Origin: a virus
Length of the DNA: 64,000 bases
Strand: one strand, 5' to 3'
IMG/VR virus record: IMGVR_UViG_3300027779_003171
Location: 1-64,000 of that record
Shown: positions 1 to 64,000 of the stretch, piece by piece
Layout: every line of letters begins with the position of its first letter
How positions within the stretch are numbered: the stretch's first letter is position 1
The notes under the pieces: generated by a model
What the model was told of the DNA's origin: nothing
Database searches by the model: none
The model's input: only the letters and a program-made list of their open reading frames with translations
Translations under genes and position numbers: made by a program

Positions 1-7
1 AGGCGGT

Positions 8-3000
8 ATGGGAACCGGACCTGGTGCGGCTGTAAATGATTCAGCTAGTTTTGCTACTTATGATCCGTTTATTTATTGGCATTTTATTTTTAGATACAAC
101 CATGATTCGTTATGGGATGATACACAAAACACCCTAACTAACAAGGTGGTGAATTTCGGGGAGGGGGCGGGAACCATCGAAGATCATTTATGGGAGTATA
201 GGCAATGCCCGAGTACTCCAGATTTTTTACCTTGGTCTGCTGACTGCCCGATACACGCATGTCCATCTCATTATTTTGATATTCCCTATTATGCCGCCAT
301 AGGAAAATTCGGTTTTTATGGTGCTAGGTTTTTTAACACATGCAGCGTCCCCGCTGGGGTGGGAGACAACGAAGTCCAAGACCCTCACGCCGAATTTAAT
401 TACTACTCAGCATTGAAGGCAAGTGCTGATGGAAAAAGTTTCAACGATCCGCCTATAACACTAAAAGGCAGGATCGATAGGACGGATCAAGTAGACTTTG
501 TTGGAAGAATAAACAACGAGTGCTACAAGGTGACGTACGAGAAAACCTCAACTGATGATTTGCCCGTTGACTTGGTTCTCGGCACGACAAGACCGACTTG
601 GGTGGATTCAGTTAAGACCATAGATATGGTATATTATGTTTACTATTGGAACTGGATAGGAAACTTAAAACAAGTACCGGGCGCAGGGGTTTGCTCCCCA
701 TATGATTCATACACGACCCAAGCAACCTGCGAAGCCAACAACGGAACTTGGACCAAAAGTTCAGTTGATCTTGGTTCGATTATAGTCCCAATGACCGCGT
801 GTGAGGATTGCGCTAACGGCGGGGCTAATGCCGTAGATGAGGCAAAAAAACAAGTACGAGATGCGTGGGCGGCTCTGTTTGGCGTGACGTGGGAGTCATT
901 GCAGGGGCTCCTGGCTTCGGCTTCGGGGGGTGGTGTCGGGACAATTAACCACATTTCGGACACTTTTTGTGACGACAGTAATCCGAATTGTCTTCCTTTT
1001 TTAAAATACGGTTCCGTTGCATTCAACCCTCACAACATCCTCGATAGCCTTGGTGCTTGCGACGACCTTCTAAGGACTCACGCGGTAAGAATGGGGGCTG
1101 ATAACATCGGAGCAACAAAAGGTCAATACTCTACATTCGACCAAAGGGTTGATCTAGTTCGAGATTTTTCAGCGGGAGTCCAAGAATGTGACACGTATAG
1201 CGAGCCCTCCGTAACGGCGGGAACATGCGGTGAAGATCATTACGATTTTCTTTTAGAGATTGCCTCAAACGAACAACGAATAAACGAATTTTTCGTTGGC
1301 AACCATGGGTTTTTCTTGTGGGCAAACTATGAGCATATCATAAATTCTCCTGAATATAAAAACTATTTAATAGGGGATTCCGTCGGTGACCCAGCAGAGG
1401 TGCATTTTAAGCGTTGCTTATTTAGGCTTTACAGTGACTTCAACCAGCTACTCCTAAGTTTACCGAACTTTTTTGATGGGAACGATAGCCCCGTCATTTA
1501 TTACGAAAAAGCAATTAACGGTCTGTATGGCAACCAAGCATTGGATTACTCTAGGCAGGGACTGTTTAATGACATGCTGTTTAGTAACAACCGATACAGA
1601 CAATTTTTAAGAGAGCTTGAGTGGCATGACCAAACGAATCTTTGGAACTTAGCAGAATCCATCCCAGGCCACGTAAACCAAATAGAGGCATGGGATAGAA
1701 TATTAAAGACTTACGGACATTACATAGCTCAAAACGGCGGGGCTGTAAATCAGGGATGGTACAAAGAAGCAATTGAAGCAAAAGAATCAAGAATACTAAC
1801 AAGATACGTAGAAAACAAACTTAGAGGAAAAGCAATCGACTTGTATCCGACAAATCAGATTTCTTTTTCCACGGACAGTGCTGATCGTTACATAACCGGA
1901 AAATACTGGGGAAATTCTCAGTGGGGCCACAGCACGGTGGGGCATTACGCGGGAAGTTCGACGACCTACCCAGACCCGAACAACCCCCCCGATGGAAAAT
2001 TGACAAATGCTCGTTTCGACCCGCTGCCTGGTGGGTATGGCCCCCAGCGCGGAGACCCGAGCGAGCCCAACCCGAACGTAACAAGGACGTACTTTCACGG
2101 CACTTACGCCGCGAAGTCGTCAGTGACGGGCCACTTCGAAGATATAACAAACGCAAAAAACGGGGGAGGTGAACACTTTTACGCTGGGCTCTTCGTAGAT
2201 TGGTCATGTGGTGGCGACATGCCATCGACAAGCTACACCGCAGGAGGACTTGCTGTAGCCGCCGAAGGTAAAGGAATCCCAAAGAAGCCTTGGGTAACGA
2301 AAGGCCACGCCGATGTTGGGAAGCTTAATCAGGGCTTTAGTTGTTTCTCTCCGCTTTTCATTCAACAGCCATTAAACTTGTCCTGTAAACTGGGCCAACG
2401 GCCAACCTTCATGGCTCACGCGGTTGATTACCATACGATACCCGACGACAAGATTAACAAGGGGTATCCAGAAATTGACTATTGGACAAATAACTTAAAA
2501 CTTACCAATTCAAGGGGGGAACTAAAATACCCGATTAAATACCAATGGTATAGAATGCTGAGAAGACAACCGGATAATAATGACGCTTTACCCCCGAATG
2601 GCGCGTATTTCAATCCACCAAACCCCTCCATGAACGAGACATTTGATGAGTGGTTTTACGCAAATGAGCCAGTACTACAAAAAGCCTCGGTGACAGGCGA
2701 GTGGTCTTGTATGGAGGGAGTAAGCGGCGTGGGAACCGAAGATTGCACCATGTTTCATCCGCAAGTCAGTTACACCCATGACATGCTTGAGGGTGATGGG
2801 AAGTATGAGGATAAGAAAGAAGAGGGCAGACAGTATCGGGAAGATCACTGGACTAAGCTCGTAGACTACAAAGGGGAGCTTCACAACATGGGGTCGGTGA
2901 AGAAACAAGGCTGGCAGAGAATTTGGAAATCGTGGGCATATATCCAAGGGTCAATAAACGCATTCGGAAGAAATAACGGGACCGATCCCTATTACGGGGT

Positions 3001-6000
3001 GAAGCCAAACGTTGATCAAGTACACCAAACCGTTGTTGCGGCAGAAGGCGCGGGCCCGCTTGATAACCGTCACGCCATCCCATGTTTTGATATAGAAGCT
3101 GGTGCGGATGCGTACAACAAGATGATGATAGATGAGTATGGGATCAATTCCAATTATGGAGATGAAGAGTATGTATATTTTTGTGTAGCTTCGGGAAGAT
3201 TCGGTTTTAGGCGCAGTGAATATGCTTCTCTGAACATAGAAGACTGGTTAAAACTCGATGTATCAATAAGGAATGGTGCTCCCATGACGATTCCGATGGA
3301 TACTATATCATTCGACTACACGAGGATAGATCAGGACCATGCTGTTTTCCCAGGGCTTCCGGGTGAGAACCAGATATCGGAAATAGGAGATCAAGCTCTT
3401 CTAAACGCCTCCAGGGATAAAAACATTCACAAGAATTGCCCGAACACCGAATCAAGCTACGTAACGCCTTACAATATGGTGTTCCTTAAGATGGGGTGGG
3501 GTGCGCCCTTGAGTGATCATAATCGGTGGCAAGGTAACGGCCTAGAGAAGTCGGTGATTGGCATACCCCCTTTCGCGGGGACAATGCGCGACCAAAACCA
3601 AGCGGTCGAGCAAGAAGTAATGGAAGTCATGAACATGAGCAATAATTGCCGATCTTTTGCTTTTGTTGGGAGGGAGGGTTTTAGGGGGGCTACTAGGACA
3701 TATAGACCACCCACACAACACAACCACCAAGGAACCAAAGCAGAAAGGGCGGGCTGGTTTGAATACGGGATGTTGTATTCTTTCGGCGGCGTACTTAGCC
3801 AAGCTGCGGGAAACGCTCTCTATAGCCAGCCTCAACTGCCTGTTTGCCGAGATTATTTTATGCCGAAAGGGTGTACGGCGCAAGGATTCCGCGCAGGGTT
3901 TCCAATCGCCGATGGGGGAACTAAGGAGCAATTCACCCGCACGGTTACCGATATATGCGGCCAAACAACGACAGTCTCCTTCACCGAGTCGTTGTCAGCT
4001 CGGATGGGTAACGTGGACGCTTCCGAGGAAAACGCGCTGGGGGGCGGCGACGCGGCTGCGTTGGCGGAGGGTGCTGCTTCAAATGCGTTTCATTACACCG
4101 CCGGTGATCGAGCGATTATTATAACCAGTTTGATGGCTGGTGTGCCTACGACCCGGATTAATCATCAGGGAGAACTCTACCCTTGGAATGAAAACGATAC
4201 GGCTTACTGGTACGATACGCATCACACCATCGGCCATCACGGCAAAGGCGTAAGTTGGCAATTCTCGAATAATCTAGGGATAATTAAAAGATTCGGAAAA
4301 TGCGCCCCGATGCCAGAGGGTGGGGACGAAACCTACGACTGGTCCGCTGGTAATATCGTGAGGACTGCCGAGACGGCAGCGGGATTCACGAGTATAATTT
4401 CGCAAGGAACTGCGGCACATAACAAGCTAAGATGGCTACCGAAGGATACAAGCGACTACTTTTTTTGGGCTTGGGGCAATTCGAGAGAGATGATGAGGGG
4501 CTGGCGGGCGGCAAAACAACTGATTGGCCCCTCCACTTTAGCGGGGATACAATGCGGCTTCCGCCAAGAAGGTTGTGGGAGATACATGCTATATTTTGTA
4601 GAGGCTTTACACAGGTATTACCAAACATGTGGGGAAAGCGAGAAAAAGAAAGAGATAAACCTGAGTTTTATTGCTCCTGGCCTGAGGCATGGAGCCGCTG
4701 GAACTAACTACTTTTGGGGTGGTTTCCCAAGCAGCACTTACGTAAAAAGGTACGCAAAAGTTGGCCCTTACGCATATGAATGGAGGGTAAGCACACACAA
4801 CAGAGATAGAAATGGGAATGGGATATCGGAGTCCTTCTATTCTACGAAATATGACCGCAACATGTATCTTTATGATCCTCCCGCCATTTACGGTTTATGG
4901 GCGAGGCAAACGGACCATCTCAAAACTTCGCCAAAGATTGATACGTTAAGGAAACTAAGAAGAAGAGCTCAGTGGTCTCCATGCCAAGGTGAGGTTAACG
5001 CAAAAAGCGGGCAGCCAAGTTGCGCCGGTCACACAAAGAACGGATACCGAGCAATCCCCTGGCAACTTGCGGGATTGAGGTTCGGTCCTCCTGGAGCGTC
5101 TAAGAACGGCGGGTGTGGGACTATGCGACTTGGTTGTGTTGACACCCCCCATTTGCCTCGTCGCCGCTCGTATAGTTCCAATAGTAATGAACCATGCAAT
5201 TGGTACAAGTACGCCATAAAATTGGGTCTCGACCATGGCAGTCATTATGGTTGCAACGAGAAACAATTATTAGAAGGAGTATGTTTCGATCCCTGCCTAA
5301 GTATGAAGTATAATTATGGGTTTTTCCCTGGTGGCAAGCTATTAACCATTAATAATTATGTAAAATATAAAACCAGTAGACATGACGCTGAACCCCCTAA
5401 GGGCGTTGCAAATGCCGCTGGCGGAGTGCTCCCGAACGCTGGCCTCGCGGCTAGTAAGATACCCTCAAAGTCATCCCTCAACGCAAATAAATCACCACAA
5501 GCGCAAAAAGCACAAGCCGACTCTGGGGTTGCGGGCGCAGTGGTGAAAGCAGCAAACCCTTCGAGATTTTTAACTCAGTTAACTAATGATGTTCATGATG
5601 AAGAAATCGCTATAACCAAAAGCAAATCAATGAAGTTTGTCAGAATGTTGAGGGGGCCATGGGCTACCCCTTACAGAAGGATAAAAGCTGAAATAGCTGC
5701 GGCGGGACTAGGTTTACCCCCTGGAGGCAGGAAGACAAATTCGGATGTATTCAACTCGATTGCTACACCAGCGATCATAGGCCAGACTCATGAAGAACTC
5801 ACTCTTGGTGGTGCTTTTTACAGTCAACCCGACAAGGTTACCTCCGCCCAAAGATACTCGGACACATCTGTTTCACCTTGTAACGCTTATGGCGCAGACC
5901 ATTGCAACTATTTGACTCCGACAATTCATATAGGAATGGATACACAGTTCTCATTTATGACTAGCGATATCATGGCAAACGCAGCGTACTTGGGTGGGCA

Positions 6001-6457
6001 ATACTCTCTTTCAAAAGAAATTACAGTTGGGGGAGAAATGTCTAAACAATTCGCGGCAATGGCGAAGTGGCTGGCGTTTTTTCTAATTCCGGGCTCCGGG
6101 TCAATCAAAGGTCTGGCTGCGGCGGGTAGGGTGGGCAGTCTCTCACACCTGAAACCACACGCCATTTCCGTATTAGTCAAGAAAGCTCTCTCCAACGCCA
6201 AAGTCGCGGGGCAGGTTGCGACGATGAGTGGCTTGATGGAAGCTTACATCGACGATAATTGTGGCGGGGATGATAGTGGATTTATGATGTCAACTTTCGC
6301 AACAGCTGTTTCATGGTTTCTGCCCAATATGCCCCCGACCCAATTGGAAGGGGAAATTATGCAAAGAAGTAGTAGCAGTATGCCAGGGCAGCTTACTAAT
6401 GCGCTAATGGAGCAACTGGACGGGATGGCCACCAATGGTCAGATTCTGATTATCTAG
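8..6457 (+). CDS. Giant protein of unknown fold, probable virion/appendage component (5' end may be cut by window edge)
   Basis: The frame is open from the window edge, so the ATG at 8 may be internal and the gene 5'-partial; at least 2149 residues. I recognise no enzymatic domain. The sequence is rich in aromatic residues, Gly, Pro and Asn, with many scattered Cys and short low-complexity stretches, as in large secreted or virion-surface proteins. A Cys-containing motif ending in NNGTW near residue 245 has a looser counterpart (SHGHEW) in the next giant gene, so the two may be related. Near the C-terminus (about residues 2015-2045) is a hydrophobic stretch beginning AKWLAFFLIP. The next giant gene follows on the same strand after a 60-base gap holding a promoter-like site. 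A tail, fibre or decoration role is inference from size and context only. Confidence 0.6.
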   Translation: MGTGPGAAVNDSASFATYDPFIYWHFIFRYNHDSLWDDTQNTLTNKVVNFGEGAGTIEDHLWEYRQCPSTPDFLPWSADCPIHACPSHYFDIPYYAAIGKFGFYGARFFNTCSVPAGVGDNEVQDPHAEFNYYSALKASADGKSFNDPPITLKGRIDRTDQVDFVGRINNECYKVTYEKTSTDDLPVDLVLGTTRPTWVDSVKTIDMVYYVYYWNWIGNLKQVPGAGVCSPYDSYTTQATCEANNGTWTKSSVDLGSIIVPMTACEDCANGGANAVDEAKKQVRDAWAALFGVTWESLQGLLASASGGGVGTINHISDTFCDDSNPNCLPFLKYGSVAFNPHNILDSLGACDDLLRTHAVRMGADNIGATKGQYSTFDQRVDLVRDFSAGVQECDTYSEPSVTAGTCGEDHYDFLLEIASNEQRINEFFVGNHGFFLWANYEHIINSPEYKNYLIGDSVGDPAEVHFKRCLFRLYSDFNQLLLSLPNFFDGNDSPVIYYEKAINGLYGNQALDYSRQGLFNDMLFSNNRYRQFLRELEWHDQTNLWNLAESIPGHVNQIEAWDRILKTYGHYIAQNGGAVNQGWYKEAIEAKESRILTRYVENKLRGKAIDLYPTNQISFSTDSADRYITGKYWGNSQWGHSTVGHYAGSSTTYPDPNNPPDGKLTNARFDPLPGGYGPQRGDPSEPNPNVTRTYFHGTYAAKSSVTGHFEDITNAKNGGGEHFYAGLFVDWSCGGDMPSTSYTAGGLAVAAEGKGIPKKPWVTKGHADVGKLNQGFSCFSPLFIQQPLNLSCKLGQRPTFMAHAVDYHTIPDDKINKGYPEIDYWTNNLKLTNSRGELKYPIKYQWYRMLRRQPDNNDALPPNGAYFNPPNPSMNETFDEWFYANEPVLQKASVTGEWSCMEGVSGVGTEDCTMFHPQVSYTHDMLEGDGKYEDKKEEGRQYREDHWTKLVDYKGELHNMGSVKKQGWQRIWKSWAYIQGSINAFGRNNGTDPYYGVKPNVDQVHQTVVAAEGAGPLDNRHAIPCFDIEAGADAYNKMMIDEYGINSNYGDEEYVYFCVASGRFGFRRSEYASLNIEDWLKLDVSIRNGAPMTIPMDTISFDYTRIDQDHAVFPGLPGENQISEIGDQALLNASRDKNIHKNCPNTESSYVTPYNMVFLKMGWGAPLSDHNRWQGNGLEKSVIGIPPFAGTMRDQNQAVEQEVMEVMNMSNNCRSFAFVGREGFRGATRTYRPPTQHNHQGTKAERAGWFEYGMLYSFGGVLSQAAGNALYSQPQLPVCRDYFMPKGCTAQGFRAGFPIADGGTKEQFTRTVTDICGQTTTVSFTESLSARMGNVDASEENALGGGDAAALAEGAASNAFHYTAGDRAIIITSLMAGVPTTRINHQGELYPWNENDTAYWYDTHHTIGHHGKGVSWQFSNNLGIIKRFGKCAPMPEGGDETYDWSAGNIVRTAETAAGFTSIISQGTAAHNKLRWLPKDTSDYFFWAWGNSREMMRGWRAAKQLIGPSTLAGIQCGFRQEGCGRYMLYFVEALHRYYQTCGESEKKKEINLSFIAPGLRHGAAGTNYFWGGFPSSTYVKRYAKVGPYAYEWRVSTHNRDRNGNGISESFYSTKYDRNMYLYDPPAIYGLWARQTDHLKTSPKIDTLRKLRRRAQWSPCQGEVNAKSGQPSCAGHTKNGYRAIPWQLAGLRFGPPGASKNGGCGTMRLGCVDTPHLPRRRSYSSNSNEPCNWYKYAIKLGLDHGSHYGCNEKQLLEGVCFDPCLSMKYNYGFFPGGKLLTINNYVKYKTSRHDAEPPKGVANAAGGVLPNAGLAASKIPSKSSLNANKSPQAQKAQADSGVAGAVVKAANPSRFLTQLTNDVHDEEIAITKSKSMKFVRMLRGPWATPYRRIKAEIAAAGLGLPPGGRKTNSDVFNSIATPAIIGQTHEELTLGGAFYSQPDKVTSAQRYSDTSVSPCNAYGADHCNYLTPTIHIGMDTQFSFMTSDIMANAAYLGGQYSLSKEITVGGEMSKQFAAMAKWLAFFLIPGSGSIKGLAAAGRVGSLSHLKPHAISVLVKKALSNAKVAGQVATMSGLMEAYIDDNCGGDDSGFMMSTFATAVSWFLPNMPPTQLEGEIMQRSSSSMPGQLTNALMEQLDGMATNGQILII

Positions 6458-6501
6458 TCATTTTTTCTGCTTTGATTGTCTTGTAGTTGGATGCGTTTTG
6501 T

Positions 6502-6507
6502 TATAGT
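6502..6507 (+). promoter_or_regulatory. Probable promoter -10 box for the second giant gene
   Basis: TATAGT lies ten bases before the ATG at 6518, the same -10-to-start spacing seen at other promoters here. No good -35 is seen (TTGTAG at 6481 would give a 15-base spacer). The overlapping TATAAC has GTT five bases upstream, a weak version of the AAGGTT-N4-TAnnAT pattern found elsewhere. Confidence 0.35.
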
Positions 6508-6517
6508 ATAACAGGTA

Positions 6518-9500
6518 ATGAGTACACCCGCATACGACAGAATGCAATACCTGCTTAAGCAAACGCAGGAAGGAGGTGCTCTTGGGCCTAACTCCTCGGC
6601 TTACAGTGCTCTTGCACAGGAGGGGTATGGGGGCGCGGAACAGTCAAGCAACCTTGAAGATGACCCAACATCCTTGAAAAGAATCTTGGGCTACGCAGCT
6701 TCCCTCACCCTTGGTCACTACGCGACTACTCTTGGCAAGAAAATGGAGATGAATGAGGTTCATCACAAAGCATGGGTAGCTTTCGCCGCCGTCTATCACG
6801 CGGTGGCAAGAGCCACCGACACCCAAGTTATTAAGGAGGCGATGTGGCTGGCAAGCATGAAACCTTCCAACTCATGGGACAATCTGGTGAACTCCGAGGG
6901 ACTTAGCTCGAGCTCGGCTTTCGGGCTACGGGTTTCAGCGGTGGAGGGGTTTATCGAAGGCGGTCACGGAGAAGAGCTTGAAAGAGCCTTTGCCGTAGCT
7001 CTTGTCTCTATTTTCGCAGCACGGTTCGCTGTTGGTGAAAATTTAAAACCTATAGGATGTATGGCGGCGTATGGGGCTGTCTTTAATTGGTTTAATTTGC
7101 GGAGGAGATATCTTTTGCCTGACAACGACGAAAACGCCCCTCTGATGGGTCTCGGGACGGGTGGCCTAGAAAGGTTAATGTCGGATAACTATGCCCCCGT
7201 ATTTCGAGAGATCAATATATTAAGCCCCCAGACCGCAAAGGCGAGATCGACAATGTTTGGTTTTGAAGATTTGACCGAGGTGTTCCAGTCGCCAGTTGAT
7301 AATCAATTAGAAAAAGATGCAGAACTCCAAGTATACAAGATTGAAGGGGAAATCCATTACGACGAATGGTGGTGGTACAATACCCCCAGTTGCGAAGATG
7401 TAGAAGTACCTATAGAAAATCCACAGGGGAAAGTCACGGGGTATATGAACATTGGCCCAATTTCATTTCCATGTGTTGACGAGTCAAAAAACGTGACCCC
7501 TATTACGGGCACAGCCTTTAAAAGAACTTTTGTGGAAGCTCCTCCAGTCTCTGGGACTTACGACAAGGTAAACTCGGAATACATACAAGGAAAAACCAAA
7601 TATTTTTACCCAACGCAGGATTACGGGGGTGACTTAACTTACGGGTTAGAGGATTACTACGAGCCAGCTGATTGTAGATGGATAACAACCATGGGCCGAG
7701 TTGGGTCTGCTGCAAATCACGTCATAACAGACTCTTCTAATTATGAACCGTATTATTTCATAAATAATCTGGAAAACGGTGAAGGGTCTCCCTTCCCAGG
7801 TTGGCATTGTAAGCTCAGTTTGGACGAAGGTTGGTGTCGGTCAAATGATCTTCATCTTATCGAAGGGGACTGTACTAGTCATGGACATGAGTGGGTCAAA
7901 CCTGCGGCTTCCTGTATTCACCCAGCCCCTCCTCCACCGTCAGCCTTCCCGAATGAGGGTCCAGTAAGGGACATGAGCTTAAGACACAGTTTACGGATGG
8001 AAGACCATGACGCTTCTGTAAATTATTGGGACGATTTGAGATCATGGGAATGGACCGGATTCGTAATGGCTCCATTACAATTTACAGACCTGAGGTATAA
8101 CACCCTTTATAAAGATCACTACTCCAACCCCGTGCTAAACGGCCCAAACTTAGGTAGAAGGGCGTTCTCTTTCAAAAATGCTTCCACCGCCCAAGTCGTT
8201 GATGGAACATGCGGGCCTCCTCAACAATTTTCAAACCCTAACGATTCAAACCAATCGTACAACTTCAATGGCGGGCCGATGGTCTACGCCCAAGTGTGGA
8301 CGCAGAACAGAACCAAGCGACAACAAACAAAGATTGGCTTATTCGTTGGAAATCCTTACAGGTATTGGGAAGACCCTTATGGAACTTTTGATCTCCACAG
8401 GACTGGCGGTTGGAATTTCCCGATAATAAAAGAAGCATATGGGCAAGGCTGGGCCGAGACGGTTGGTGGTTTCGTTAATATAGATTTTCATGGCACTAAA
8501 ATTTCACCCAACTATAACGAGGGGGGAGACAGGCAATACAAATACCAAGGAGAAGAAGAGTCCTTTTTCGTTGGAACGGGGATAGACCCTCAAACAAACG
8601 AAAGATACTCTGGCTTATGGAAAGGGGGGGGCGAATACGGGCCTTCATCTACGCCTTGGTTGCCCTATGACCCTGATCCCCCCGACCCATTTCATTACAA
8701 TCAAGAACTGATTACTCCTCATAAGTTCTTTGGTATGGGGGATGGGTGTGTAGGCATACCAACGGAAACAGAGTGGTCGTTGAATGCGGGACAAAGATAT
8801 TCTTACCATAGCATAAACCTAACGGGGATAACTCACCCGTATCTAAAAACAATTACAGGTGTCATAGCTGAAGAGGTTAATAAGTATACAAATGGCGTAG
8901 AAGAATTCTTTAAACCAGGCATACTGGGGCAGCATGGAGACAATTACTGGGATGATTTTGTCACTGGATGGATAAATACGGGAGACTACGCGGGGGAATC
9001 CGTCCACTGCTTGCACCTAAGAACTGGATACTCAACAACCCCAGGCTCACCCAAAACGAAGGTATACCATTGGTTGGGTACAGGTCAGTTCGATGTCCAT
9101 TATAATTTTCCGTATAAAGGCGTAGATTGCCTAATAAACCACGGACCAATATCTCCATACCCAAACATGAGTAAATGTTGCGATCTCTTTGCCCCGCCTT
9201 TTAACGGGTGGACGGGCAATGCGATTTGTTACCCGACTACGACAACGACGATTGACCCATCAGCGACTACCACAACTTGCGATCCTTACGAGATGTGCAC
9301 GACCACGACACTGGACCCGATGGCTCAGTACGAATGCGATGACGGAATAAAGGTAACTTGCCCAGACGGCCTAGCACCAACTGAGTTCTACAATTCGGAA
9401 ATCGGGCTCTGTGATTGGGATATGTGCACAATGGCCGGTTGCTATACCAAAGCCGATTGGTGGGATGACGTTATCATGTGGGACTCTGGCATCTTCCCTC

Positions 9501-12247
9501 ACGAAAGAGATTGGGCGGAGCGAAAGCACAGACAAAGGAATGAAAATCCACCCAGGTATTGGTACGGACCCTACGCAAGCACCCATTTCACGTTTTTATA
9601 TCCCAACGCTCAAGCTGTGTTGGACATCCACTACCCTTCGGGGTTACGGGATGAATTCCCCGTGACGGGTTTCCCAGAAAAAATAACATTTGACGTAGAA
9701 ATAGAAGAATATCTAGTAAAAGACGTGGTTTCTGGTGGGTATATAGATGAAGATGGGGCAATCGTTTGGGATGAAATTTTAAAAAGCGAAGAAGGCGGAC
9801 CTGCGCCATCTTTTACAACTGGAAACTCGGGACAGCACGGTATCCCGTGGAATTTGGTTGATGAAAATTACGTACCGCTAATTGAAAGATCATCAGACTG
9901 GCCGCCTCTACCAGGGGAAACCACCCCACCGTACACGAAGGTTCCTGGGATAGGCGAATGGCACGATCAGGTAGTAAACTACGCCCTTGCGAATGGGAGA
10001 AATTTTTCAACCTACGATCACCCGACTCGATTTGATAGGGGTAACCAATACGCTACTGGAGTAACTTACGGGTACGGAACGACGACCTCTAATGCTTCCT
10101 ATGGTCAATTGCATTTTCCAGTTGGGGGATTTAATCTTTACTCGAAATATTCGTTCTCACAGGAAACCACTTACGCTAGACCCACATTTACTCTTAACAC
10201 CCTTGAGAATAATACGACTAGCTTGTTGAAGTCTTTGAGTCTCGGCAATGAAGTATTCTATGACTGTGGGGGCAACGGGCTTAAGATATTCGATCCAAAC
10301 CTGCCTCTGGACGAGTGGGGCGGTGGCGATCAGATGAGGCATGCTTATGATTACTATGACCCTATCTACTTCATGCCCATGCAAAGTAATCTGAGGGAAA
10401 CGGGCGTATATAATCAGGGCGGTCTTGCTCGGGAAAATGAGCCCTTCACGGGAACACTGGTTCACCCAAAGCAAATATACGGTGACCGTTGGATGGGTTT
10501 AAGACCACAGTCAGTGTTTAGTAAATTTACTTACGAACTTGAGTCAGGCTATAATGACGCGAGCGTCAACTCTTACGTTGCGGGAAGCCCAGGTGACCTA
10601 ATCACAGCTGAGACTGGCCGACACGGGACTCACGAAATCCTTTACAACAGCGAATATGATCCGACTTGTGCAGAGATAATTGGCGGATGGGATGAAACTG
10701 CGGGTATGGGGGGAGGCATGTGGTGCGGAAATATCTCCGAGTGCTATGATACGTGTACCGGGGTTTCAGGTCCACCACGTCCCCACGAAGTAAGGCTTAC
10801 GGAACATCCCTGTCTGAATTTCGAATTAGGCGATGAGGATGGCTCTTTCATCACGAGCAAGGATAATAGGGTTTGGCTGTTTAATTTAGACGCATCAGGA
10901 GTAGACATGCACGTCAGAGCACCCGATTGCCTTTCGGGGTATCTCTTTAACGTTGGGGATAATCCTGGGGGCGGTGCATTGATGGGCGGCACGATGTCTA
11001 CTCCAGGAGACCTCCTTGATGACCTGGGATTTGGTGGCGGCTCCCTCAACTCCCATGCGGCTACCGCAGCCCTAGGGTTCCGCATAACAGGAACAAGCAT
11101 GTTATGGAGCCTTGAGGAGGGAGCAGCCGTTCCAACGGAAGGAAATAAACAGATAGACTTCTTCAAGCCTGGGTGGGTGCAGGACCATAAAGTGGTTAGT
11201 TATAATGGGGCTATTTACGAAAAAGAGGGGATACTTTACGAAAAACCATCCGACGAAGGGTGGAAAATGGGAGAAGATGCCCAAGGAAATGTCACGGGAT
11301 ACGAAACTCTACTCCGGTACGGGACTAGAATGGCAGTTAGTGCTGGTTCATCTGGACCTCAAAACAAATTAAGGGTATCTGGCTGGAAAGAAACATCTAG
11401 GGTCGCGATCAAGCTTTCGAATTTTGAAATCGCAAATTACGGGGCGTTCCCTCACGATTCTTATTTTTCGATGGAGGAAAGTGGTAACGCCATGGTAACG
11501 GGCCGGTTGGATCATGTATGCGCGGCTGAAGCGTCCATTTATTCAGAAGGTATAGTGCTGGAAGACAAAAGTGATGACCCGTTGAGGGATGTATTGGACT
11601 ACCCTCATTACGCCTCGCCGACAATCAAGAGGCCGGGGGTTGAGCTTCCTTCGGGGAACTATATATATGGCGAGTATACCCCTGACGAAGAAGTAGTACC
11701 AATGAAACATATTTCCTTGGCTCCATCTAGAATGATGGTAAGAAAGCTTGAATGGTTCATTATGGGCACAGGCCAAGAGAATTACTTTGAGTTATTTAAG
11801 GGAGAACCTCACTTCTACAACAGGTACATCTGGCCCACTCGAAGCGACATGTCTCAGTGGAACGGGGGAACGTTATCGTGGGAAAGTTCACCCCCGGTAG
11901 ATGCCGTAACGTACCCGCTTACTGAACTGATGATCTCCGCTCAAGCAGGTCAACCGACCCCCGACAAGGCTCAAAGCGAATTTATCCAAAGAAACTATGC
12001 ATTAACGCAACATATCGCTTTCTATGACGGTGTTGTGCTAGACCCGACGATAAATAAGGAGTGGCGGGTAGATTTGGACATTAAGTTCTCCGTCCAGCCG
12101 AAGACTTCCTACTTTGTTGCCCAGGGTACATCCGTATTGGATGTTATGAACGAGATTGTCCCTGCCGCCAAACAAACGCTATGGGAAGATGGTTCTGACT
12201 CTAGCGAAGGGGGCGAAGAAGGGGTGGTCGGGATAATTAGTGATTAA
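6518..12247 (+). CDS. Giant protein of unknown fold, probable virion/appendage component
   Basis: 1909 residues, no recognised catalytic motif. The N-terminal ~200 residues are Ala-rich and helical-looking with a hydrophobic stretch near residues 155-190 (FAVALVSIFAARFAVG). The rest is rich in Tyr, Trp, Gly, Pro and Asn. A Thr-rich linker around residues 905-940 contains runs of TTTTT and Cys residues, which looks like a hinge between domains. It shares general composition and Cys/Trp-containing motifs with the preceding giant gene. The stop overlaps the stop of the oppositely oriented polymerase gene by four bases, so no terminator separates the convergent blocks. A structural role is inferred from size, position and composition. 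Confidence 0.6.
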   Translation: MSTPAYDRMQYLLKQTQEGGALGPNSSAYSALAQEGYGGAEQSSNLEDDPTSLKRILGYAASLTLGHYATTLGKKMEMNEVHHKAWVAFAAVYHAVARATDTQVIKEAMWLASMKPSNSWDNLVNSEGLSSSSAFGLRVSAVEGFIEGGHGEELERAFAVALVSIFAARFAVGENLKPIGCMAAYGAVFNWFNLRRRYLLPDNDENAPLMGLGTGGLERLMSDNYAPVFREINILSPQTAKARSTMFGFEDLTEVFQSPVDNQLEKDAELQVYKIEGEIHYDEWWWYNTPSCEDVEVPIENPQGKVTGYMNIGPISFPCVDESKNVTPITGTAFKRTFVEAPPVSGTYDKVNSEYIQGKTKYFYPTQDYGGDLTYGLEDYYEPADCRWITTMGRVGSAANHVITDSSNYEPYYFINNLENGEGSPFPGWHCKLSLDEGWCRSNDLHLIEGDCTSHGHEWVKPAASCIHPAPPPPSAFPNEGPVRDMSLRHSLRMEDHDASVNYWDDLRSWEWTGFVMAPLQFTDLRYNTLYKDHYSNPVLNGPNLGRRAFSFKNASTAQVVDGTCGPPQQFSNPNDSNQSYNFNGGPMVYAQVWTQNRTKRQQTKIGLFVGNPYRYWEDPYGTFDLHRTGGWNFPIIKEAYGQGWAETVGGFVNIDFHGTKISPNYNEGGDRQYKYQGEEESFFVGTGIDPQTNERYSGLWKGGGEYGPSSTPWLPYDPDPPDPFHYNQELITPHKFFGMGDGCVGIPTETEWSLNAGQRYSYHSINLTGITHPYLKTITGVIAEEVNKYTNGVEEFFKPGILGQHGDNYWDDFVTGWINTGDYAGESVHCLHLRTGYSTTPGSPKTKVYHWLGTGQFDVHYNFPYKGVDCLINHGPISPYPNMSKCCDLFAPPFNGWTGNAICYPTTTTTIDPSATTTTCDPYEMCTTTTLDPMAQYECDDGIKVTCPDGLAPTEFYNSEIGLCDWDMCTMAGCYTKADWWDDVIMWDSGIFPHERDWAERKHRQRNENPPRYWYGPYASTHFTFLYPNAQAVLDIHYPSGLRDEFPVTGFPEKITFDVEIEEYLVKDVVSGGYIDEDGAIVWDEILKSEEGGPAPSFTTGNSGQHGIPWNLVDENYVPLIERSSDWPPLPGETTPPYTKVPGIGEWHDQVVNYALANGRNFSTYDHPTRFDRGNQYATGVTYGYGTTTSNASYGQLHFPVGGFNLYSKYSFSQETTYARPTFTLNTLENNTTSLLKSLSLGNEVFYDCGGNGLKIFDPNLPLDEWGGGDQMRHAYDYYDPIYFMPMQSNLRETGVYNQGGLARENEPFTGTLVHPKQIYGDRWMGLRPQSVFSKFTYELESGYNDASVNSYVAGSPGDLITAETGRHGTHEILYNSEYDPTCAEIIGGWDETAGMGGGMWCGNISECYDTCTGVSGPPRPHEVRLTEHPCLNFELGDEDGSFITSKDNRVWLFNLDASGVDMHVRAPDCLSGYLFNVGDNPGGGALMGGTMSTPGDLLDDLGFGGGSLNSHAATAALGFRITGTSMLWSLEEGAAVPTEGNKQIDFFKPGWVQDHKVVSYNGAIYEKEGILYEKPSDEGWKMGEDAQGNVTGYETLLRYGTRMAVSAGSSGPQNKLRVSGWKETSRVAIKLSNFEIANYGAFPHDSYFSMEESGNAMVTGRLDHVCAAEASIYSEGIVLEDKSDDPLRDVLDYPHYASPTIKRPGVELPSGNYIYGEYTPDEEVVPMKHISLAPSRMMVRKLEWFIMGTGQENYFELFKGEPHFYNRYIWPTRSDMSQWNGGTLSWESSPPVDAVTYPLTELMISAQAGQPTPDKAQSEFIQRNYALTQHIAFYDGVVLDPTINKEWRVDLDIKFSVQPKTSYFVAQGTSVLDVMNEIVPAAKQTLWEDGSDSSEGGEEGVVGIISD

Positions 12248-14853
12248 CTTGATTTTTTCTTTGCTGATTTCATGTCAGAATACTTTGTGTAGATTTTGTT
12301 TGTCTGCACAATAATTCTGTCAGCAAATATGGTATTATCATCCTGCTTCTGTCCCACCACTACTACAATATTTTTATCTTCTGGAAGAACTCCGTTATTC
12401 TCATCTTCGCACATCTCAACCTTATCATTGAAAAGCATGACCTTGACTCTCCCTGTTTCGTCGTCTACCTCCGTGATAAGGTAGCGGTTCCCATTCTTTG
12501 ATGTCCTTAGTGCTGGCTTGCTGACCACAGTGCCTATGAAGGTAACCTTGCGACCCTTTCTTTGCTCGTTTACCTCACCCAGCCCCATTAAATCGGGGCT
12601 TTTTTCTATGAAAATATCTTTTAGGGCTTTGCCGTATGTATATCCCAGTAAGTGTTTTTCATAATACCAATTCGCGAAGCTTTCTGACTTGCTGTTTTGG
12701 TCGTAAATAGCTTTATATGGAAGAGACTTTTTCTTAATGGTCTCGTGACGAGATTCTTTAACGCACGGCTTCACCACCCCTTTTTGTGTGACCTCGGTTT
12801 TAGATAGTAGGGTTTTAAATATTTGAACCAAGTCGTCCCTGTGTTGTCCAGCCAGCCCCAAACATAATCTCTTCTCCCTCTCTGTTAAGACGTTCCAAAG
12901 TTGCGCCTCGTACGCTACCTTTGATCGAGATTGCTTAAACCCCTGCAAAGCTCCCGAGTGAATCAGAGCGCATAAGATGCTTACCGTAAGTCCAGCCTCC
13001 TTGGCTGCTTCAAATACTTCTAGTTTCGTCGAGCTATCTTTTTTGAAGTCATTTAATTTCTGAATAGACTTATCGGAAATCCCTTTTATAGATATAAGGC
13101 CAAACCTAATGTCTTCCCCTTCCATGGAGAAATCCATTTTAGATTTGATGATGTTCGGCGGCAGCAAGGTTATGTTAAAGCTCGCCATCTCCTTTTGGAT
13201 TTTTGAAATTTCGCTTATAGAGTCTCCCTCGTGGCGGGTCATCTTAAGTAAACTAAGAAAAAATTGCTGTGGATACTTGAACTTTAGATAGATCGTCGAG
13301 GCTGACAAGGCAGCATAAGAAATTGAGTGCGACTTATTGAAGGAGTAATTCGCCGAGTCTTCGAGAATCTTCCAGAGAATGTCTCCGATGTCGGGGTCGA
13401 GATTTTGTTCTTTAACCCTGTCCTTGATTTTCTTTTTCCATTTTTTTACTTCCGCTCTTTTCTTTTTACCGACAATACGACGCAACAGTTCAGCCTCGTC
13501 GAGAGTGAAGCCGATCTTGTTCGCCATCTGCATCATCTGCTCCTGATACAAGCAGACACCACCTGTTGATGCCAAAATGTCATCAAAGAATGGGTGTATG
13601 GATTCTTTCACCCCATTGTTTGAGTAGTTAGCATACTGGTCAACAAAAGCTAACGCACCTGGGCGAGCCAAAGCCAGCACAGCACTTAGCTCTTCTAGAT
13701 TTTTAGGCATTACCTTTCGGCAAACCTTGTAATTAGTGTCAGCTTCAATCTGAAATAAACCGTGAGGGGTTTTTAGGTCTTGAAGGTTCCGATAGATTTC
13801 CTTTTCATTGAAATCAACATCTTCAACTTCGATACCAAGGCTTTTGCATACGTCATCTATGACTGATACAGACCTTAGGCCCAGTAAGTCCAACTTGACA
13901 TTGGTCAAGGAGGTCCAATTCATGTCGTAAGAAGAGATAGATGCCTTCTCTGAGGAAAGTTCTGTTGGGCAGCTATCGTCCATATCTTCAAATGACAAGG
14001 ACAAGGCGGAAGCGTGGACCCCTTTGTTTTTAATTAAGCCCCTCAGTTTTAGGGCGATATCATAAGACCGTCTATTCTCATCGCACCATTCTTGTAGCTC
14101 GCTTACCTCGTCATAAGCTTCTGAAATGTCCATAACCTTACCAAAAACCTTTGGTATCATAGATGAGACAAGGTTCATCTCCTGCTCCGTTTTACTCCCT
14201 ACGATTTTACCACACTCTTTTACACAGAGTTTTCCGCTAAGAGTGTTGAATGTAATGATTTTGGATGTCCGACCTTGAAATTTGTCTTCCAGATACTTAA
14301 TTACGTTTTGTCGGTTGTAGTAACAAATATCCAAATCAACGTCGCACATTAGGGAGCCATCAAGATAAGTTATACCCTTCACCACCTTCTTTTTTGCTCG
14401 AATCTTCGAGATAAACCTCTCGAAATAAAGACCGTACTTAATCGGGTCAACCTTGGTCACCCCAATCAGGTAAAGTATAAGGCTCCCCGCTGCACTGCCA
14501 CGGCCAAGGCCCGTTGGTATATCGTTTCGTTCGCAGTAATTAATTACATCCCAAACTAAAAGTATATAATCAACAAAACCTAAATCTTTTAAAGTAGATA
14601 ACTCATACTTAGCCCTATCAACATACTCATTAAAATTAGGGTCTTTTTTATTTATTTTTAAATTTTTAAATCCAGTGTTAGCTAATGAACGCAAGAAATC
14701 GTAATTGCTAATGTCTTCACTGACACCAATCTCTCTTTTGTACTTATCCTCTATCTCGAAAGTAGGTAAACGTACCCCGTGCAAGGGGAGGTCTATGCCT
14801 TTAAAGTGAGACTTAAAATCTATATCTCTATTTCCCATTTTAACTTGTTCCAT
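12244..14853 (-). CDS. dnaE: DNA polymerase III alpha, catalytic core without PHP domain
   Basis: C-family replicative polymerase core of 869 residues; bacterial DnaE is about 1100-1200 because it also carries an N-terminal PHP domain. It opens at the point where DnaE resumes after PHP (LPTF near residue 29, then YELSTLKDLGF and YILLVWDVI). GRGSAAGS lies at 117-124. The catalytic Asp pair is in CDVDLD (D171, D173) and the third Asp in VKLDLLGLR (D322), so it looks active. A helix-hairpin-helix region and a C-terminal OB-fold (about 750-850, starting VTFIGTVVSKP) follow. No clear clamp-binding tail was identified. It overlaps the exonuclease gene by 34 bases; an alternative ATG lies at 14838. 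The missing PHP part is encoded two genes upstream. Confidence 0.93.
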   Translation of the reverse strand: MEQVKMGNRDIDFKSHFKGIDLPLHGVRLPTFEIEDKYKREIGVSEDISNYDFLRSLANTGFKNLKINKKDPNFNEYVDRAKYELSTLKDLGFVDYILLVWDVINYCERNDIPTGLGRGSAAGSLILYLIGVTKVDPIKYGLYFERFISKIRAKKKVVKGITYLDGSLMCDVDLDICYYNRQNVIKYLEDKFQGRTSKIITFNTLSGKLCVKECGKIVGSKTEQEMNLVSSMIPKVFGKVMDISEAYDEVSELQEWCDENRRSYDIALKLRGLIKNKGVHASALSLSFEDMDDSCPTELSSEKASISSYDMNWTSLTNVKLDLLGLRSVSVIDDVCKSLGIEVEDVDFNEKEIYRNLQDLKTPHGLFQIEADTNYKVCRKVMPKNLEELSAVLALARPGALAFVDQYANYSNNGVKESIHPFFDDILASTGGVCLYQEQMMQMANKIGFTLDEAELLRRIVGKKKRAEVKKWKKKIKDRVKEQNLDPDIGDILWKILEDSANYSFNKSHSISYAALSASTIYLKFKYPQQFFLSLLKMTRHEGDSISEISKIQKEMASFNITLLPPNIIKSKMDFSMEGEDIRFGLISIKGISDKSIQKLNDFKKDSSTKLEVFEAAKEAGLTVSILCALIHSGALQGFKQSRSKVAYEAQLWNVLTEREKRLCLGLAGQHRDDLVQIFKTLLSKTEVTQKGVVKPCVKESRHETIKKKSLPYKAIYDQNSKSESFANWYYEKHLLGYTYGKALKDIFIEKSPDLMGLGEVNEQRKGRKVTFIGTVVSKPALRTSKNGNRYLITEVDDETGRVKVMLFNDKVEMCEDENNGVLPEDKNIVVVVGQKQDDNTIFADRIIVQTNKIYTKYSDMKSAKKKSS

Positions 14854-15461
14854 ACTTTTAGGTTTAGCTCTAAATCAACAATAGCATTATGCAGACTATC
14901 GTAGTCGTGGTCGAGCTTGTACCCCTTCGCTAAGGCCATCAGGTTCGTTCTAACGCCCTTTTTACGTGTATTGGCCATTCGGTACTGGTACTCCAGTAAA
15001 GTGCCCTCACCCTCATTGTAGGGCATCCCCATCTTTAACCCTCTGGCTAGGGCATTTGTATCTAAAATCTTAGGCATTATACTCTTATAATCGCAGTTAT
15101 TAAGCCTGTAATAATCTCGGAGTAAGTAAAGGTCGAAGTGGAGCATGTTATGTGCAATGATCCAATCAGCTTTATCAAGCCAATCCTTGATGGTCGGGAA
15201 GGCTTGTTCAGGGGGGATACCCTTCTTCTCCATCGTTCTTTCGCTGTATTTGGTGATCCTAGCTGCCGCCTCACCGATTTTAAGGTCTGTATCCCACTTA
15301 ATGTAAAAGTCTTTCTCGGCAGTTTTCTTGCCGTCCACAGCCTTAATCATGGCAATCTGCCAAGGGAGATTGAAGGAACTACTTAAGCACAAATTAAAGG
15401 TCTCGCAATCTATGAGAACATAAGTCTTAGACTTATCGAATCGGAGGAGGTGTTCACGCAT
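14820..15461 (-). CDS. DEDD-family 3'-5' exonuclease, probable Pol III proofreading subunit
   Basis: RNase H-fold exonuclease of DnaQ/ExoI type. IDCET near the N-terminus gives the D-x-E pair, AHNMLHFD gives the middle motif, and the last motif is around HDYDSLHNAIVD with the final Asp. It lies between the PHP gene and the polymerase core, overlapping both, so it is very likely the proofreader of this polymerase. The start is placed at the ATG at 15461, preceded by AGGGGG at five bases and overlapping the PHP stop; a start at 15506 is possible but less likely. Gene order mirrors the domain order of Gram-positive PolC, where the exonuclease is inserted in the PHP domain. Confidence 0.85.
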   Translation of the reverse strand: MREHLLRFDKSKTYVLIDCETFNLCLSSSFNLPWQIAMIKAVDGKKTAEKDFYIKWDTDLKIGEAAARITKYSERTMEKKGIPPEQAFPTIKDWLDKADWIIAHNMLHFDLYLLRDYYRLNNCDYKSIMPKILDTNALARGLKMGMPYNEGEGTLLEYQYRMANTRKKGVRTNLMALAKGYKLDHDYDSLHNAIVDLELNLKVWNKLKWEIEI

Positions 15462-16230
15462 GGGAACCCCCTGTTTCCCCCATCCAGCTTTCGAAGCAGA
15501 ATTCATCGCTGCACATGTGGTCTATATTCGGTTTCTCTAGGCTGGACCTATTGTTAATGCATCTAAAGGTAAGGTAAGCTAAAAAATCATCCCTGTTCTT
15601 GTAGAAAATGCTTTTAATTTTTTGTACGGAATGACCAGAGGACTCGATATAATTTAAAACCCTGTCTCTAATGAGGTCATCGAATGGGACATCGTTGTCT
15701 TCTAGCAGAAACACGGGGTCGCAAAAGTCGAACTCGGGTATGCATGTTGCACCCTCTAGGGAATTTCGATGCAAGAAAGAATCATAAAATGGCACACACA
15801 ACATCAGGTCATCATTATTCCAAAATGTTTTTAGGGTTTTGAAGTCCATGTTTGGCACGTAGTAGAACCCCTCTTTGGCAGCGAAGCTCCAAATTTTTAT
15901 CAATCTTTTATAACCCTCCGTATTCTTGGCAAAAATGATATACTTACAACGAGACTTAAGGGCTTCCTCGTCTTTTTCTCCAATATCACACAAGAAGCTC
16001 AACCTAAGTCCAAAGTTAAGTTTTACTTTGTTGTCTTTGCTGTTTTGGTAAGCCTCCAAAAAGCCGCCGAAAGAATCCTCCACAAGGAAAAGCTCGTCTA
16101 TATTATTTTCTAGAAGGATATCGAAAATAGAGGCGGGCGCGTCTGAGGCTTGCCCACCAGGAGCACCCAAGGTCAGTATAGACCTACCCAAAGAGTAATG
16201 AGACTTGAATACTGGAATTGTTGCGGTCAC
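15454..16230 (-). CDS. Stand-alone PHP domain of DNA polymerase III alpha
   Basis: Matches the N-terminal PHP domain of DnaE: HYSLGRSILT at the position of the HSDYSLLDG motif, IDELFLVEDSFGGFLEAYQ, then KYIIFAKNTEGYKRLIKIWS, a hallmark of DnaE. The tail (RSSLEKPNIDHMCSDEF) corresponds to the end of PHP just before the part carried by the core gene. The usual H-x-D metal pair appears as K-x-H, so the metal site is probably degenerate and the domain structural. The start is placed at GTG 16230: a strong promoter (TTGACA-16-TATACT) lies in the frame upstream of it, and the GTG is seven bases after the -10. The longer TTG-started frame would translate the promoter. Confidence 0.8.
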   Translation of the reverse strand: MTATIPVFKSHYSLGRSILTLGAPGGQASDAPASIFDILLENNIDELFLVEDSFGGFLEAYQNSKDNKVKLNFGLRLSFLCDIGEKDEEALKSRCKYIIFAKNTEGYKRLIKIWSFAAKEGFYYVPNMDFKTLKTFWNNDDLMLCVPFYDSFLHRNSLEGATCIPEFDFCDPVFLLEDNDVPFDDLIRDRVLNYIESSGHSVQKIKSIFYKNRDDFLAYLTFRCINNRSSLEKPNIDHMCSDEFCFESWMGETGGSHA

Positions 16231-16237
16231 GGAGAAT

Positions 16238-16265
16238 AGTATACCATATACTCGTTTTTTGTCAA
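16238..16265 (-). promoter_or_regulatory. Sigma70-type promoter for the split polymerase genes
   Basis: On the minus strand TTGACA (16265-16260), a 16-base spacer and TATACT (16243-16238). The GTG start at 16230 follows after seven bases, so the transcript would be leaderless or nearly so. The -35 overlaps the last codons of the upstream nuclease gene. Confidence 0.75.
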
Positions 16266-17245
16266 GCAAATTTTGGACAGCCCTTATAGGTCATCTTAAC
16301 TAACTTCTCTCCCTTTTTCGGTTTCAAGTCTTCTTGATTCAGGCTGGTTTTCCTGACCTTATCCTTCGGGTCTTTTATCGCGTAGTAGACTCGACCGAAC
16401 TTGTACGGACAGGCCCACATTTCAGTCCCGTCTTTTTTGAGGTGACCCTCGTACTTAGCAAAGCCGCAGTTGAGACAACCACCCCACCCGCCATCAGATG
16501 GTTTTGGTTTGTCGGCTGCAAAATTGGAAACCGCAGAATCTTCATTGTAGTTTATGAGCTTCTTGTAAAATTCTTCAAGGTAGGCTTCAAACCCCTTGAG
16601 GGCATCATCGCTAAATTCTAATTTTTGTAAGGTAGCTTTCGGGAAACGCAAGAAAACGAATTTGACTATGGGTTTGAGTTTTGGCCAAAGTTTTTTTGCC
16701 GCCAAGCTATACATCATGGCTTGGACATTTGAATCTAGATCATCGCCTTTGAATTTTTTCTTGCTGGTTTTATAGTCGTGGATTTCAACTATCTTTTCTT
16801 TTTTAAAGACAGCTATCTTGTCCATTAGGCCATAAACTCTATAGTCGTAATCCTCGCCCGTGATATCAAAATTAAATTCTGGCTCTAGGAGCTCGGAGCA
16901 TCCATCAACGTAGAAATCCTCATTAAGACCAACGAGAATCATCTTGTTCATTAGGAGATATTGGTCTTCGTTCAGTCCGTACTTTTTAATTCCATCGAGC
17001 ATATGCTTCTCGGCTAGTGTAGATGCCTCAAAGGTTTTGTTCGCGACTATTAGATCGTAATGTTCTTTGTTCTCTGGAAGTTGGAGTATTTCAAAAAGCT
17101 CGTGACATATGCTACCCATCGCTAAGGCATCACTGGGTGGTTGGGGAATTTTGAGGTGATAGTTACACCAATAAGCCCAAGAGCAAGACTCCATGGACTT
17201 GATCCGTGACGCGGATAAATAATCTCCTTTGGGTTTATTACGCAT
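16262..17245 (-). CDS. RecB/Cas4-like PD-(D/E)XK nuclease with probable Fe-S cluster
   Basis: 327 residues. It opens with SASRIKSMESC, like the SYSRLxxFxxC start of RecB-family nucleases. GLMDKIAVF carries the catalytic Asp and EIHDYKTSKK is the E/D-x-K motif. An N-terminal Cys (in MESCSW) and three C-terminal sites (CLNCG, WACPY, KGCPKFA) fit the Cys set that holds a 4Fe-4S cluster in Cas4 and AddB proteins. Overlaps with the primase gene (upstream) and the polymerase promoter (downstream) put it in the replication operon. It is probably a single-strand DNA exonuclease in recombination or end processing. No CRISPR array is seen, so a Cas4 adaptation role is not supported. Confidence 0.85.
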   Translation of the reverse strand: MRNKPKGDYLSASRIKSMESCSWAYWCNYHLKIPQPPSDALAMGSICHELFEILQLPENKEHYDLIVANKTFEASTLAEKHMLDGIKKYGLNEDQYLLMNKMILVGLNEDFYVDGCSELLEPEFNFDITGEDYDYRVYGLMDKIAVFKKEKIVEIHDYKTSKKKFKGDDLDSNVQAMMYSLAAKKLWPKLKPIVKFVFLRFPKATLQKLEFSDDALKGFEAYLEEFYKKLINYNEDSAVSNFAADKPKPSDGGWGGCLNCGFAKYEGHLKKDGTEMWACPYKFGRVYYAIKDPKDKVRKTSLNQEDLKPKKGEKLVKMTYKGCPKFA

Positions 17246-18170
17246 AGTTAAAAAGGGAAGAGTGCCACTGTCTGATTTCGGCCTCAGTCATGTCACCGAA
17301 ATCATTTTTACTAGGTAACGCTACTTGAATTTGGCTAGGGTCGAAATGGAGATATAATTTTTGAGAGGCTTCTTTGGCCGCCCTGTTGCCAGCTCCGTTT
17401 ACTGTGTCGTCATTGTTAAATGAAATAAAAATTTTCTTTACGTCTAGCTTAATTAAGAGGGTCGTTATCGACTTACTTACGGTAAGGCCAAAAGTAACAA
17501 TCGTGTTTTCGACCCCAGCGTCCCACAGAGCGAGCATATCTCCAATGCTTTCGACAAGGATTACTTCTTTTTTAGATTGTATTTGTTTTAGGTTGTACTT
17601 AACGGGAAAGCACCAATTAGATACTGACCCTATGTGTTTCCATTTCGCGATTTTGAAATCTTCAGGTATTTTGTTCACGTATCTACCGCTAAATCCGACT
17701 ATCTCATCTCTGGAATTAAAAATAGGAAAGACATATCGATTTTTCATCTGGCCTTCTGATGCCACGCCCCCATTGAAGGTCTCCGTGGCTTCAATTGAAA
17801 CGCCTCTCGACTCCCAGTAAGAATGGTCTTTACTTAGCTTAAGTAGTAGCTCCTTCGGGTATTTTTTGACAGAATCTACTTTCGGTTTTGGTCGGTTGCT
17901 GGTATGGGGCGAACCGTCCGGTAGCCTAGACTTAATCCATTCTTTTGTTTCTGTTATATCTTCTTGGCTTAACGAAATTCGTACAAGTTCTTCAAATTTT
18001 CCGCCACGTCTTTCTTTGTGGTCGTACCAAACGCCAGAATCTTTATCAATAGAAAGGACATCGGGGCTGTCTGAGTCGCGGTAAAGGGGTCTTGCCCTGA
18101 AGCTGTCGCCTCTATCAAGCAGTTCATAGCCGATTTCTACCAGAATTTCTTCTATTTTTTCACTTATCAT
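17238..18170 (-). CDS. dnaG: DnaG-like DNA primase with degenerate zinc-binding domain
   Basis: 310 residues, about half the length of bacterial DnaG. The central part has the DnaG pattern NRYVFPIFNSRDEIVGFSGR, followed by a TOPRIM domain: VILVESIGDMLALWDAG (catalytic Glu) and ISFNNDD (metal-binding Asp pair). The N-terminal ~70 residues keep the shape of the zinc-binding domain (ARPLYRDSDSP, GVWYDHKERRGGKFEELV) but have lost the zinc Cys/His set. There is no helicase-interaction domain of full length. It overlaps the DnaB gene by four bases, so primase and helicase are probably co-translated and work together. Confidence 0.88.
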   Translation of the reverse strand: MISEKIEEILVEIGYELLDRGDSFRARPLYRDSDSPDVLSIDKDSGVWYDHKERRGGKFEELVRISLSQEDITETKEWIKSRLPDGSPHTSNRPKPKVDSVKKYPKELLLKLSKDHSYWESRGVSIEATETFNGGVASEGQMKNRYVFPIFNSRDEIVGFSGRYVNKIPEDFKIAKWKHIGSVSNWCFPVKYNLKQIQSKKEVILVESIGDMLALWDAGVENTIVTFGLTVSKSITTLLIKLDVKKIFISFNNDDTVNGAGNRAAKEASQKLYLHFDPSQIQVALPSKNDFGDMTEAEIRQWHSSLFNYA

Positions 18171-19657
18171 AGTAGCTCCCCATCGTTGGCGTTCCTGTCT
18201 TCTGAGCTTAGTTGCATCCTCTCTTCGTCTGCTATGTCGTGAAGGGTTCCTCTTTCTTCAACGTTGAAGTTCTCAATTTCAAGGTTGATGTAATTGTTGT
18301 AAAATTTTTCGTTACCATTCGGGTCTCTTCTTCTAACTAAATCTTGATGACCCATCGCGTGTCGCCCCTGGTATCTTGCTTTTAGGTTAACGAGCATGTG
18401 AGTCCCCCTTTCTTCCCCGTCCCACTGGATTTCTTCTCTAGTTTTTTGGGCTAAGAAAAATGTAAAATCTGAAAACCATTGAACGCGATCAGACGAAGCG
18501 ATTACAGAAGAGTCAATATTATCTCCAAGCTTCCTTCCTTCCCCTCCTCGGTTAGATTGCATGGCTATAACCACGGGAACTTTAAGTTCTATGGCAAGGC
18601 GTTTGAGCTTCTTGACTTTTTCACCCATGATCTGCCACTCAGCCCAGTTATTCGATGTCTTGTCGCTGCCTATCTCAAGAAAATCAAAAGCTATAACACA
18701 AGGCTTGTCTCTGCCAATCTCGGATAGCTTCCATTTCCTTGCGATTGAGCAAATTTCATCAATATTTTTATCCCCTACGTGGTAGTGGTGAACTAGTTTT
18801 TTTTCTAGATACTTTTTGACCTTTTCAAAACCCTCGTTGGTTTTCTTGTAGAGCTCCTTGTTCTTGCTCCATTGACCAGTTTCAAGATACCACATGGGGA
18901 CTTTACTAATGGAAGCAAACATCCGCATCTCCACATCCAGTGTCGGCATCTCTGTGTCTAGCACGAGAGTCTTGGTCCCGTTTAGTTCTCCAGTTTTTCT
19001 GGCTAGGTCACTAAGGAAGGTAGTTTTGCCATTCCCAGCGCGAGCGACTATTGTGTAGAGGCACTTCGGCCTCAAGCCCCCGAACAATCTGTTAAAATTT
19101 TCATAAGGAATCTGAAGCCCCACCTCTTGTGTCGGCTCGTTCCCCCTTAGCTCAATCTCTTCGATGATACCCTCTAGCAGGGGTCTTGGTTTTGTGTCTA
19201 GGGAATAAAATTCGTTTACATTCTCAGCATATAGCTCGTCACATTCAGCTATCACTGATGAAATGGGCTTATCTAGGGTTTTACCAAGGTGGCTGATAAT
19301 TTTACCAGCATTCCTTTCCACATCTCTTCTTATTTTTTTGTCCTTTAGATCACACGCAGCTTGCACCGTGGCTTTAGGGGATATTTGGGTAAACGAAATA
19401 GAATCTATGTAATCAAAGATGTTGATGTCGTCTTTAAAGGAAATCCCGAGGTTCTTAATCTTCTGGGCGACGGTAACGTTTGCGATTTCCCCACCTTCAA
19501 AAACGGTGCTCTTAATGCACGAGAAAATTGTAGAATGAACGTCTGAATAAAAATCTTTTTCCGAAATAATTACATCAATATCTGCAAAAATCCGAGGGTT
19601 ATTGATTAAGCCCCCCAACACATGCTTCTCTGTCTGGTACGAGTATAGTTTTGTCAT
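18167..19657 (-). CDS. dnaB: Replicative DNA helicase, DnaB family
   Basis: 496 residues, close to bacterial DnaB (~470). N-terminal domain signature FYSDVHSTIFSCI and LGGLINNPRIF; C-terminal RecA-like ATPase with Walker A ARAGNGKTTFL, then VLDTEMPTLDVEMRM and Walker B CVIAFDFLEI. The late motif VNLKARYQGRHAMG has the position of the DnaB arginine finger region. Hexameric 5'-3' helicase at the fork. The gene overlaps its neighbours by four bases on each side. No helicase loader is recognised in this window. Confidence 0.93.
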   Translation of the reverse strand: MTKLYSYQTEKHVLGGLINNPRIFADIDVIISEKDFYSDVHSTIFSCIKSTVFEGGEIANVTVAQKIKNLGISFKDDINIFDYIDSISFTQISPKATVQAACDLKDKKIRRDVERNAGKIISHLGKTLDKPISSVIAECDELYAENVNEFYSLDTKPRPLLEGIIEEIELRGNEPTQEVGLQIPYENFNRLFGGLRPKCLYTIVARAGNGKTTFLSDLARKTGELNGTKTLVLDTEMPTLDVEMRMFASISKVPMWYLETGQWSKNKELYKKTNEGFEKVKKYLEKKLVHHYHVGDKNIDEICSIARKWKLSEIGRDKPCVIAFDFLEIGSDKTSNNWAEWQIMGEKVKKLKRLAIELKVPVVIAMQSNRGGEGRKLGDNIDSSVIASSDRVQWFSDFTFFLAQKTREEIQWDGEERGTHMLVNLKARYQGRHAMGHQDLVRRRDPNGNEKFYNNYINLEIENFNVEERGTLHDIADEERMQLSSEDRNANDGELL

Positions 19658-20070
19658 ATTTTAATTCCGCATTTTGCCTCTATCAACTGATAACTAAGCT
19701 GGGGCACTTCATCTTGCTCTATTTCTATTACTTCGAAGTCATTCGACTCTAGCCAGTCGAGTTTTTTACAGTCCCTCTTTATGGACTGTAGGAATTTCTG
19801 CCTAGAGCCGCCATGGAAGAACTTGTTAAAGGTCGAATGCTGCTTCCCGTTCACTTCAACCGCGATCTTCTTGGTTGCGTTAAGTATATCCACCTTCAGT
19901 CTTGTTCCGTACACTGGGAACTCTTCGTAGACAATGTGATTCTTCCAGTACTCTTTTAGAAATTGTTTTGTTGCAAATTGTATCTTTGATCTCGATTTTT
20001 TATCCCAATCAATGAGGTACTTACTTACGTTTCGGCTCATTAGTCTACCTGTCACGCTGTGTAGCCTCAT
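19654..20070 (-). CDS. Small PD-(D/E)XK endonuclease (VSR/DUF559-like)
   Basis: 138 residues. The core LKVDILNATKKIAVEVNGKQH has the D-x(n)-E-V-x-G-K layout of VSR/DUF559 and similar small nucleases, with the catalytic Asp, Glu and Lys all present. KRDCKKLDWLESNDFEVIEI follows, as in those families. Located between RecA and DnaB genes with four-base overlaps, it may act in recombination or as a junction/repair nuclease. The exact substrate cannot be read from the sequence. Confidence 0.75.
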   Translation of the reverse strand: MRLHSVTGRLMSRNVSKYLIDWDKKSRSKIQFATKQFLKEYWKNHIVYEEFPVYGTRLKVDILNATKKIAVEVNGKQHSTFNKFFHGGSRQKFLQSIKRDCKKLDWLESNDFEVIEIEQDEVPQLSYQLIEAKCGIKI

Positions 20071-21143
20071 AAAAGTTTTTTAAATTTATCCACCAGAAAT
20101 TCGGTGACCTTTTCTTTATCTTCAAGGTAGGAGACTAAGTTGCTCATCCCTTGGTGCTTCGGCTTTAGGTCGGTGTCTCCTATTTCTTCGACAAGCTCCT
20201 TGTCAAACTCAAACCACCCAGCGGCCTTTTTCTTGATGAATTCGAACTGAAGACAAAGGTTTATTAGCTCGTACTCGGTCCAGATGGAGCCGCCCATTTC
20301 TCCATATTTTATGGGCACGTCTACAATTTGGCCTGTCTTTTCATTCCTAGTCTTGGTAAATCTTAGCGAGCAATAGTGACCGATTCTTTTACCTTTCGCA
20401 TCTATCGATGCTCCACTTGGGTTCTCCCATATATAAAGATTAGTCCACAAGGGCTTAATCTCCGCGATTAAAGAGCTATAAAAATTTAAGGCTTTCCCTC
20501 CCGACTGAGTGGTTCCTCCCGACGGAGCCATTGACCCCATGTTCATCTTGTAACGAGTTTGAGAGAGCACGATCAAGGCGTGACCGTTCTTTGTCAGTGG
20601 CAAGGTCGTGGCTTTTCCTACATGAGAAAAAACTACCGCTGATCCAGCTACCTTTTGGCCTTCGTCAAATTTCTTACCGAGGTCTGCTTTTTTAATTAAG
20701 GCATCGGTAGAGTCGATAACGAACAAATACCTATACGTTTCCTTATCTTCTCCCTTGCTGTTCTCGGTGATGAGCTCCTTAATCATCCCCATTGATGTCT
20801 CTAGTATGTTTGAATCAAAGCAGCACCATTTATTTTCGCTTTGGTCAATCCCTGAGCGTTCAACAAGCTCTGGGGTAAGTCGTCCCTCGGCATTTATATA
20901 AAAAACGAAACCGTTCGGGATTGTTTCTTGGAAAACTTTAGCCAAGTTCAGGGCGAAGCTGGTCTTCCCGCTCTCTGGCTCTCCCGACATCCTAAATATA
21001 CCTGGACGTATCCCCCCGTCTAAGAAAAGGTCTAGCTGTAAGCTTCCTGTGCTGCACTTCCAATCAACCCTTTCGAGGTCGTTGTAGTGGTCTCCCTTGA
21101 ACCTCTTGTCTTGGAGGAGCGAATTAATTCTTTTTTGACTCAT
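20067..21143 (-). CDS. recA: RecA/UvsX-type recombinase
   Basis: 358 residues, normal RecA length. Walker A GEPESGKTSF, catalytic Glu region NAEGRLTPE, Walker B YLFVIDSTDAL, then ALIVLSQTRYKMN and a loop-2-like GGTTQSGGKALNFYSS. The C-terminal part (FEIKKKAAGWFEFD-like) also resembles RecA. It forms nucleoprotein filaments for strand exchange and replication restart. The start overlaps the end of a small gene driven by the promoter at 21.5 kb. Confidence 0.92.
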   Translation of the reverse strand: MSQKRINSLLQDKRFKGDHYNDLERVDWKCSTGSLQLDLFLDGGIRPGIFRMSGEPESGKTSFALNLAKVFQETIPNGFVFYINAEGRLTPELVERSGIDQSENKWCCFDSNILETSMGMIKELITENSKGEDKETYRYLFVIDSTDALIKKADLGKKFDEGQKVAGSAVVFSHVGKATTLPLTKNGHALIVLSQTRYKMNMGSMAPSGGTTQSGGKALNFYSSLIAEIKPLWTNLYIWENPSGASIDAKGKRIGHYCSLRFTKTRNEKTGQIVDVPIKYGEMGGSIWTEYELINLCLQFEFIKKKAAGWFEFDKELVEEIGDTDLKPKHQGMSNLVSYLEDKEKVTEFLVDKFKKLL

Positions 21144-21492
21144 TTAAAATTTCTATTAGGGTTTTCTTTCTTTTCGCGTAGCTCTTTTTCCCGATCCTTC
21201 TCTCTTGCGTCTTGTATTCTTTCGGTTTTTTAGGGGAATACTTCATCATTTTCCCCCTAACTCTCAATGCATACTTCCCTTCGTCGCTTAGGAGCCATGC
21301 TAGAGAATTCAATTTGAAATCAAGCTCTACTTGATTCCAGAAACGTACATCAGGACAGGAATTAAAAAGTTTTTTTGCTAATTTAATTTCCTTTGCCCAC
21401 TTACCCTTTGTGAAGCCGTCTACATTCTTGAGGAATTTGTTTACCATGAAATGATAAAATCCTTTGGGGGCAGATGTACCTTTCTCTCTCAT
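21124..21492 (-). CDS. Unknown basic protein, first gene of the replication operon
   Basis: 122 residues, strongly basic C-terminal half (KYSPKKPKEYKTQERRIGKKSYAK). No recognised domain. The N-terminal half has regularly spaced aromatic and Lys residues and could bind DNA; a UvsY- or SSB-like accessory role next to RecA is only a guess. The ATG at 21492 follows a good promoter by 13 bases. Confidence 0.7.
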   Translation of the reverse strand: MREKGTSAPKGFYHFMVNKFLKNVDGFTKGKWAKEIKLAKKLFNSCPDVRFWNQVELDFKLNSLAWLLSDEGKYALRVRGKMMKYSPKKPKEYKTQERRIGKKSYAKRKKTLIEILNESKKN

Positions 21493-21505
21493 AAATCACA
21501 ATAAG

Positions 21506-21534
21506 AGTGTAACGGAGACCTAGAAAAAAGTCAA
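21506..21534 (-). promoter_or_regulatory. Sigma70-type promoter of the recA-dnaB-primase operon
   Basis: Minus strand TTGACT (21534-21529), 17-base spacer, TACACT (21511-21506), 13 bases to the ATG at 21492. The -35 overlaps the last codon of the gmd gene, so the replication operon has its own start point inside the long minus-strand block. Confidence 0.75.
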
Positions 21535-22595
21535 GGTTTTTTTATGTCGTGCTTTACCATCTTTTGAACGAGCCCCTTAAAGTTCGTTTTGGGTTTCCAT
21601 TTTAACTCCTTTCTAATCGGAGCGGAATCGCCCACCAAAAGTTCCACCTCTGCTGGCCTGTAGAACTCTGGGTTAACTTTTACTAAGGGAATTGAGTCTT
21701 TCTGGTAGGAGTGAAGAAAGACTGAGCTTTGATCCTTGCCAACCCACTTAGCGTCTATGCCAGCACAGCCAAAAGCCTCCTCAACGAACTCTCTGATTGA
21801 ATGAGCTTCTCCGCTGGCGAGAATATAATCTTTGGGCTTTTTTTGCCTTAGCATTAACCATACCCCCCTTACGAAATCCTCACTATCACTCCAGTCTCTT
21901 TTGGCATCAAGATTCCCGAGCTCTATCGGGTCAAATTCAGGAAGTGTACCGTGACGGCTCCTCCACTTATCCACATCTTTCATTTCGTGGTAAATGCGAG
22001 CGACTCCTTTCGTGATCTTTCTTGTAACGAATTCTTCCCCCCGCCTGATGCCTTCGTGATTAAATAATATCCCGTGGACAGCAAAGATTCCGTAGCTTTC
22101 CCTGTAGACTTTAACCACATGTCTTGCCGTGCATTTTGAGGCTCCGTATGGGCTCCTAGGTTTTAGTGGGTGCAAGATGTCTTGAGGACAGTAGTCAACA
22201 TTCCCAAACTCTTCGCTGCTCCCCGCGCTATAAAATCTACAATTTGGCTTATATATTTTTATGGCCTCCAAGCATCTTATCACCCCAAGAGCATTCGTCT
22301 CAAAAATTTGGAGCGGCATATCCCAGCTGCACCCGACAAAAGAATTAGCACCAAAATTAATAAAATACTGAGGCTTTATCTTTTTCACTAATCTGTTTAT
22401 GGAAATTTCATCAGTAAGGTCTCCATCAACCAACTCGAAGCGGGAAGATTTGGAAAATGTTTCTATGTTTCTGAAATTCGGCGTAGCACTTCGGCGCATC
22501 ATGCCGTATATCTTGTGCCTGGAATTCTTCAACAAGAACTCGGCCATGTTCGAGCCGTCTTGCCCAAGAATACCCGTGATAATAACGTTCGCCAT
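21531..22595 (-). CDS. gmd: GDP-mannose 4,6-dehydratase
   Basis: 354 residues, normal for Gmd. NAD(P)-binding GILGQDGSNMAEFLL at the N-terminus, GMMRR (as in GMVRRSS), catalytic YGASK with the Y-x3-K pair, FNHEGIRRGEEFVTRKIT and NLDAKRDWSDSEDFV, all diagnostic of Gmd. It converts GDP-mannose to GDP-4-keto-6-deoxymannose, precursor of fucose, rhamnose or perosamine-type sugars. No fucose synthase is recognised in the window, so the next step may use a host or distant phage enzyme. It is the last gene of the glycan cluster and starts one base from the neighbouring methyltransferase stop. Confidence 0.92.
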   Translation of the reverse strand: MANVIITGILGQDGSNMAEFLLKNSRHKIYGMMRRSATPNFRNIETFSKSSRFELVDGDLTDEISINRLVKKIKPQYFINFGANSFVGCSWDMPLQIFETNALGVIRCLEAIKIYKPNCRFYSAGSSEEFGNVDYCPQDILHPLKPRSPYGASKCTARHVVKVYRESYGIFAVHGILFNHEGIRRGEEFVTRKITKGVARIYHEMKDVDKWRSRHGTLPEFDPIELGNLDAKRDWSDSEDFVRGVWLMLRQKKPKDYILASGEAHSIREFVEEAFGCAGIDAKWVGKDQSSVFLHSYQKDSIPLVKVNPEFYRPAEVELLVGDSAPIRKELKWKPKTNFKGLVQKMVKHDIKKP

Positions 22596-23228
22596 TTAGC
22601 CTTTCTTAAAAACAGCAGTTAGATAGCTTGCGTACCCGACTTTTTCTCCCCTTATAGTGTCTTCTATGTTCGAGTAATGGATTACGGTGTACCCTTGTCT
22701 CAGCATAAACCTAGTAAGTGTTTCGTCGTTAAAATGCCAGATGTGTTCGTTGGGTTTTCTGTGTTTCCAATTTTCGAACCACTCTTCTGAAAAGTAATGA
22801 CACCAAGGGGTCGTTATAAGTAGGTATTTACACTGTATCTTCTCAAGAAAATCTAAATCAGTCATGTGTTCCAGACTGTTGTGGAAAGTAACAACGTCAT
22901 AGTATGCGCCCGTAGCATTACTCACAGATTTGATATTCGATTTCGGTGGCAAGGGGTAGGCTGGGCCGATATCAAAACCATAGCAGTCTTTAACGACTGT
23001 GGAGCATCTTTCTAAAAAATTACCCACGCCGTAGCCTACATCCAAAAGCTTAACTATCGGTTGGTTGATGACCCCTAAAAGGAGACCCAATCGCAGACAA
23101 GATAGTTCATCCTCTTGCCCTCCAAGACTATTGCTGTACCTTACAGCGTATTCCTCGTCGTAAGTTGGGGGGGTGGGCTCTGTCTGCTTAATGACTCCAG
23201 ACCTGAATTTTTCGTAACCGTCTATCAT
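22596..23228 (-). CDS. SAM-dependent methyltransferase
   Basis: 210 residues. Class I methyltransferase fold: KLLDVGYGVGNFLERC is the SAM-binding motif I, followed by YDVVTFHNSLEHM (motif like FDVVxxxxxLEH). Overlaps the cytidylyltransferase-like gene by four bases. Probably methylates a sugar or sugar nucleotide of the phage glycan. Substrate not readable. Confidence 0.75.
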   Translation of the reverse strand: MIDGYEKFRSGVIKQTEPTPPTYDEEYAVRYSNSLGGQEDELSCLRLGLLLGVINQPIVKLLDVGYGVGNFLERCSTVVKDCYGFDIGPAYPLPPKSNIKSVSNATGAYYDVVTFHNSLEHMTDLDFLEKIQCKYLLITTPWCHYFSEEWFENWKHRKPNEHIWHFNDETLTRFMLRQGYTVIHYSNIEDTIRGEKVGYASYLTAVFKKG

Positions 23229-23632
23229 GCTTGTTCCTTCGATAATAAATTTGTAGTTGAGTATCCCTCTTTGTAATTAAAAATTTTCACCTCACAGAGG
23301 TCATTCCCCACTACGTCTTCTTTTTTATAGTCTCCACCCTTGACTACTATGTCTGGTTTGACTTTTTTTATCAACTCATAAGGAGTATCTTCTTCAAAGA
23401 TCAAGACTTCATCCACGAATTTCAAGCTTTGAAGAACGTATTTCCTATCCTTTTGGCTGTTTATGGGCCTATTCTTGCCCTTAAGTTTCCTGACGCTACT
23501 GTCTGAATTTAAGCCTACAACAACCTTTCCGCCAAGGTAGCAGCCGCTACAAACTAGACTATCGCAATATTTCAAGAGTTCTATGTGACCCCTGTGCAAA
23601 ATATCAAAGCAGCCATTCGTGAAGACTGTCAT
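23225..23632 (-). CDS. hldE: Heptose-1-phosphate adenylyltransferase-like (HldE C-domain type) nucleotidyltransferase
   Basis: 135 residues. TNGCFDILHRGHIELL carries the HxGH catalytic motif; VVGLNSDSSVRKLKGKNRPIN, the EDTPYELI region, IVVKGGDY and GYSTTNLLSK match the adenylyltransferase half of HldE/RfaE in order. That enzyme makes ADP-heptose from heptose-1-P; the kinase half is absent. A related cytidylyltransferase activity is possible. It fits with the two heptosyltransferase-like GT9 genes in the same operon and suggests LPS-type sugars. Confidence 0.82.
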   Translation of the reverse strand: MTVFTNGCFDILHRGHIELLKYCDSLVCSGCYLGGKVVVGLNSDSSVRKLKGKNRPINSQKDRKYVLQSLKFVDEVLIFEEDTPYELIKKVKPDIVVKGGDYKKEDVVGNDLCEVKIFNYKEGYSTTNLLSKEQA

Positions 23633-24213
23633 TTTTTTCTAACTACAAAATCAATTTGGCATATCGCCAAACCGAGAGTCTGGTCTTGATGAAAGTTGCG
23701 GAAACTAAAATTTTCCAAGACCGTCTCTGCCAATACTTTTTCAACGAGCCCCTCTTGCTCGAACTTCTCGATAAACTTTAAGACGTTTACGCTTTTTGGT
23801 AAGTCAGATTCCCATTCGAGAGTCCATGAAGAGTAATGCGGGGCAAATTGACTCGGCCACATACATTTTTCGTAAAGGATTTCGTGAGGGACACTGGTGA
23901 AAAGTATCCCCCCCGGCTTGCAAACCCTGATCCAGTGCCTGAAGGAGCCATATGGATCGTCCATGTGTTCCAGGCAGTGGGAGCTATACACGAAGTCAAA
24001 AGAGTCATCTTCTAGGTTGGAGCAGGTGTTGCCGTCGTTTATAAGCTCGGTCCCCTCTTCGTTGTCGTACTCAACCAGTTCGGTTATCCCGTTAAAAATT
24101 GTTTGAGAAAGGGGGGCTTTCCCGCAACCTATGTCCAGGCCTCGACCCTGGAAAAAGTTGCCGTATCCCTTTTTTACCCTGTATTCGTATGATTTATTTG
24201 TTTCGTTTCCCAT
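23629..24213 (-). CDS. SAM-dependent methyltransferase
   Basis: About 194 residues from ATG 24213; that start overlaps the upstream gene stop, while a longer frame would start with TTG. RGLDIGCGKAPLS is motif I, and FDFVYSSHCLEHMDDP is the methyltransferase-11 motif with LEH. KPGGILFTSVPH follows. It is a different subfamily from the neighbouring methyltransferase. Glycan cluster; substrate unknown. Confidence 0.78.
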   Translation of the reverse strand: MGNETNKSYEYRVKKGYGNFFQGRGLDIGCGKAPLSQTIFNGITELVEYDNEEGTELINDGNTCSNLEDDSFDFVYSSHCLEHMDDPYGSFRHWIRVCKPGGILFTSVPHEILYEKCMWPSQFAPHYSSWTLEWESDLPKSVNVLKFIEKFEQEGLVEKVLAETVLENFSFRNFHQDQTLGLAICQIDFVVRKK

Positions 24214-24215
24214 GG

Positions 24216-25064
24216 TTAGCAAAATAGTTTGGTGTATTTATCTTTATTGTTTCTCACATATTCTGGTAATACGTTTTCGTCTTCTATTTTTTTTACTTTA
24301 ACTGAGTTGTCGTCCGGGTGGTTTATGTTCCAAAACCCCTCCTCGAAGACTCTTCTATTAAAAATCTTTTCCATTTCTTCTTCGGATGGTACGTCTGATT
24401 TGTCGAAGGGCTCGATGCAGGACAGTGATTTTTCTCTTACTTTTTCGGGGCCACCCATAAAGCTGAAGTGCCAGCCCCTTGGTGTGGAGTGGTTGGATGT
24501 GGTGTTTCTTACGCTCCACAGCTCTTGCGGAGAGTACATTCTTAGGGCTGCCCTTGTTACCCCTAAGCTATGTCTTGATGTTTTTTTCACCTCAGTCTCC
24601 TCTTTCACGTCATAGCATTGCATGTTCAGGAAATAAGAAAATGTATTTTGGGTGAAGGAGGTTATTGTCTCGTGTTTTATTTTTTTCGTATTTGCTTCTA
24701 GCTCTGTCAAATTTGGTATCTCGTCTAAGTCTGATATAAGTATAACATCATCGCCTTTCAAGTTCAAGGACTCAACCCCTATGGTCGCTCCGTTCCTTTG
24801 AAAATTCTCCATTCCCCAGTCATCATTAACTTGTCGGAAATCACCCACAGGGCAAGAGTCCTTTTCTAGTTTAACGTGAACTATTTTATTTAAAAACTTA
24901 TTAAATTTTTCTTTATTCTCTTCAAATACGAAGGGCTTATCTTTTAGGGTCTGGGTTTTAGCTGCTTCCACTAAGACAAAATTATCCACGTAAGGGTCAA
25001 GGATGTTAAGTCTTATTTCTAAAAGCTCCAGCTCGTTAAAGAATGAGAAACAATCGACAATCAT
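24216..25064 (-). CDS. Glycosyltransferase family 17-like
   Basis: 282 residues. The opening DCFSFFNELELLEIRLN, then FVLVEAAKTQT and PFVFEENKEKF are characteristic of GT17 (beta-1,4-N-acetylglucosaminyltransferase III-like) proteins. VILISDLDEIPN gives the DxD metal motif. In bacteria and phages these are found in polysaccharide clusters; the sugar donor is not certain. Four-base overlaps with both neighbours. Confidence 0.85.
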   Translation of the reverse strand: MIVDCFSFFNELELLEIRLNILDPYVDNFVLVEAAKTQTLKDKPFVFEENKEKFNKFLNKIVHVKLEKDSCPVGDFRQVNDDWGMENFQRNGATIGVESLNLKGDDVILISDLDEIPNLTELEANTKKIKHETITSFTQNTFSYFLNMQCYDVKEETEVKKTSRHSLGVTRAALRMYSPQELWSVRNTTSNHSTPRGWHFSFMGGPEKVREKSLSCIEPFDKSDVPSEEEMEKIFNRRVFEEGFWNINHPDDNSVKVKKIEDENVLPEYVRNNKDKYTKLFC

Positions 25065-25798
25065 ATCTTGTGCAGTGCGTTTGTTATTCCAATGTCGTAA
25101 TCAAACTCGTTAAAGTACTCAGAATCAAAATCAATCCAATCGTCAAAGCCCTCCCTAAATGGGTGGAACTTCTTTAACTGATCTTTATCGAAGTGGCTGT
25201 CTTGGATAATGACCTTTTTTCTGACCCGTGGATAGCACCTTGCCACATGATACATGGCTGAGTCAAGGCCAATAAAAATTTGACTGCTCGCAATCACTTT
25301 AGCACTTTCCCAAAAGTTCGCCCCCCTAAAATCTATAAATGGTGTCGCTTTATCTGACGAGCCGCCGACTTGCATGATGGTCCATTTCTCGTATTTCTGA
25401 CGGATAGTTTCTATAATTTCGTCAGACAAGCTCCCCCTGCTTTTGCCGGTGCAGTGAACTGTCACCATCGGTGGTTTAAAATCTTGCGGGATATCTTCGT
25501 AGATATACAATCGGGGGTGGCGTAGGAACATCTTCATGTCCAAGGCGGCACACCATCTCTCTGATTTTGATAAGAAGGGGTCACTCCAGTCTGGGTTGTG
25601 CGGGAAATCATAGTTCCAAAGGTCTATAATTTTGTCTGCCTGTTTGTCTCGTACAACAAATGGATTATGATCCCAGACAAAACTTTTCGAAACATCCACG
25701 AGTTTCTCACCGTGCGTTCGGTAAAAATTCTCCGGTATACAGGCGAACTGGAGAGCGTCTCCGCTAACGTTGTTTGGGGTTATGATGCCTAAGCTCAT
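25061..25798 (-). CDS. GT9/heptosyltransferase-like glycosyltransferase
   Basis: 245 residues. The C-terminal half has the GT-B donor-site pattern of ADP-heptose transferases: WTIMQVGG, then FIDFRGANFWESAKVIASSQ and IFIGLDSAMYHVA, where GxDSxxxHxA is the typical GT9 signature. The N-terminal domain is divergent. Five bases separate it from a second GT9-like gene. Confidence 0.68.
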   Translation of the reverse strand: MSLGIITPNNVSGDALQFACIPENFYRTHGEKLVDVSKSFVWDHNPFVVRDKQADKIIDLWNYDFPHNPDWSDPFLSKSERWCAALDMKMFLRHPRLYIYEDIPQDFKPPMVTVHCTGKSRGSLSDEIIETIRQKYEKWTIMQVGGSSDKATPFIDFRGANFWESAKVIASSQIFIGLDSAMYHVARCYPRVRKKVIIQDSHFDKDQLKKFHPFREGFDDWIDFDSEYFNEFDYDIGITNALHKI

Positions 25799-25803
25799 GC
25801 GGC

Positions 25804-26745
25804 TTACCGTTTGGTTTTTTCTTCGTTGACCGTGTATTTTCTTCTCACTAGTTGGGTGTCTATATCTGTAATGTAAGGCAGCAGGGAGTAACCTCCGTCT
25901 TTAAGGATTCTCTCCGCTACTTGAGCCACGTAAACAGCATCAAAATTTAAAGGGAAAGAATGGTGAGGAAAAGGCAGCCACCTTATTTGATGAGAAGGGA
26001 TTGATTGGTGCGGTTTGTCGGAGTGAGACGAGAAAGTCAGCGTCGGCACATTAGCTCCATAGGCCAGACACCGAAAACCAGAGTCGGTGGAAACCATTAA
26101 TTTTGATTTAGTTATTATGTCGAAAGCTTTGCTAACGGTTGTGTTAATTAGCTTAACGTTGTCGCTTAAACATTTTTCATAAAAGTGATTTGTTTCAGGG
26201 GTCGAAATGATAACGCAGGGAAGAGTCTTGGATAACTCGCCGACAAGGCGGGTCACGTACCAGTCTTCCAGCCTGTGTCCAACGGAGGTTTCAGAAACGA
26301 GGTGGAGCGTAATGAATTCGTCCGGTAAATTCTCCTCGTATGTTTCTGATATCTTTGGCTTAGGGAAGAAATAAAAATACCTCAACCAATCATAATCATG
26401 CTGCATCCATTTTAGGGAGTCTATATGAAGATCGTAGAATTTGTCATAGGATTTCATCTCCTTGACGATTTCGTCTGGGACATTTTCTAGAGCACCGTAG
26501 TAATTGTCTTCACCAAATTGACAGTCTACCCAGAACTCTTTGTGTTTTTTATTTTGTATTACCTTTATATCTTCGTAAAGATAATGGTAAGCACAAAGGA
26601 TTCCTTCTTTTTGAAAGGTGTTACCTTCCGTGTCGGAGTAAGCCGTTATTTTGGCCGACGGGTACTTGTCTAGTATCGCTGGAACAAATCTGTTAGCAAG
26701 CAAATGATCGCCTAGCCCACCTTCTAGTCTGACGCTTATGTTCAT
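25804..26745 (-). CDS. GT9/heptosyltransferase-like glycosyltransferase
   Basis: 313 residues. N-terminal VRLEGGLGDHLLANRFVPAI resembles the GG-GD acceptor-side motif of heptosyltransferases. The C-terminal part has CVIISTPETNHFYEKC, INTTVSKAFDIITKSKL and MVSTDSGFRCLAYGANVP, where STDSGxxxLA matches the GT9 donor site. Together with the adjacent GT9-like gene and the HldE-like gene this suggests heptose or similar sugar transfer to a lipopolysaccharide-like acceptor. Confidence 0.75.
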   Translation of the reverse strand: MNISVRLEGGLGDHLLANRFVPAILDKYPSAKITAYSDTEGNTFQKEGILCAYHYLYEDIKVIQNKKHKEFWVDCQFGEDNYYGALENVPDEIVKEMKSYDKFYDLHIDSLKWMQHDYDWLRYFYFFPKPKISETYEENLPDEFITLHLVSETSVGHRLEDWYVTRLVGELSKTLPCVIISTPETNHFYEKCLSDNVKLINTTVSKAFDIITKSKLMVSTDSGFRCLAYGANVPTLTFSSHSDKPHQSIPSHQIRWLPFPHHSFPLNFDAVYVAQVAERILKDGGYSLLPYITDIDTQLVRRKYTVNEEKTKR

Positions 26746-27860
26746 TAGCCATTATGGTTCACGAATAACACATCTTTTTCTACCTCTTTCTTCGTCTTGA
26801 TATCAACGTAGCTAATTTTAAACTTAATCGTATTAAACCTAGTCTGCTTGAACTCCTTCAATTTCATGAAAGTGAACTTCAGGCCGAATCCCGCTGATGG
26901 CTCTGGAAAATCGAAGGAGTGCTTTTCCTCTCCGTCGTCGATAACTGATATTCGTTTGATCTTTATCCTTCCGTGGGAAGCCTGAAGGCTTTCGAGGATT
27001 TGTACTACCCCAGCCTCCTTATAGCGCATGGTTTTTTCTGCTTCAGTGGCGAACCTAAGATTTCTTAAAAGTATTCCGAGTTGCCCGCTTTCGCCTATGG
27101 CTGCATACTCCAGACCAAAACCGAACACTTCATCAGTGTTAAAGGTTTCCCCAGTTTCGCAAACCATGTAGCCATAGAAGGTGAAGATTTCATCCTCTGG
27201 TTCGATGTCTGTTAACGCCCTAAAGAGCATCGTCTTTTCCTTGACCTCCCATGAGGCGTTATTTAATCCGTTTGCTGAATTGTATATGGGACCATAGCCG
27301 AGAGGTAGGCATTGATAACTGTTGCCTGTCCTCTTTTCTGCGGGGGTGTTGGGCGGAAACCACTTAAAGTAATACTTACTTGGGTGCTTAAAACCAAACA
27401 TTTGCTTTACTTCTTCGCGGTGTAATTCCTCTTCGGATATAAAGCTTTCGTCCTTTAGAATGTGGTACAACTTGTCGGTTACGCCCTGTATCCGAGGCCA
27501 TAAAATAACAGGCACTTCCTCCAAGATTTCCCCATGCTTTATCGACTCAGTTGCAAAAACACCGAACCCTTCCAGCGGAGATTGTCTTACCTCCATTTTA
27601 TCGTAGCAATTAGGCAAGGACGTGGATGCGCCAAGCGGGCGGCTAGGGTCACCGATAAGGGGTTTAGGCTCAAGGGCTCCTATCATGCGGTGGGTTCCGG
27701 GTGGGACCGTGGGGGGGATGTAGGGCTCGTTAGGTTTTTCTTGGGGTAAGATTTTTCCCAGCGGCTCGGACTCCTCCTTTTTCTGTTCTTCAGTTTGCAT
27801 GGGGGTGTCCCTTTCCTTTACATTTTTTTGAGTATGTTTTCTTTGCTTCTTCTTTGACAT
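26745..27860 (-). CDS. SET-domain protein (predicted protein lysine methyltransferase)
   Basis: 371 residues. After a Lys/Glu/Pro-rich leader of about 95 residues, EVRQSPLEGFGVFATESIKHGE is the SET N-motif; PIYNSANGLNNASWE replaces the NHSCxPN motif, and RALTDIEPEDEIFTFYGY corresponds to the IxxGEExxxxY motif. SET domains in phages are uncommon. ATG 27860 has AGGAG at six bases but makes a 71-base overlap with the upstream gene; an in-frame ATG at 27800 would overlap by 11 bases. The target could be a phage or host protein; nothing shows which. Confidence 0.75.
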   Translation of the reverse strand: MSKKKQRKHTQKNVKERDTPMQTEEQKKEESEPLGKILPQEKPNEPYIPPTVPPGTHRMIGALEPKPLIGDPSRPLGASTSLPNCYDKMEVRQSPLEGFGVFATESIKHGEILEEVPVILWPRIQGVTDKLYHILKDESFISEEELHREEVKQMFGFKHPSKYYFKWFPPNTPAEKRTGNSYQCLPLGYGPIYNSANGLNNASWEVKEKTMLFRALTDIEPEDEIFTFYGYMVCETGETFNTDEVFGFGLEYAAIGESGQLGILLRNLRFATEAEKTMRYKEAGVVQILESLQASHGRIKIKRISVIDDGEEKHSFDFPEPSAGFGLKFTFMKLKEFKQTRFNTIKFKISYVDIKTKKEVEKDVLFVNHNG

Positions 27861-28137
27861 GATCTACTCCTCTTGTCCTTTTTCTTTTCTCGCTAAGTTG
27901 CGCGGACAAGTCCCACATCTCTCCTAGATTATAGTTTTTATCCTTCGTCTTTCTTACGAAATCTTCACAAGTTGTGTCAGCGTCGATAAGGCTATTGTTT
28001 ACGGCCATATTTGGGTTTGACCAAACCCTAACCCACTCGATACCGTCTTCACCCACAAAAGAGTGGGGCTCGTTCATTCGCTGAACAACCTCCATTAGCT
28101 CCTCTGTTTTTGGGTGTCGAAAGACGTAGACGGGCAT
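27790..28137 (-). CDS. FmdB-like small protein without zinc cysteines
   Basis: 115 residues. The start MPVYVFRHPKTEELMEVVQ resembles the first half of FmdB/zinc-ribbon proteins (MPxYxFxCxxC) common in phages, but the CxxC pairs are replaced by other residues. The C-terminal part is basic (KRKRTRG, KKTYSKKCKGKGH). No activity can be proposed. Confidence 0.55.
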   Translation of the reverse strand: MPVYVFRHPKTEELMEVVQRMNEPHSFVGEDGIEWVRVWSNPNMAVNNSLIDADTTCEDFVRKTKDKNYNLGEMWDLSAQLSEKRKRTRGVDHVKEEAKKTYSKKCKGKGHPHAN

Positions 28138-28139
28138 GG

Positions 28140-28934
28140 TTACGGTGTCGGGTTATTCGCTTCTCGAATGTCTGGGTTACCTTCAGGGAATTGGGTCATC
28201 ACTGACATCTGTTGCTCTTCCTCTTTATCGCCTTCTGGTGTTCCAGTAACGTACAAGTTAAATAATTCTTCACATTTTGTTTTAGCAAATAATAGAAGAA
28301 ATGATCCCTCGACTTCTTTTGACTCGGCAAAGAACGAGTCTTGAAAACCCGCGCTCTTCATGTGTTCGACTAGTTGGCTTAATTTGTCTTCCTTGATCTT
28401 GGTTTCAAGGCATACAAAGTTGCATTTGTTAACTCTTTCAGAGGACATTAGTATCTCTGCCTCCGCGTACCCGATGCTCATTTTCATTAAGTCTATTTCA
28501 GTTTCGGGAATTGATGTTAGCAACTCATCTAGGGTCACAAAAAAACTCAAATCCGAAGGAGCACCATCCTCATCTGAACGAAGCCCTACGTGAGCAAGGT
28601 AAAAGAAATTGTTTTCGTTTTTTGGGTATTCGAGTTGAGCGAATCTTGTTTCAGTGTAAACCCCCAGCCTTAACAGGGAAGCCTTGTCACTGAAAGCTTC
28701 GAGATTTTTACTCATTACCCTGTAGCTGTCACCGAAAGGCTCCACCGAGTAAACCTTGTCGGCCCCGCGCATCAAACAAAGAAGGGAGAAGGTTCCTATG
28801 TGAGCACCAATATCCAGAACAGTAACTTTTTCTTTTTCGGGTAACGTTTTTAGCCTGTAGTTGTTGGCGTAAAACACCTTATCTAAGATGTACTGGTCGT
28901 CGGTAAATGTTCTTATTGATATTTCTGGTGTCAT
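28140..28934 (-). CDS. FkbM-family methyltransferase
   Basis: 264 residues. VTVLDIGAHIGTFSLLCLMRG is the FkbM SAM-binding start, YSVEPFGDSYRVMSKNL the acidic loop, and IDLMKMSIGYAEAEILM corresponds to the IDxxKxDxEGxE region, with the usual D-x-E-G partly replaced (S-I-G-Y), so activity is not assured. Glycan O-methylation is the usual role. Overlaps the glycosyltransferase gene by four bases. A second FkbM gene lies at 62.8 kb. Confidence 0.75.
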   Translation of the reverse strand: MTPEISIRTFTDDQYILDKVFYANNYRLKTLPEKEKVTVLDIGAHIGTFSLLCLMRGADKVYSVEPFGDSYRVMSKNLEAFSDKASLLRLGVYTETRFAQLEYPKNENNFFYLAHVGLRSDEDGAPSDLSFFVTLDELLTSIPETEIDLMKMSIGYAEAEILMSSERVNKCNFVCLETKIKEDKLSQLVEHMKSAGFQDSFFAESKEVEGSFLLLFAKTKCEELFNLYVTGTPEGDKEEEQQMSVMTQFPEGNPDIREANNPTP

Positions 28935-30028
28935 AGCTTGGATAGGATATTATTTAATAGTTTTTCTTTTGTGAATTCTTCTTGCAGCTTCACGCCCTCC
29001 TCGTTTAGGGGGTTGCTTTCAACTTTCTTAATAGTCTCTTCACAGGCGGAGATGAAATCGTCCTCATCAAAATCAAAGATTTGCCCTTGGTTATGGTTTC
29101 CGCCTTTGTGGAAGAACACGCCGTCCGTGGAGTCTATTTTCCCGCTGGGCTCTACCAGTGTTGCGTTCTTTTCGTTCGCCCACCCCTTGTATCCATGAGC
29201 ATTCATTATTACTCCGTGTTTCCCGATCCCAATGGAGTGGAATTCTGGTAACCCCCACCCCTCTCCACCTGACATACCTATAACAATGTGGGCGGAATTC
29301 AGGAAGTCGTTATATACTTCGTTTTCACCCATGTAATTTAGGAAGTTGATATTGAAATAGTTTTCCCCATCAAGAGCGTTATGAACGAAGCCGTTGTTTT
29401 GTTCGGGGTTTAGGAAGTGATTATAAAGCGCACAGTGCAGGGTATACTTTTTGTTGTTGCCCCATTTTTTAGCCCAAGCCTTCAAGACCTTATCGTGTCT
29501 CTTGCGCTTTTCCATTTTGCCCACCAAGCTGAAGACTATCCTGTCATCATCGAAATATTTTTTATCTGTAGCCTTAAAATTAAAGTCATCAAAAGCTAAG
29601 GGGATATATTCGCAATCCGCACCAGAGCTTCTAAAAACATCGCAGGTATATTTTGAAGTAAAAAAGGTTTTATTATTTTTAGCTATGTTTAATTCTGTTT
29701 TCGTGGGCGAATCTAATTCGTAAAAGGACAGGAGGGACTGGTCCTTTGAGAAGGACTCCATTGAGCCCATTAAATGCCACAGTTTAAGGATGGGGGTGTC
29801 TCTCGAATGATTCTCTAATGCGTCAGCCGTCCTTTTCTGAAGCCATAACTCGAATAGGTCATCTTTTTGCTGGGTAGAAAGATCAACCTGACCGCCAAGG
29901 GGAAACAGCTTCAAGTCAGGCAAATCCTCCCCTGACAAGACTTTTTTATGATAAGTCTTGAGCAGGAGAGTTGAGATTTGCCCGAATGAAACGGAGTTTA
30001 TAGGTACGTTAAACGCTATGGAACTCAT
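28931..30028 (-). CDS. GT-B glycosyltransferase (family 4-like)
   Basis: 365 residues. The C-terminal half has VFSLVGKMEKRKRHDKVLKAW (donor-domain start), ADIVIGMSGGEGWGLPEF-like text (here HIVIGMSGGEGWGLPEFH) with the E-x7-E type loop, and a terminal helix (ACEETIKKVESNP). This is a retaining GT4-type pattern. First gene of the glycan block after the sigma factor genes. Confidence 0.82.
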   Translation of the reverse strand: MSSIAFNVPINSVSFGQISTLLLKTYHKKVLSGEDLPDLKLFPLGGQVDLSTQQKDDLFELWLQKRTADALENHSRDTPILKLWHLMGSMESFSKDQSLLSFYELDSPTKTELNIAKNNKTFFTSKYTCDVFRSSGADCEYIPLAFDDFNFKATDKKYFDDDRIVFSLVGKMEKRKRHDKVLKAWAKKWGNNKKYTLHCALYNHFLNPEQNNGFVHNALDGENYFNINFLNYMGENEVYNDFLNSAHIVIGMSGGEGWGLPEFHSIGIGKHGVIMNAHGYKGWANEKNATLVEPSGKIDSTDGVFFHKGGNHNQGQIFDFDEDDFISACEETIKKVESNPLNEEGVKLQEEFTKEKLLNNILSKL

Positions 30029-30048
30029 TTAATAGGTCGTTAGGGGCG

Positions 30049-30336
30049 TTAGATTAACTCTTCTTCCACAACGGTGGTTGCTTCTATCACGGGCTGCTTA
30101 ACCGTCTCGTTTTGCGTATTGTTTGAGTTGGTGGGGTCAGTAGACTTGTAGACCCTGTAGTCGGGATGAGTATCCTTTTTCTTATGTTTGTTGGTGAAGA
30201 TAACCACCTTCACTTTGTTGTCATCACCATCAGTGAAGTGACCAGAAAAATATTTCTGGTTCGGACTCTCTTTTACCCACAAAGCACCTATTTCGCGCTT
30301 TGCCCATTCGTTTTGTTCTGAGTTTTGTTCAGTCAT
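30049..30336 (-). CDS. Small DUF736-like protein
   Basis: 95 residues. REIGALWVKESPNQKYFSGHF, VVIFTNKHKKKDTHPDYRVY resembles DUF736-type phage/plasmid proteins (IGxxxxxxxGxYxGxI ... PDYRVY). The C-terminal tail is acidic and Thr/Val-rich. Function unknown. Confidence 0.55.
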   Translation of the reverse strand: MTEQNSEQNEWAKREIGALWVKESPNQKYFSGHFTDGDDNKVKVVIFTNKHKKKDTHPDYRVYKSTDPTNSNNTQNETVKQPVIEATTVVEEELI

Positions 30337-30351
30337 ATCGTAGGGATAATA

Positions 30352-30981
30352 CTATTGTTCTGGAAACGTGTCAATGTTTATTTTTCCTTTAAGTCTATTT
30401 TTTAAGATACCGAGCCCCTTCTTGTGTAGGTTGATCGCGGTTTGTATGCTCATACTGAGGCTTTCTGATATGTTTTTCCAAGTTCCATCTTTTTTTGTAT
30501 CGTAAAAATATCTCATGCGAAAGATTTTTTTTATCCTAGAGTCTTTCAGATCATCTAGTGTCGATAGCATTATCTCAAACTCTTCTGACAGGTTATTGGT
30601 GTGGTCGGGGGCAAATTGGCTATCTTCTATGAAATCGTGAAGCTCTTCTGTGTCAGCGTTAAATATATATTTTTTTGAATTTACATAGTTCAAGCACGTA
30701 AATTTAGCATAATTACCTAGCCACGTTGAAAATTTTGTTTTCCTTGATGGATCGAATGACTGAGCACACTTTAATACTATTAAATCTTTTTCAGCGTACA
30801 CATCTTCTGGCTGTACGCCTGACTTTATCAGGGCGTATTTGTATTTTTGGCAGATTTTGTAGTATACATTCTCATATCTTCGGCAAAGCTCCAGAAAACT
30901 ATCTTCACACCCGTGTATTTTCAGCCTTTTCGTAAGCTGAGAGTCCGTTTTCTTTTCTATTGAGCCACGTAATGAAGGCAT
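30352..30981 (-). CDS. Phage-encoded sigma-70-family RNA polymerase sigma factor
   Basis: 209 residues. Region 2 is visible in the middle: KCAQSFDPSRKTKFSTWLGNYAKFTCLNYV (regions 2.2-2.4), split here as FDPSRKTKFSTWL and YAKFTCLNYVN. Region 4 helix-turn-helix lies near the C-terminus: RIKKIFRMRYF, TWKNISESLSMS, TAINLHKKGLGILKNRL. It would redirect host RNA polymerase to phage promoters. It overlaps the dNMP kinase gene by 77 bases. Candidate cognate sites are the AAGGTT-N4-TAnnAT promoters described below (inference). Confidence 0.82.
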   Translation of the reverse strand: MPSLRGSIEKKTDSQLTKRLKIHGCEDSFLELCRRYENVYYKICQKYKYALIKSGVQPEDVYAEKDLIVLKCAQSFDPSRKTKFSTWLGNYAKFTCLNYVNSKKYIFNADTEELHDFIEDSQFAPDHTNNLSEEFEIMLSTLDDLKDSRIKKIFRMRYFYDTKKDGTWKNISESLSMSIQTAINLHKKGLGILKNRLKGKINIDTFPEQ

Positions 30982-31534
30982 CTATATGGGGGTCAAGTTG
31001 TCTGTCTATATCTCCTTTAGCTCTTTCCCACTCAACAGTGTAGTCCGCCTGAGCTTCTATCAAGGGGTCGTTCCTTCGCTCCTCTTCGTTTATTGGCTTT
31101 CTGTAGTGGTTGTAGCTAGTGAAGCCACGGTCAATGTGTTCATACATAGAAATATGAACAAGGAGCCCGCCCAGCTCCTCCTTCAGCCAGTAAACCTCGT
31201 CTTTGGGAAAGTCGTCATATCTTATATCTGTAATTACGACGACTGAACTAGCTAGATTATTTTTTATTTCTTTATTTAATTTATTAATCCAGTGGCGACC
31301 CTCAGAAAGGTTTCTCTTAAATGCTCCGTGGAACACCAGAAGGGGGCGAATCGAATCCTTTTCTTCGCGAGTACAGGTTAGTGGGTTGACACCATATTGA
31401 TCCTCTAAAAACGGAGCAACCTCTTCTTTCAGCGCGTCCGCGAGGGAGAACTTTTGACAATTCAATTTTTCGGAAAGCAAACTGAAGAATAAATCTTTTC
31501 CTGCTCCCGCAACACCAGATAAGCCTATGATCAT
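30905..31534 (-). CDS. Deoxynucleoside monophosphate kinase (T4 gp1-like)
   Basis: 209 residues. P-loop LSGVAGAGKD at the N-terminus, then FSLADALKEE, RPLLVFHGAFKR, HWINKL, VVITDIRYDDFPKDE (the D-I/V-R-x-x-E/D lid motif of phage dNMP kinases). It phosphorylates dNMPs for DNA synthesis and fits with NrdAB, dCMP deaminase and ThyX further on. The ATG follows a promoter-like site by seven bases. Confidence 0.82.
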   Translation of the reverse strand: MIIGLSGVAGAGKDLFFSLLSEKLNCQKFSLADALKEEVAPFLEDQYGVNPLTCTREEKDSIRPLLVFHGAFKRNLSEGRHWINKLNKEIKNNLASSVVVITDIRYDDFPKDEVYWLKEELGGLLVHISMYEHIDRGFTSYNHYRKPINEEERRNDPLIEAQADYTVEWERAKGDIDRQLDPHIDAFITWLNRKENGLSAYEKAENTRV

Positions 31535-31905
31535 CTTAAGTATACTATTACGGTTACGGGATTAGTTAAAGCTAAAAGATGGTGTGGTAATTTTTTCTTT
31601 AAGCATAAACACAACACCCCCCACCGAAGGGGGGATGCTGTGTAGCGTGTGCTGCTTTTTCTTTGAAGCCCTATGTTTTTAAAATGGATGGGTTGTTCCA
31701 CGACACGCTGCAAATCAGTTTAAAACTGAGCCTAACTACCGTTTTTTTGGCGGGAGAGACCGTACCACAGAAAACTCCGCTTACGTTAGGCCACCTAGCT
31801 TTCGCTAACGATGGGGTAAACCTTGGCACTTAACCAAGTGTCTTTTGATTACATGCAGTTTGTAATCAGCCGTCCCTTGATTCGGCAGTAGGCTAACTGC
31901 CACGC
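31535..31905 (-). ncRNA. Structured non-coding region, candidate RNA of unknown class
   Basis: 370 bases without a credible gene. Read on the minus strand it holds a chain of stem-loops: GGCAG/CTGCC (about 31901-31884), GATTAC/GTAATC (31868-31848), CTTGG/CCAAG (31840-31824), CGTTAG/CTAACG (31812-31786), and a strong CCCCCC/GGGGGG hairpin near 31617-31634. AGCGTGT near 31710 can pair with ACACGCT near 31645. Strand is a guess from its position between minus-strand genes. It lacks a tRNA-like end, so it is not an obvious tmRNA. It could be a leader, a 3' end or an independent RNA. Confidence 0.4.
31542..31569 (-). promoter_or_regulatory. Probable promoter for dNMP kinase and sigma factor genes
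   Basis: Minus strand TTAACT (31569-31564), 16-base spacer, TAGTAT (31547-31542), then seven bases to the ATG at 31534. The spacing matches the other near-leaderless promoters; the -35 has one mismatch to TTGACT. Confidence 0.5.
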
Positions 31906-32031
31906 TTACTTTGCTTCAGCTATCTTAGGAAAACTCTTCAGATTTCTCTCCGCGAGCTTAAAGAGGGCCACCCTCTTTTTGGACGGACTAAGGATAACAG
32001 CATCTTGATTGTCGTCAACTATTTTTTTCAT
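31906..32031 (-). CDS. Small charged protein, 41 residues, unknown
   Basis: Opens MKKIVDDNQDAVILSPSKKR and ends with IAEAK before a TAA. ATG 32031 lies inside the end of the upstream gene (17-base overlap). No Shine-Dalgarno is obvious. The clean frame and position suggest a real small gene, but it could be chance. Confidence 0.4.
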   Translation of the reverse strand: MKKIVDDNQDAVILSPSKKRVALFKLAERNLKSFPKIAEAK

Positions 32032-32506
32032 CGTCGTCCAAGCCAGCCTCTTCCTTGTATTTTTCCTTGTAGAAGTTCAGGATGTGAAGGACGTTAAGTA
32101 CGTCTTTTGAGTTAAGGTCGGCGGGGTCGCTCCAATCGCTTTTATCTTCAATGAGTTCGCAGAAACAGTTGATTTCTCTTGATATGTAGCTTGCCATTTG
32201 AGCGGTGACATCAATGCTTTGCGAGTTGGAATCCAAAGGCTTCTTTAGTATGTAAATTACCTTAGTCTCGCTGTCTTTCAACTCCTTGTTCCAAGTCGTC
32301 TGTTGCTGGCGAGTGAGAAGCTCACTTTTGCACCAATCGTCTAACGCACACTGGACCGCCCCCTTGTCTCTCGCTGGAAACTCTGTTATGAGTGTGATCT
32401 TTCGGAAGTCTTCCTCCATAATAAAGGAATCGCTTTCCTTGAAAAATTCCCAGAGTTTACTGTAAGCTTCGAAAACTGTCATATTTATTGTATTGAGAAT
32501 TGTCAT
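32015..32506 (-). CDS. Unknown protein, 163 residues
   Basis: Acidic, mostly helical-looking. Contains FPARDKGAVQCALDDWCKSELL and a C-terminal KEEAGLDDDEKNS tail. A second possible start is ATG 32479. No domain recognised. Divergent from the dCMP deaminase operon. Confidence 0.65.
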   Translation of the reverse strand: MTILNTINMTVFEAYSKLWEFFKESDSFIMEEDFRKITLITEFPARDKGAVQCALDDWCKSELLTRQQQTTWNKELKDSETKVIYILKKPLDSNSQSIDVTAQMASYISREINCFCELIEDKSDWSDPADLNSKDVLNVLHILNFYKEKYKEEAGLDDDEKNS

Positions 32507-32522
32507 TTTTTCGTAAAGAAAG

Positions 32523-32551
32523 TTGACTTTTGGGCATAAGTTTAATATTGT
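32523..32551 (+). promoter_or_regulatory. Sigma70-type promoter of the dCMP deaminase-nrd operon
   Basis: TTGACT (32523-32528), 17-base spacer, TATTGT (32546-32551), nine bases to ATG 32561. The spacer holds ATAAGTTT, a relaxed form of the AAGGTT element. The predicted leader is only two or three bases. Confidence 0.7.
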
Positions 32552-32560
32552 GCTTCCACG

Positions 32561-32980
32561 ATGTCAGAAGAAGAGAGAATAGATTGGTACGAATACTCCA
32601 TGCTTCTGGCTTTTGCAGCGGCGAAGAGAAGCGAAGACCCCTATAGGAAGGTGGGTGCTTGTGCCCTTAATAAAGACAAAATGGTAGTTGGCCTTGGCTA
32701 CAACGGGCTGGCTTCAGGCAGGGATGCGCCAGAGGGCTTCTGGAGGGACAGAGACTCTCGTCGGCAATACATGATCCACGCGGAGACGAACTGCCTTTCT
32801 TTGTGTAAGAGGGGTGAGGTCGAGTTGCTGACTGTCACGCTTTTGCCTTGCTCTTATTGCGCCACCATGATAGCAGCTTACGGAGTTAAGGAGGTCCTAT
32901 ATCATGAAGAGTACGAAAATGACCAAGCGGCTAAAGATATTTTTAGTTTCTACAATATAGATATGCTAAAGTTTGATTGA
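32561..32980 (+). CDS. dcd: dCMP deaminase
   Basis: 139 residues, usual length. Zinc/catalytic motifs HAETNCL and PCSYCATMI (HAE and PCxxC), preceded by DPYRKVGACALN and VVGLGYNGLASG, as in phage and bacterial dCMP deaminases. It makes dUMP, the substrate of the ThyX encoded at 50.9 kb. First gene of the plus-strand nucleotide operon. Confidence 0.92.
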   Translation: MSEEERIDWYEYSMLLAFAAAKRSEDPYRKVGACALNKDKMVVGLGYNGLASGRDAPEGFWRDRDSRRQYMIHAETNCLSLCKRGEVELLTVTLLPCSYCATMIAAYGVKEVLYHEEYENDQAAKDIFSFYNIDMLKFD

Positions 32981-32981
32981 T

Positions 32982-33347
32982 ATGGAAATACTACACCCCA
33001 CCTTCATAACGGTTGTCTTGATGTACATTTGGTTTGAGACGGAGGCTTTTGTTGATTATTGCGACACCTTTAATTTAGGGGGGGTGATGTTTGGCCTAGC
33101 TAAATACAAGGAGAAAAAAGAGCGGATGCCCATGGTTGACTATCATACCTTTTTACTAATGGATGCCCCCGGCTCGTTCTTCATCAAGCTGATAACTTGC
33201 CCAGTGTGCTTAATCGTATGGATTGCTCCGTTGACTTCTTTTTTGTATAATGAAACCATGTCTTTCCCTATAATATTCATGGAGATACTGTTCTCGTGGA
33301 CGGCATTCTTCGCGTTAAAGACCCTAGTTAAAACATCGGACGGATAA
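32982..33347 (+). CDS. Small membrane protein, unknown
   Basis: 121 residues from ATG 32982, directly after the deaminase stop. Hydrophobic segments near the N-terminus (FITVVLMYIWF) and two near the C-terminus (CLIVWIAPLTSFLY; IIFMEILFSWTAFFALKTL). CPVC precedes the second segment. No family recognised. Confidence 0.65.
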   Translation: MEILHPTFITVVLMYIWFETEAFVDYCDTFNLGGVMFGLAKYKEKKERMPMVDYHTFLLMDAPGSFFIKLITCPVCLIVWIAPLTSFLYNETMSFPIIFMEILFSWTAFFALKTLVKTSDG

Positions 33348-33348
33348 A

Positions 33349-34017
33349 ATGGCCAATCACCCAGCTATAGATAGAATTCTAAGACAAATAAACGCAGAGG
33401 ACATGAAGGAGGAGCTTATGGCTCCCGAGAATTCTCTGGGAAGAATTATGGAGGAGGAGTCGGAGGCGGCTGCCGAGCGACCCGAGCCCCTAAAAGATGT
33501 CAGCGAGGTTTTTTCAGATGAAATTTTACAAGAGACAAAGGAGGGCATAGATATTATTGAGGAAGAGCGGAAGAAGAAAGAAGAAGAGGGAGCCAAAGAA
33601 TCTCGGGAGATTATGGAAAAAATAGAAGCCGGGGCCGAGCTTGCTGATTTCGCCCCGCCAGAGACCAAGGAAACGTTAGGTCAAAATATATCGCCCGACG
33701 TGAAAGAGTATCTTGATTCCGAGAAAGAGGAATATGCGTTTCATTCTTGCTTTGACTTAAGGGACTTCTTCCGTGATAATAGAGACAGCTTTGATGAGTG
33801 GGCTCACCCAGCGATAGACTCGGTGCTTTCTGCCGTGGACACGATTACCTCTGGTTGCAGATGCAAGCTTAAAGAGAGAAGAAAGATGGTTGAGGACTAC
33901 TACGTTACATTCATCACGCAAAACCAGCACAACTCACTGATCGGCACAATGAAAGAAGTTTTAAAAACCAAAAAAATCAAATTCTTCTCTGAAGAGAAAC
34001 TATTTCTTGATATATGA
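33349..34017 (+). CDS. Unknown acidic, coiled-coil-containing protein
   Basis: 222 residues. A long charged region (residues ~40-110, with EEERKKKEEEGAKESREIME) predicts coiled coil. The C-terminal part has GCRCKLKERRKMVEDYYV, suggesting a small ordered domain. It ends four bases into the ACP-like gene, so the two may be coupled and may act together. No family recognised. Confidence 0.65.
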   Translation: MANHPAIDRILRQINAEDMKEELMAPENSLGRIMEEESEAAAERPEPLKDVSEVFSDEILQETKEGIDIIEEERKKKEEEGAKESREIMEKIEAGAELADFAPPETKETLGQNISPDVKEYLDSEKEEYAFHSCFDLRDFFRDNRDSFDEWAHPAIDSVLSAVDTITSGCRCKLKERRKMVEDYYVTFITQNQHNSLIGTMKEVLKTKKIKFFSEEKLFLDI

Positions 34018-34301
34018 GACTTGAAGATGTCAAACAACGCTTGCTCGGGCTCCTAAAAGACCACTACGCTTTTGAAGATCACGAGCTTAACGATGCTTTC
34101 GGGGGCTCGGTGCTGAAGGAGCTGGACGTGGACTCCATTGCCCTGCTTGAGCTTTTTCTCGTCATCGAGGAGGGGTTCAACCTTGATCAGAGGCTGTCCG
34201 ATAGGCTTGACATGAAATCATTAATGGACAGTAAGGCGGACGACCTAATCGATACCGTCTCTATGGAGATTCTTAAGATGTGGAAGGAAGGCTTAAAATA
34301 A
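34014..34301 (+). CDS. Acyl-carrier-protein-like protein
   Basis: 95 residues, typical ACP size. LKELDVDSIALLELFLVIEEGFN matches the ACP helix II region LGxDSLxxVELxxxLEExF; S41 in D-S-I is at the phosphopantetheine attachment site. The remainder LSDRLDMKSLMDSKADDLIDTV resembles the helix III/IV part. Acidic, as ACPs are. A holo-ACP synthase is encoded at 41.9 kb. No ketosynthase or other acyl enzyme is seen here, so the cargo is unknown. Confidence 0.72.
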   Translation: MRLEDVKQRLLGLLKDHYAFEDHELNDAFGGSVLKELDVDSIALLELFLVIEEGFNLDQRLSDRLDMKSLMDSKADDLIDTVSMEILKMWKEGLK

Positions 34302-34347
34302 AAGAGACTCATCGGGCTTTTTTTCTTCTCTTTGAGTAAGGTTGTGA

Positions 34348-34353
34348 TATGAT
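34348..34353 (+). promoter_or_regulatory. Promoter -10 with AAGGTT element upstream of nrdB
   Basis: TAAGGTT at 34337-34343, four bases, TATGAT at 34348-34353, 11 bases to ATG 34365. No TTGAC -35 box at the usual distance, so recognition would rest on the AAGGTT element. Confidence 0.5.
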
Positions 34354-34364
34354 TCTTCCAACAA

Positions 34365-35327
34365 ATGGAAGAACCTATCCTTACAAACAACCCGAACCGT
34401 TTCGTTGTTTTCCCAATTAAACACCCAGACATCTGGGATTTTTATAAAAAAGCAGAGGCGAGCTTCTGGACAGCGGAAGAGGTTGACCTTTCGGACGACC
34501 TAGAACAATACGACTCGCTAGAGCCCGGGGAGAAACATTTCATCAATAACGTGCTCGCTTTTTTCGCTGCTTCCGACGGGATAGTTAATGAAAATCTTGC
34601 AGAAAATTTTGTTAACGAGGTTCAGTATCCAGAAGCTAAATTTTTTTACGGCTTCCAAATCATGATGGAGAATATCCACAGCGAGATGTACTCTTTATTG
34701 ATCGACACTTACGTAAAAGACCCCGCCGAGCAGCATAAATATTTCAATGCGGTAGATGAGATTCCCTGCGTAAAGAAAAAGGCAGTGTGGGCCTTGGACT
34801 GGATTCACTCCGCGAGTTTCGCTGAAAGGTTGATTGCGTTTGCTGCGGTAGAAGGGATTTTTTTTAGTGGCAGCTTCTGTTCTATTTTTTGGCTAAAGAA
34901 AAGGGGGCTGCTTCCTGGTTTTAGTTTCTCAAACGAGCTTATTAGTAGGGACGAGGGGTTGCATTGTGATTTCGCCTGTCACCTCCACAACCATCATGTG
35001 GTTAACAAGGTTCCAAAAGAAAGGATTCAGGAAATTATTTCCTTAGCGTTAGATATCGAGAAAGAGTTCATCACCGACTCGTTGCCCGTTGACCTAATTG
35101 GAATGAATTGCAACTTGATGAAACAATATCTTGAGTTCGTAGCCGACAGACTTTTGGTGGACCTGAAATGTAAAAAAATATACGGGACTCAAAACCCATT
35201 CGACTTTATGCAAAATATTGCGTTGCAAAACAAAACAAACTTTTTTGAGAAAAGGGTGGCTGAATATGCAAAGGCAAACGTCGGAGGAAAAGCGAGTGCA
35301 GAATTAAACTTTGATGCGGAATTTTAA
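34365..35327 (+). CDS. nrdB: Ribonucleotide reductase class I beta subunit
   Basis: 320 residues. [12 protein letters not shown], the metal-binding helices ([34 protein letters not shown] with E, H and the radical Tyr), and [16 protein letters not shown] with the second E-x-x-H pair are all present, so it looks active. It ends with [10 protein letters not shown], typical of the C-terminal tail that docks to NrdA. Two bases separate it from nrdA. Confidence 0.95.
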
Positions 35328-35329
35328 AA

Positions 35330-37684
35330 ATGGAAGTCTTAAAACGTAACGGCAGCACAGAGCCCGTAAAATTAGATAAAATAACGGCCAGGATAAAGAA
35401 GCAGACCTATGACCTTAATCAAGACCACGTAGACTACATGGAGGTGGTTAAAAAAACCATCTCTGGCCTGTACGACGGCATAACCACCACAGAGTTAGAC
35501 AGTCTTGCGGCGGAGACAGCGGCAAGCCTATCGTCTACCCACCCAGACTATTCTTTTTTAGCGTCCAGGATTGCTTTAACGAGGCTTTACAAGTCCTTGG
35601 TTAAGCCTTTCTCGAAGAATGCGAAAAGAATTTATGAGGATGGATTTATTTCTGAAGAGGTTTACGAGGTTATCAAGAATAATGCTCGAAAAATCAACTC
35701 TCTGATCGTCGGGGATAGAGACTTTAATATAGACTATTTTGGCTTCAAGACGCTGGAGAGGAGCTACCTTTTAAAGGTCGGTGGAGAAATAGCTGAATGC
35801 CCACAATACATGTACATGAGGGTAGCTTTGGGTATTTGGGGCGACGATTGGGACAACGTACAAAAAACATACGACATGCTTTCAGAGGGGATGTTCACAC
35901 ACGCAACCCCTACCTTGTTTAATTCTGGAACCCCATGCAACCAGCTTGCTTCGTGCTTCCTTATAGGGAATAAGTCGGACAGTATTGATGGATTATTTGA
36001 TACGCTTAAGGACGTTGCTCATATATCAAAATGGGCTGGAGGGATCGGTTTGCATGTTCACAATGTGAGAGCTAAGGGCAGCTTCATTAAAGGCACAGGA
36101 GGGCAATCTGACGGCCTTATACCCATGATGAGAACCTATAACGAGGTTGCTCGATGGATAAATCAAGGAGGCAAACGCAAGGGGTCTTTTGCCATATACC
36201 TTGAGCCGTGGCATTCGGATATTTTTGAGTTCGTAGAGCTTAGAAAAAACCACGGGAAAGAAGAGATGAGGGCTAGGGATTTATTTTTGGCACTTTGGAT
36301 TCCCGACTTGTTCATGGAAAGAGTCAAGAACGATGAGGAGTGGAGTCTATTTTGCCCCAACGAGGCCCCGAATCTTTCGGACATGTTTGACACCCCGAAA
36401 GGGAAGAAATTTACAAAGCTATACCTTAAGTACGAGGAAGAAGGGTTAGCCAAAAAGAAAGTTAAGGCGCGAGACTTGTGGACGGAGATTTTAAAAGCTC
36501 AAATGGAGACAGGAACGCCGTACATTTTATATAAAGATGCAGCAAATAATAAATCGAACCAGAAAAACGTAGGGACAATAAAGTCTAGCAATTTATGTAC
36601 CGAGATAATTGAGTTCTCTGACCACAAAGAGCAAGCTGTTTGTAACCTAGCGAGCATTGTCCTTAATAAATTAGTGGAGGTTCCAAGCGGGCAGGTTCGG
36701 TCTCAAGACAAGTCTAAGAGAACCTTTAATTTTGAAGAGCTAGAGGGCGTAGCCTATCAAGTTGCCCTAAATTTGAACAGGGTGATTGACGTTACCTTTT
36801 ACCCGACGAAAGAAGCAGAAAAATCGAACCTTCGTCATAGACCAATTGGGATCGGGGTTCAAGGTCTGGCGGATACGTTTGCCATGCTAGGTTACCCATT
36901 CGAATCTGATGAGGCCGCGAGTTTAAATAAAGAAATTTTTGCAGCCATTTACCACGGGGCAATGCGAGCGTCTATTGACTTAGCTAAAAAACATGGCCCC
37001 TACGATTCTTTTAAGGGGTCACCCCTTTCCGAGGGCAAGTTTCAATTTGATCTATGGAAGCAAGAACCTTCCGAAAGCTGGGACTGGGAGGCTTTGAAAA
37101 AAAAGCTACTCAAACACGGAGCAAGAAACTCACTCCTGTTAGCTCCAATGCCGACAGCATCAACGGCCCAGATACTAGGGAATAACGAATGCTTCGAGCC
37201 GTTTACAAGCAACCTTTACAAAAGGAATACTCTTGGCGGGGAATTCGTCGTGATTAACAAGCATCTAATCCAAGATTTGATTAACTTGGAATTATGGGAC
37301 GAATCCATGAAGCTTAAGCTTTACGAAAGTGATGGCTCCGTCCAGAACATTGACGAGATACCAGAGGAGATAAAGTCCCTTTACAAAACTGTGTGGGAAA
37401 TTTCCCAAAAACACATCATTGATATGTCGGCTTCACGAGGTATATACGTTTGTCAGTCACAGTCAATGAACTTGTTTATGGCAGACCCCAGCATAGGTAA
37501 ATTAAATTCGGCTCATTTTTACGGGTGGGAAAAGGGCTTAAAGACTGGCATGTACTATCTAAGGACTCAGCCAAAAGCGTTCGCCTTAAAGGGGTTAGGG
37601 GTAAGTTCCGACAAGGGGGAGGAGGAAGCGGCCCTAAGCTGTTCCATAGAAACACCAGAAAATTGTGAATCTTGTAGTTCTTGA
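35330..37684 (+). CDS. nrdA: Ribonucleotide reductase class I alpha subunit
   Basis: 784 residues. N-terminal ATP-cone (VLKRNGSTEPVKLDKI). The active site includes TPTLFNSGTPCNQLASCFL (first redox Cys), NLCTEI and AVCNLASIVLN (N-x-C-x-E and second Cys), MPTASTAQILGNNECFEP, and a C-terminal C-x-x-C (CESC). All catalytic parts seen. Reduces NDPs with NrdB to feed phage DNA synthesis. No intein or intron is seen. Confidence 0.96.
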   Translation: MEVLKRNGSTEPVKLDKITARIKKQTYDLNQDHVDYMEVVKKTISGLYDGITTTELDSLAAETAASLSSTHPDYSFLASRIALTRLYKSLVKPFSKNAKRIYEDGFISEEVYEVIKNNARKINSLIVGDRDFNIDYFGFKTLERSYLLKVGGEIAECPQYMYMRVALGIWGDDWDNVQKTYDMLSEGMFTHATPTLFNSGTPCNQLASCFLIGNKSDSIDGLFDTLKDVAHISKWAGGIGLHVHNVRAKGSFIKGTGGQSDGLIPMMRTYNEVARWINQGGKRKGSFAIYLEPWHSDIFEFVELRKNHGKEEMRARDLFLALWIPDLFMERVKNDEEWSLFCPNEAPNLSDMFDTPKGKKFTKLYLKYEEEGLAKKKVKARDLWTEILKAQMETGTPYILYKDAANNKSNQKNVGTIKSSNLCTEIIEFSDHKEQAVCNLASIVLNKLVEVPSGQVRSQDKSKRTFNFEELEGVAYQVALNLNRVIDVTFYPTKEAEKSNLRHRPIGIGVQGLADTFAMLGYPFESDEAASLNKEIFAAIYHGAMRASIDLAKKHGPYDSFKGSPLSEGKFQFDLWKQEPSESWDWEALKKKLLKHGARNSLLLAPMPTASTAQILGNNECFEPFTSNLYKRNTLGGEFVVINKHLIQDLINLELWDESMKLKLYESDGSVQNIDEIPEEIKSLYKTVWEISQKHIIDMSASRGIYVCQSQSMNLFMADPSIGKLNSAHFYGWEKGLKTGMYYLRTQPKAFALKGLGVSSDKGEEEAALSCSIETPENCESCSS

Positions 37685-37909
37685 GTGTAATATAGAGTAC
37701 AGAAGGTAGATGAAAGAAACAGGTCTTAATACGAGACAACTTTATCTGAGTAAGAAACTGGATTTTATACTTCTTATTTTTTAATTGATGCCATTTTGAC
37801 GCATTTAAGTATCACTTTAAAAGCGTCATAAAGACACTCCCCTATGCTTTTCTTTAAAAAACCCCAAGAAAACCTAGCTTTTTAAGTGGCATAGTTCTTG
37901 CGGAAGTAA
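37685..37909 (+). promoter_or_regulatory. nrdA-hsp20 spacer with inverted repeat and possible sigma54-like site
   Basis: 225 A/T-rich bases. GACGC...GCGTC (about 37798-37827) form an inverted repeat around an A/T core. TGGCATAGTTCTTGC at 37887-37901 has the GG-N10-GC spacing of a sigma54 -24/-12 promoter just before the hsp20 start. A match of this length is expected about once by chance in a window of this size, so it is weak evidence. Confidence 0.3.
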
Positions 37910-37915
37910 GTGACT

Positions 37916-38287
37916 ATGCATATACTACCAATACTAAGCAGAATGAACGAACTAATGACCGAAGACGAGGATTCCAACAACTACCGGAGGAGCTCCAGCT
38001 ATTGCAGAGACGATAGTTTAAATAGATTTGTAGAGGATAAAAACTTTTTCAAATTAAAATTAAATATCGCAGGAGCAGACAAAGAAAGTATAGACATCTC
38101 CCACGACGACAATACGTTGGTAGTTTTAGCCAGATGTGATGACGGAGTTGACTATCATTACAGATGCCACCTCTCAAATGAGAGGGCTGAAGTTAAAAAA
38201 ACGGAAGCAAAATACGAGAACGGAATCCTTAATCTGATTATCCCGAAGCATGAAAAGGCCAAGCCGCTGTCCATTAAGGTTGACTGA
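37916..38287 (+). CDS. Hsp20/alpha-crystallin-type small heat-shock protein
   Basis: About 123 residues. The alpha-crystallin domain spans residues ~40-123: FFKLKLNIAGADKESIDIS, DNTLVVLAR, YENGILNLIIPK (the GxLxxxxPK pattern of Hsp20) and KPLSIKVD at the end. ATP-independent holdase, found in many large phages, especially cyanophages, near structural or tRNA genes. A GTG at 37910 is an alternative start. The promoter for the first tRNAs lies at its stop codon. Confidence 0.85.
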   Translation: MHILPILSRMNELMTEDEDSNNYRRSSSYCRDDSLNRFVEDKNFFKLKLNIAGADKESIDISHDDNTLVVLARCDDGVDYHYRCHLSNERAEVKKTEAKYENGILNLIIPKHEKAKPLSIKVD

Positions 38288-38307
38288 AGATAAGGTTAAG
38301 CTATGAT
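38280..38307 (+). promoter_or_regulatory. Promoter for tRNA-Gly/tRNA-Arg
   Basis: TTGACT (38280-38285), 16-base spacer containing TAAGGTT, TATGAT (38302-38307), 11 bases to the tRNA-Gly 5' end. AAGGTT is four bases before the -10, as at three other sites. Confidence 0.75.
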
Positions 38308-38318
38308 TGCGGTCCGTT

Positions 38319-38392
38319 GCGGGTGTCGTATAATGGTATTACTCCAGCCTTCCAAGCTGATAACGCGAGTTCGATTCTCGCCACCCGCTCCA
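38319..38392 (+). tRNA. tRNA-Gly (anticodon TCC)
   Basis: Acceptor GCGGGTG pairs with CACCCGC. The anticodon stem CCAGC/GCTGA has loop CTTCCAA. The T arm GCGAG-TTCGATT-CTCGC is clear, and CCA is encoded. Confidence 0.95.
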
Positions 38393-38395
38393 GTC

Positions 38396-38472
38396 GCTCT
38401 TGTAGCTCAATTGGATAGAGCATCGGTTTTCTAAACCGAGGGTTCTGGGTTCGAGTCCCAGCGGGAGTACCA
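38396..38472 (+). tRNA. tRNA-Arg (anticodon TCT)
   Basis: Acceptor GCTCTTG pairs with CGGGAGT with G-T wobbles. The anticodon stem TCGGT/ACCGA has loop TTTCTAA. T arm CTGGG-TTCGAGT-CCCAG; CCA is encoded. Three bases separate it from tRNA-Gly. Confidence 0.95.
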
Positions 38473-38485
38473 CCTTGGGAAAGAT

Positions 38486-38728
38486 ATGAGTGAAAGAACT
38501 AAAAAATACTTTGAGACGGGAAAGGGGAAGAAAGCTTTGAATAAAGCGAGGAAGGCATACGACCAAAGAGACCCCGAGAAAAGAAGGAAACAAAAGAGGG
38601 ACTACATGCGTCGGAAAAGGGCAGAAGACCCTGATGCTTGGAAATATAAAAATTTACAACCATCCGTTGTGAAACAAGAGAAAAAAACAGACCAAAATGA
38701 AAAACAAAAATACAAGCGAAAGCTGTGA
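38486..38728 (+). CDS. Small very basic protein, unknown
   Basis: 80 residues, rich in Lys and Arg (KAYDQRDPEKRRKQKRDYMRRKRAED). It resembles the basic KAYxxxxPEKRR arrays found before HNH nuclease domains, and may be a nucleic-acid-binding remnant or stand-alone binder. Overlaps the next gene by 32 bases. Confidence 0.55.
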   Translation: MSERTKKYFETGKGKKALNKARKAYDQRDPEKRRKQKRDYMRRKRAEDPDAWKYKNLQPSVVKQEKKTDQNEKQKYKRKL

Positions 38729-39020
38729 TACCCAAACGGAGACTTGCAGCACGACAAAAGAAAATAGATTAACAACGGTTAAGACTGTTTATGCTAGGGC
38801 TGCTGTAGTTCTGCTGGCTCTCAACTTCGGCCTTACTGGTTACGTGGTTTACAATATGAACCAAAACACACAGGCTCAAATTGATGGTCTTACAGAGGGT
38901 GCGTCCATGAGGGGGGCGACGACTCCGGGAACGACCACGACGGATCAAACCCCCCAAACCGCTGGCACTCAAACAGAGCAGGGAACAACACCTTCTCCTG
39001 TCACCACGAGAGACCAATAG
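38697..39020 (+). CDS. Single-pass membrane protein with Thr-rich tail
   Basis: 107 residues. Hydrophilic N-terminus, one membrane segment (AAVVLLALNFGLTGYVVY), then a Thr/Gln/Pro-rich C-terminal tail. No lipobox. It ends one base before tRNA-Val. Function unknown. Confidence 0.6.
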   Translation: MKNKNTSESCDTQTETCSTTKENRLTTVKTVYARAAVVLLALNFGLTGYVVYNMNQNTQAQIDGLTEGASMRGATTPGTTTTDQTPQTAGTQTEQGTTPSPVTTRDQ

Positions 39021-39021
39021 A

Positions 39022-39096
39022 GCGAGCATAGCTCAGTGGAAGAGCAACTGGTTTACACCCAGTAGGTCGTAGGTTCGAATCCTTCTGCTCGTACCA
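39022..39096 (+). tRNA. tRNA-Val (anticodon TAC)
   Basis: Acceptor GCGAGCA/TGCTCGT, anticodon stem ACTGG/CCAGT with loop TTTACAC, T arm with TTCGAAT, encoded CCA. Confidence 0.95.
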
Positions 39097-39120
39097 CCTC
39101 TATTTTGGTGTAATAACAAC

Positions 39121-39142
39121 ACGCCCTTTGGTGGGCGTTTTT
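39121..39142 (+). terminator. Intrinsic terminator after tRNA-Val
   Basis: ACGCCC (39121-39126) pairs with GGGCGT (39133-39138), followed by a T run to 39142. It stands just before the next ATG at 39146. Confidence 0.7.
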
Positions 39143-39145
39143 ATT

Positions 39146-39412
39146 ATGAAAACCAAAAAAACAAGGAAAAAAGGTAAAAAGAGCTCAAAACTTTCTTTTT
39201 TAAGGAAGTCTTGGGACAAACTAAAACATGGTGGAGAGTCTCTTTTGGGCTGGCTAGAGTGGCATACACGTCTAGTGGGAGCATTAGGACTTATTGTTGC
39301 TGGTTGGGTGCTATTATGCCCAGCGGTTTCTCTTGAAGCTACTCTGGCTTGGGGGGCAATTGTTGTTGGTGGGTATCACCTACTAATGGAGCTGAAAGAC
39401 AGGCTCCTATAA
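39146..39412 (+). CDS. Small membrane protein with basic N-terminus
   Basis: 88 residues from ATG 39146, the first start after the terminator hairpin. Lys/Arg-rich N-terminus, then two hydrophobic segments (LVGALGLIVAGWVLLCPAV; ATLAWGAIVVGGYHLLMEL). Holin-like topology is possible, but no family is recognised. Confidence 0.6.
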   Translation: MKTKKTRKKGKKSSKLSFLRKSWDKLKHGGESLLGWLEWHTRLVGALGLIVAGWVLLCPAVSLEATLAWGAIVVGGYHLLMELKDRLL

Positions 39413-39439
39413 GCCGCAAGACACCAATTATTAAACTTA

Positions 39440-39467
39440 AGCCCTACTTCGGTGGGGCTTTTTTTTT
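39440..39467 (+). terminator. Intrinsic terminator with TTCG tetraloop
   Basis: AGCCCTAC (39440-39447), loop TTCG, GTGGGGCT (8-bp stem with one T-G pair), followed by a nine-T run. Ends the small membrane gene; the next promoter overlaps its T run. Confidence 0.9.
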
Positions 39468-39493
39468 GACTCAGAATAAGGTTATGGTAAAAT
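39466..39493 (+). promoter_or_regulatory. Promoter for tRNA-Thr/Ala/Leu
   Basis: TTGACT (39466-39471), 16-base spacer with TAAGGTT, TAAAAT (39488-39493), eight bases to tRNA-Thr. AAGGTT again lies four bases before the -10. Confidence 0.75.
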
Positions 39494-39501
39494 ATCTTGA
39501 G

Positions 39502-39577
39502 GCTTGAGTAGCTTTAATGGTAGAGCACGGGTCTTGTAAACCTGAGGTTATCGGTTCGAGTCCGGTCTCAAGCTCCA
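39502..39577 (+). tRNA. tRNA-Thr (anticodon TGT)
   Basis: Acceptor GCTTGAG/CTCAAGC, anticodon loop CTTGTAA in stem CGGGT/ACCTG, T arm with TTCGAGT, encoded CCA. Confidence 0.95.
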
Positions 39578-39578
39578 C

Positions 39579-39654
<76 letters not shown>

Positions 39655-39660
39655 AATTTT

Positions 39661-39747
39661 GGCGAAGTGGTGGAATTGGTATACACAACAGACTTAAAAT
39701 CTGTCGGCGGTATCGCTATGCGGGTTCGAGTCCCGCCTTCGCTACCA
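39661..39747 (+). tRNA. tRNA-Leu (anticodon TAA)
   Basis: Acceptor GGCGAAG/CTTCGCT, anticodon stem CAGAC/CTGTC-type with loop TTAAAAT, a long variable arm (CGGCGGTATCGCTATG) as expected for Leu, T arm CGGG-TTCGAGT-CCCG, encoded CCA. Confidence 0.93.
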
Positions 39748-39757
39748 GAAAATTATT

Positions 39758-40213
39758 ATGACAAAACAACGAAATAGAGAAGATACCGAAGATCGAACGA
39801 CTCTTTACAGGGATGCTCGGTGGAAGCAGGGATGGCCAGCACGATGTTGCCAAGACGTGGATCAGGTCGAGTATTCTATAGTAGATGGCAAGGTAGTTCA
39901 CGTTGCTGTCCTCGAATTAACCAGAAGAGACCCGCACCCCAAGTTTAAAACACCGCCGCAAAGTTATTTTGATTCTATTTTGGATAGATTTAATTCTGAT
40001 TTTCAAGGGAGGTTTGCCGCGCAAACAGCCGAGAAGCTGGGTGTGGAAGCGTACATAATCCTTTTCGATGATGACGTGGAGAGATTATGGGTATACAATC
40101 TCTCCAGAGAGAAAGGATTTCTGGAGTTCTCAAAAGAAGAATACTTTCAATGGCTAAGGGGTAAACATGATAGGAAAATAAATGAAGTTTTACGAAGTGC
40201 AAGAGTAGACTAG
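39758..40213 (+). CDS. Unknown protein, possible nuclease-like fold
   Basis: 151 residues. ARWKQGWPARCCQDVDQVEY, then VAVLELTRRDP and VEAYIILFDDDVERLWVYNL. The spacing of acidic residues (DQVEY...LELTR) followed by a predicted beta strand recalls restriction-endonuclease-like folds, but no motif is decisive. Directly follows tRNA-Leu. Confidence 0.6.
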   Translation: MTKQRNREDTEDRTTLYRDARWKQGWPARCCQDVDQVEYSIVDGKVVHVAVLELTRRDPHPKFKTPPQSYFDSILDRFNSDFQGRFAAQTAEKLGVEAYIILFDDDVERLWVYNLSREKGFLEFSKEEYFQWLRGKHDRKINEVLRSARVD

Positions 40214-40225
40214 GAGAATAAAATT

Positions 40226-40387
40226 ATGGGACACAAAATACTAGACGTTAAAGCGGACATTCACGAAGATGTTGAAGCGTATTTTAATAAGAGGGAGCAG
40301 GAGCATCGTTGTTGGAGTACGTTAGCAGAAATCAGAGAAGATGTACTCGACATTGTAGACAAACATTTTGAAAAGATAGAAAGATAA
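40226..40387 (+). CDS. Small acidic protein, 53 residues, unknown
   Basis: GGAG lies upstream of ATG 40226. Opens MGHKILDVKADIHEDVEAYF, helical and charged, ends FEKIER. No family recognised. Confidence 0.5.
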   Translation: MGHKILDVKADIHEDVEAYFNKREQEHRCWSTLAEIREDVLDIVDKHFEKIER

Positions 40388-40414
40388 ATTACGCTACGGG
40401 GTGTAATCTAGTGT

Positions 40415-41041
40415 GTGAGACTAGGGAACATTCTTTTCATTCATATTCCTAGAACTGGGGGAACTCATTTTGAGAAACTCTTAGGCTTCAAGGGGCACGA
40501 CTCCCCGCCTCGTTGCGGCAACGCAGATTACCCCACAAACCATAAGGAAATCATGGGGTGGGACAAGCATCTAGGCATTATGTTGCAACATGCGACGTAT
40601 CCAGAGATGGTCAAACACGGCCTTTACAAACCTGAAGAAGAACTAGTTACAGTCTCCATAATTAGAGACCCATACCAAAGAGCGGTTTCTTTATTCAAAT
40701 ATTACGGGGGGGACAAAAAGTGGAAATCTTTTAATAATTTTTTGAAGATTTTATCCTCCAGCCTTCATACTCGGTACTTTTACTATCCACAGTGCGAATA
40801 TTTAATTCAGGAAGAGGAGGTAGTCATTAAAAATCTAATTAGATTCGAGAACTACCAAGAGGACATGGAGAGATTCAGTGATGAAAACAATCTTGATCTA
40901 CAAGTCACTTTCGATTCGGCGATGCAAAAAGAAAAAACAGAAAAGAATTTAAAAAAATATTACATCAACCCAGAACATACGAAAACAGTGGAGAGGGTTT
41001 ATGCTAGGGATTTCGAGCTGCTTGGCTACCCTCACCTGTAA
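40415..41041 (+). CDS. Sulfotransferase-family protein
   Basis: 208 residues from GTG 40415. FIHIPRTGGTHFEKLL carries the 5'-phosphosulfate-binding loop of PAPS-dependent sulfotransferases (xIPRTGGT), and TVSIIRDPYQRAVSLFKYY the 3'-phosphate-binding R-D-P-x-x-R...S motif. The last ~100 residues are variable. It would move sulfate from PAPS to a glycan or other acceptor. It faces a second sulfotransferase gene across a two-base gap (convergent). Confidence 0.82.
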   Translation: MRLGNILFIHIPRTGGTHFEKLLGFKGHDSPPRCGNADYPTNHKEIMGWDKHLGIMLQHATYPEMVKHGLYKPEEELVTVSIIRDPYQRAVSLFKYYGGDKKWKSFNNFLKILSSSLHTRYFYYPQCEYLIQEEEVVIKNLIRFENYQEDMERFSDENNLDLQVTFDSAMQKEKTEKNLKKYYINPEHTKTVERVYARDFELLGYPHL

Positions 41042-41043
41042 GC

Positions 41044-41616
41044 CTAGTGAGACTTGCTGAACTTATACCCGAAATACTTGATATCTTTTGCGTATTTTTC
41101 CGCAACGATTTGTTTTGTTTCATCATCGTAATATTCGGTATAGTGTTTGTGTTCTGTTTTGTTTTCGTGGGGAAGTTCTTGTTGGGGGATTCCAATTTTG
41201 TCGCAGATTATGTTGAAATCTTCTTGAAGGTTTTCGAACCTTCCTATGAAGTCTACAAGTTGTACGCCATCTAAAAACAACTGATCATACTGAGGGTTTC
41301 CTTTATCTTCCAATGAACCTTCCCCTTCAATATTATTTTCAAATTGCAAAACCCAACATCTAAATGATAAATCATCTCCTTTTAAAGTGTCGCCCGCGAT
41401 TTGCTTACGCCACATATAATGACCAAGCATTTTATTCCACGGATTTCTTACAAACGAAAAAGTAAAATACTCATTCCACACATCCGCGCCGAACTGCTTA
41501 ATGTAGCGAGAACATTTTCTGTGGTCATACCTTCGATGATTAAAATGTGACTCAATAGACGTACCTGCGGTACGATTTATATGAACAAAAATAAATTTAT
41601 GATTATGATCAATCAT
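41044..41616 (-). CDS. Sulfotransferase-family protein (Sulfotransfer_2-like)
   Basis: 190 residues. FIFVHINRTAGTSIESHF (NRTAGTS in place of PRTGGTS) and FTFSFVRNPWNKMLGHYMW (VRNPWxR-type 3' loop) match bacterial and phage PAPS sulfotransferases. It ends AKDIKYFGYKFSKSH. Only modestly similar to the opposing sulfotransferase, so not a recent duplicate of it. The 5' flank carries a tail fragment of a third copy. Confidence 0.82.
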   Translation of the reverse strand: MIDHNHKFIFVHINRTAGTSIESHFNHRRYDHRKCSRYIKQFGADVWNEYFTFSFVRNPWNKMLGHYMWRKQIAGDTLKGDDLSFRCWVLQFENNIEGEGSLEDKGNPQYDQLFLDGVQLVDFIGRFENLQEDFNIICDKIGIPQQELPHENKTEHKHYTEYYDDETKQIVAEKYAKDIKYFGYKFSKSH

Positions 41617-41651
41617 TTTCTTTGCTCTCTAAATTTATAACCGAAATACTT
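41613..41651 (-). pseudogene. C-terminal relic of another sulfotransferase
   Basis: Minus-strand frame reads KYFGYKFREQRK and stops at a TGA overlapping the ATG at 41616. The KYFGYKF codons match the tail of the adjacent sulfotransferase at about 18 of 21 bases. The rest of the gene is absent. It suggests a lost tandem copy. Confidence 0.6.
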
Positions 41652-41865
41652 ACCCGTCTTTGATCTTTCTTTTTTGATCTTTTAAAAATTTTTTAGTAAC
41701 AGTAAACGCCGCTTTGCATTCTTTACATTCCATTACTTCTTTGCATTTGTGCTCATCTTCGCAGGTATCTTCCTTATTATACTTACACCCTACTTCTGGC
41801 ATTGTCGTTTTGATAAGCCTAGCTTTTTCGCTCGGGACACAGTATGGACAGGCGTAGTAGTACAT
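41650..41865 (-). CDS. Small zinc-ribbon-like protein
   Basis: 71 residues from ATG 41865 (MYYYACPYCVPSEKARL). C-x-x-C near the start, CKYNKEDTCEDEHKC and CKECKAAF further on, so several Cys pairs could bind zinc. A longer frame to 41937 has no better signal and would run into the acpS promoter. Function unknown. Confidence 0.6.
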   Translation of the reverse strand: MYYYACPYCVPSEKARLIKTTMPEVGCKYNKEDTCEDEHKCKEVMECKECKAAFTVTKKFLKDQKRKIKDG

Positions 41866-41894
41866 GTAAAGTATTACACTTTTTTTGATTTTTC

Positions 41895-41923
41895 TTGAGT
41901 TTTTTCGAGAAAATTGGTACACT
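41895..41923 (+). promoter_or_regulatory. Sigma70-type promoter of acpS
   Basis: TTGAGT (41895-41900), 17-base spacer, TACACT (41918-41923), 17 bases to ATG 41941. Confidence 0.65.
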
Positions 41924-41940
41924 TTTAGTGGATTCAAAAA

Positions 41941-42324
41941 ATGATCATAGGAGTAGGAACAGATGCAATAAGCATACCCCGAGTAAGGGGGATGAAGAAA
42001 AGGTGGGGTAATAAATTCTTAAATAGAGTCTTTACCTCCTCAGAGAAGAAGTACTGTAATCAATTCAGCGACCCCTCTCAACATTACGCCGTTCGCTTCG
42101 CAGCCAAAGAAGCCGCCTCGAAAGCTCTAGGGGTCGGCTTTGGCGGAGAGTTAGACTGGAAAGATATCGTAGTGAGCAACAACAAGGAAGGGAAGCCCTT
42201 CATTAAGTTTAGAAATGCTGTGGCAAAAAAAATAAAAAAGAATGGGTACAAATGTCACCTTTCGATGTCTCACTGCACTGATTACGCGGTAGCCGTTACC
42301 ATACTTGAGTTAGAGCCAAATTAA
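41941..42324 (+). CDS. acpS: Holo-[acyl-carrier-protein] synthase
   Basis: 127 residues, the normal AcpS length. GVGTDAISIPRV contains the metal-binding Asp; FTSSEKKYC matches FTxxExxYC; RFAAKEAASKALGVGFGG is the diagnostic F-A-x-K-E-A-x-x-K-A-x-G motif with the catalytic Glu; the end HLSMSHCTDYAVAVTILE matches VSLSHxxxxAxAxVI. It would transfer phosphopantetheine from CoA to a Ser of an ACP, presumably the ACP-like protein at 34.0 kb and/or host ACP. Confidence 0.9.
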   Translation: MIIGVGTDAISIPRVRGMKKRWGNKFLNRVFTSSEKKYCNQFSDPSQHYAVRFAAKEAASKALGVGFGGELDWKDIVVSNNKEGKPFIKFRNAVAKKIKKNGYKCHLSMSHCTDYAVAVTILELEPN

Positions 42325-42361
42325 TCCCCAACATGCCCTTGTTTTGCGTGTAAATAAGGGT

Positions 42362-42646
42362 ATGGATTACCAAATACTTGTTAATATAGCCGTAGGTATC
42401 GTTACGCTTATGGGGGGGTGGGTTTTCAAGATGATTCTTGGGCACGTAAACGAAATTAAAGAGGAGCATCACGACCTAATGATAAGACATCACGCTGATG
42501 TTGACAAAATCAGAGAGAAGCACAACGACTTAGCCCTTTCGCTTCCAGACAAGTACGTTAGCAAGGATGACTTTAGGATGTTTTCTGAGCGGATGAACGA
42601 TAGGTTTGATAGGATCGAGGAGAAGCTCGACAATCTTAAAAAGTGA
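42362..42646 (+). CDS. Membrane-anchored coiled-coil protein
   Basis: 94 residues from ATG 42362, with AAGGG before it. One membrane segment (ILVNIAVGIVTLMGGWVFKMIL) is followed by a His-rich helix (EEHHDLMIRHHADVDKIREKH) and a second helical part. Similar layouts are common in small phage proteins near lysis or structural genes. No firm family. Confidence 0.6.
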   Translation: MDYQILVNIAVGIVTLMGGWVFKMILGHVNEIKEEHHDLMIRHHADVDKIREKHNDLALSLPDKYVSKDDFRMFSERMNDRFDRIEEKLDNLKK

Positions 42647-42968
42647 TTTCCCTTAAAGACTTTAACTGACCTAGTAGGTTCGTCGTGTTTTCGCATCTAA
42701 TGTGTCTTGTCAGGATCGTCCTGGGGTAAGATAACGACGTGTCTATTCTTACTCCTTCTTCGTTTTCTTCTGGTGTAATGATGTCGTCCACGAAGTCGTA
42801 CCAGCCTCTTTTCTTCAAAAAATGATAATAGAAGTCTATTAGCTCCTTATCTGCCTCTAGGGCGATATCGTAGCCTAGGTCTTTTTGAGCAATCATTGTA
42901 AGCAAACGGAAGTATAACCCTTCGGAAGGGGGGTCTGTGCTCAGGCTGGCGGATATAATTAGATTCAC
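42636..42968 (-). CDS. Unknown protein, 110 residues
   Basis: Opens MNLIISASLSTDPPSEG; central LIDFYYHFLKKRGWYDFVDDIITPEENE; C-terminal SYPRTILTRHIRCENTTNLL. Overlaps the 3' end of the convergent membrane gene by 11 bases. No recognised motif. Confidence 0.6.
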   Translation of the reverse strand: MNLIISASLSTDPPSEGLYFRLLTMIAQKDLGYDIALEADKELIDFYYHFLKKRGWYDFVDDIITPEENEEGVRIDTSLSYPRTILTRHIRCENTTNLLGQLKSLREITF

Positions 42969-43042
42969 CTCAATAAAAATTACACTTCTTTAGGCAGATT
43001 TTTTAGAACTTTTAAGTGGGGAAATCTACAATAAAGCAGGTT

Positions 43043-44008
43043 ATGAGAACTATCAACCTTTTCACACTAACTTTGGTTTTTGCCTTGAGCTCTTTCTCGG
43101 CAGAAAAAAAGCAATCTACGGCAGAACATCTTCAGAATGTATCTGTGACAATTAGATCAGAAGGCGCATATAGCGCGGGCGAAGGCTCGGGGGTAATCTT
43201 CACCAGGAAGGACTCTAATGGGAATTTGGTGAACTTCGTTTGGACCGCCGCGCATGTCGTGGATAACTTAAGAAAGGAAAGAAAAGTGCTGGTTGACGGT
43301 AAGCCTGAGACCATTGTGGAATTCAAAGACCCCGTAATTATTAAGGAGATTAGGCAAAATGGCAGAACCGTTGGTCGTCTTCAGATGGATGCAGAAGTAC
43401 TAAAGTATAGTGACGCTACGGACGGACACGATTTAGCACTGTTACGAGTTCGTAAGTATAATTTTGTAACTGGTAGCGTTGTATTCTATCTTGAGAAAGA
43501 GATTCCGAAATTAGGAACAGACCTCCTGCACGTCGGCTCCCTGCTTGGTCAATTAGGCGCGAACAGTATGACGGACGGGATTTATTCGCAGCACGGTAGA
43601 ATTTTAAAACAAATAAACAAACACGTATTTGACCAAACAACCTGCGTAGCGTTCCCAGGTTCTAGTGGGGGTGGAGTATTCTTGAAGCATGACGGTAACG
43701 TTAGGTACGTGGGAATGCTTGTTCGGGGTGCTGGAGAAGGGTTTAACCTTATCGTTCCCATTCGTCGCATGATTACCTACTGCGAGAAACACAAGATCGA
43801 ATGGGCTATAGACGCTAAGGTGGCAATGCCTAGTGAAGACGATCTTAAAAAAACGCCCATTGAGCACGGCCCAAAGGAGGTAAAGGAAGATGGAGAAACA
43901 AAGGATGAAAAAAAGAGTCTGACCGAAAAGCAGTTTCCATTCAGGCTAAGAGTTTTAGATTTAAAAACCAACAACCCTATTAAAATTGAAGACAGGCTTA
44001 AAAGATGA
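43043..44008 (+). CDS. Secreted trypsin-like serine protease
   Basis: 321 residues from ATG 43043. The N-terminus (MRTINLFTLTLVFALSSFSA) is a Sec signal peptide. Catalytic triad: His in WTAAHVV, Asp in GHDLALLRV, Ser in PGSSGGGVF. The C-terminal ~70 residues are charged and Pro/Lys-rich. S1-type fold; it would act in the periplasm or outside the cell. No PDZ domain is seen, so not a full DegP. Its stop overlaps a Cys-rich lipoprotein gene by four bases (ATGA), so the pair are probably made together. Confidence 0.88.
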   Translation: MRTINLFTLTLVFALSSFSAEKKQSTAEHLQNVSVTIRSEGAYSAGEGSGVIFTRKDSNGNLVNFVWTAAHVVDNLRKERKVLVDGKPETIVEFKDPVIIKEIRQNGRTVGRLQMDAEVLKYSDATDGHDLALLRVRKYNFVTGSVVFYLEKEIPKLGTDLLHVGSLLGQLGANSMTDGIYSQHGRILKQINKHVFDQTTCVAFPGSSGGGVFLKHDGNVRYVGMLVRGAGEGFNLIVPIRRMITYCEKHKIEWAIDAKVAMPSEDDLKKTPIEHGPKEVKEDGETKDEKKSLTEKQFPFRLRVLDLKTNNPIKIEDRLKR

Positions 44009-44157
44009 AAAAATTAATAACTTTACTATTCGTTTCAGCATTTGCTATTGGCTGCAACTGGGGGGGCTCAGGCTGTCCCAACTGTGACTGCGACTCTCTT
44101 TGTTGTGAGTCGGGTGTTTGTTCGACGGCTGAGTGTGGGTGTTCTTGTAAGAAGTAA
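44005..44157 (+). CDS. Cys-rich lipoprotein, 50 residues
   Basis: Begins MKKLITLLFVSAFAIGC, a lipoprotein signal peptide with the lipidated Cys at 17. The mature part has nine more Cys in 33 residues (CPNCDC, LCCES, CGCSCKK), like a small metallothionein or disulfide-knotted peptide. Translationally coupled to the secreted protease. Possibly a substrate, inhibitor or metal trap; unknown. Confidence 0.75.
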   Translation: MKKLITLLFVSAFAIGCNWGGSGCPNCDCDSLCCESGVCSTAECGCSCKK

Positions 44158-44213
44158 TTTCAGGTCATTGTTACCACCAATATAGGCCCGAAAGTAGGCG
44201 AGTAGTTAAAGGG

Positions 44214-44245
44214 GGCGTGGCACGAAAGTGTTGCGCCTTCTTTTT
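44214..44245 (+). terminator. Intrinsic terminator of the protease-lipoprotein operon
   Basis: GGCGTGGCAC (44214-44223), loop GAAA, GTGTTGCGCC to 44237: 10-bp stem including G-T pairs, followed by TTCTTTTT. Confidence 0.85.
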
Positions 44246-44250
44246 AAATT

Positions 44251-44439
44251 ATGAATGAAAATAAGAAAACATGGCTGACACCTGTAGACCCTTACTACAC
44301 CATAGAGATAGATTTTTCTGACGATATTGAGTCGATCAGAGAACAAATAGAGGAGCTTAAAGATCAGCACAAAAAAAGAGCCAGCCCCAACGAGGAGGCT
44401 GACCCCAGTGAAGAAGCCAACACAAGCACAAAAGAGTAA
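44251..44439 (+). CDS. Small acidic protein, 62 residues
   Basis: Opens MNENKKTWLTPVDPYYTIEID; a coiled helix (ESIREQIEELKDQHKKR) and a Glu/Pro/Ser-rich tail follow. Starts six bases after the terminator, so its own promoter is unclear. No family recognised. Confidence 0.5.
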   Translation: MNENKKTWLTPVDPYYTIEIDFSDDIESIREQIEELKDQHKKRASPNEEADPSEEANTSTKE

Positions 44440-44440
44440 A

Positions 44441-45169
44441 TTACCTCTTCATTTCGGGCATCATGCCCTTAATCTCATCAACTAGCCCATACTGGAGACA
44501 CTGATCTGCGTCTATCCACCAGTCTTTTCGGTCCCAGTTTCTTTTAATTTTGAGTCTAGTTAATTTAGACCTTGAAACAAAAATATCCACACAGCGTTCT
44601 TCAATTCTTTTGACAAGTTTAACCTCGTCTTCCACCTCGTACGTTTTCCCGATGGCTCCGAAAGCGGCCCTGTGAATCATCATCCAACACTGGTGGCCTA
44701 TCCATCGGCGGTCCCCAGCTTGCAGCAAAATTCCAGCCATCGAAGCTGCCATGCCCAAGGAGCCGGTTGTTATCTTGTGCTTTCGGCTCCTCAAGTCTTG
44801 AATAAAGTCGAACAACTCAAAACCATCAATGATGCTTCCCCCGGGGGACGAAAAAACAATTTCCATATCACATTTTGGGGATAACCTTGACCACTCCGTT
44901 AGCTTGCTCATACATTTTCTTACAGAAGTTTCCCCGACAGACCCAGAGAACCTGTAAAGGTGATTCATCTCGTCGTCAGCTGATGCCCTGTCGAACTTTC
45001 TCCTTGCGTCAAGATATTTTAGCTCTGATTCGTGAGCGTCGAACTGGGCCTTCTTCGCCTCTGCATTGACCTTGACTGCTTCGGCTGCTTTTAGTGCCGT
45101 TTCAGCTTCTTTCAGTTCGATGTCAGCCGCGATCTCCTTTTTCGTTCTGGTATCTATTTCTTCACTCAT
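44441..45169 (-). CDS. ClpP-family (S14) protease with N-terminal coiled coil
   Basis: 242 residues. About 65 residues of Ala/Glu/Lys-rich coiled coil precede the ClpP fold. DMEIVFSSPGGSIIDGFELFD is the ClpP oxyanion loop, ITTGSLGMAASMAGILLQAG holds the catalytic Ser, and WMMIHRAAFGAIG the catalytic His. IDADQCLQYGLVDEI is the usual C-terminal motif with Asp. In phages this family often acts in head maturation, but there are no head genes here, so a host-directed or quality-control role is equally possible. Overlaps the upstream membrane gene by four bases. Confidence 0.85.
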   Translation of the reverse strand: MSEEIDTRTKKEIAADIELKEAETALKAAEAVKVNAEAKKAQFDAHESELKYLDARRKFDRASADDEMNHLYRFSGSVGETSVRKCMSKLTEWSRLSPKCDMEIVFSSPGGSIIDGFELFDFIQDLRSRKHKITTGSLGMAASMAGILLQAGDRRWIGHQCWMMIHRAAFGAIGKTYEVEDEVKLVKRIEERCVDIFVSRSKLTRLKIKRNWDRKDWWIDADQCLQYGLVDEIKGMMPEMKR

Positions 45170-45600
45170 AATTTATTCCTCTCTTCAATGTGCGCCGCCT
45201 CTGAGCGACCTGGGTTTGGTCTCGGCTCTTTGGGCGGCCAATGGCCAATCTTTTTTAAGTAGTTTATTAAGTCGTTAATTAAGCTACTTTGGTCATTTAA
45301 CGCTCCCTTTACCTGATCAAGGGTTTCATCGTACTTGTTAATGGTTTGTCCTTGGATGTTGATTACCTCGAATTGATCTTCAATAGCTCTTTCGCAGTCG
45401 TCTATCGCCAAGTTTAGTAAGGTATTTTCTCTTTTTACTTGGAGAATTTTTTTAGCGTGGGACACTTCCTGAGAAACCCAAAAGGTAACGAAGATGACTG
45501 TTAGAATTATTGAAAAATAGACAGTTACCTCGTGATGAGTGAGGAAATCGCCTGTCTTTCGTGTAAGATTCTTAAGTTTGAAGCCAATATCTTTCATCAC
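45166..45600 (-). CDS. Single-pass membrane protein, possible spanin- or anchor-like
   Basis: 144 residues. One membrane segment (VYFSIILTVIFVTFWVS) near residue 30, then a long helical region to residue ~110 and a Pro-rich end (HWPPKEPRPNPGR). Topology is like an inner-membrane spanin; a lipoprotein gene lies just upstream on the same strand, which would fit a two-component spanin, but order and spacing are not typical. Coupled to the ClpP-like gene. Confidence 0.6.
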   Translation of the reverse strand: MMKDIGFKLKNLTRKTGDFLTHHEVTVYFSIILTVIFVTFWVSQEVSHAKKILQVKRENTLLNLAIDDCERAIEDQFEVINIQGQTINKYDETLDQVKGALNDQSSLINDLINYLKKIGHWPPKEPRPNPGRSEAAHIEERNKL

Positions 45601-45623
45601 AAACTTAATTACACGTAAATAGA

Positions 45624-45652
45624 AAAAAACCCCGCTCGGAAAAGCGAGGTTG
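45624..45652 (-). terminator. Intrinsic terminator after the small lipoprotein gene
   Basis: On the minus strand AACCTCGCT (45652-45644), a six-base loop, AGCGGGGTT, then a run of T (the A run at 45624-45630). One G-T pair. Confidence 0.8.
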
Positions 45653-45679
45653 TGTTTAATTAAATTAATTTAAATTAAT

Positions 45680-45877
45680 TTACTTTTTCTTGGTCTTGGT
45701 AGTCGTGGTCGTACCCACCGAAGCCTTAATGAGGGGCAGGGTCACGCTTGCTCCCTCCGCGTCGGCTGATGCCCCTAAGACTGTGCTGTCGTTGGCTTTG
45801 GGGCCAAGGGTTACGGTGCTTGTACAACCCGCTCCGAAGAGCATGATTGCTGCTGCTGTAGCTACTAGTGTTTTCAT
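45680..45877 (-). CDS. Small lipoprotein
   Basis: 65 residues. MKTLVATAAAIMLFGAGC is a lipoprotein signal peptide with lipobox FGAGC. The mature part is Ser/Thr/Ala/Gly-rich and ends TTTTTKTKKK. Could be an outer-membrane spanin partner of the neighbouring membrane protein; unproven. Confidence 0.7.
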   Translation of the reverse strand: MKTLVATAAAIMLFGAGCTSTVTLGPKANDSTVLGASADAEGASVTLPLIKASVGTTTTTKTKKK

Positions 45878-45968
45878 GTGTGTTTTTTTATGTTAACAAC
45901 TGACTATTTTTAGTCAGGATCACAAATTATACATAAACCTTTCCCCACGTCAAGTGTAATATAAACAT

Positions 45969-46154
45969 ATGGCTCCTCAAGTGATAGTTAATGGCTTAAT
46001 TGTCGAAATACTTTCCGAGAAAGTGAAAATTTTCGATATTGCTGGGGACTTAACGAAGGCGGAGGCTTTGCTAATTGCGAAATATCTTCATGCCGAAGCG
46101 TTTATTTCGGGGGACAGTATCGTGCTTGAGATAGTGACAGATAAGAATATTTAA
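45969..46154 (+). CDS. Unknown small protein, 61 residues
   Basis: MAPQVIVNGLIVEILSEKVK and AEALLIAKYLHAEAF suggest a compact alpha/beta domain. TGTAATATAA just upstream could be a -10 box, again close to the ATG. No family. Confidence 0.55.
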   Translation: MAPQVIVNGLIVEILSEKVKIFDIAGDLTKAEALLIAKYLHAEAFISGDSIVLEIVTDKNI

Positions 46155-46183
46155 TTGATTTTTTTAAATTTAAAAAGTATCAT
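46155..46183 (+). promoter_or_regulatory. Probable promoter of the 46.2-48.0 kb gene run
   Basis: TTGATT (46155-46160), 17-base spacer, TATCAT (46178-46183), 11 bases to ATG 46195. Confidence 0.5.
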
Positions 46184-46194
46184 AATATACAGAG

Positions 46195-46482
46195 ATGGGA
46201 AAAAAGACTCCAATTATAGAATTGCACTTGATACACCCCCATCATACCAGAAAAAGGAAGTTTGCTTGCTCTGAGTGTGGGATGGTGTATAATTTGAAAG
46301 ATTACAGAGTGCTATTCGACAGCCATAAGATTAGCTACTTTTCTGAAGAGGATGGGAAGTTTAAGATTTGCCACGATTGTGTCATGAGTTTTTCAACGGA
46401 CGAAAAAAAAAGACTGAAAGTGCCAAAGCTCATAGTTAAACTGATTTTACCAGAAGAAGAGGTGATTTTGAAATTCCAATGA
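46195..46482 (+). CDS. Small zinc-binding protein
   Basis: 95 residues. FACSECGMVYNL and KICHDCVMSF form two C-x-x-C pairs about 33 residues apart, a zinc-ribbon layout. Basic N-terminus with HPHHTRKRK. Possibly nucleic-acid binding. Overlaps the next gene by four bases. Confidence 0.62.
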   Translation: MGKKTPIIELHLIHPHHTRKRKFACSECGMVYNLKDYRVLFDSHKISYFSEEDGKFKICHDCVMSFSTDEKKRLKVPKLIVKLILPEEEVILKFQ

Positions 46483-46712
46483 AAGACAAGCTAAAATTCA
46501 AACAAGCGATGTTCCAGTACTCTATGCTGGAGGGCAGTGTAAGCTGGTGGGAAAAACGGCTGAACATACTTTTGACCGAAATAGAGAGACTACCACACAA
46601 TCACCCGTCGATTCCCAAAAAGAGGGGACAAATAGCATTCGTCTTACAAAGACTTTCCTTGGAAGAAAAGAATATAGCAACCTATTTTAAAGACAATGAA
46701 GAAACCAGCTAA
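46479..46712 (+). CDS. Unknown helical protein, 77 residues
   Basis: Helical throughout (LKFKQAMFQYSMLEGSVSWW; IAFVLQRLSLEEKNIATYF). No motif recognised. Part of an overlapping gene chain. Confidence 0.55.
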   Translation: MKDKLKFKQAMFQYSMLEGSVSWWEKRLNILLTEIERLPHNHPSIPKKRGQIAFVLQRLSLEEKNIATYFKDNEETS

Positions 46713-46872
46713 AAGAAAATCCTCAAAAAAATGTTACGTTGTAGTATCCAAGAAGAAAAAACACATTTACGGAGCCTTCCCCTTCACGGAAGAGGGACTT
46801 AAAAAAGCTAAAGAATATTCCAAAACTCTTAAAAAGGAGAACAAGGAAGAGTTCCTTGTCGTAGAGCCGTGA
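46696..46872 (+). CDS. Small basic protein, 58 residues
   Basis: Opens MKKPAKRKSSKKCYVVVSKK, then IYGAFPFTEEGLKKAKEYSK. Overlaps the previous gene by 17 bases and the next by four (GTGA). The clean chain supports a real gene. Unknown function. Confidence 0.5.
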   Translation: MKKPAKRKSSKKCYVVVSKKKKHIYGAFPFTEEGLKKAKEYSKTLKKENKEEFLVVEP

Positions 46873-47036
46873 GAAAAGAATACCATAAGTTGCTTGATCA
46901 AATCATTGAGAACGCTGAAATCATGGACAAAAGAGAGAAGGGAGAGTCCATGAAGACTCACAAAGGAGATCAAGCGATTGGCGAAAGCTGGATGGTTCAC
47001 CATCTTAAATTGTTAAAAGAACTTTCTGAAGAATAA
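46869..47036 (+). CDS. Unknown protein, 55 residues (GTG start)
   Basis: GTG 46869 overlaps the preceding stop, and its TAA overlaps the next ATG (TAATG). Starts MRKEYHKLLDQIIENAEIMD and ends LLKELSEE. Helical and charged. Confidence 0.5.
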   Translation: MRKEYHKLLDQIIENAEIMDKREKGESMKTHKGDQAIGESWMVHHLKLLKELSEE

Positions 47037-47371
47037 TGATTACCGTGGGAGCAGTCAGGGAACTTGCCTACATGTCACAACATTTAGGTGTCCCCTTGTA
47101 TATAGCCATCGACGCTGGGGGTAAACACCTAAGCTTAAAAGTCGAAGAAAATAGCGTACACATTAGTTACCAAGGACAAAGGATTTGGGAGGAGAACATA
47201 TACGGGGAAGGTAATTGGTTCGGTATAGAATCCTGCGATTCGGTTGCAAAAATAATAAACTGCATAAACGACGGAGAACCTTGGGCGGAAAAATACGGTT
47301 GGGAAAAAACCGACACTACGATAAAACATGTGCCCTTTGACGAGGCTCTTCAGAACGCGGAGGAGTCATGA
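47036..47371 (+). CDS. Unknown protein, 111 residues
   Basis: Alpha/beta composition: LGVPLYIAIDAGGKHLSLKV, GNWFGIESCDSVAKIINCI. No motif I can name. Overlaps the GT29-like gene by four bases. Confidence 0.58.
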   Translation: MITVGAVRELAYMSQHLGVPLYIAIDAGGKHLSLKVEENSVHISYQGQRIWEENIYGEGNWFGIESCDSVAKIINCINDGEPWAEKYGWEKTDTTIKHVPFDEALQNAEES

Positions 47372-48048
47372 ATGACGTAGTTCTAATAGGTAACGGGCCA
47401 TCGGTTAAAAAATACGAATACGGTGACCTTATTGATTCTTACAAAACCGTGGTTCGATTTAATTGGTATCATATAGATGGGTACGAAAAACACGTTGGCA
47501 CTAAAACAGATATTTGGTTTACTTCGATTTATGACCCTATCAGGGCGAAGAAAAAATACGACCATGTTATTGAGCATTCTTGGGAGTGGAAACATAGAAA
47601 TGATAAAGTTTACCAGAAGCTCAAGGACGCGGAAATCCCCGCAGCCAAGACCTTTCATAAATTAATCTTTGATATCAAACAGTACATGGATGCGAAGATA
47701 GGGCTCCGAAGAAGCGTGATGGTCCCCGGGGGAGAGTATAATGTTTGGTCAACGGGGGCACTGGCGGCGTGGTGGATGTTAAGTCATCCGCAACACAACT
47801 ATGAAAAACTTCTTCTGTGCGAGGTCAGCAAACGAATCCCTTCCTTTGACAAAATCGATATGTTTGGTTTTGATTGGTGGGATATGACTAAGGGCGATTA
47901 CTACCACCACGGAGATTCTCAAGCGGTAGGTCAGAACCACAAGCCCAAATTCGAACTAGAATTTTTCAGGTTTCTCTGGGAAGATGACAGAATCCATGAC
48001 TTGAATCCTGAGTCTGATTTCCATCACGCTCCCCTTTCCAATGACTAA
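47368..48048 (+). CDS. GT29 sialyltransferase-like glycosyltransferase
   Basis: 226 residues. VVLIGNGPSVKKYEYGDLID then YKTVVRFNWY and KHVGTKTDIWFTS match the large sialyl motif (VGNGPS...G..ID....V.RFN). VWSTGALAAWWML resembles the small motif (STG), followed by DMFGFDWW and HHGDSQ. GT29 proteins transfer sialic acid or related sugars from CMP donors. Adds to the glycan module though it lies outside the main cluster. A relic of an epimerase gene starts at its stop codon. Confidence 0.75.
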   Translation: MNDVVLIGNGPSVKKYEYGDLIDSYKTVVRFNWYHIDGYEKHVGTKTDIWFTSIYDPIRAKKKYDHVIEHSWEWKHRNDKVYQKLKDAEIPAAKTFHKLIFDIKQYMDAKIGLRRSVMVPGGEYNVWSTGALAAWWMLSHPQHNYEKLLLCEVSKRIPSFDKIDMFGFDWWDMTKGDYYHHGDSQAVGQNHKPKFELEFFRFLWEDDRIHDLNPESDFHHAPLSND

Positions 48049-48299
48049 ATGTCTCGTAACTGGCGGGTCCCTGTTGTGGGTCTTTTTTAAAAGCCAAGAG
48101 AAACAACGAACCCCTAAAGGTGTACGGGGACGGGCCTCAGGAGAGGGGTTTCGTCCGCATTGACGACGTGGTTAAGTGTAATATTTTAAGTGCTTTTTCC
48201 AAGAATAAAGGAGCCTTAGGCTCTATAATAGATGTGGGGACAGGCAACGAGACCAAATCATGGGTTACAAACCAAAATGAACCCGAAACAATCAGATAA
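48041..48299 (+). pseudogene. Relic of an NAD-dependent sugar epimerase/dehydratase
   Basis: ATG 48041 reads MTKCLVTGGSL, the Rossmann start of an extended SDR enzyme, then loses the pattern. In another frame from about 48094 the text reads NEPLKVYGDGPQERGFVRID, then DVVKC and IIDVGTGNETKSW, which is the C-terminal YGDGxQxRxFxxVDD...NVGTG part of UDP-glucose-4-epimerase-like proteins. About 200 central residues are missing. The remains end at a TAA at 48297-48299 inside the next gene. Confidence 0.72.
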
Positions 48300-48468
48300 A
48301 AAGATTGATAAGATAGTGGGATTAATAGAAACCCTAGATTACAGTTTCTTTTCGTCCGACAACGAAGACTCGGCCATGCGCTCCCTTACCACCTCCATCA
48401 TTGGCCTCGAAGAGTATCAGTCAATCATCGAACGAGACGATGCTATTAAACAACTTAAGAAAGGATAA
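48277..48468 (+). CDS. Small acidic protein, 63 residues
   Basis: MNPKQSDKKIDKIVGLIETL from ATG 48277, all-helical, acidic (SSDNEDSAMRSL, SIIERDDAIKQL). It overlaps the end of the epimerase relic. Starts further upstream lie inside the relic and are unlikely. Confidence 0.5.
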   Translation: MNPKQSDKKIDKIVGLIETLDYSFFSSDNEDSAMRSLTTSIIGLEEYQSIIERDDAIKQLKKG

Positions 48469-48611
48469 AATTTGAGAGCAAATAAGCTCTCTTTCTGCCC
48501 ATGTCCCTTGGTATCCCTAGACATATCGTTGCGCCACAAATCTGCACGATAGGGTTGTTACGCAGACTTGAGTCGTTTGTAGGCGATGGACAACGGGGGC
48601 ATGGGTTTTCC

Positions 48612-48639
48612 TTGACCTGAGGTAAGGTTACAGTACAAT
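48612..48639 (+). promoter_or_regulatory. Promoter with AAGGTT element
   Basis: TTGACC (48612-48617), 16-base spacer containing TAAGGTT, TACAAT (48634-48639), eight bases to ATG 48648. Confidence 0.72.
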
Positions 48640-48647
48640 TGGTGACA

Positions 48648-48872
48648 ATGAGCACGTTTAAATTCAACACCGAAGACACGAAGAGGGAAAGGGAAGATAA
48701 ATTCGTCTTCCCTCCCGAACTAGCTGAAGAAGATCGTTTCTTGGCGGAAATTTTAGCGGAGCTTGCCCCTTATGTAAGGGCAATGCAAACGTCGGAAGGA
48801 AAGCTCTCCGAAGAGAGAAGGACGTACCTTCTCAGCGAGGTTAAAAAAGTTTTTGAAACAGAAAAAAAATAA
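48648..48872 (+). CDS. Small acidic protein, 74 residues
   Basis: MSTFKFNTEDTKREREDKFV from ATG 48648, then LAEILAELAPYVRAMQ. Helical and charged. No family. The start lies eight bases after the -10 box, leaving no room for a Shine-Dalgarno. Confidence 0.55.
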   Translation: MSTFKFNTEDTKREREDKFVFPPELAEEDRFLAEILAELAPYVRAMQTSEGKLSEERRTYLLSEVKKVFETEKK

Positions 48873-48917
48873 ATTTTTCCCCCGAAAAAGAATAAGCTTT
48901 ATGGTGGACGATATACA
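48872..48917 (+). repeat. Duplicated upstream element, copy 1
   Basis: AATTTTTCCCCC, ~20 bases, then GTGGACGATATACA. The same arrangement is found at 54747-54791. Here the 3' part lies just before ATG 48918; its GTG frame reads M-D-D-I-Q and stops. Confidence 0.75.
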
Positions 48918-49097
48918 ATGAAAAGCGAGCTCAGACAAATCGTAAAAGGTGTCCTCGAATCTGAATCGGAGAGACAGGCGAACCTAGCTTCAGAAGCTTG
49001 TCGGGAAAAGCTGGCCTTGGAAATAGAGGAAAAAATAAAAAGCAAGTTCCACGTCTTTAGGATAAACAGGGCACTGAAGGGGGGCGGAGGCTTATGA
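48918..49097 (+). CDS. Small helical protein, 59 residues
   Basis: MKSELRQIVKGVLESESERQ, helical with KLALEIEEKIKSK, ends GGGGL. Overlaps the next gene by four bases. Preceded by the duplicated 46-base element. Unknown function. Confidence 0.55.
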   Translation: MKSELRQIVKGVLESESERQANLASEACREKLALEIEEKIKSKFHVFRINRALKGGGGL

Positions 49098-49576
49098 GCG
49101 AGAAAAAAGAAAAACAGCAGGAGATGAAGCTGAAGGTCAACAATGCCGTGGAAGAATCCAGACGGACCGGCAAGAAGGTTGAAGTTCCCATCGGGCAAAT
49201 CAAGCAGGAGGAGAGAAAAAAACTTAAAGGCAAAAAGGTAGACAGAGAAAAGCTAGACGGCTCAAACCTTGAGACCTGTCTCAAAGAGAGGGCCGAAAAA
49301 CAGGAGGAGGGTAACTGTGGGAATTTTAAAATTACAAACAAAGAATTAAACAAAGACGGAGAGTACGACTACGAATTTAAGTGTGACGAAACCTTCGTGG
49401 CTTTCGCCCAGCATAGTCTGGGTTTAGAGGACGGCATCTCACCCGCAGAATTGAAGAAGTTTTGTATGAATATTTTATTGGCCAAAGAATCCGACCAGCT
49501 TGGAGAAGGGTACAAAGTAAGAGAGCTCGAAAAAAACAAGGTCAAGGAGCCCAAATTCTACAAGAAATATAAATGA
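49094..49576 (+). CDS. Unknown charged protein, 160 residues
   Basis: N-terminal half is very Lys/Glu-rich ([20 protein letters not shown]); C-terminal half has [28 protein letters not shown] and KFYKKYK. No recognised domain. Overlaps the FKBP gene by four bases. Confidence 0.6.
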
Positions 49577-49917
49577 GTGAAGAAGTAACAACTCCAAGTG
49601 GGCTGAAGTATACTGTCAGCGAAACAGGCGAAGGCGAAAAAGTCGGCGCGAATAAAAAAGTAAAAGTACATTACACTGGCTCCTTTACCGATGGCACAGT
49701 ATTTGATAGTTCTGTGCAGAGAGGCGTACCATTCGAGTTCGTGGTCGGCGTTGGGCAGGTTATCAAAGGCTGGGATGAGGCACTGTCTGACATGAAAAAA
49801 GGAGAGAAGCGGACCTTGACTATCCCCCCTGACTTGGGGTACGGAGCGAGTGGGCATCCACCAGTTATCCCTCCTAGTTCTGTTTTGATGTTCGATGTGG
49901 AACTGTTAGATTTTTAG
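49573..49917 (+). CDS. FKBP-type peptidyl-prolyl cis-trans isomerase
   Basis: 114 residues, a single FKBP domain: [59 protein letters not shown] and MFDVELLDF, all diagnostic of FKBP. No signal peptide, so cytoplasmic. It would speed proline isomerisation during folding of phage or host proteins. Phage-encoded FKBP is rare. The next gene, two bases on, encodes a Tat-exported protein, possibly a folding client. Confidence 0.93.
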
Positions 49918-49919
49918 CA

Positions 49920-50435
49920 ATGAACAGAAGAGATTTCATTAAAGCAGCGGTTCCCGTGGCGGCTATACCAGCCATTGCAATTACTTGTAAATACGAGGAC
50001 GACGAAAAGGGGCCAGAGAAGGAGTCCATGTGGAAGAACTGGGACTATAGAGTCTATTGTTACGAGCGTGGGCAAGGCGAGTGGTTGTTTAGCGAGAATA
50101 CTAGGGGCAGCTTTGCTCACCAAAGAGAGTATATGACTTTCGATGAGGAAAATGACCTTACTTGGAATAGCTATGCTGGCTGGATGGACGGTGGCAAATT
50201 ACATTTTTCATCTTTCGATGATGCTACTGATTTTGTTGACTGTCACGTTAGAGCTAAAGACGATACTAATCTTATAGACTCTATTTATGACGTTTATTTC
50301 ATCAGCAGAAGAGACCCAGAAAGAGCAGTGGAAATAAAAGTAGCCCACTACTGGTTTAACGGAGACTCAGGCAGGGCTGTCGTGTGGGAGCAAAATGGAT
50401 TTAATGGAAATTTTAACAAAGTAGAAAGTGCTTAG
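49920..50435 (+). CDS. Tat-exported protein of unknown function
   Basis: 171 residues. MNRRDFIKAAVPVAAIPAIA is a twin-arginine signal peptide (RRDFIK). The exported part has many Trp/Tyr and acidic residues (DYRVYCYERGQGEWLFSEN; DVYFISRRDPERAVEIKV). Tat export implies folding in the cytoplasm, which fits the FKBP gene just upstream. No fold recognised. Confidence 0.75.
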   Translation: MNRRDFIKAAVPVAAIPAIAITCKYEDDEKGPEKESMWKNWDYRVYCYERGQGEWLFSENTRGSFAHQREYMTFDEENDLTWNSYAGWMDGGKLHFSSFDDATDFVDCHVRAKDDTNLIDSIYDVYFISRRDPERAVEIKVAHYWFNGDSGRAVVWEQNGFNGNFNKVESA

Positions 50436-50440
50436 AGATT

Positions 50441-50611
50441 ATGCCGAATGAAGCCAAAGAGTTAAAAGCAGTAAAAAAACACCTAGAAGACGCAGCCATA
50501 TACAACTTGGAGTCCGAGATAGTCTGGGCCGCAGTAAAGATAGCAAAAGAGAAGCCAAAAGAGGACTTCCATCAAATATTTAAAGAAGCACGAGATGAGT
50601 GGGACATATAA
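50441..50611 (+). CDS. Small helical protein, 56 residues
   Basis: MPNEAKELKAVKKHLEDAAI, ends FKEARDEWDI. Overlaps the MazG-like gene by 17 bases. Unknown. Confidence 0.5.
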   Translation: MPNEAKELKAVKKHLEDAAIYNLESEIVWAAVKIAKEKPKEDFHQIFKEARDEWDI

Positions 50612-50870
50612 AGGAAAAGAAGAACCGAGAAAACAGTACGACTACCTTAAATGCATTGAGGAGTTGAATGAACTTGCGACAGTATTAATGCAGCAGTTCA
50701 ACAAACCTCACAAAGATTTATCGGGGGGCGTTGTCGAAGAGCTTGGAGATGTTTACTACAGGTTAGACAACATAATGGACTACTATGATGGGGATTTAGT
50801 TTCAGCTAGAAAATTATACAAAGCTGATAAATGTGATCCAGTTAGATCACGAAAGACAGATGCATGTTAA
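50595..50870 (+). CDS. MazG-like nucleotide pyrophosphohydrolase
   Basis: 91 residues. KCIEELNELATVLMQQ and GGVVEELGDVYYRLDNIMDY give the E-x-x-E and E-x-x-D metal motifs of all-alpha NTP-PPases, in correct order. It could hydrolyse dNTPs, dUTP or (p)ppGpp-related nucleotides. It overlaps the thyX gene by 11 bases, consistent with a role in the nucleotide pool. Confidence 0.75.
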   Translation: MSGTYKGKEEPRKQYDYLKCIEELNELATVLMQQFNKPHKDLSGGVVEELGDVYYRLDNIMDYYDGDLVSARKLYKADKCDPVRSRKTDAC

Positions 50871-51525
50871 ACTGGTATCGCTTACACAACCTCACGTAAA
50901 GGGGTATGATGATAAGCTCATGAGCGCGGAGGATATAATCGCCTACTGTGCTAGAGTTTCTAACCCGAGCAATCAGCAAAACGTAAAGACTGCTCCCAAG
51001 CTTCTAAAATTCTTAATTAAACACGGGCATTGGTCGCCCTTTGAACTCGCGAACATGTGTGTTGAAATTAGAACGAGTAGAGGAATCGCGGCCCAGATTT
51101 TGCGTCACCGTAGTTTTAGTTTTCAGGAATTCAGCCAACGATACAGTGAAGCTCAACAACTTGAAGAATTAGAGCTTCGTTCCCCCGCTGAGAAAAACAG
51201 GCAAAGCAGTAGCGATGCCTTAGATAAGAAGCACGAAGCTTACAAAATTGCGAATGCTTCCATGGAGGCGGCGATGAATTCGTACAAGCACCTACTTGAG
51301 ATTGGGGTGGCAAAAGAATGCGCGAGGGGCATTCTCCCCTTAGCTACGGAAACTACGATGTATATGAATGGCACGGTTCGTAGCTGGATTCATTATATTG
51401 GACTAAGATCAAAGGAAAACACCCAAAAAGAGCACAGAGACATCGCGGACGAAATAAAAAGTATATTCACCCAACAATTCCCTAATATAAGTGAGGCGTT
51501 GGAGTGGACGAAGAAAGAGTCGTGA
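50860..51525 (+). CDS. thyX: Flavin-dependent thymidylate synthase ThyX
   Basis: 221 residues from ATG 50860 (a GTG 50833 start is possible). RHRSFSFQEFSQRY is the ThyX motif RHRxxSxxxxSxRY. GHWSPFELANMCVEI and the late MNGTVRSWIHYIGLR region also match. It converts dUMP to dTMP with FAD and methylene-THF. Works downstream of the dCMP deaminase at 32.6 kb. Confidence 0.95.
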   Translation: MHVKLVSLTQPHVKGYDDKLMSAEDIIAYCARVSNPSNQQNVKTAPKLLKFLIKHGHWSPFELANMCVEIRTSRGIAAQILRHRSFSFQEFSQRYSEAQQLEELELRSPAEKNRQSSSDALDKKHEAYKIANASMEAAMNSYKHLLEIGVAKECARGILPLATETTMYMNGTVRSWIHYIGLRSKENTQKEHRDIADEIKSIFTQQFPNISEALEWTKKES

Positions 51526-51863
51526 AATATCGAATTAAAAAAATACCAGCACTACAGGCAAGCAAGGTTGTAGCGGTAGTCTACGCACCCTTCGGGCTTT
51601 TTTATACCGTGGCTGGAGCAATCAGCCTTTACAACCAGCCTTATTACAACTTCGTCGGTGAGGCTCTTTTATTCGGCCCAGTTCTTCTTGCCCCATTTAC
51701 ATTTATCGCGACACTCTTCACTTGCTGGTTTTATAATCACGTAGCAAACTTGATTGGGGGCATAGACGTGGAACTAGGAGAAAGTCCATCCATTACAGTG
51801 AAACAGATGAAAAAAGATTTAGCAGCGGCAGAAAGACGAAAGGGAAAGGCTAGGGGTGAGTAA
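51504..51863 (+). CDS. Membrane protein with two hydrophobic segments
   Basis: 119 residues from GTG 51504, overlapping thyX by 22 bases. VVAVVYAPFGLFYTVAGAIS and ALLFGPVLLAPFTFIATLF are membrane segments; NLIGGIDVELG follows and the tail is basic. Topology recalls small DUF3566-like proteins, but the match is weak. Confidence 0.6.
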   Translation: MDEERVVKYRIKKIPALQASKVVAVVYAPFGLFYTVAGAISLYNQPYYNFVGEALLFGPVLLAPFTFIATLFTCWFYNHVANLIGGIDVELGESPSITVKQMKKDLAAAERRKGKARGE

Positions 51864-51993
51864 AAAAAATTGGAGAGATTTGCTTGCTGGTTTGTCAATC
51901 ATGGTCGTGTCTACTTTTTTATTTTTTAATGATCAGTATACCGTTGAAATCGCGTTGATAATAGCGGTATTAACTTTGTGGTGGTTGAATTAG
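51856..51993 (+). CDS. Small membrane protein, 45 residues (GTG start)
   Basis: MSKKNWRDLLAGLSIMVVST from GTG 51856, with two short hydrophobic stretches (GLSIMVVSTFLFF; IALIIAVLTLWWL). Overlaps the upstream gene by eight bases. Unknown. Confidence 0.5.
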   Translation: MSKKNWRDLLAGLSIMVVSTFLFFNDQYTVEIALIIAVLTLWWLN

Positions 51994-52003
51994 TTAATGA
52001 TCT

Positions 52004-52447
52004 ATGATCTATTCTCTATACGGGCAACCAGGGTCAGGTAAGACGACCTTGGGAAAGTTGATGGCAGGGTATCTTGACACACCGTTCATTATAGACGGCG
52101 ATGAGTTTAGGGGGATGTTCGCAAATAAAAATTACGGGAAAGAGGGCCGAGAGAAAAACATTAGGAATGCAAACGCCGTAGCAACCTACTTAAATAAAAG
52201 AGGCAAACCCGCCGACAAAGAAACCCATGCGGTCATGAGTCTAGTAAATCCTTACAAATACTTGCGAGATGAATTGCGAGAAAATAATGAAGGTCAGGTT
52301 ATTGAAATTTTATTGAAATCAAATAGAGAGTTAAGAAAAGAATATCATGTAGAAGATTTTGAAGAAGGCATCCCAGATTACGCAATGGACACAGACCGAA
52401 GCGTCGGGGATAGTTGGAGTGAATTAAAAGAGATGCTAAAAGCATGA
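52004..52447 (+). CDS. cysC: APS kinase-like P-loop kinase
   Basis: 147 residues. P-loop YGQPGSGKTTLG, then IIDGDEFRGMFANKNYGKEG and REKNIRNANAVATYL, matching the APS-kinase sequence IDGDxxRxxxNxxxGFxxxxRxxNxxR. VMSLVNPYKYLRDELRE fits the following S-x-x-x-P-x-x-x-x-R motif. The C-terminal part is shorter than in CysC (~200 aa). It would make PAPS, the donor for the two sulfotransferases at 40-41.6 kb. Another nucleotide or sugar kinase function cannot be excluded. Confidence 0.72.
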   Translation: MIYSLYGQPGSGKTTLGKLMAGYLDTPFIIDGDEFRGMFANKNYGKEGREKNIRNANAVATYLNKRGKPADKETHAVMSLVNPYKYLRDELRENNEGQVIEILLKSNRELRKEYHVEDFEEGIPDYAMDTDRSVGDSWSELKEMLKA

Positions 52448-53055
52448 CACCGAGACAGTACGAGAATAGTGAAAGAGTTACGAGAGAATGGGCGAAAGCA
52501 AAAGCTCAGATACTTTCCGAAAAATGGCATATTCGCTTAGGTAGGCAAATTACACTGGGAGAAGCAAGGAGCAGCATGAAGCCCTTTGCGTTGGCTCAAG
52601 AAGATATCCCCCTAATAATTAAACTCGTAGAAAATCCAAAATATGATATCGGACTATTTGCTGGATACGTTGATCTTTTTACTCATGATTGCGTACATAT
52701 TCTCTTAGGCAGAGGACTTCTCCTTAAGGATGAGGCTTTTGTGATTGGGTACACCATGGGAACTTCTAAAAAGATGTTCAGGTGGCGGCGAAACCTTTTC
52801 ATGTTTTGCGCGAAGTATCTTTACCCAGAAGAGTATGGTTTCGGAGAGGACGAGAGATTTGTTTTCAACTTAGGGGTAATGGTTGGCTCTAGATGCCCCA
52901 CGGACTTATCAAAGACTGATTTTAAAAAACTTTTAAATAAAGATGTCGCGGAGATAAGAAATGAGTTAAAAATGGACTCCGACCTATTAAGGTCATGTTA
53001 TCTTGCGGAAAAGAATCTTTTCAAGGATAGTAGGGAGAGCTTGAGATTGGTATGA
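52444..53055 (+). CDS. Unknown protein with HDxxH motif (COQ4-like)
   Basis: 203 residues. LFTHDCVHILLGRGLLLKDE includes H-D-x-x-H, a metal-binding motif as in COQ4-type proteins, followed by AFVIGYTMGTSKK. The rest is helical. Similar proteins occur in marine phages to my knowledge, but I cannot assign a reaction. Overlaps both neighbours by four bases. Confidence 0.6.
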   Translation: MTPRQYENSERVTREWAKAKAQILSEKWHIRLGRQITLGEARSSMKPFALAQEDIPLIIKLVENPKYDIGLFAGYVDLFTHDCVHILLGRGLLLKDEAFVIGYTMGTSKKMFRWRRNLFMFCAKYLYPEEYGFGEDERFVFNLGVMVGSRCPTDLSKTDFKKLLNKDVAEIRNELKMDSDLLRSCYLAEKNLFKDSRESLRLV

Positions 53056-53258
53056 AAACGTGCGGCGGCTGTGGCAACAAAAAGATGAGGTACTGCCTGT
53101 GCCTTTCTTGCGGGTGGATGGACCCTAAAGTCAAAAAACGAGACAAAAAACTAAAACTTGAAATCGAAAAGGACAATTCTAAAAGACCACCCCGAGTCGG
53201 AGTTAAGACCATTAGGGTGGATTGGAGCAAGCTTGGTGGTCCTCGGATACTACCTTAA
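53052..53258 (+). CDS. Small zinc-ribbon protein
   Basis: 68 residues. CGGCGNKKMRYCLCLSCGW has C-x-x-C pairs suited to a zinc ribbon, followed by a Lys-rich helix. Overlaps the next gene by 101 bases in another frame; the shared part is low-information tail. Confidence 0.55.
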   Translation: MKTCGGCGNKKMRYCLCLSCGWMDPKVKKRDKKLKLEIEKDNSKRPPRVGVKTIRVDWSKLGGPRILP

Positions 53259-53415
53259 CGCTAATTATATCCTTTATTGTTGGCCGTGCTGGATACTCGG
53301 CAATGCAATGGTCGGAGCCTATTGTCTTAGAGCTAAGGCTTATCCTGCGGCAGCTATGTCCTTCGCCTTGGTGTTAATGAATATCTACGGTCTAATTTCT
53401 TGGCTTGACAAGTAG
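53158..53415 (+). CDS. Small multi-pass membrane protein
   Basis: 85 residues from TTG 53158. PLGWIGASLVVLGYYLNANY, CWILGNAMVGAYCL and AAAMSFALVLMNIYGLISWL are three hydrophobic segments. Resembles small PnuC- or CBU_0592-like membrane domains, not firmly. There is no ATG in the frame upstream, so the true start is uncertain. Confidence 0.55.
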   Translation: MKSKRTILKDHPESELRPLGWIGASLVVLGYYLNANYILYCWPCWILGNAMVGAYCLRAKAYPAAAMSFALVLMNIYGLISWLDK

Positions 53416-53433
53416 GGGTAATCATGTTATTGT
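53405..53433 (+). promoter_or_regulatory. Sigma70-type promoter, apparently leaderless
   Basis: TTGACA (53405-53410), 17-base spacer, TATTGT (53428-53433), six bases to ATG 53440, so transcription should start at or very near the A of ATG. Confidence 0.75.
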
Positions 53434-53439
53434 TTTCAC

Positions 53440-53649
53440 ATGACGGAGAAGAAAAAAGGAGCAAAACTTCGGAAAAAAGCAGGTACGGCAACCCCTGACA
53501 AGTACGAGAATACCCCCACTTGGGTAAAGAAGGCGGAGTTTAAGCTGGATCGGTACAACCATTTGATGGAATTTTTACGCACTTTCTTGGGCTTCTGTAC
53601 CCTGACTCTTCAAGTTATAATTTTATTAAAGTTATTTAACGTCATCTAG
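53440..53649 (+). CDS. Small membrane-anchored basic protein, 69 residues
   Basis: Lys-rich N-terminus (MTEKKKGAKLRKKAGTATPD), one C-terminal membrane segment (FLGFCTLTLQVIILLKLF). Holin-like size but a single segment. Unknown. Confidence 0.55.
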   Translation: MTEKKKGAKLRKKAGTATPDKYENTPTWVKKAEFKLDRYNHLMEFLRTFLGFCTLTLQVIILLKLFNVI

Positions 53650-53650
53650 G

Positions 53651-54748
53651 ATGAAGATGGTAAAAGATAACGAGATAAGCATTTCTCCCGTCAATTGGCA
53701 AAAGCTTAATAAGTCTCACACTAAAGACGAGATTAAACAACTAATTTCTGACGCTATTGGAGAAAACGACCTTCCCATGCCTACGCGGAAGATAACGAAG
53801 GCTGACGCAAAGAAATCGTTTAAAGAACTCCAGTCCTTCTACCATTTGAGGGCCATGACGCAGGAGAACTGGTATACTCGGTACGATTACAAATACCCCT
53901 TGACCGACGTGCTTTTTGGCTGCTCCACTGTTGGCAACAAGGCTTCAGACTTTTACCAGCAGTACAATCGTTGGTTGTGCGATTCAATCAATGCGCCGAG
54001 CCCGTATAGGTCGTGGACGACAGAGAAATTCAGGCTAACGCTTTTAAATGCCCTGTGGAGCCTCAAAATGGAAGAGGTGAACTCCAAAGTCTTGCGGAGT
54101 TGTATCGGCTTGAGAAAGTATATCGCGAGTCAGTTCAGGCCATCGACAGCGAAGACAGTCTACGATTATTTCGGCGCGGAGGATGTTCTGGATTTTAGTT
54201 CTGGTTGGGGTGACCGTTTGTGTGGGTTCCTCGCCAGCGATGCGAAGTCTTACGTGGGGATAGACCCAAACGAAAGGCTATTCGATAATTACACGAGGAT
54301 GATTGATGATTTTAATGTCCCAAATAAAAAGGTGGAATTATTTAACTGTTGCGCTGAAAACGCCGTGTTGGGTAAGAGAGAGTTTGATTTAGTTTTTACC
54401 TCTCCCCCTTATTTTAACATTGAGAGATATACACAAGAAGAAAACCAATCATTCAAGAAATACAGAAAACTGGAAAATTGGTTAAATGAATTTCTTTTTA
54501 AAGCCATTGATTTGTCTTGGGGTCACCTAAAAACTGACGGGCATCTTGTCCTCAACATAAGTGATGTATACTCAAATCACACAATCAATAAAATTTGTGA
54601 CCCGATGAATGATTATATTAAATCTCTCAAGGGTGCGGAATATGTTGGGTGTTACGGATACCAAATGAGAACCAGACCCAACTCAGGTGCGTTAAAAGGG
54701 AAAACTGGGAAATTTGCGGAACCCATGTGGGTTTGGAAAAAAACGTAA
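53651..54748 (+). CDS. DNA methyltransferase with TSPPY motif
   Basis: 365 residues. VLDFSSGWGDRLCGFLAS is the SAM site (motif I) and LVFTSPPYFNIERY the catalytic TSPPY motif, typical of N4-cytosine and some N6-adenine methyltransferases. The order (motif I before IV) and the long N-terminal extension are like those of phage orphan methyltransferases. No partner restriction enzyme is seen; an HNH nuclease follows, but looks like a homing type. It may mask phage DNA from host restriction. Confidence 0.82.
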   Translation: MKMVKDNEISISPVNWQKLNKSHTKDEIKQLISDAIGENDLPMPTRKITKADAKKSFKELQSFYHLRAMTQENWYTRYDYKYPLTDVLFGCSTVGNKASDFYQQYNRWLCDSINAPSPYRSWTTEKFRLTLLNALWSLKMEEVNSKVLRSCIGLRKYIASQFRPSTAKTVYDYFGAEDVLDFSSGWGDRLCGFLASDAKSYVGIDPNERLFDNYTRMIDDFNVPNKKVELFNCCAENAVLGKREFDLVFTSPPYFNIERYTQEENQSFKKYRKLENWLNEFLFKAIDLSWGHLKTDGHLVLNISDVYSNHTINKICDPMNDYIKSLKGAEYVGCYGYQMRTRPNSGALKGKTGKFAEPMWVWKKT

Positions 54749-54791
54749 TTTTTCCCCCAAACTGAAATAACTATATAGTGGACGATATACA
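54747..54791 (+). repeat. Duplicated upstream element, copy 2
   Basis: AATTTTTCCCCC, ~19 bases, then GTGGACGATATACA, as at 48872-48917. Here the GTG at 54778 is the likely start codon of the HNH gene, so the copied part reaches into its first codons. Confidence 0.75.
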
Positions 54792-55443
54792 GCACAAGAA
54801 AAAGAAGGCCGCTTACCACAAGGCATGGGCAGCGCGTCCCGCGAACAAGAAAAAGTTAGCCGCTTACTACGAGGTTTACTGCGAGGTCAACAAAGAAGAG
54901 ATAGCCGCTCAGAGAAAAGCTTATCGCCACGCCAACAAAGAAGAAAAGGCCGCTTATGACAGAGTCTACCGCGAAACCGAGAAGGAAGCAATCACTGCTC
55001 GGCAGAAGGCATACTATGAAGGCCGAAGGCAGGAAATAAGAGCGCGAACAAGTGCTTACTACTACGCCAACAAGGAAGCAATCGCTATTACAGTAAAGGC
55101 TTATAAACTCGCCCACAAAGAAGACCTTGCCCCGGGTCTCGCGGCTAGACAGTCAAAGAGGCGTGGCCTTAAGAGAGGCGCAGTTTTACCCACAACTGAT
55201 CAGGAATTAATTAAAAATTTCTACAAGCAAAGAGTCGATATGACAGAGAAACACGGTGAACTATATCATGTAGACCATATTATTCCACTATCTATTGGTG
55301 GTGCTCATCATCAAGATAATCTGAGGGTAATTACAGCCGAGGAAAATAGGGAAAAACATAATAAATATATCCCAGAACTAGGCGGCGTTTGGGCTGATAA
55401 CGACCTCGCAAGAGAATACAAAAAGAAACACGGTATTGGATGA
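54778..55443 (+). CDS. HNH endonuclease with N-terminal repeat array
   Basis: 221 residues from GTG 54778. Residues ~5-115 are a degenerate tandem array of ~16-17-residue units ([12 protein letters not shown] type), basic and helical, likely DNA-binding. The C-terminal HNH domain reads [20 protein letters not shown] then [13 protein letters not shown], with the H-N-H residues present. Overlaps GMP reductase by four bases. It is free-standing like phage homing endonucleases; its DNA target may be the neighbouring gene region. Confidence 0.85.
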
Positions 55444-56594
55444 GAATCGAATCTGACACTAAACTAGACTTTAAGGACGTTCTCCTACGCCCTAAACGCT
55501 CTGAGTTAACATCTCGCAAGGATGTCGACCTCATGCGTGAGTTTACGTTTAAGAACGCTGGCGGCGAAGGCTCTGACCCAAAAGCGTATGGCTGGAAAGG
55601 TATTCCTATCGTTGCCTCGAACATGGACACTGTTGGGACTTTCGAAACCGCCCAAACTCTCGCCAGATATCATATGCTAACTTGCATTAACAAGCATTAC
55701 GATTTAAAAAAATGGCTACATAAATTAAATGGCTATGGAGTCTATAAAAGCCCAGAACAAAGGAAGGGCACTGTTTGGAAGCATGACCCAAACTCAAGGT
55801 CTTCGCAAAATAGAATTTACGAGCATATTTCCCCTTCTATTGGTATTAAATATAATGAAAAAAAATACGATGATGTAGATTACCTTCGTGACATTACATG
55901 GAATTTTTATCACACGCAATTCGTATGTATCGACGCGGCTAACGGATACACATCAAGATTTTGCGACTTCATAAAAAAAGTTAGAGAAGAACACCCCGCA
56001 CTTATAATAATTGCTGGCAACGTCGTTACGGGCGAAATGACAGAGGAGATATTATTAAGTGGAGCAGATATTGTTAAAGTGGGCATTGGCTCTGGGTCTG
56101 TCTGCACTACTCGTGTACAAACTGGTGTCGGTTACCCTCAACTCAGCGCAATCATTGAATGCGCGGATGCTGCTCATGGGATTGGTGGGCATATTATGGC
56201 TGACGGTGGGTGCGTATGTGCTGGCGATGTGGCCAAAGCCTTTTGTGCTGGTGCTGATTTTGTTATGTTGGGCGGGATGCTGGCAGGTCATACTGAGTCG
56301 GCGGGGCAAGAAGAAATAGTGGACGAAGAAAAGTATAAGACCTTTTACGGAATGAGTTCTGAGACCGCCATGAACAAGTATGATGGCGGGGTTGCCAGCT
56401 ACCGTGCTTCAGAGGGTAAAACTGTGAGGATCAAACATCGTGGACTGCTTAGAAACACCGTAGAGGGCATCCTGGGCGGATTACGGTCCACTTGTACCTA
56501 TATTGGTGCTAGAAGGATAAAAGATATGCCAAAATGTGCTACTTTCGTTAAAGTAACGCAGCAGTCAAATGAGGTTTTCGGAAAGAACGTGTGA
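55440..56594 (+). CDS. guaC: GMP reductase (IMPDH/GMPR family)
   Basis: 384 residues. [15 protein letters not shown] is the GuaC start, [14 protein letters not shown] follows, [20 protein letters not shown] holds the catalytic Cys, and [18 protein letters not shown] and MLGGMLAGH match the phosphate-binding part. No CBS domain, as in GuaC rather than most IMPDH. About 35 residues (positions ~90-125) are extra compared with GuaC of ~347 residues. It converts GMP to IMP, shifting purines towards A nucleotides. Confidence 0.9.
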
Positions 56595-56642
56595 TTATGG
56601 AAAAACATCGACACGTCCAAGTAATATGTCGATAGGATAAAC

Positions 56643-56840
56643 ATGAGAATAGAATTTGAAGAATGGTGTGAGAAAAACGAAGAAGAGCTATCTATAATGT
56701 TTGCCGAGACAGGTATGGATAGGGAACTAGACTTTAATGTAGAAAATGAGTTGGAAAGATGTTATCAAAAATATTTAGAAACTAATAAAAGTAATTTAGA
56801 CGAACTACCCCCAGAAGGAGGTCAGGGAGGCCATTATTAA
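56643..56840 (+). CDS. Small acidic protein, 65 residues
   Basis: MRIEFEEWCEKNEEELSIMF, ends in GGQGGHY. Helical and acidic. TCGACA at 56615 with GATAGG 17 bases on is a weak promoter candidate sharing GACACGTCC with the one at 57304. Unknown function. Confidence 0.5.
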   Translation: MRIEFEEWCEKNEEELSIMFAETGMDRELDFNVENELERCYQKYLETNKSNLDELPPEGGQGGHY

Positions 56841-56988
56841 CTACAAAGAATGGTTGAAGTGGAGGGAAGAATATTATAAAGAAAACTCGCTTATGCTTTT
56901 TAATAAAAAAGGATTGACTGAAGAACAACAGATGGAAGCTTGGGAAAAATCTCTCAAGGAGTCAGACTCAGGCCACAGGCCGTGTTAA
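56833..56988 (+). CDS. Small protein, 51 residues, with no ATG/GTG/TTG at the expected start
   Basis: The frame IINYKEWLKWREEYYKENSL runs to TAA at 56986 and is open back to about 56797, but has no standard start before TTG 56854. Two strong Shine-Dalgarno-like runs (AAGGAGGT and AGGGAGG) stand just before ATT ATT at 56833/56836, so a rare ATT start is possible. Overlaps the previous gene by eight bases. Confidence 0.4.
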   Translation: MINYKEWLKWREEYYKENSLMLFNKKGLTEEQQMEAWEKSLKESDSGHRPC

Positions 56989-56989
56989 A

Positions 56990-57298
56990 ATGAAAGACAC
57001 TGGAGAACATAAAAATTTAGGAGTAGGCATGGTGGGTAGCCTAAAGAAAAAAGAGCCCGCCAAGACCAAGAAGAAGCCCAAGGCTAAAAAAACGACGGAA
57101 AAGAAATTAAAAGAAGGAATAGTAAATAAGGGATTAAGGACAATCAAGATAGAGTATTTGAGACACAGCACCAAGACAGTAGGAATTATAAACGAGAAGG
57201 GCGAATACACGGTAGTACCAACCAAACAGTGTGGAGAAGGGGACGTGGTTTGGGTGGTGGAAAACGACGGAACCTTTACAAAAACCAAAATATACTAA
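56990..57298 (+). CDS. Small basic protein, 102 residues
   Basis: N-terminal half very Lys-rich (KKKEPAKTKKKPKAKKTTEK), C-terminal half a small beta-rich region (TIKIEYLRHSTKTVGIINEK; VVWVVENDGTFTKTK). Possibly nucleic-acid binding. No family. Confidence 0.55.
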   Translation: MKDTGEHKNLGVGMVGSLKKKEPAKTKKKPKAKKTTEKKLKEGIVNKGLRTIKIEYLRHSTKTVGIINEKGEYTVVPTKQCGEGDVVWVVENDGTFTKTKIY

Positions 57299-57303
57299 TA
57301 AGC

Positions 57304-57332
57304 TTGACACGTCCGAGAAATCCTGCTATGGT
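57304..57332 (+). promoter_or_regulatory. Sigma70-type promoter, short leader
   Basis: TTGACA (57304-57309), 17-base spacer, TATGGT (57327-57332), ten bases to ATG 57343. Confidence 0.72.
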
Positions 57333-57342
57333 CCTAACCTAA

Positions 57343-57720
57343 ATGGCTGATAAACAAAAATTCATAAAATGTGATTGTCATAGCGAAGGTATGCTCATCA
57401 CCAAGTTTGACGATGAGGAAGAACTGTACTTTAGCTACTGGCGTGAGGGCATCAACCCTATCAAATTATCTTGGTGGATGCGACTAAGACTGTGCTGGAT
57501 GGTGCTGACGAAAGGCAATGCCTATGATGACCAAGTTATTCTAAATAAAGAAAAAGCCATAGAACTTGCGTCGTGGATTCTGCTCAATGTAGTCGAGCCA
57601 GCAGACAAGGAGCCCGAAATGGACGAGGCTAAATCAAAGGATGAAGCTGCCATGCTCAAAGCCGTGTTCCTCGACCCAGCTTTAGGACAGGACATAACCT
57701 CCGAACACGGAGGAGTATAA
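57343..57720 (+). CDS. Unknown protein, 125 residues
   Basis: KCDCHSEGMLITKFDDEEEL then YFSYWREG, WWMRLRLCWMVLTKGNAYDD. Cys/His near the N-terminus could bind metal. Similar openings (CxCHSE) occur in small phage proteins. No function assignable. Confidence 0.6.
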   Translation: MADKQKFIKCDCHSEGMLITKFDDEEELYFSYWREGINPIKLSWWMRLRLCWMVLTKGNAYDDQVILNKEKAIELASWILLNVVEPADKEPEMDEAKSKDEAAMLKAVFLDPALGQDITSEHGGV

Positions 57721-58020
57721 ATGAAAATAACAATTGAACCAACCGAAGACCAGTCTGGTGAAAGCACGGACACTATGCACTCAACGGTAAGCGTAAGTAT
57801 TGCCAGTGACGACTTGGACATTACCGAGATAATGGGACAAGTAGTTAAGGCCCTGCAAGCGTGGGGATTTCACAACGAGAATATCGCGAAAGAGCTCGAT
57901 TATGAACTCGCGTATGAGCTTGGACTGAAGAAGGAGCCCCCCGAAGAAACCGTTAGGGTTATGAGAGAGGCCGTGGAACGAGCCAGTGACGCAATGAAAA
58001 ATGATCCAGCCCTAGAGTAA
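57721..58020 (+). CDS. Unknown acidic protein, 99 residues
   Basis: MKITIEPTEDQSGESTDTMH, then ITEIMGQVVKALQAWGFHNE and KEPPEETVRVMREAVERASD. Starts on the base after the previous stop. No family. Confidence 0.55.
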   Translation: MKITIEPTEDQSGESTDTMHSTVSVSIASDDLDITEIMGQVVKALQAWGFHNENIAKELDYELAYELGLKKEPPEETVRVMREAVERASDAMKNDPALE

Positions 58021-58034
58021 GATCAGGTTACAAA

Positions 58035-58634
58035 ATGAGTAAAGAAAGGACAATCGTAAAAGAAGAGATTGTTGAGCGATTCATGGAAGACATCGGCGAT
58101 AGGTCAAAAATTCCTTGGTACACGCTGGTTTGGTGGCGATTCAAATGGAAATATGAAGCGGTTGAGTATTGGTGGCGCAATAAACGTCAGACTTGGCAAA
58201 CAGGCTTCCCACATGAACAGGCATGGAACTTTCAGAGTTGGCATTCAAAGGAGGTACTACCTCGCTTGAAGCATCTCCGAAATAACCTTAATGGTTGTCC
58301 TACCGAGATGTTTGAAGAGGATTACGATCACAACGCCGACTCTGAATTAACCAAACAGGAGAGAGAATTAGCTATGGACAGGGCTATACGTAGCTGGGAG
58401 AAGACTTTGGATAAAATGATCTGGTCGTTTGAGCATTGGCAAGATTCGACTAGCCCAATTAAGCCTAAAGACTACGACCCAAGGCACAAGAAGACCACCT
58501 ACAGTGATGGGAGCGTTGGGTACGAGGGCTTGGATGAGAGAAAATGGGACTGGACACCGTGCGAAAAACATAGCGAGAGAGTCCAAGAAGGGCTGGACTT
58601 GTTTGCTAAATATTATTTGAATTTATGGGATTAG
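58035..58634 (+). CDS. Unknown Trp-rich protein, 199 residues
   Basis: YTLVWWRFKWKYEAVEYWWR and TWQTGFPHEQAWNFQSWHSK: unusually rich in Trp and His. Central and C-terminal parts helical and acidic. No motif recognised. The first unit of a 12-base tandem repeat overlaps its last codons. Confidence 0.6.
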   Translation: MSKERTIVKEEIVERFMEDIGDRSKIPWYTLVWWRFKWKYEAVEYWWRNKRQTWQTGFPHEQAWNFQSWHSKEVLPRLKHLRNNLNGCPTEMFEEDYDHNADSELTKQERELAMDRAIRSWEKTLDKMIWSFEHWQDSTSPIKPKDYDPRHKKTTYSDGSVGYEGLDERKWDWTPCEKHSERVQEGLDLFAKYYLNLWD

Positions 58635-58660
58635 CAATGGGATTAGCAATGGGATTAGCA
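58625..58660 (+). repeat. Three perfect 12-base tandem repeats (ATGGGATTAGCA)
   Basis: Three identical head-to-tail units, the first overlapping the stop of the preceding gene. Each carries a start codon in the same frame. Confidence 0.95.
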
Positions 58661-58753
58661 ACTGACAAGGATTCCTTTACAGTTGAAACAGATATGGATG
58701 CTTTGATGACATTATTTTCACAAGTTGAAGGGGCAATTCGTGAAAAAATTTAG
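58625..58753 (+). CDS. Small protein with three in-frame starts in a tandem repeat
   Basis: ATG codons at 58625, 58637 and 58649 are in one frame, giving M-G-L-A repeated up to three times, then TDKDSFTVETDMDALMTLFS and a TAG. 34-42 residues depending on start. Unknown function. Confidence 0.45.
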   Translation: MGLAMGLAMGLATDKDSFTVETDMDALMTLFSQVEGAIREKI

Positions 58754-58764
58754 GGGGAAACGAA

Positions 58765-59129
58765 ATGGAAATACTAGAAAAATACCCCAGCCTCTATCGG
58801 GAGAAAGACCTTCCGATGGAAGAGTCTTGTATGCCCTGGGGCTTGGACGTACCCGAAGATTGGTGCCAGTAATTGATAAACTAAGTCACGTCCTAACTAA
58901 CCCATATAGAGTAGGTCTCGGCGGTGGTCGGATAATCAAACCCAAATTCACAGCAAAACAAGTAAAACAAAAATTTGGAGACTTACGATTCTACTATGAG
59001 GTAGATATTGAAGTTGAAGGTAAGGAGCTAACTAAAGAAGAAAGGGCAATCGAAGTAAGGCTCGCAAGAAAATACGCTGATGGAGCGATTGCAATGGCGA
59101 CAGAACTTTGTGAGGGAGAACCATATTAA
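58765..59129 (+). pseudogene. Frameshifted phage protein gene (KFGxLRFY family)
   Basis: From ATG 58765, preceded by AGGGGG, the frame reads MEILEKYPSLYREKDLPMEE, CMPWGLDVPEDWCQ, then hits TAA at 58870. Reading continues one frame over with VIDKLSHVL, QVKQKFGDLRFYYEV and runs to 59129. Together they form one continuous protein of a familiar phage type (PWGxxxxxGWxxLI...VKxKFGxLRFY). The shift is equal to one missing base near 58869. A TTG-started frame at 58725 covers the second half but gives an unrelated N-terminus. Confidence 0.65.
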
Positions 59130-59130
59130 A

Positions 59131-59349
59131 ATGAAATATTTATTAATAATTATAGCGGCGGCCCTATCAACAGCTTGTCCCACGACAAAAGTTCTTCCTT
59201 GTGGAAGTGATGTTTGTATCGTGTCGGGAAATAAATTGGGTTCGATGGGAACGCCCGTAAGCATTGTTTACAAGGGGAAAAAGATTAAGTTCTGCTGTAG
59301 CCCCTGTATTAAAAAATTTAATAAAAGTCCTGAAAAATATTTAAAATGA
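59131..59349 (+). CDS. Lipoprotein with YHS-like metal-binding domain
   Basis: 72 residues from ATG 59131. MKYLLIIIAAALSTAC is a lipoprotein signal peptide. The mature part has CIVSGNKLGSMGTPVSIVYK then KIKFCCSPCIKKFNKSPEKY, the YHS/TRASH layout in which C and C-C-x-x-C bind metal. Probably an outer-membrane or periplasmic metal-binding lipoprotein. Confidence 0.75.
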   Translation: MKYLLIIIAAALSTACPTTKVLPCGSDVCIVSGNKLGSMGTPVSIVYKGKKIKFCCSPCIKKFNKSPEKYLK

Positions 59350-59585
59350 GACTTTATAGAAAAGAAAAACACTGGAGCGACTATTGGGAAGTTCATTTAA
59401 ATTTTCCGTGGGTGGGAAAAAGACCCAAAAATTCAGGTCAGTTTTTTCATAACCTTTTTGGGATAGAATATGGCTTCAGTTTTCCTACGAAATGTTGCTT
59501 GTATGTAGAAGATGATTATTATTGGCACTTTACTTTGAAATTTTTAGGATTTGGGATGACAATAATAAGACAGAATGGATATTAA
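59346..59585 (+). CDS. Unknown aromatic-rich protein, 79 residues
   Basis: MRLYRKEKHWSDYWEVHLNF, GIEYGFSFPTKCCLYVED, LKFLGFGMTIIRQNGY. Beta-rich. Overlaps the lipoprotein stop by four bases. Unknown. Confidence 0.55.
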   Translation: MRLYRKEKHWSDYWEVHLNFPWVGKRPKNSGQFFHNLFGIEYGFSFPTKCCLYVEDDYYWHFTLKFLGFGMTIIRQNGY

Positions 59586-59587
59586 TT

Positions 59588-60205
59588 ATGGGGATGTTTG
59601 ATTATATAAGCTGCGAAATGCCACTACCACGAGGCGGCGCAAATACTATACCTACTTTTAGGTACGACCACCTCTTCCAGACCAAGGACTTGGATAACGC
59701 TCTTATAGAGTACAAGATTGGTAAAGACAGAATCTTATACCAGAGAAAGGTAGAGTACGAGCGAAGGGAACTAGACGAAGAAGAGAAGAAGGATAGAGAC
59801 AGCGGAGCATTTTGGCACCCTGGGTGGGCCATGGAAGAAAAGAGCCATGAGTGGGTAAGGGGCAACTTTACAGGTTATATTAACTTCTATGACGCTCTTA
59901 ATGATGTAGACAGTACGCATGATGCTTGGGTAGACTACCGCGTTCACGTAAAGAATGGAGAAGTGCAAGGGGATGTGGAACTGGAAACGTACAGGCTTGA
60001 AGATAACACAGAGCACAAAGCCAACACTAAGAAGTGGGGTGAAGAAGCAAAAGCTCGTAAAGAATACGAACAGAAATGGAGATACAAATATTGCTTCAAG
60101 CATTGGAATAGACTAGTAGGTTGGGTATTTCGTGGGGGCAGAAGGATTCACGATTGGACAGACAAACTCGTCTCGTGGAAGGTTGAGCGTTGGTTAAAAT
60201 TTTAA
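59588..60205 (+). CDS. Phage protein of the MGMFDY family
   Basis: 205 residues from ATG 59588. MGMFDYISCEMPLPRGGANT is the recurrent opening of a phage protein family of unknown role (MGMFDYxxCxxPLP). A charged middle and a basic Trp-rich C-terminus (HWNRLVGWVFRGGRRIHDW) follow. A longer frame from 59522 lies inside the previous gene and is unlikely. Confidence 0.7.
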   Translation: MGMFDYISCEMPLPRGGANTIPTFRYDHLFQTKDLDNALIEYKIGKDRILYQRKVEYERRELDEEEKKDRDSGAFWHPGWAMEEKSHEWVRGNFTGYINFYDALNDVDSTHDAWVDYRVHVKNGEVQGDVELETYRLEDNTEHKANTKKWGEEAKARKEYEQKWRYKYCFKHWNRLVGWVFRGGRRIHDWTDKLVSWKVERWLKF

Positions 60206-60206
60206 T

Positions 60207-60485
60207 ATGAAGAAAAAAAATGAAGTCAAATTAAACGATGGAACTCTTGAAGAGGTCATGTCGAGCGACTTCCCGAGAATCTATATTCACAGCATGAAGG
60301 ATCAACCAGACGGTGATTGCACAATGACCTTCGATGCGAATAAAGCGTTTGGCGAGTCGTACAAAAAAGCAAAGGGTCGCAAGCGCGTTAGCAAGAAGGG
60401 GCTCGGCAATTATGTTTTAGAACTTTTTACGAAGGGACTCACTAAGGAATACGGGCATGATTTAAAGACATTAAATGAAAATTAA
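60207..60485 (+). CDS. Unknown small basic protein, 92 residues
   Basis: MKKKNEVKLNDGTLEEVMSS, SMKDQPDGDCTMTFDANKAF, KKAKGRKRVSKKGLGNYVL. No motif recognised. Overlaps the next gene by 11 bases. Confidence 0.55.
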   Translation: MKKKNEVKLNDGTLEEVMSSDFPRIYIHSMKDQPDGDCTMTFDANKAFGESYKKAKGRKRVSKKGLGNYVLELFTKGLTKEYGHDLKTLNEN

Positions 60486-60669
60486 AATAATAAGAGAGAT
60501 GGATGCTGGGTACGACAGACGAGAGCTTCTTTTAGAGGTAGACGACGAACTGCTGAGTATTTACATGGCGGCGATGAACGTGGAAGAGTTTGATCAGGAT
60601 TCCTTTAATCTGTGGTTGGAAGGACTAGTACACTACTCTTCAGATGGGGAGGGTTGGAAGTATGAGTAA
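60475..60669 (+). CDS. Unknown acidic protein, 64 residues
   Basis: MKIKIIREMDAGYDRRELLL, DDELLSIYMAAMNVEEFDQD. Overlaps the next ATG. Unknown. Confidence 0.55.
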   Translation: MKIKIIREMDAGYDRRELLLEVDDELLSIYMAAMNVEEFDQDSFNLWLEGLVHYSSDGEGWKYE

Positions 60670-60880
60670 AAATATTTTTTATGAAGTCGTGCAAAACAAC
60701 AATGGCGTGGGCTTTTTCAGAAAAAAATCCAATGCCGAAGGATATATTAAGGAATTCAACACCAAGGTAGAAATTGCCCCATTAAAAATCGTTAAAAGGT
60801 ATTTTCTTGATGATGATTTTGAAAAAGGTTCGAGCGATGACTTCTACGACAGTGACATTAATTGGGATGCGTGGAAATAA
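60662..60880 (+). CDS. Unknown protein, 72 residues
   Basis: MSKNIFYEVVQNNNGVGFFR, then KSNAEGYIKEFN, ends SDINWDAWK. Last gene before the RNA unit at 60.9 kb. No family. Confidence 0.55.
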   Translation: MSKNIFYEVVQNNNGVGFFRKKSNAEGYIKEFNTKVEIAPLKIVKRYFLDDDFEKGSSDDFYDSDINWDAWK

Positions 60881-60884
60881 GTTC

Positions 60885-60912
60885 TTGACAGAAAGCAAGC
60901 TTCTGCTATACT
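60885..60912 (+). promoter_or_regulatory. Strong sigma70-type promoter of the RNA upstream of the TnpB-like gene
   Basis: TTGACA (60885-60890), 16-base spacer, TATACT (60907-60912). It starts four bases after the previous stop codon. It has no AAGGTT element. Confidence 0.85.
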
Positions 60913-60918
60913 GTTTCT

Positions 60919-61081
60919 AGTTCCGAGAGGAGCTCTACCGTCGGTTGGACGGAAAGTTACGACTGTCAGATACGATAATTAGATTTTTAAATAGCTCGCC
61001 TACTTAAAGGTCGTCCATCGGGGCAGTAAAATCCTCTAGGGGGTGGGAGTGAATTAATCCTCCCTCCCGCCCCCGCTTTTT
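60919..61081 (+). ncRNA. Small RNA between a promoter and a terminator, 5' of the TnpB-like gene
   Basis: About 160 bases with no credible reading frame, from the predicted start (~60919) to an intrinsic terminator. CCGTC-GGTTG-GACGG (60938-60952) forms a hairpin, and TGGACG near 60946 can pair with CGTCCA near 61013, suggesting a pseudoknot or alternative fold. An A/T-rich middle separates the two. Position next to an intact TnpB-like nuclease makes it a candidate guide RNA; it could also be a regulator of that gene. Canonical TnpB RNAs lie at the 3' end of tnpB, so this arrangement is unusual. Confidence 0.6.
61039..61081 (+). terminator. Intrinsic terminator of the small RNA
   Basis: GGGGGTGGGAG (61039-61049) pairs with CTCCCGCCCCC (61064-61074), 11 base pairs including one T-G, followed by GC and five T. 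Confidence 0.88.
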
Positions 61082-61122
61082 AAAAGGATTCCGACGCAAG
61101 CATGAAATGAATAGCGGATTTT

Positions 61123-62604
61123 ATGAAAAAAGAAGCAACCCCAAACATTATCTTCGCCGTAAAGTATCGTATTAACGCGAACAAAAGCGGCACTCACTTC
61201 CTCAACAAAAGCTTTGCAGCTTCTCGCAAATACTGGAACTGGCAGGTGGCGAGGCAAATGGAAAACTGGAACACCAGAAACGAACGAACTGAGGAATGGA
61301 AAAAGTCTGGGGGTGAAAAATACCTTCAAGACCTCAAGGACAAAATGAAAAAAGACCTTGCTGACGGGGTATACGAAGAGAAGTCAGACGAGCACAAGGC
61401 AATCCAGAAAGAAATTAGATGTTCTGGATTCCCATTACTGGACGTTGCCCAAGCCGATAAAGATTTTCGGAAGATGAGAAGTGGTGACGACGAAGAGTAT
61501 AACTGGATTGGGGAAACCCCAAGTCGCCTCATTGGTGGTCAGTACAAGAGAATGGCGGTTGCCTTTAGGGAAGGATTCAAGAAGAGAAAAGTCAAGGGCT
61601 TTTGGAAAAGCAAAAAAGATTTTGCGAAAAAACCAAACAAAGGATTCCCCCGTTTCAGAAGTTACGTAGACAACCAATATTTCGATTGTGAAGCAAATCA
61701 AATGAAGTGGGATTGGGAAACCAATCGCCTCAAGTTACCATTGTGTGACACTTGGATTAAGTTCAAGCAGCATATTGACATGAAGGGACTTCTTGAAGAG
61801 TACCCGAACGCCAAGCTTGGTACGTGCGTATTCACTCGCACCCCCACTAATAAGCTCTATGTGTTTATTCCAGTGGACACTGGCGTACCCATGCCCGAGA
61901 AAAAAGAATACGATGAGTCCAATACCGTTGGGATCGATGTCGGAATTAGGAATTACATAACGCTTTCGGATGAGTCGAAAATTGAAAACTCTACTTTTTT
62001 AGAAAAGTTTGGGCTTGATTTCTCAGACGAGAAACTATCCCCGTACAAAACTGACCCGAAGTTGACGCGCCAAAAAAAGATAAGGCAACGACGGCTTGGT
62101 AGGAAAAAGTTTAAGAGTAAGAATTATGCCAAGCAAAAAACAGCTTGCGCGAAGGTTGACGAGAAAATCAAAAACAAGCGAGACGACTTTACCCATGAAC
62201 TGAGTAGGTCTTTGGCCAATATGCCGTTCGACGCTTTTGGTGTCGAAGACTTAGACATCAACCAAATGAAAGCGAAGAAGGCTCCCGTAAAGGGGAAGAA
62301 AAAGGGGTCATACGAGCGTAACGGGCAAGCCCAAAAACGTAATTTAAATCGACGAATAAATGACGTTGCTTGGGGTAGTTTCTTTACCAAATTTAAATAC
62401 AAGCTGGATCACTGTGGTAAGAGTATGATTAGAATTGACCAGTATGAGCCTAGTTCCAAAAAGTGCACTTGTGGGTATATCAACCGCGATTTAAAGCTCT
62501 CCCAGAGCTTTTGGGACTGCCCCGATTGTGGGTCGAAAAATGACCGAGATAAGCTTGCAGCGTTCAATATAAAGAACTACGCTCTAGGAGGCTTAAATGA
62601 CTGA
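61123..62604 (+). CDS. tnpB: TnpB/Cas12-like RuvC nuclease
   Basis: 493 residues. The C-terminal half has the split RuvC site: VGIDVGIRNYITLSD (D272), FGVEDLDINQM (E375), and, after a zinc ribbon (C448, C450, C466, C469), NDRDKLAAFNI (D476 in the R-D position). All three acidic residues are present, so it should cut DNA, unlike the nuclease-dead TldR regulators. The N-terminal half has the TnpB WED/REC layout, including the PRFRSY motif and a basic helix. No TnpA gene, IS ends or flanking repeats are seen, so it looks domesticated. It lies 41 bases after the terminator of a separate RNA gene. Confidence 0.88.
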   Translation: MKKEATPNIIFAVKYRINANKSGTHFLNKSFAASRKYWNWQVARQMENWNTRNERTEEWKKSGGEKYLQDLKDKMKKDLADGVYEEKSDEHKAIQKEIRCSGFPLLDVAQADKDFRKMRSGDDEEYNWIGETPSRLIGGQYKRMAVAFREGFKKRKVKGFWKSKKDFAKKPNKGFPRFRSYVDNQYFDCEANQMKWDWETNRLKLPLCDTWIKFKQHIDMKGLLEEYPNAKLGTCVFTRTPTNKLYVFIPVDTGVPMPEKKEYDESNTVGIDVGIRNYITLSDESKIENSTFLEKFGLDFSDEKLSPYKTDPKLTRQKKIRQRRLGRKKFKSKNYAKQKTACAKVDEKIKNKRDDFTHELSRSLANMPFDAFGVEDLDINQMKAKKAPVKGKKKGSYERNGQAQKRNLNRRINDVAWGSFFTKFKYKLDHCGKSMIRIDQYEPSSKKCTCGYINRDLKLSQSFWDCPDCGSKNDRDKLAAFNIKNYALGGLND

Positions 62605-62848
62605 AGAAGAGCGTCAGAGGACCATTTTGGAGCTAGAAAGGGCCACCTGTAGGTTCCCTTCGACAGCAGAAGATTTAGGATTACAACAACTCATGAACGA
62701 GGAGCAAAAAGGATTACAACAACACATGAACGAGCCTAAGTGCGAGTGTTGTGGCGAGTCCCTGATAGAGGGGAGTTGCCCAGACCACGCCACCTATATG
62801 AGAAGTCATCAGGCGGCACTAGACGTGCTTAGAGGACAATACAAATGA
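62597..62848 (+). CDS. Small zinc-binding protein, 83 residues
   Basis: MTEEERQRTILELERATCRF; a duplicated LQQxMNE segment in the middle; CECCGESLIEGSCPDHA with Cys/His suited to zinc. Overlaps the TnpB-like stop by eight bases and the next start by four, so co-translated with both. Confidence 0.58.
   Translation: MTEEERQRTILELERATCRFPSTAEDLGLQQLMNEEQKGLQQHMNEPKCECCGESLIEGSCPDHATYMRSHQAALDVLRGQYK
62678..62734 (+). repeat. 24-base direct repeat within a gene
   Basis: Two copies (62678-62701 and 62711-62734) beginning GGATTACAACAAC, differing at one base and nine bases apart, in the same reading frame. Confidence 0.9.
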
Positions 62849-63378
62849 AAGTATGGGAAATAGGAGTAGGCGAAGGCCACCAAGTCAGGACTGAGGAGTT
62901 CGTAGGCTCGGACGTTGAATGTTATTTATTTGAACCAAACCCGATCTCCTTTGAAGAGGTGAAGGAGAAATTCAAAGACCAAGACAATTTCAAATTATTT
63001 AATTTCGCGCTAGGCAGCGAGAATAAAACGGTAGATTTTTACTTGGCGAAAGGCTCATCTTTTATAGACGGATACGATTGCCCAGAGCTTTGTGGAAACC
63101 CAAATGCCAAATTCGAAAAACAAAAGGTACAAGTTGAATTGAGAGATGTCAGAGACCTTGACGACGGAGACATAAATACATTATACATAGATACAGAGGG
63201 GTCTGAATATGATATAATTAAATCCATGGTTAGTAGACCTGAAAAAATCGTGGTAGAAATGCACAGCTTCGGTGTCGGATATAAAAACCCCTACTATGAC
63301 GAAATAAGCGAATGGATGATGGAAAATAATTATGGCATCGTTAGCAGGGGGGAAGATTATGAATTTGAAAAATTGTAA
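62845..63378 (+). CDS. FkbM-family methyltransferase
   Basis: 177 residues, short for the family. MKVWEIGVGEGHQVRTEEFV is motif I (E-I-G-x-G-E-G), CYLFEPNPISFEEVKEKF the acidic loop, and NTLYIDTEGSEYDIIKSM the diagnostic IDxEGxE motif, fully conserved here. Probably methylates a sugar hydroxyl. Second FkbM gene in the window. Confidence 0.85.
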   Translation: MKVWEIGVGEGHQVRTEEFVGSDVECYLFEPNPISFEEVKEKFKDQDNFKLFNFALGSENKTVDFYLAKGSSFIDGYDCPELCGNPNAKFEKQKVQVELRDVRDLDDGDINTLYIDTEGSEYDIIKSMVSRPEKIVVEMHSFGVGYKNPYYDEISEWMMENNYGIVSRGEDYEFEKL

Positions 63379-63421
63379 GAGGATAACAACACCGGAGAAT
63401 CGCACTTGAGAGGATTAAAAC

Positions 63422-63508
63422 ATGAGCACAAAAAGTTTTTACGAGGACACAACATCACGTACTACCATTGTAGAATTTAAGAGGATTAGAATACGCGCAA
63501 AGGTCTAG
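63422..63508 (+). CDS. Very small protein, 28 residues, unknown
   Basis: ATG 63422 preceded by GAGGATT. Reads MSTKSFYEDTTSRTTIVEFK and ends RIRAKV. Either a micro-gene or a remnant. Confidence 0.3.
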   Translation: MSTKSFYEDTTSRTTIVEFKRIRIRAKV

Positions 63509-63511
63509 AGT

Positions 63512-63829
63512 ATGAAAAACGTTTGGACGAAGGAAGAAACGGAAGCCCTTAAGAGTCACTGGTTAGAGCACAACCAACGAGAACTTCACGAGAAGTTTCT
63601 CCCTAATAAAACCCCAATACAAATTTGCCAGAAAAAAATGCACATGGGACTGAAGAAACCCCCAGTTTGGACTAATGAAGAGAGAGCTACCCTACTTGAA
63701 CATGGAGCGAATTACTCCCAAACCGAGATGGTTGAAAGATTCTTCCCAAATAAAACTGTTCAGCAGGTTCATGGCATGAGGAAATATTTAGGAATCAGGA
63801 GAAGAGGCACAGATACAAAGCTAAATTAG
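63512..63829 (+). CDS. Myb/SANT-like DNA-binding protein with two repeats
   Basis: 105 residues. Two similar units: VWTKEETEALKSHWLEHNQR...KFLPNKTPIQICQKKMHMGL, given here only in part, and VWTNEERATLLEHGANYSQT with RFFPNKTVQQVHGMRKYLGI. The W-T-x-E-E start and the P-N-K-T recognition helix are typical of GcrA/SANT-like helix-turn-helix units. Likely a transcription regulator. Confidence 0.72.
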   Translation: MKNVWTKEETEALKSHWLEHNQRELHEKFLPNKTPIQICQKKMHMGLKKPPVWTNEERATLLEHGANYSQTEMVERFFPNKTVQQVHGMRKYLGIRRRGTDTKLN

Positions 63830-63879
63830 TTCGAGTAGTCGATGGAGATACCCCAGACGTGAAAGTACCAAAACTATGA
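63811..63879 (+). pseudogene. N-terminal relic of a staphylococcal-nuclease-like gene
   Basis: The frame reads RYKAKLVRVVDGDTPDVKVP then KL and stops. VRVVDGDT is the catalytic opening of SNase domains; the rest is missing and there is no start codon. It overlaps the Myb-like gene end. Confidence 0.5.
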
Positions 63880-64000
63880 CATCACAAGAAGTTTTAGACG
63901 CTTATTTATCTTTTTTATGGGGACAGTTCCAATACGATTGGGGTTGGCTATCAAACCCATGGCTACTTGTAATAGGGAACATTCTATACTTGATGTTCTT
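63876..64000 (+). CDS. Membrane protein, 3' end beyond window
   Basis: ATG 63876 reads MTSQEVLDAYLSFLWGQFQY, then a hydrophobic segment (NPWLLVIGNILYLMF) running into the window edge. Partial; family not recognised. Confidence 0.5.
   Translation, partial: MTSQEVLDAYLSFLWGQFQYDWGWLSNPWLLVIGNILYLMF

What the first reader, a model, noticed from the sequence alone, without database searches (positions are those of the whole stretch)
60885..62604. Intact TnpB/Cas12-like nuclease preceded by its own promoter-RNA-terminator unit
A strong promoter, a structured ~160-base RNA and a perfect terminator sit directly upstream of a RuvC nuclease with all three catalytic acids. In IS605-type elements the guide (omega) RNA comes from the 3' end of tnpB; here an independent RNA lies 5', and no transposase or IS ends are seen. 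This suggests a phage-domesticated RNA-guided nuclease with a re-organised guide locus, perhaps used against competing phages or mobile DNA, or for homing.
Basis: partly seen in the sequence, partly recalled or inferred. Interest (0 to 1): 0.85.

Follow-up and report, generated by a model that had tools for sequence, protein, structure and literature searches.

The report
Phage TnpB with relocated guide RNA
This virus carries a small RNA-guided DNA-cutting enzyme (TnpB) whose guide-RNA scaffold, normally embedded at the far end of the enzyme gene inside a transposon, has become a separate gene with its own promoter in front of it, and two related viruses keep the same arrangement.

Summary
At 60885-62604 a sigma-70-type promoter, a ~160-nt RNA and an intact 493-aa TnpB (RuvC D272/E375/D476, TNB zinc finger) lie in that order.

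The RNA is homologous to TnpB omega-RNA scaffolds. A covariance model built from 11 omega-RNAs (TnpB 3' ends and mini-IS605 copies), without the window, finds 60934-60978 at 30.2 bits (E 2e-6). Its best score in 647 kb of other viral DNA is 15.2 bits. No omega-RNA match lies 3' of this TnpB, whose frame overlaps the next gene.

The arrangement recurs. A related phage has the unit with an 80%-identical TnpB, and another has a 32%-identical TnpB with the RNA again 5'. All three share the promoter, its spacing to a 5' hairpin, stem 1 and stem 2, with compensatory changes.

The 'perfect terminator' reading needs correction: the GC hairpin sits where elements carry the right-end hairpin, and its T-run occurs only in the window.

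Best reading: a transposase-less phage cassette in which the omega-RNA became a separate 5' gene for an active TnpB. Guide and target are not established; in the window no pseudoknot partner directly follows the hairpin. Homing or inter-phage competition is inference.

The parts
60885..60912 (+). sigma-70-type promoter TTGACA-16-TATACT; the predicted start, 60919, is the A of AGTTCC
   Evidence: the same promoter type with the A of AGTTC exactly 7 nt after the -10 hexamer in G200 and G195 (sequences)
60919..60934 (+). 5' hairpin AGUUCC-GAGA-GGAGCU
   Evidence: same stem in G200 (AGUUCG/CGAACU, one compensatory pair) and G195 (AGUUCC/GGAACU)
60934..60978 (+). omega-RNA core: UCUA, stem 1 (CCGUC/GACGG) with GGUUG loop, AAAGUUACG, UCAGAUA
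   Evidence: R1 covariance model 30.2 bits, E 2.2e-6; Rfam RF02269 26.3 bits; 5/5 stem-1 pairs kept against G195 with 4 double changes
60962..61027 (+). stem 2 (60962-60967 ACUGUC with 61022-61027 GGCAGU) enclosing the stem-3 arm
   Evidence: two compensatory double changes in G200 (GUUGUC/GGCAAC); MFE
61039..61074 (+). 11-bp GC hairpin in the place of the IS right-end hairpin (stem 4); acts as terminator-like structure only in the window
   Evidence: 89% identical in G200 with U.G to U-A change; compare element 3' ends
61077..61081 (+). T-run after the hairpin (possible terminator), not conserved
   Evidence: absent in G200 and G195
61082..61122 (+). tnpB leader; 28% identical to G200 (61077-61122), the only strongly variable stretch inside the cassette, so the place where a guide could differ
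61123..62604 (+). TnpB, 493 aa, RuvC D272/E375/D476, TNB zinc finger, no C-terminal tail
   Evidence: pN 0.11 against saturated pS 0.76 versus G200
62597..62848 (+). small CxxC protein (83 aa) overlapping the end of tnpB by 8 bases, kept with TnpB in G200
   Evidence: dN/dS about 0.29

Best explanation
A phage cassette derived from an IS200/IS605-type element that has lost tnpA and the element ends. The omega-RNA scaffold, normally overlapping the 3' end of tnpB, is now encoded 5' of tnpB behind its own promoter (shown by sequence). TnpB lost the C-terminal tail that used to overlap the RNA and keeps its catalytic residues under purifying selection (shown). Inferred: TnpB binds this scaffold, processes it from a transcript that runs through the RNA, in G200 and G195 probably into tnpB, and cuts DNA matching a guide just 3' of the scaffold. 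Because the guide would come from inside the cassette and not from flanking DNA, it would be fixed, as expected for a homing or competition cassette among related phages.
For: RNA homology: with null (best 15.2 bits) and held-out TnpB loci found at their 3' ends. HPnc0580 lies in mini-IS605. A 15-base pattern of the core over 2.9 million viral contigs: every hit with a fully paired stem 1 looks like an omega-RNA, and for L220, L229 and L232 it sits at the 3' end of tnpB. Recurrence 5' of tnpB in G200 and G195. Covariation. Shared promoter and start spacing. Conservation confined to promoter-RNA-hairpin-tnpB-start of small ORF, different upstream genes. TnpB under purifying selection. The window TnpB belongs with cyanobacterial TnpBs that share its NGQ..K..LN insertion, and one of them (L129) carries the same RNA core at its 3' end.
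Against: No guide has been demonstrated. Directly after stem 4 G195 has a good pseudoknot partner for its stem-1 loop (GGUCG with GGAC-A) and G200 a plausible one (GUU with AAC), but the window has none (T-run instead), so its RNA could be a defective or guide-less form. No second match to the G195 candidate guide in related phages. Only three 5' examples, all from metagenomic contigs and two of them close. No RNA or protein data.
Confidence: 0.7

Rival explanations
1. Guide-less or split (tracrRNA-like) scaffold: in the window the hairpin plus T-run ends the RNA before a guide, so the RNA serves as scaffold for a crRNA-like piece made elsewhere, or as a regulator of TnpB.
For: T-run after an 11-bp GC hairpin; no pseudoknot partner before it; natural omega-RNA joins a tracr-like and a crRNA-like part at the stem-4 loop (PMC10097598); an expanded stem-loop cut by RNase III is reported in a TldR guide RNA (PMC13418256).
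Against: No T-run in the two relatives. No sequence elsewhere in the window pairs well with the hairpin arm. No CRISPR-like repeats near it.
Confidence: 0.2
2. Chance neighbours: the RNA is the remnant of a separate mini-element (PATE, as mini-IS605) that landed beside an unrelated tnpB.
For: Mini-elements with promoter-like sequence and omega-RNA but no tnpB exist (Helicobacter copies; L248).
Against: The pair is kept together at different places in two phages and a divergent TnpB in a third phage has the same order. No left or right ends flank the RNA. The RNA is conserved although synonymous sites are saturated.
Confidence: 0.05
3. 5' leader control: the structured leader is mainly an autoregulatory site that TnpB binds or cuts in its own mRNA, without DNA targeting as the main role.
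For: TnpB processes its own mRNA and mRNA can inhibit its DNA cleavage (PMC10278001); RNA ends 20-46 bases before tnpB in G200 and the window.
Against: Own promoter and full scaffold core; intact RuvC under purifying selection.
Confidence: 0.1
4. RNA-guided repressor like TldR.
For: Phage-borne, transposase-less TnpB relative.
Against: All three RuvC acids are present, whereas TldRs have an inactivated nuclease domain (PMC13418256).
Confidence: 0.05

Closest known systems
IS200/IS605 TnpB with omega-RNA (ISDra2 type)
   Same: TnpB fold and catalytic residues; omega-RNA core stem 1 with GG loop, AAAGUUACG, stem 2, hairpin before the guide position
   Different: RNA lies 5' of tnpB behind its own promoter instead of overlapping the 3' end; no tnpA; no element ends; no C-terminal tail on TnpB
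HPnc0580 (Rfam RF02269) of Helicobacter mini-IS605
   Same: omega-RNA core transcribed without an adjoining tnpB 3' end, promoter-like sequence upstream
   Different: mini-IS605 keeps both element ends and carries no tnpB; here no ends and a tnpB directly downstream
TldR (phage-borne nuclease-dead TnpB)
   Same: phage-borne, away from a transposase, kept under selection
   Different: RuvC is intact here; RNA is 5'
IscB with upstream omega-RNA (HEARO)
   Same: RNA upstream of the nuclease gene
   Different: different nuclease family and different RNA; known to me from memory, not tested here
TranC / Cas12 (LaTranC, PDB 9jfo)
   Same: distant sequence similarity of the nuclease (E 3e-12); scaffold separated from the classic 3' position
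   Different: no CRISPR-like array seen; the split-RNA mechanism of TranC is from memory and no paper on it was found in the library

Membership tests
TnpB RNA-guided nucleases | TnpB family match above curated cut-off | tested here: met
   NF040570 180.7 bits, cut-off 100
TnpB RNA-guided nucleases | RuvC D-E-D and TNB zinc finger | tested here: met
   D272, E375, D476 and C448, C450, C469 invariant, C466 nearly so
TnpB RNA-guided nucleases | RNA-guided DNA cleavage | not testable with these tools
   needs experiment
TnpB omega-RNA | scaffold core shared with known omega-RNAs | tested here: met
   30.2 bits, E 2.2e-6, window left out of the model; null 15.2 bits
TnpB omega-RNA | stem 1 and stem 2 conserved by compensatory changes | tested here: met
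   4 and 2 double changes, from three sequences only and hand-paired
TnpB omega-RNA | pseudoknot of the stem-1 loop with bases just before the guide | tested here: inconclusive
   good partner in G195, plausible in G200, none directly after the hairpin in the window
TnpB omega-RNA | a guide at the 3' end with a target | tested here: inconclusive
   candidate guides give no second match
IS200/IS605 element | omega-RNA at the 3' end of tnpB | tested here: not met
   only the 5' hit; tnpB overlaps the next gene
IS200/IS605 element | tnpA or left and right ends | tested here: not met
   none seen by reading the flanks and their ORFs; a single hairpin remains; RE cut-site motif TTCAC/TCAA absent after it
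TldR | inactivated RuvC | tested here: not met
   acids intact
Type V CRISPR-Cas | repeat-spacer array | tested here: not met
   no array seen in repeat searches near the locus and tandem-repeat search of the window

The most novel reading that the evidence does not exclude
A distinct phage lineage of TnpB systems in which the omega-RNA has become a 5' gene with its own promoter, a new 5' hairpin and an enlarged stem 4, carrying a fixed guide and spreading among related phages as a transposase-less cassette; in the window the same RNA has gained a terminator and may be a tracrRNA-like split form, a natural step between omega-RNA and tracrRNA.
Probability: 0.35. Interest if true: 0.87.

Novelty: new variant of a known kind. 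Interest (0 to 1): 0.74.

Why it matters
TnpB and its omega-RNA normally share the same DNA at the 3' end of the element, which ties the guide to the insertion site. Moving the scaffold to a separate 5' gene frees the RNA from the coding sequence and the guide from the flanking DNA, a step that the origin of CRISPR type V guide RNAs also requires. Two related TnpB loci (80% identical) plus a divergent one (32%) make the arrangement directly testable with small constructs.

Tried and rejected
Direct DNA and protein searches with the window alone found no close relative because the exact 8-mers missed the 80% relative; it was found through a flanking gene. Pattern scan with the RF02269-like motif: chance hits in viral contigs. 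L160, the nearest of the first set, seemed to have an upstream match, but it lies inside its capsid gene, and L160 looks like an ordinary element with LE and RE hairpins. HPnc0580 was not found at the 3' end of the H. pylori phage TnpB that I fetched. A weak R1 hit in G202 (16.7 bits) falls in a coding region and is taken as chance. Trans crRNA in the window: no good complement to the hairpin arm. Guide targets: none. I considered CAGU (61024-61027) as the pseudoknot strand with the guide before the hairpin; stem-2 covariation argues against it, because the loop is unchanged while CAGU/CAAC follows the other strand. Thermodynamic folding of the scaffold without the GC hairpin is not significant (z -0.75 window, -0.62 G200; -4.5 for G195 with its hairpin).

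Full report
WHAT IS THERE. The window is 64 kb of a 71-kb viral contig with phage-type replication genes (DNA polymerase, DnaB-like helicase, ribonucleotide reductase) and six tRNAs. At 60885-60912 stands an 11-of-12 sigma-70-type promoter, then an RNA region to about 61076, then tnpB at 61123-62604. TnpB is well above the family cut-off, has OrfB_IS605 and Cas12f1-like TNB domains and keeps D272, E375, D476 and the zinc-finger cysteines. Its frame overlaps by 8 bases the next, small gene, which is also present and similarly placed in a relative, so there is no room for a usual 3' omega-RNA, and none is found.

THE RNA IS AN OMEGA-RNA SCAFFOLD. Rfam gives one sub-threshold match, RF02269 HPnc0580 (26.3 bits against a gathering score of 37). 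HPnc0580 is reported to lie in the non-autonomous element mini-IS605 of H. pylori (PMC6531487), and the Helicobacter copies I fetched show the element's ends. This suggested an omega-RNA. The core TCTA, 5-bp hairpin with GG loop, AAAGTTACG turned out to sit at the 3' end of tnpB in a Nostocales genome, other cyanobacteria, a Thermus phage and others. A covariance model from 11 such cores, window left out, scores the window at 30.2 bits, E 2.2e-6, next best 13.3. It finds held-out TnpB loci at their 3' ends (L203, L196, L181 and more weakly L197), and its best score in 647 kb of other viral loci is 15.2 bits. A DNA pattern of the core, scanned over all viral contigs, hit 20 stretches; those with a fully paired stem 1 all look like omega-RNAs, and three of them lie at the 3' end of a TnpB gene found by tblastn. 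E-values from the model are rough (short calibration), which is why the null is given. The model was built after the window sequence had been seen, and its members were chosen partly for resemblance to this core, so the E-value is somewhat favourable.

RECURRENCE. A flanking gene led to ten contigs of related phages. One (G200, IMGVR_UViG_3300045738_001212) has a TnpB 80% identical and the RNA 5' of it (25.0 bits); another (G195, IMGVR_UViG_3300031606_000339) has a TnpB only 32% identical, also with the RNA 5' (21.6 bits). In the other eight records neither TnpB nor a convincing RNA was found; these are mostly fragments. Among the 63 other TnpB loci searched with the model, good hits lay at the 3' end and none 5'. 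Two of the three 5' loci are close relatives, so the count of independent cases is two at most, and all three phages are related.

SHARED ANATOMY. In all three the promoter (TTGACA or TTGACT, 16-17, TATACT or TAGACT) ends exactly 7 bases before an AGTTC that opens a 6-bp hairpin (sequences). After it come TCTA, stem 1, AAGTTACG or AAGTAACG, stem 2, a variable arm and a long GC hairpin. Hand-paired helices: stem 1 keeps all 5 pairs against G195 with 4 double changes, stem 2 has 2 double changes against G200, the 5' hairpin 1. Against G200 the upstream gene tail is 39% identical (the level of unrelated sequence in such an alignment), the scaffold 79%, the stem-1 domain 89%, the GC hairpin 89%, the leader between hairpin and tnpB 28%, tnpB 76%. 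Synonymous sites of tnpB are saturated (pS 0.76) while pN is 0.11: TnpB is under strong purifying selection and so, by its conservation, is the RNA.

TERMINATOR AND GUIDE. By position the hairpin corresponds to the right-end hairpin of elements (stem 4 of ISDra2; PMC10097598). In ISDra2 the stem-1 loop pairs with the bases just before the guide. That pairing covaries in the elements at hand (reading of sequences: GGAAC with GTTCAC, GGAAG with CTTCAC, GGACT with AGTCAAC, GGCTG with CAGTA; one element, L216, does not fit). G195 fits well (GGUCG with GGAC-A), placing its guide at ATTTAAACGTCACC in the tnpB leader; G200 fits plausibly (GUU with AAC); the window has no partner directly after its hairpin. 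The guide is therefore unproven, and for the window it may be absent, displaced downstream (CGAC near 61092) or supplied in trans. No target was found for any candidate.

FUNCTION. Shown by sequence: a transposase-less TnpB with a 5' omega-RNA, kept under selection, found at different positions in related phages (in G200 directly after an IMP dehydrogenase-like gene, in the window about 4 kb beyond its own such gene). Inferred from TnpB biochemistry (PMC8612924; PMC10278001): binding and processing of this RNA and guided cleavage. Inferred further: a homing or competition role. TldR-like repression is unlikely with an intact RuvC.

NOVELTY. In the open library I found no report of a TnpB omega-RNA relocated 5' with its own promoter. 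Two key surveys were not held, so this is weak evidence of novelty. I rate it a new variant of a known kind.

Noticed in passing
Rfam RF02269; L130-L134: HPnc0580, catalogued as an H. pylori sRNA, looks like a TnpB omega-RNA of mini-IS605; copies with promoter-like sequence and both element ends lie on Helicobacter plasmids and a prophage, up to H. suis.
   Followed up: partly
window 62597-62848; L277 2896-3138 (-): Small CxxC protein overlapping the end of tnpB, kept with it in G200, no Pfam match; could be a partner or regulator.
   Followed up: partly
window 62677-62701 and 62710-62734: A 25-base direct repeat (96%) inside the small ORF, absent from the G200 version.
   Followed up: no
L248 near 153 (reverse strand): A stand-alone omega-RNA with promoter-like sequence directly upstream and a right-end hairpin, at the end of a viral contig.
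   Followed up: no
L278 1866-3134: Divergent TnpB (422 aa) with 5' omega-RNA between glycosyltransferase genes; its guide position can be predicted and it may be the best construct for experiments.
   Followed up: partly
window 38319-39744: Six tRNA genes in a cluster.
   Followed up: no
window 62845-63378: FkbM-type methyltransferase gene downstream of the cassette.
   Followed up: no
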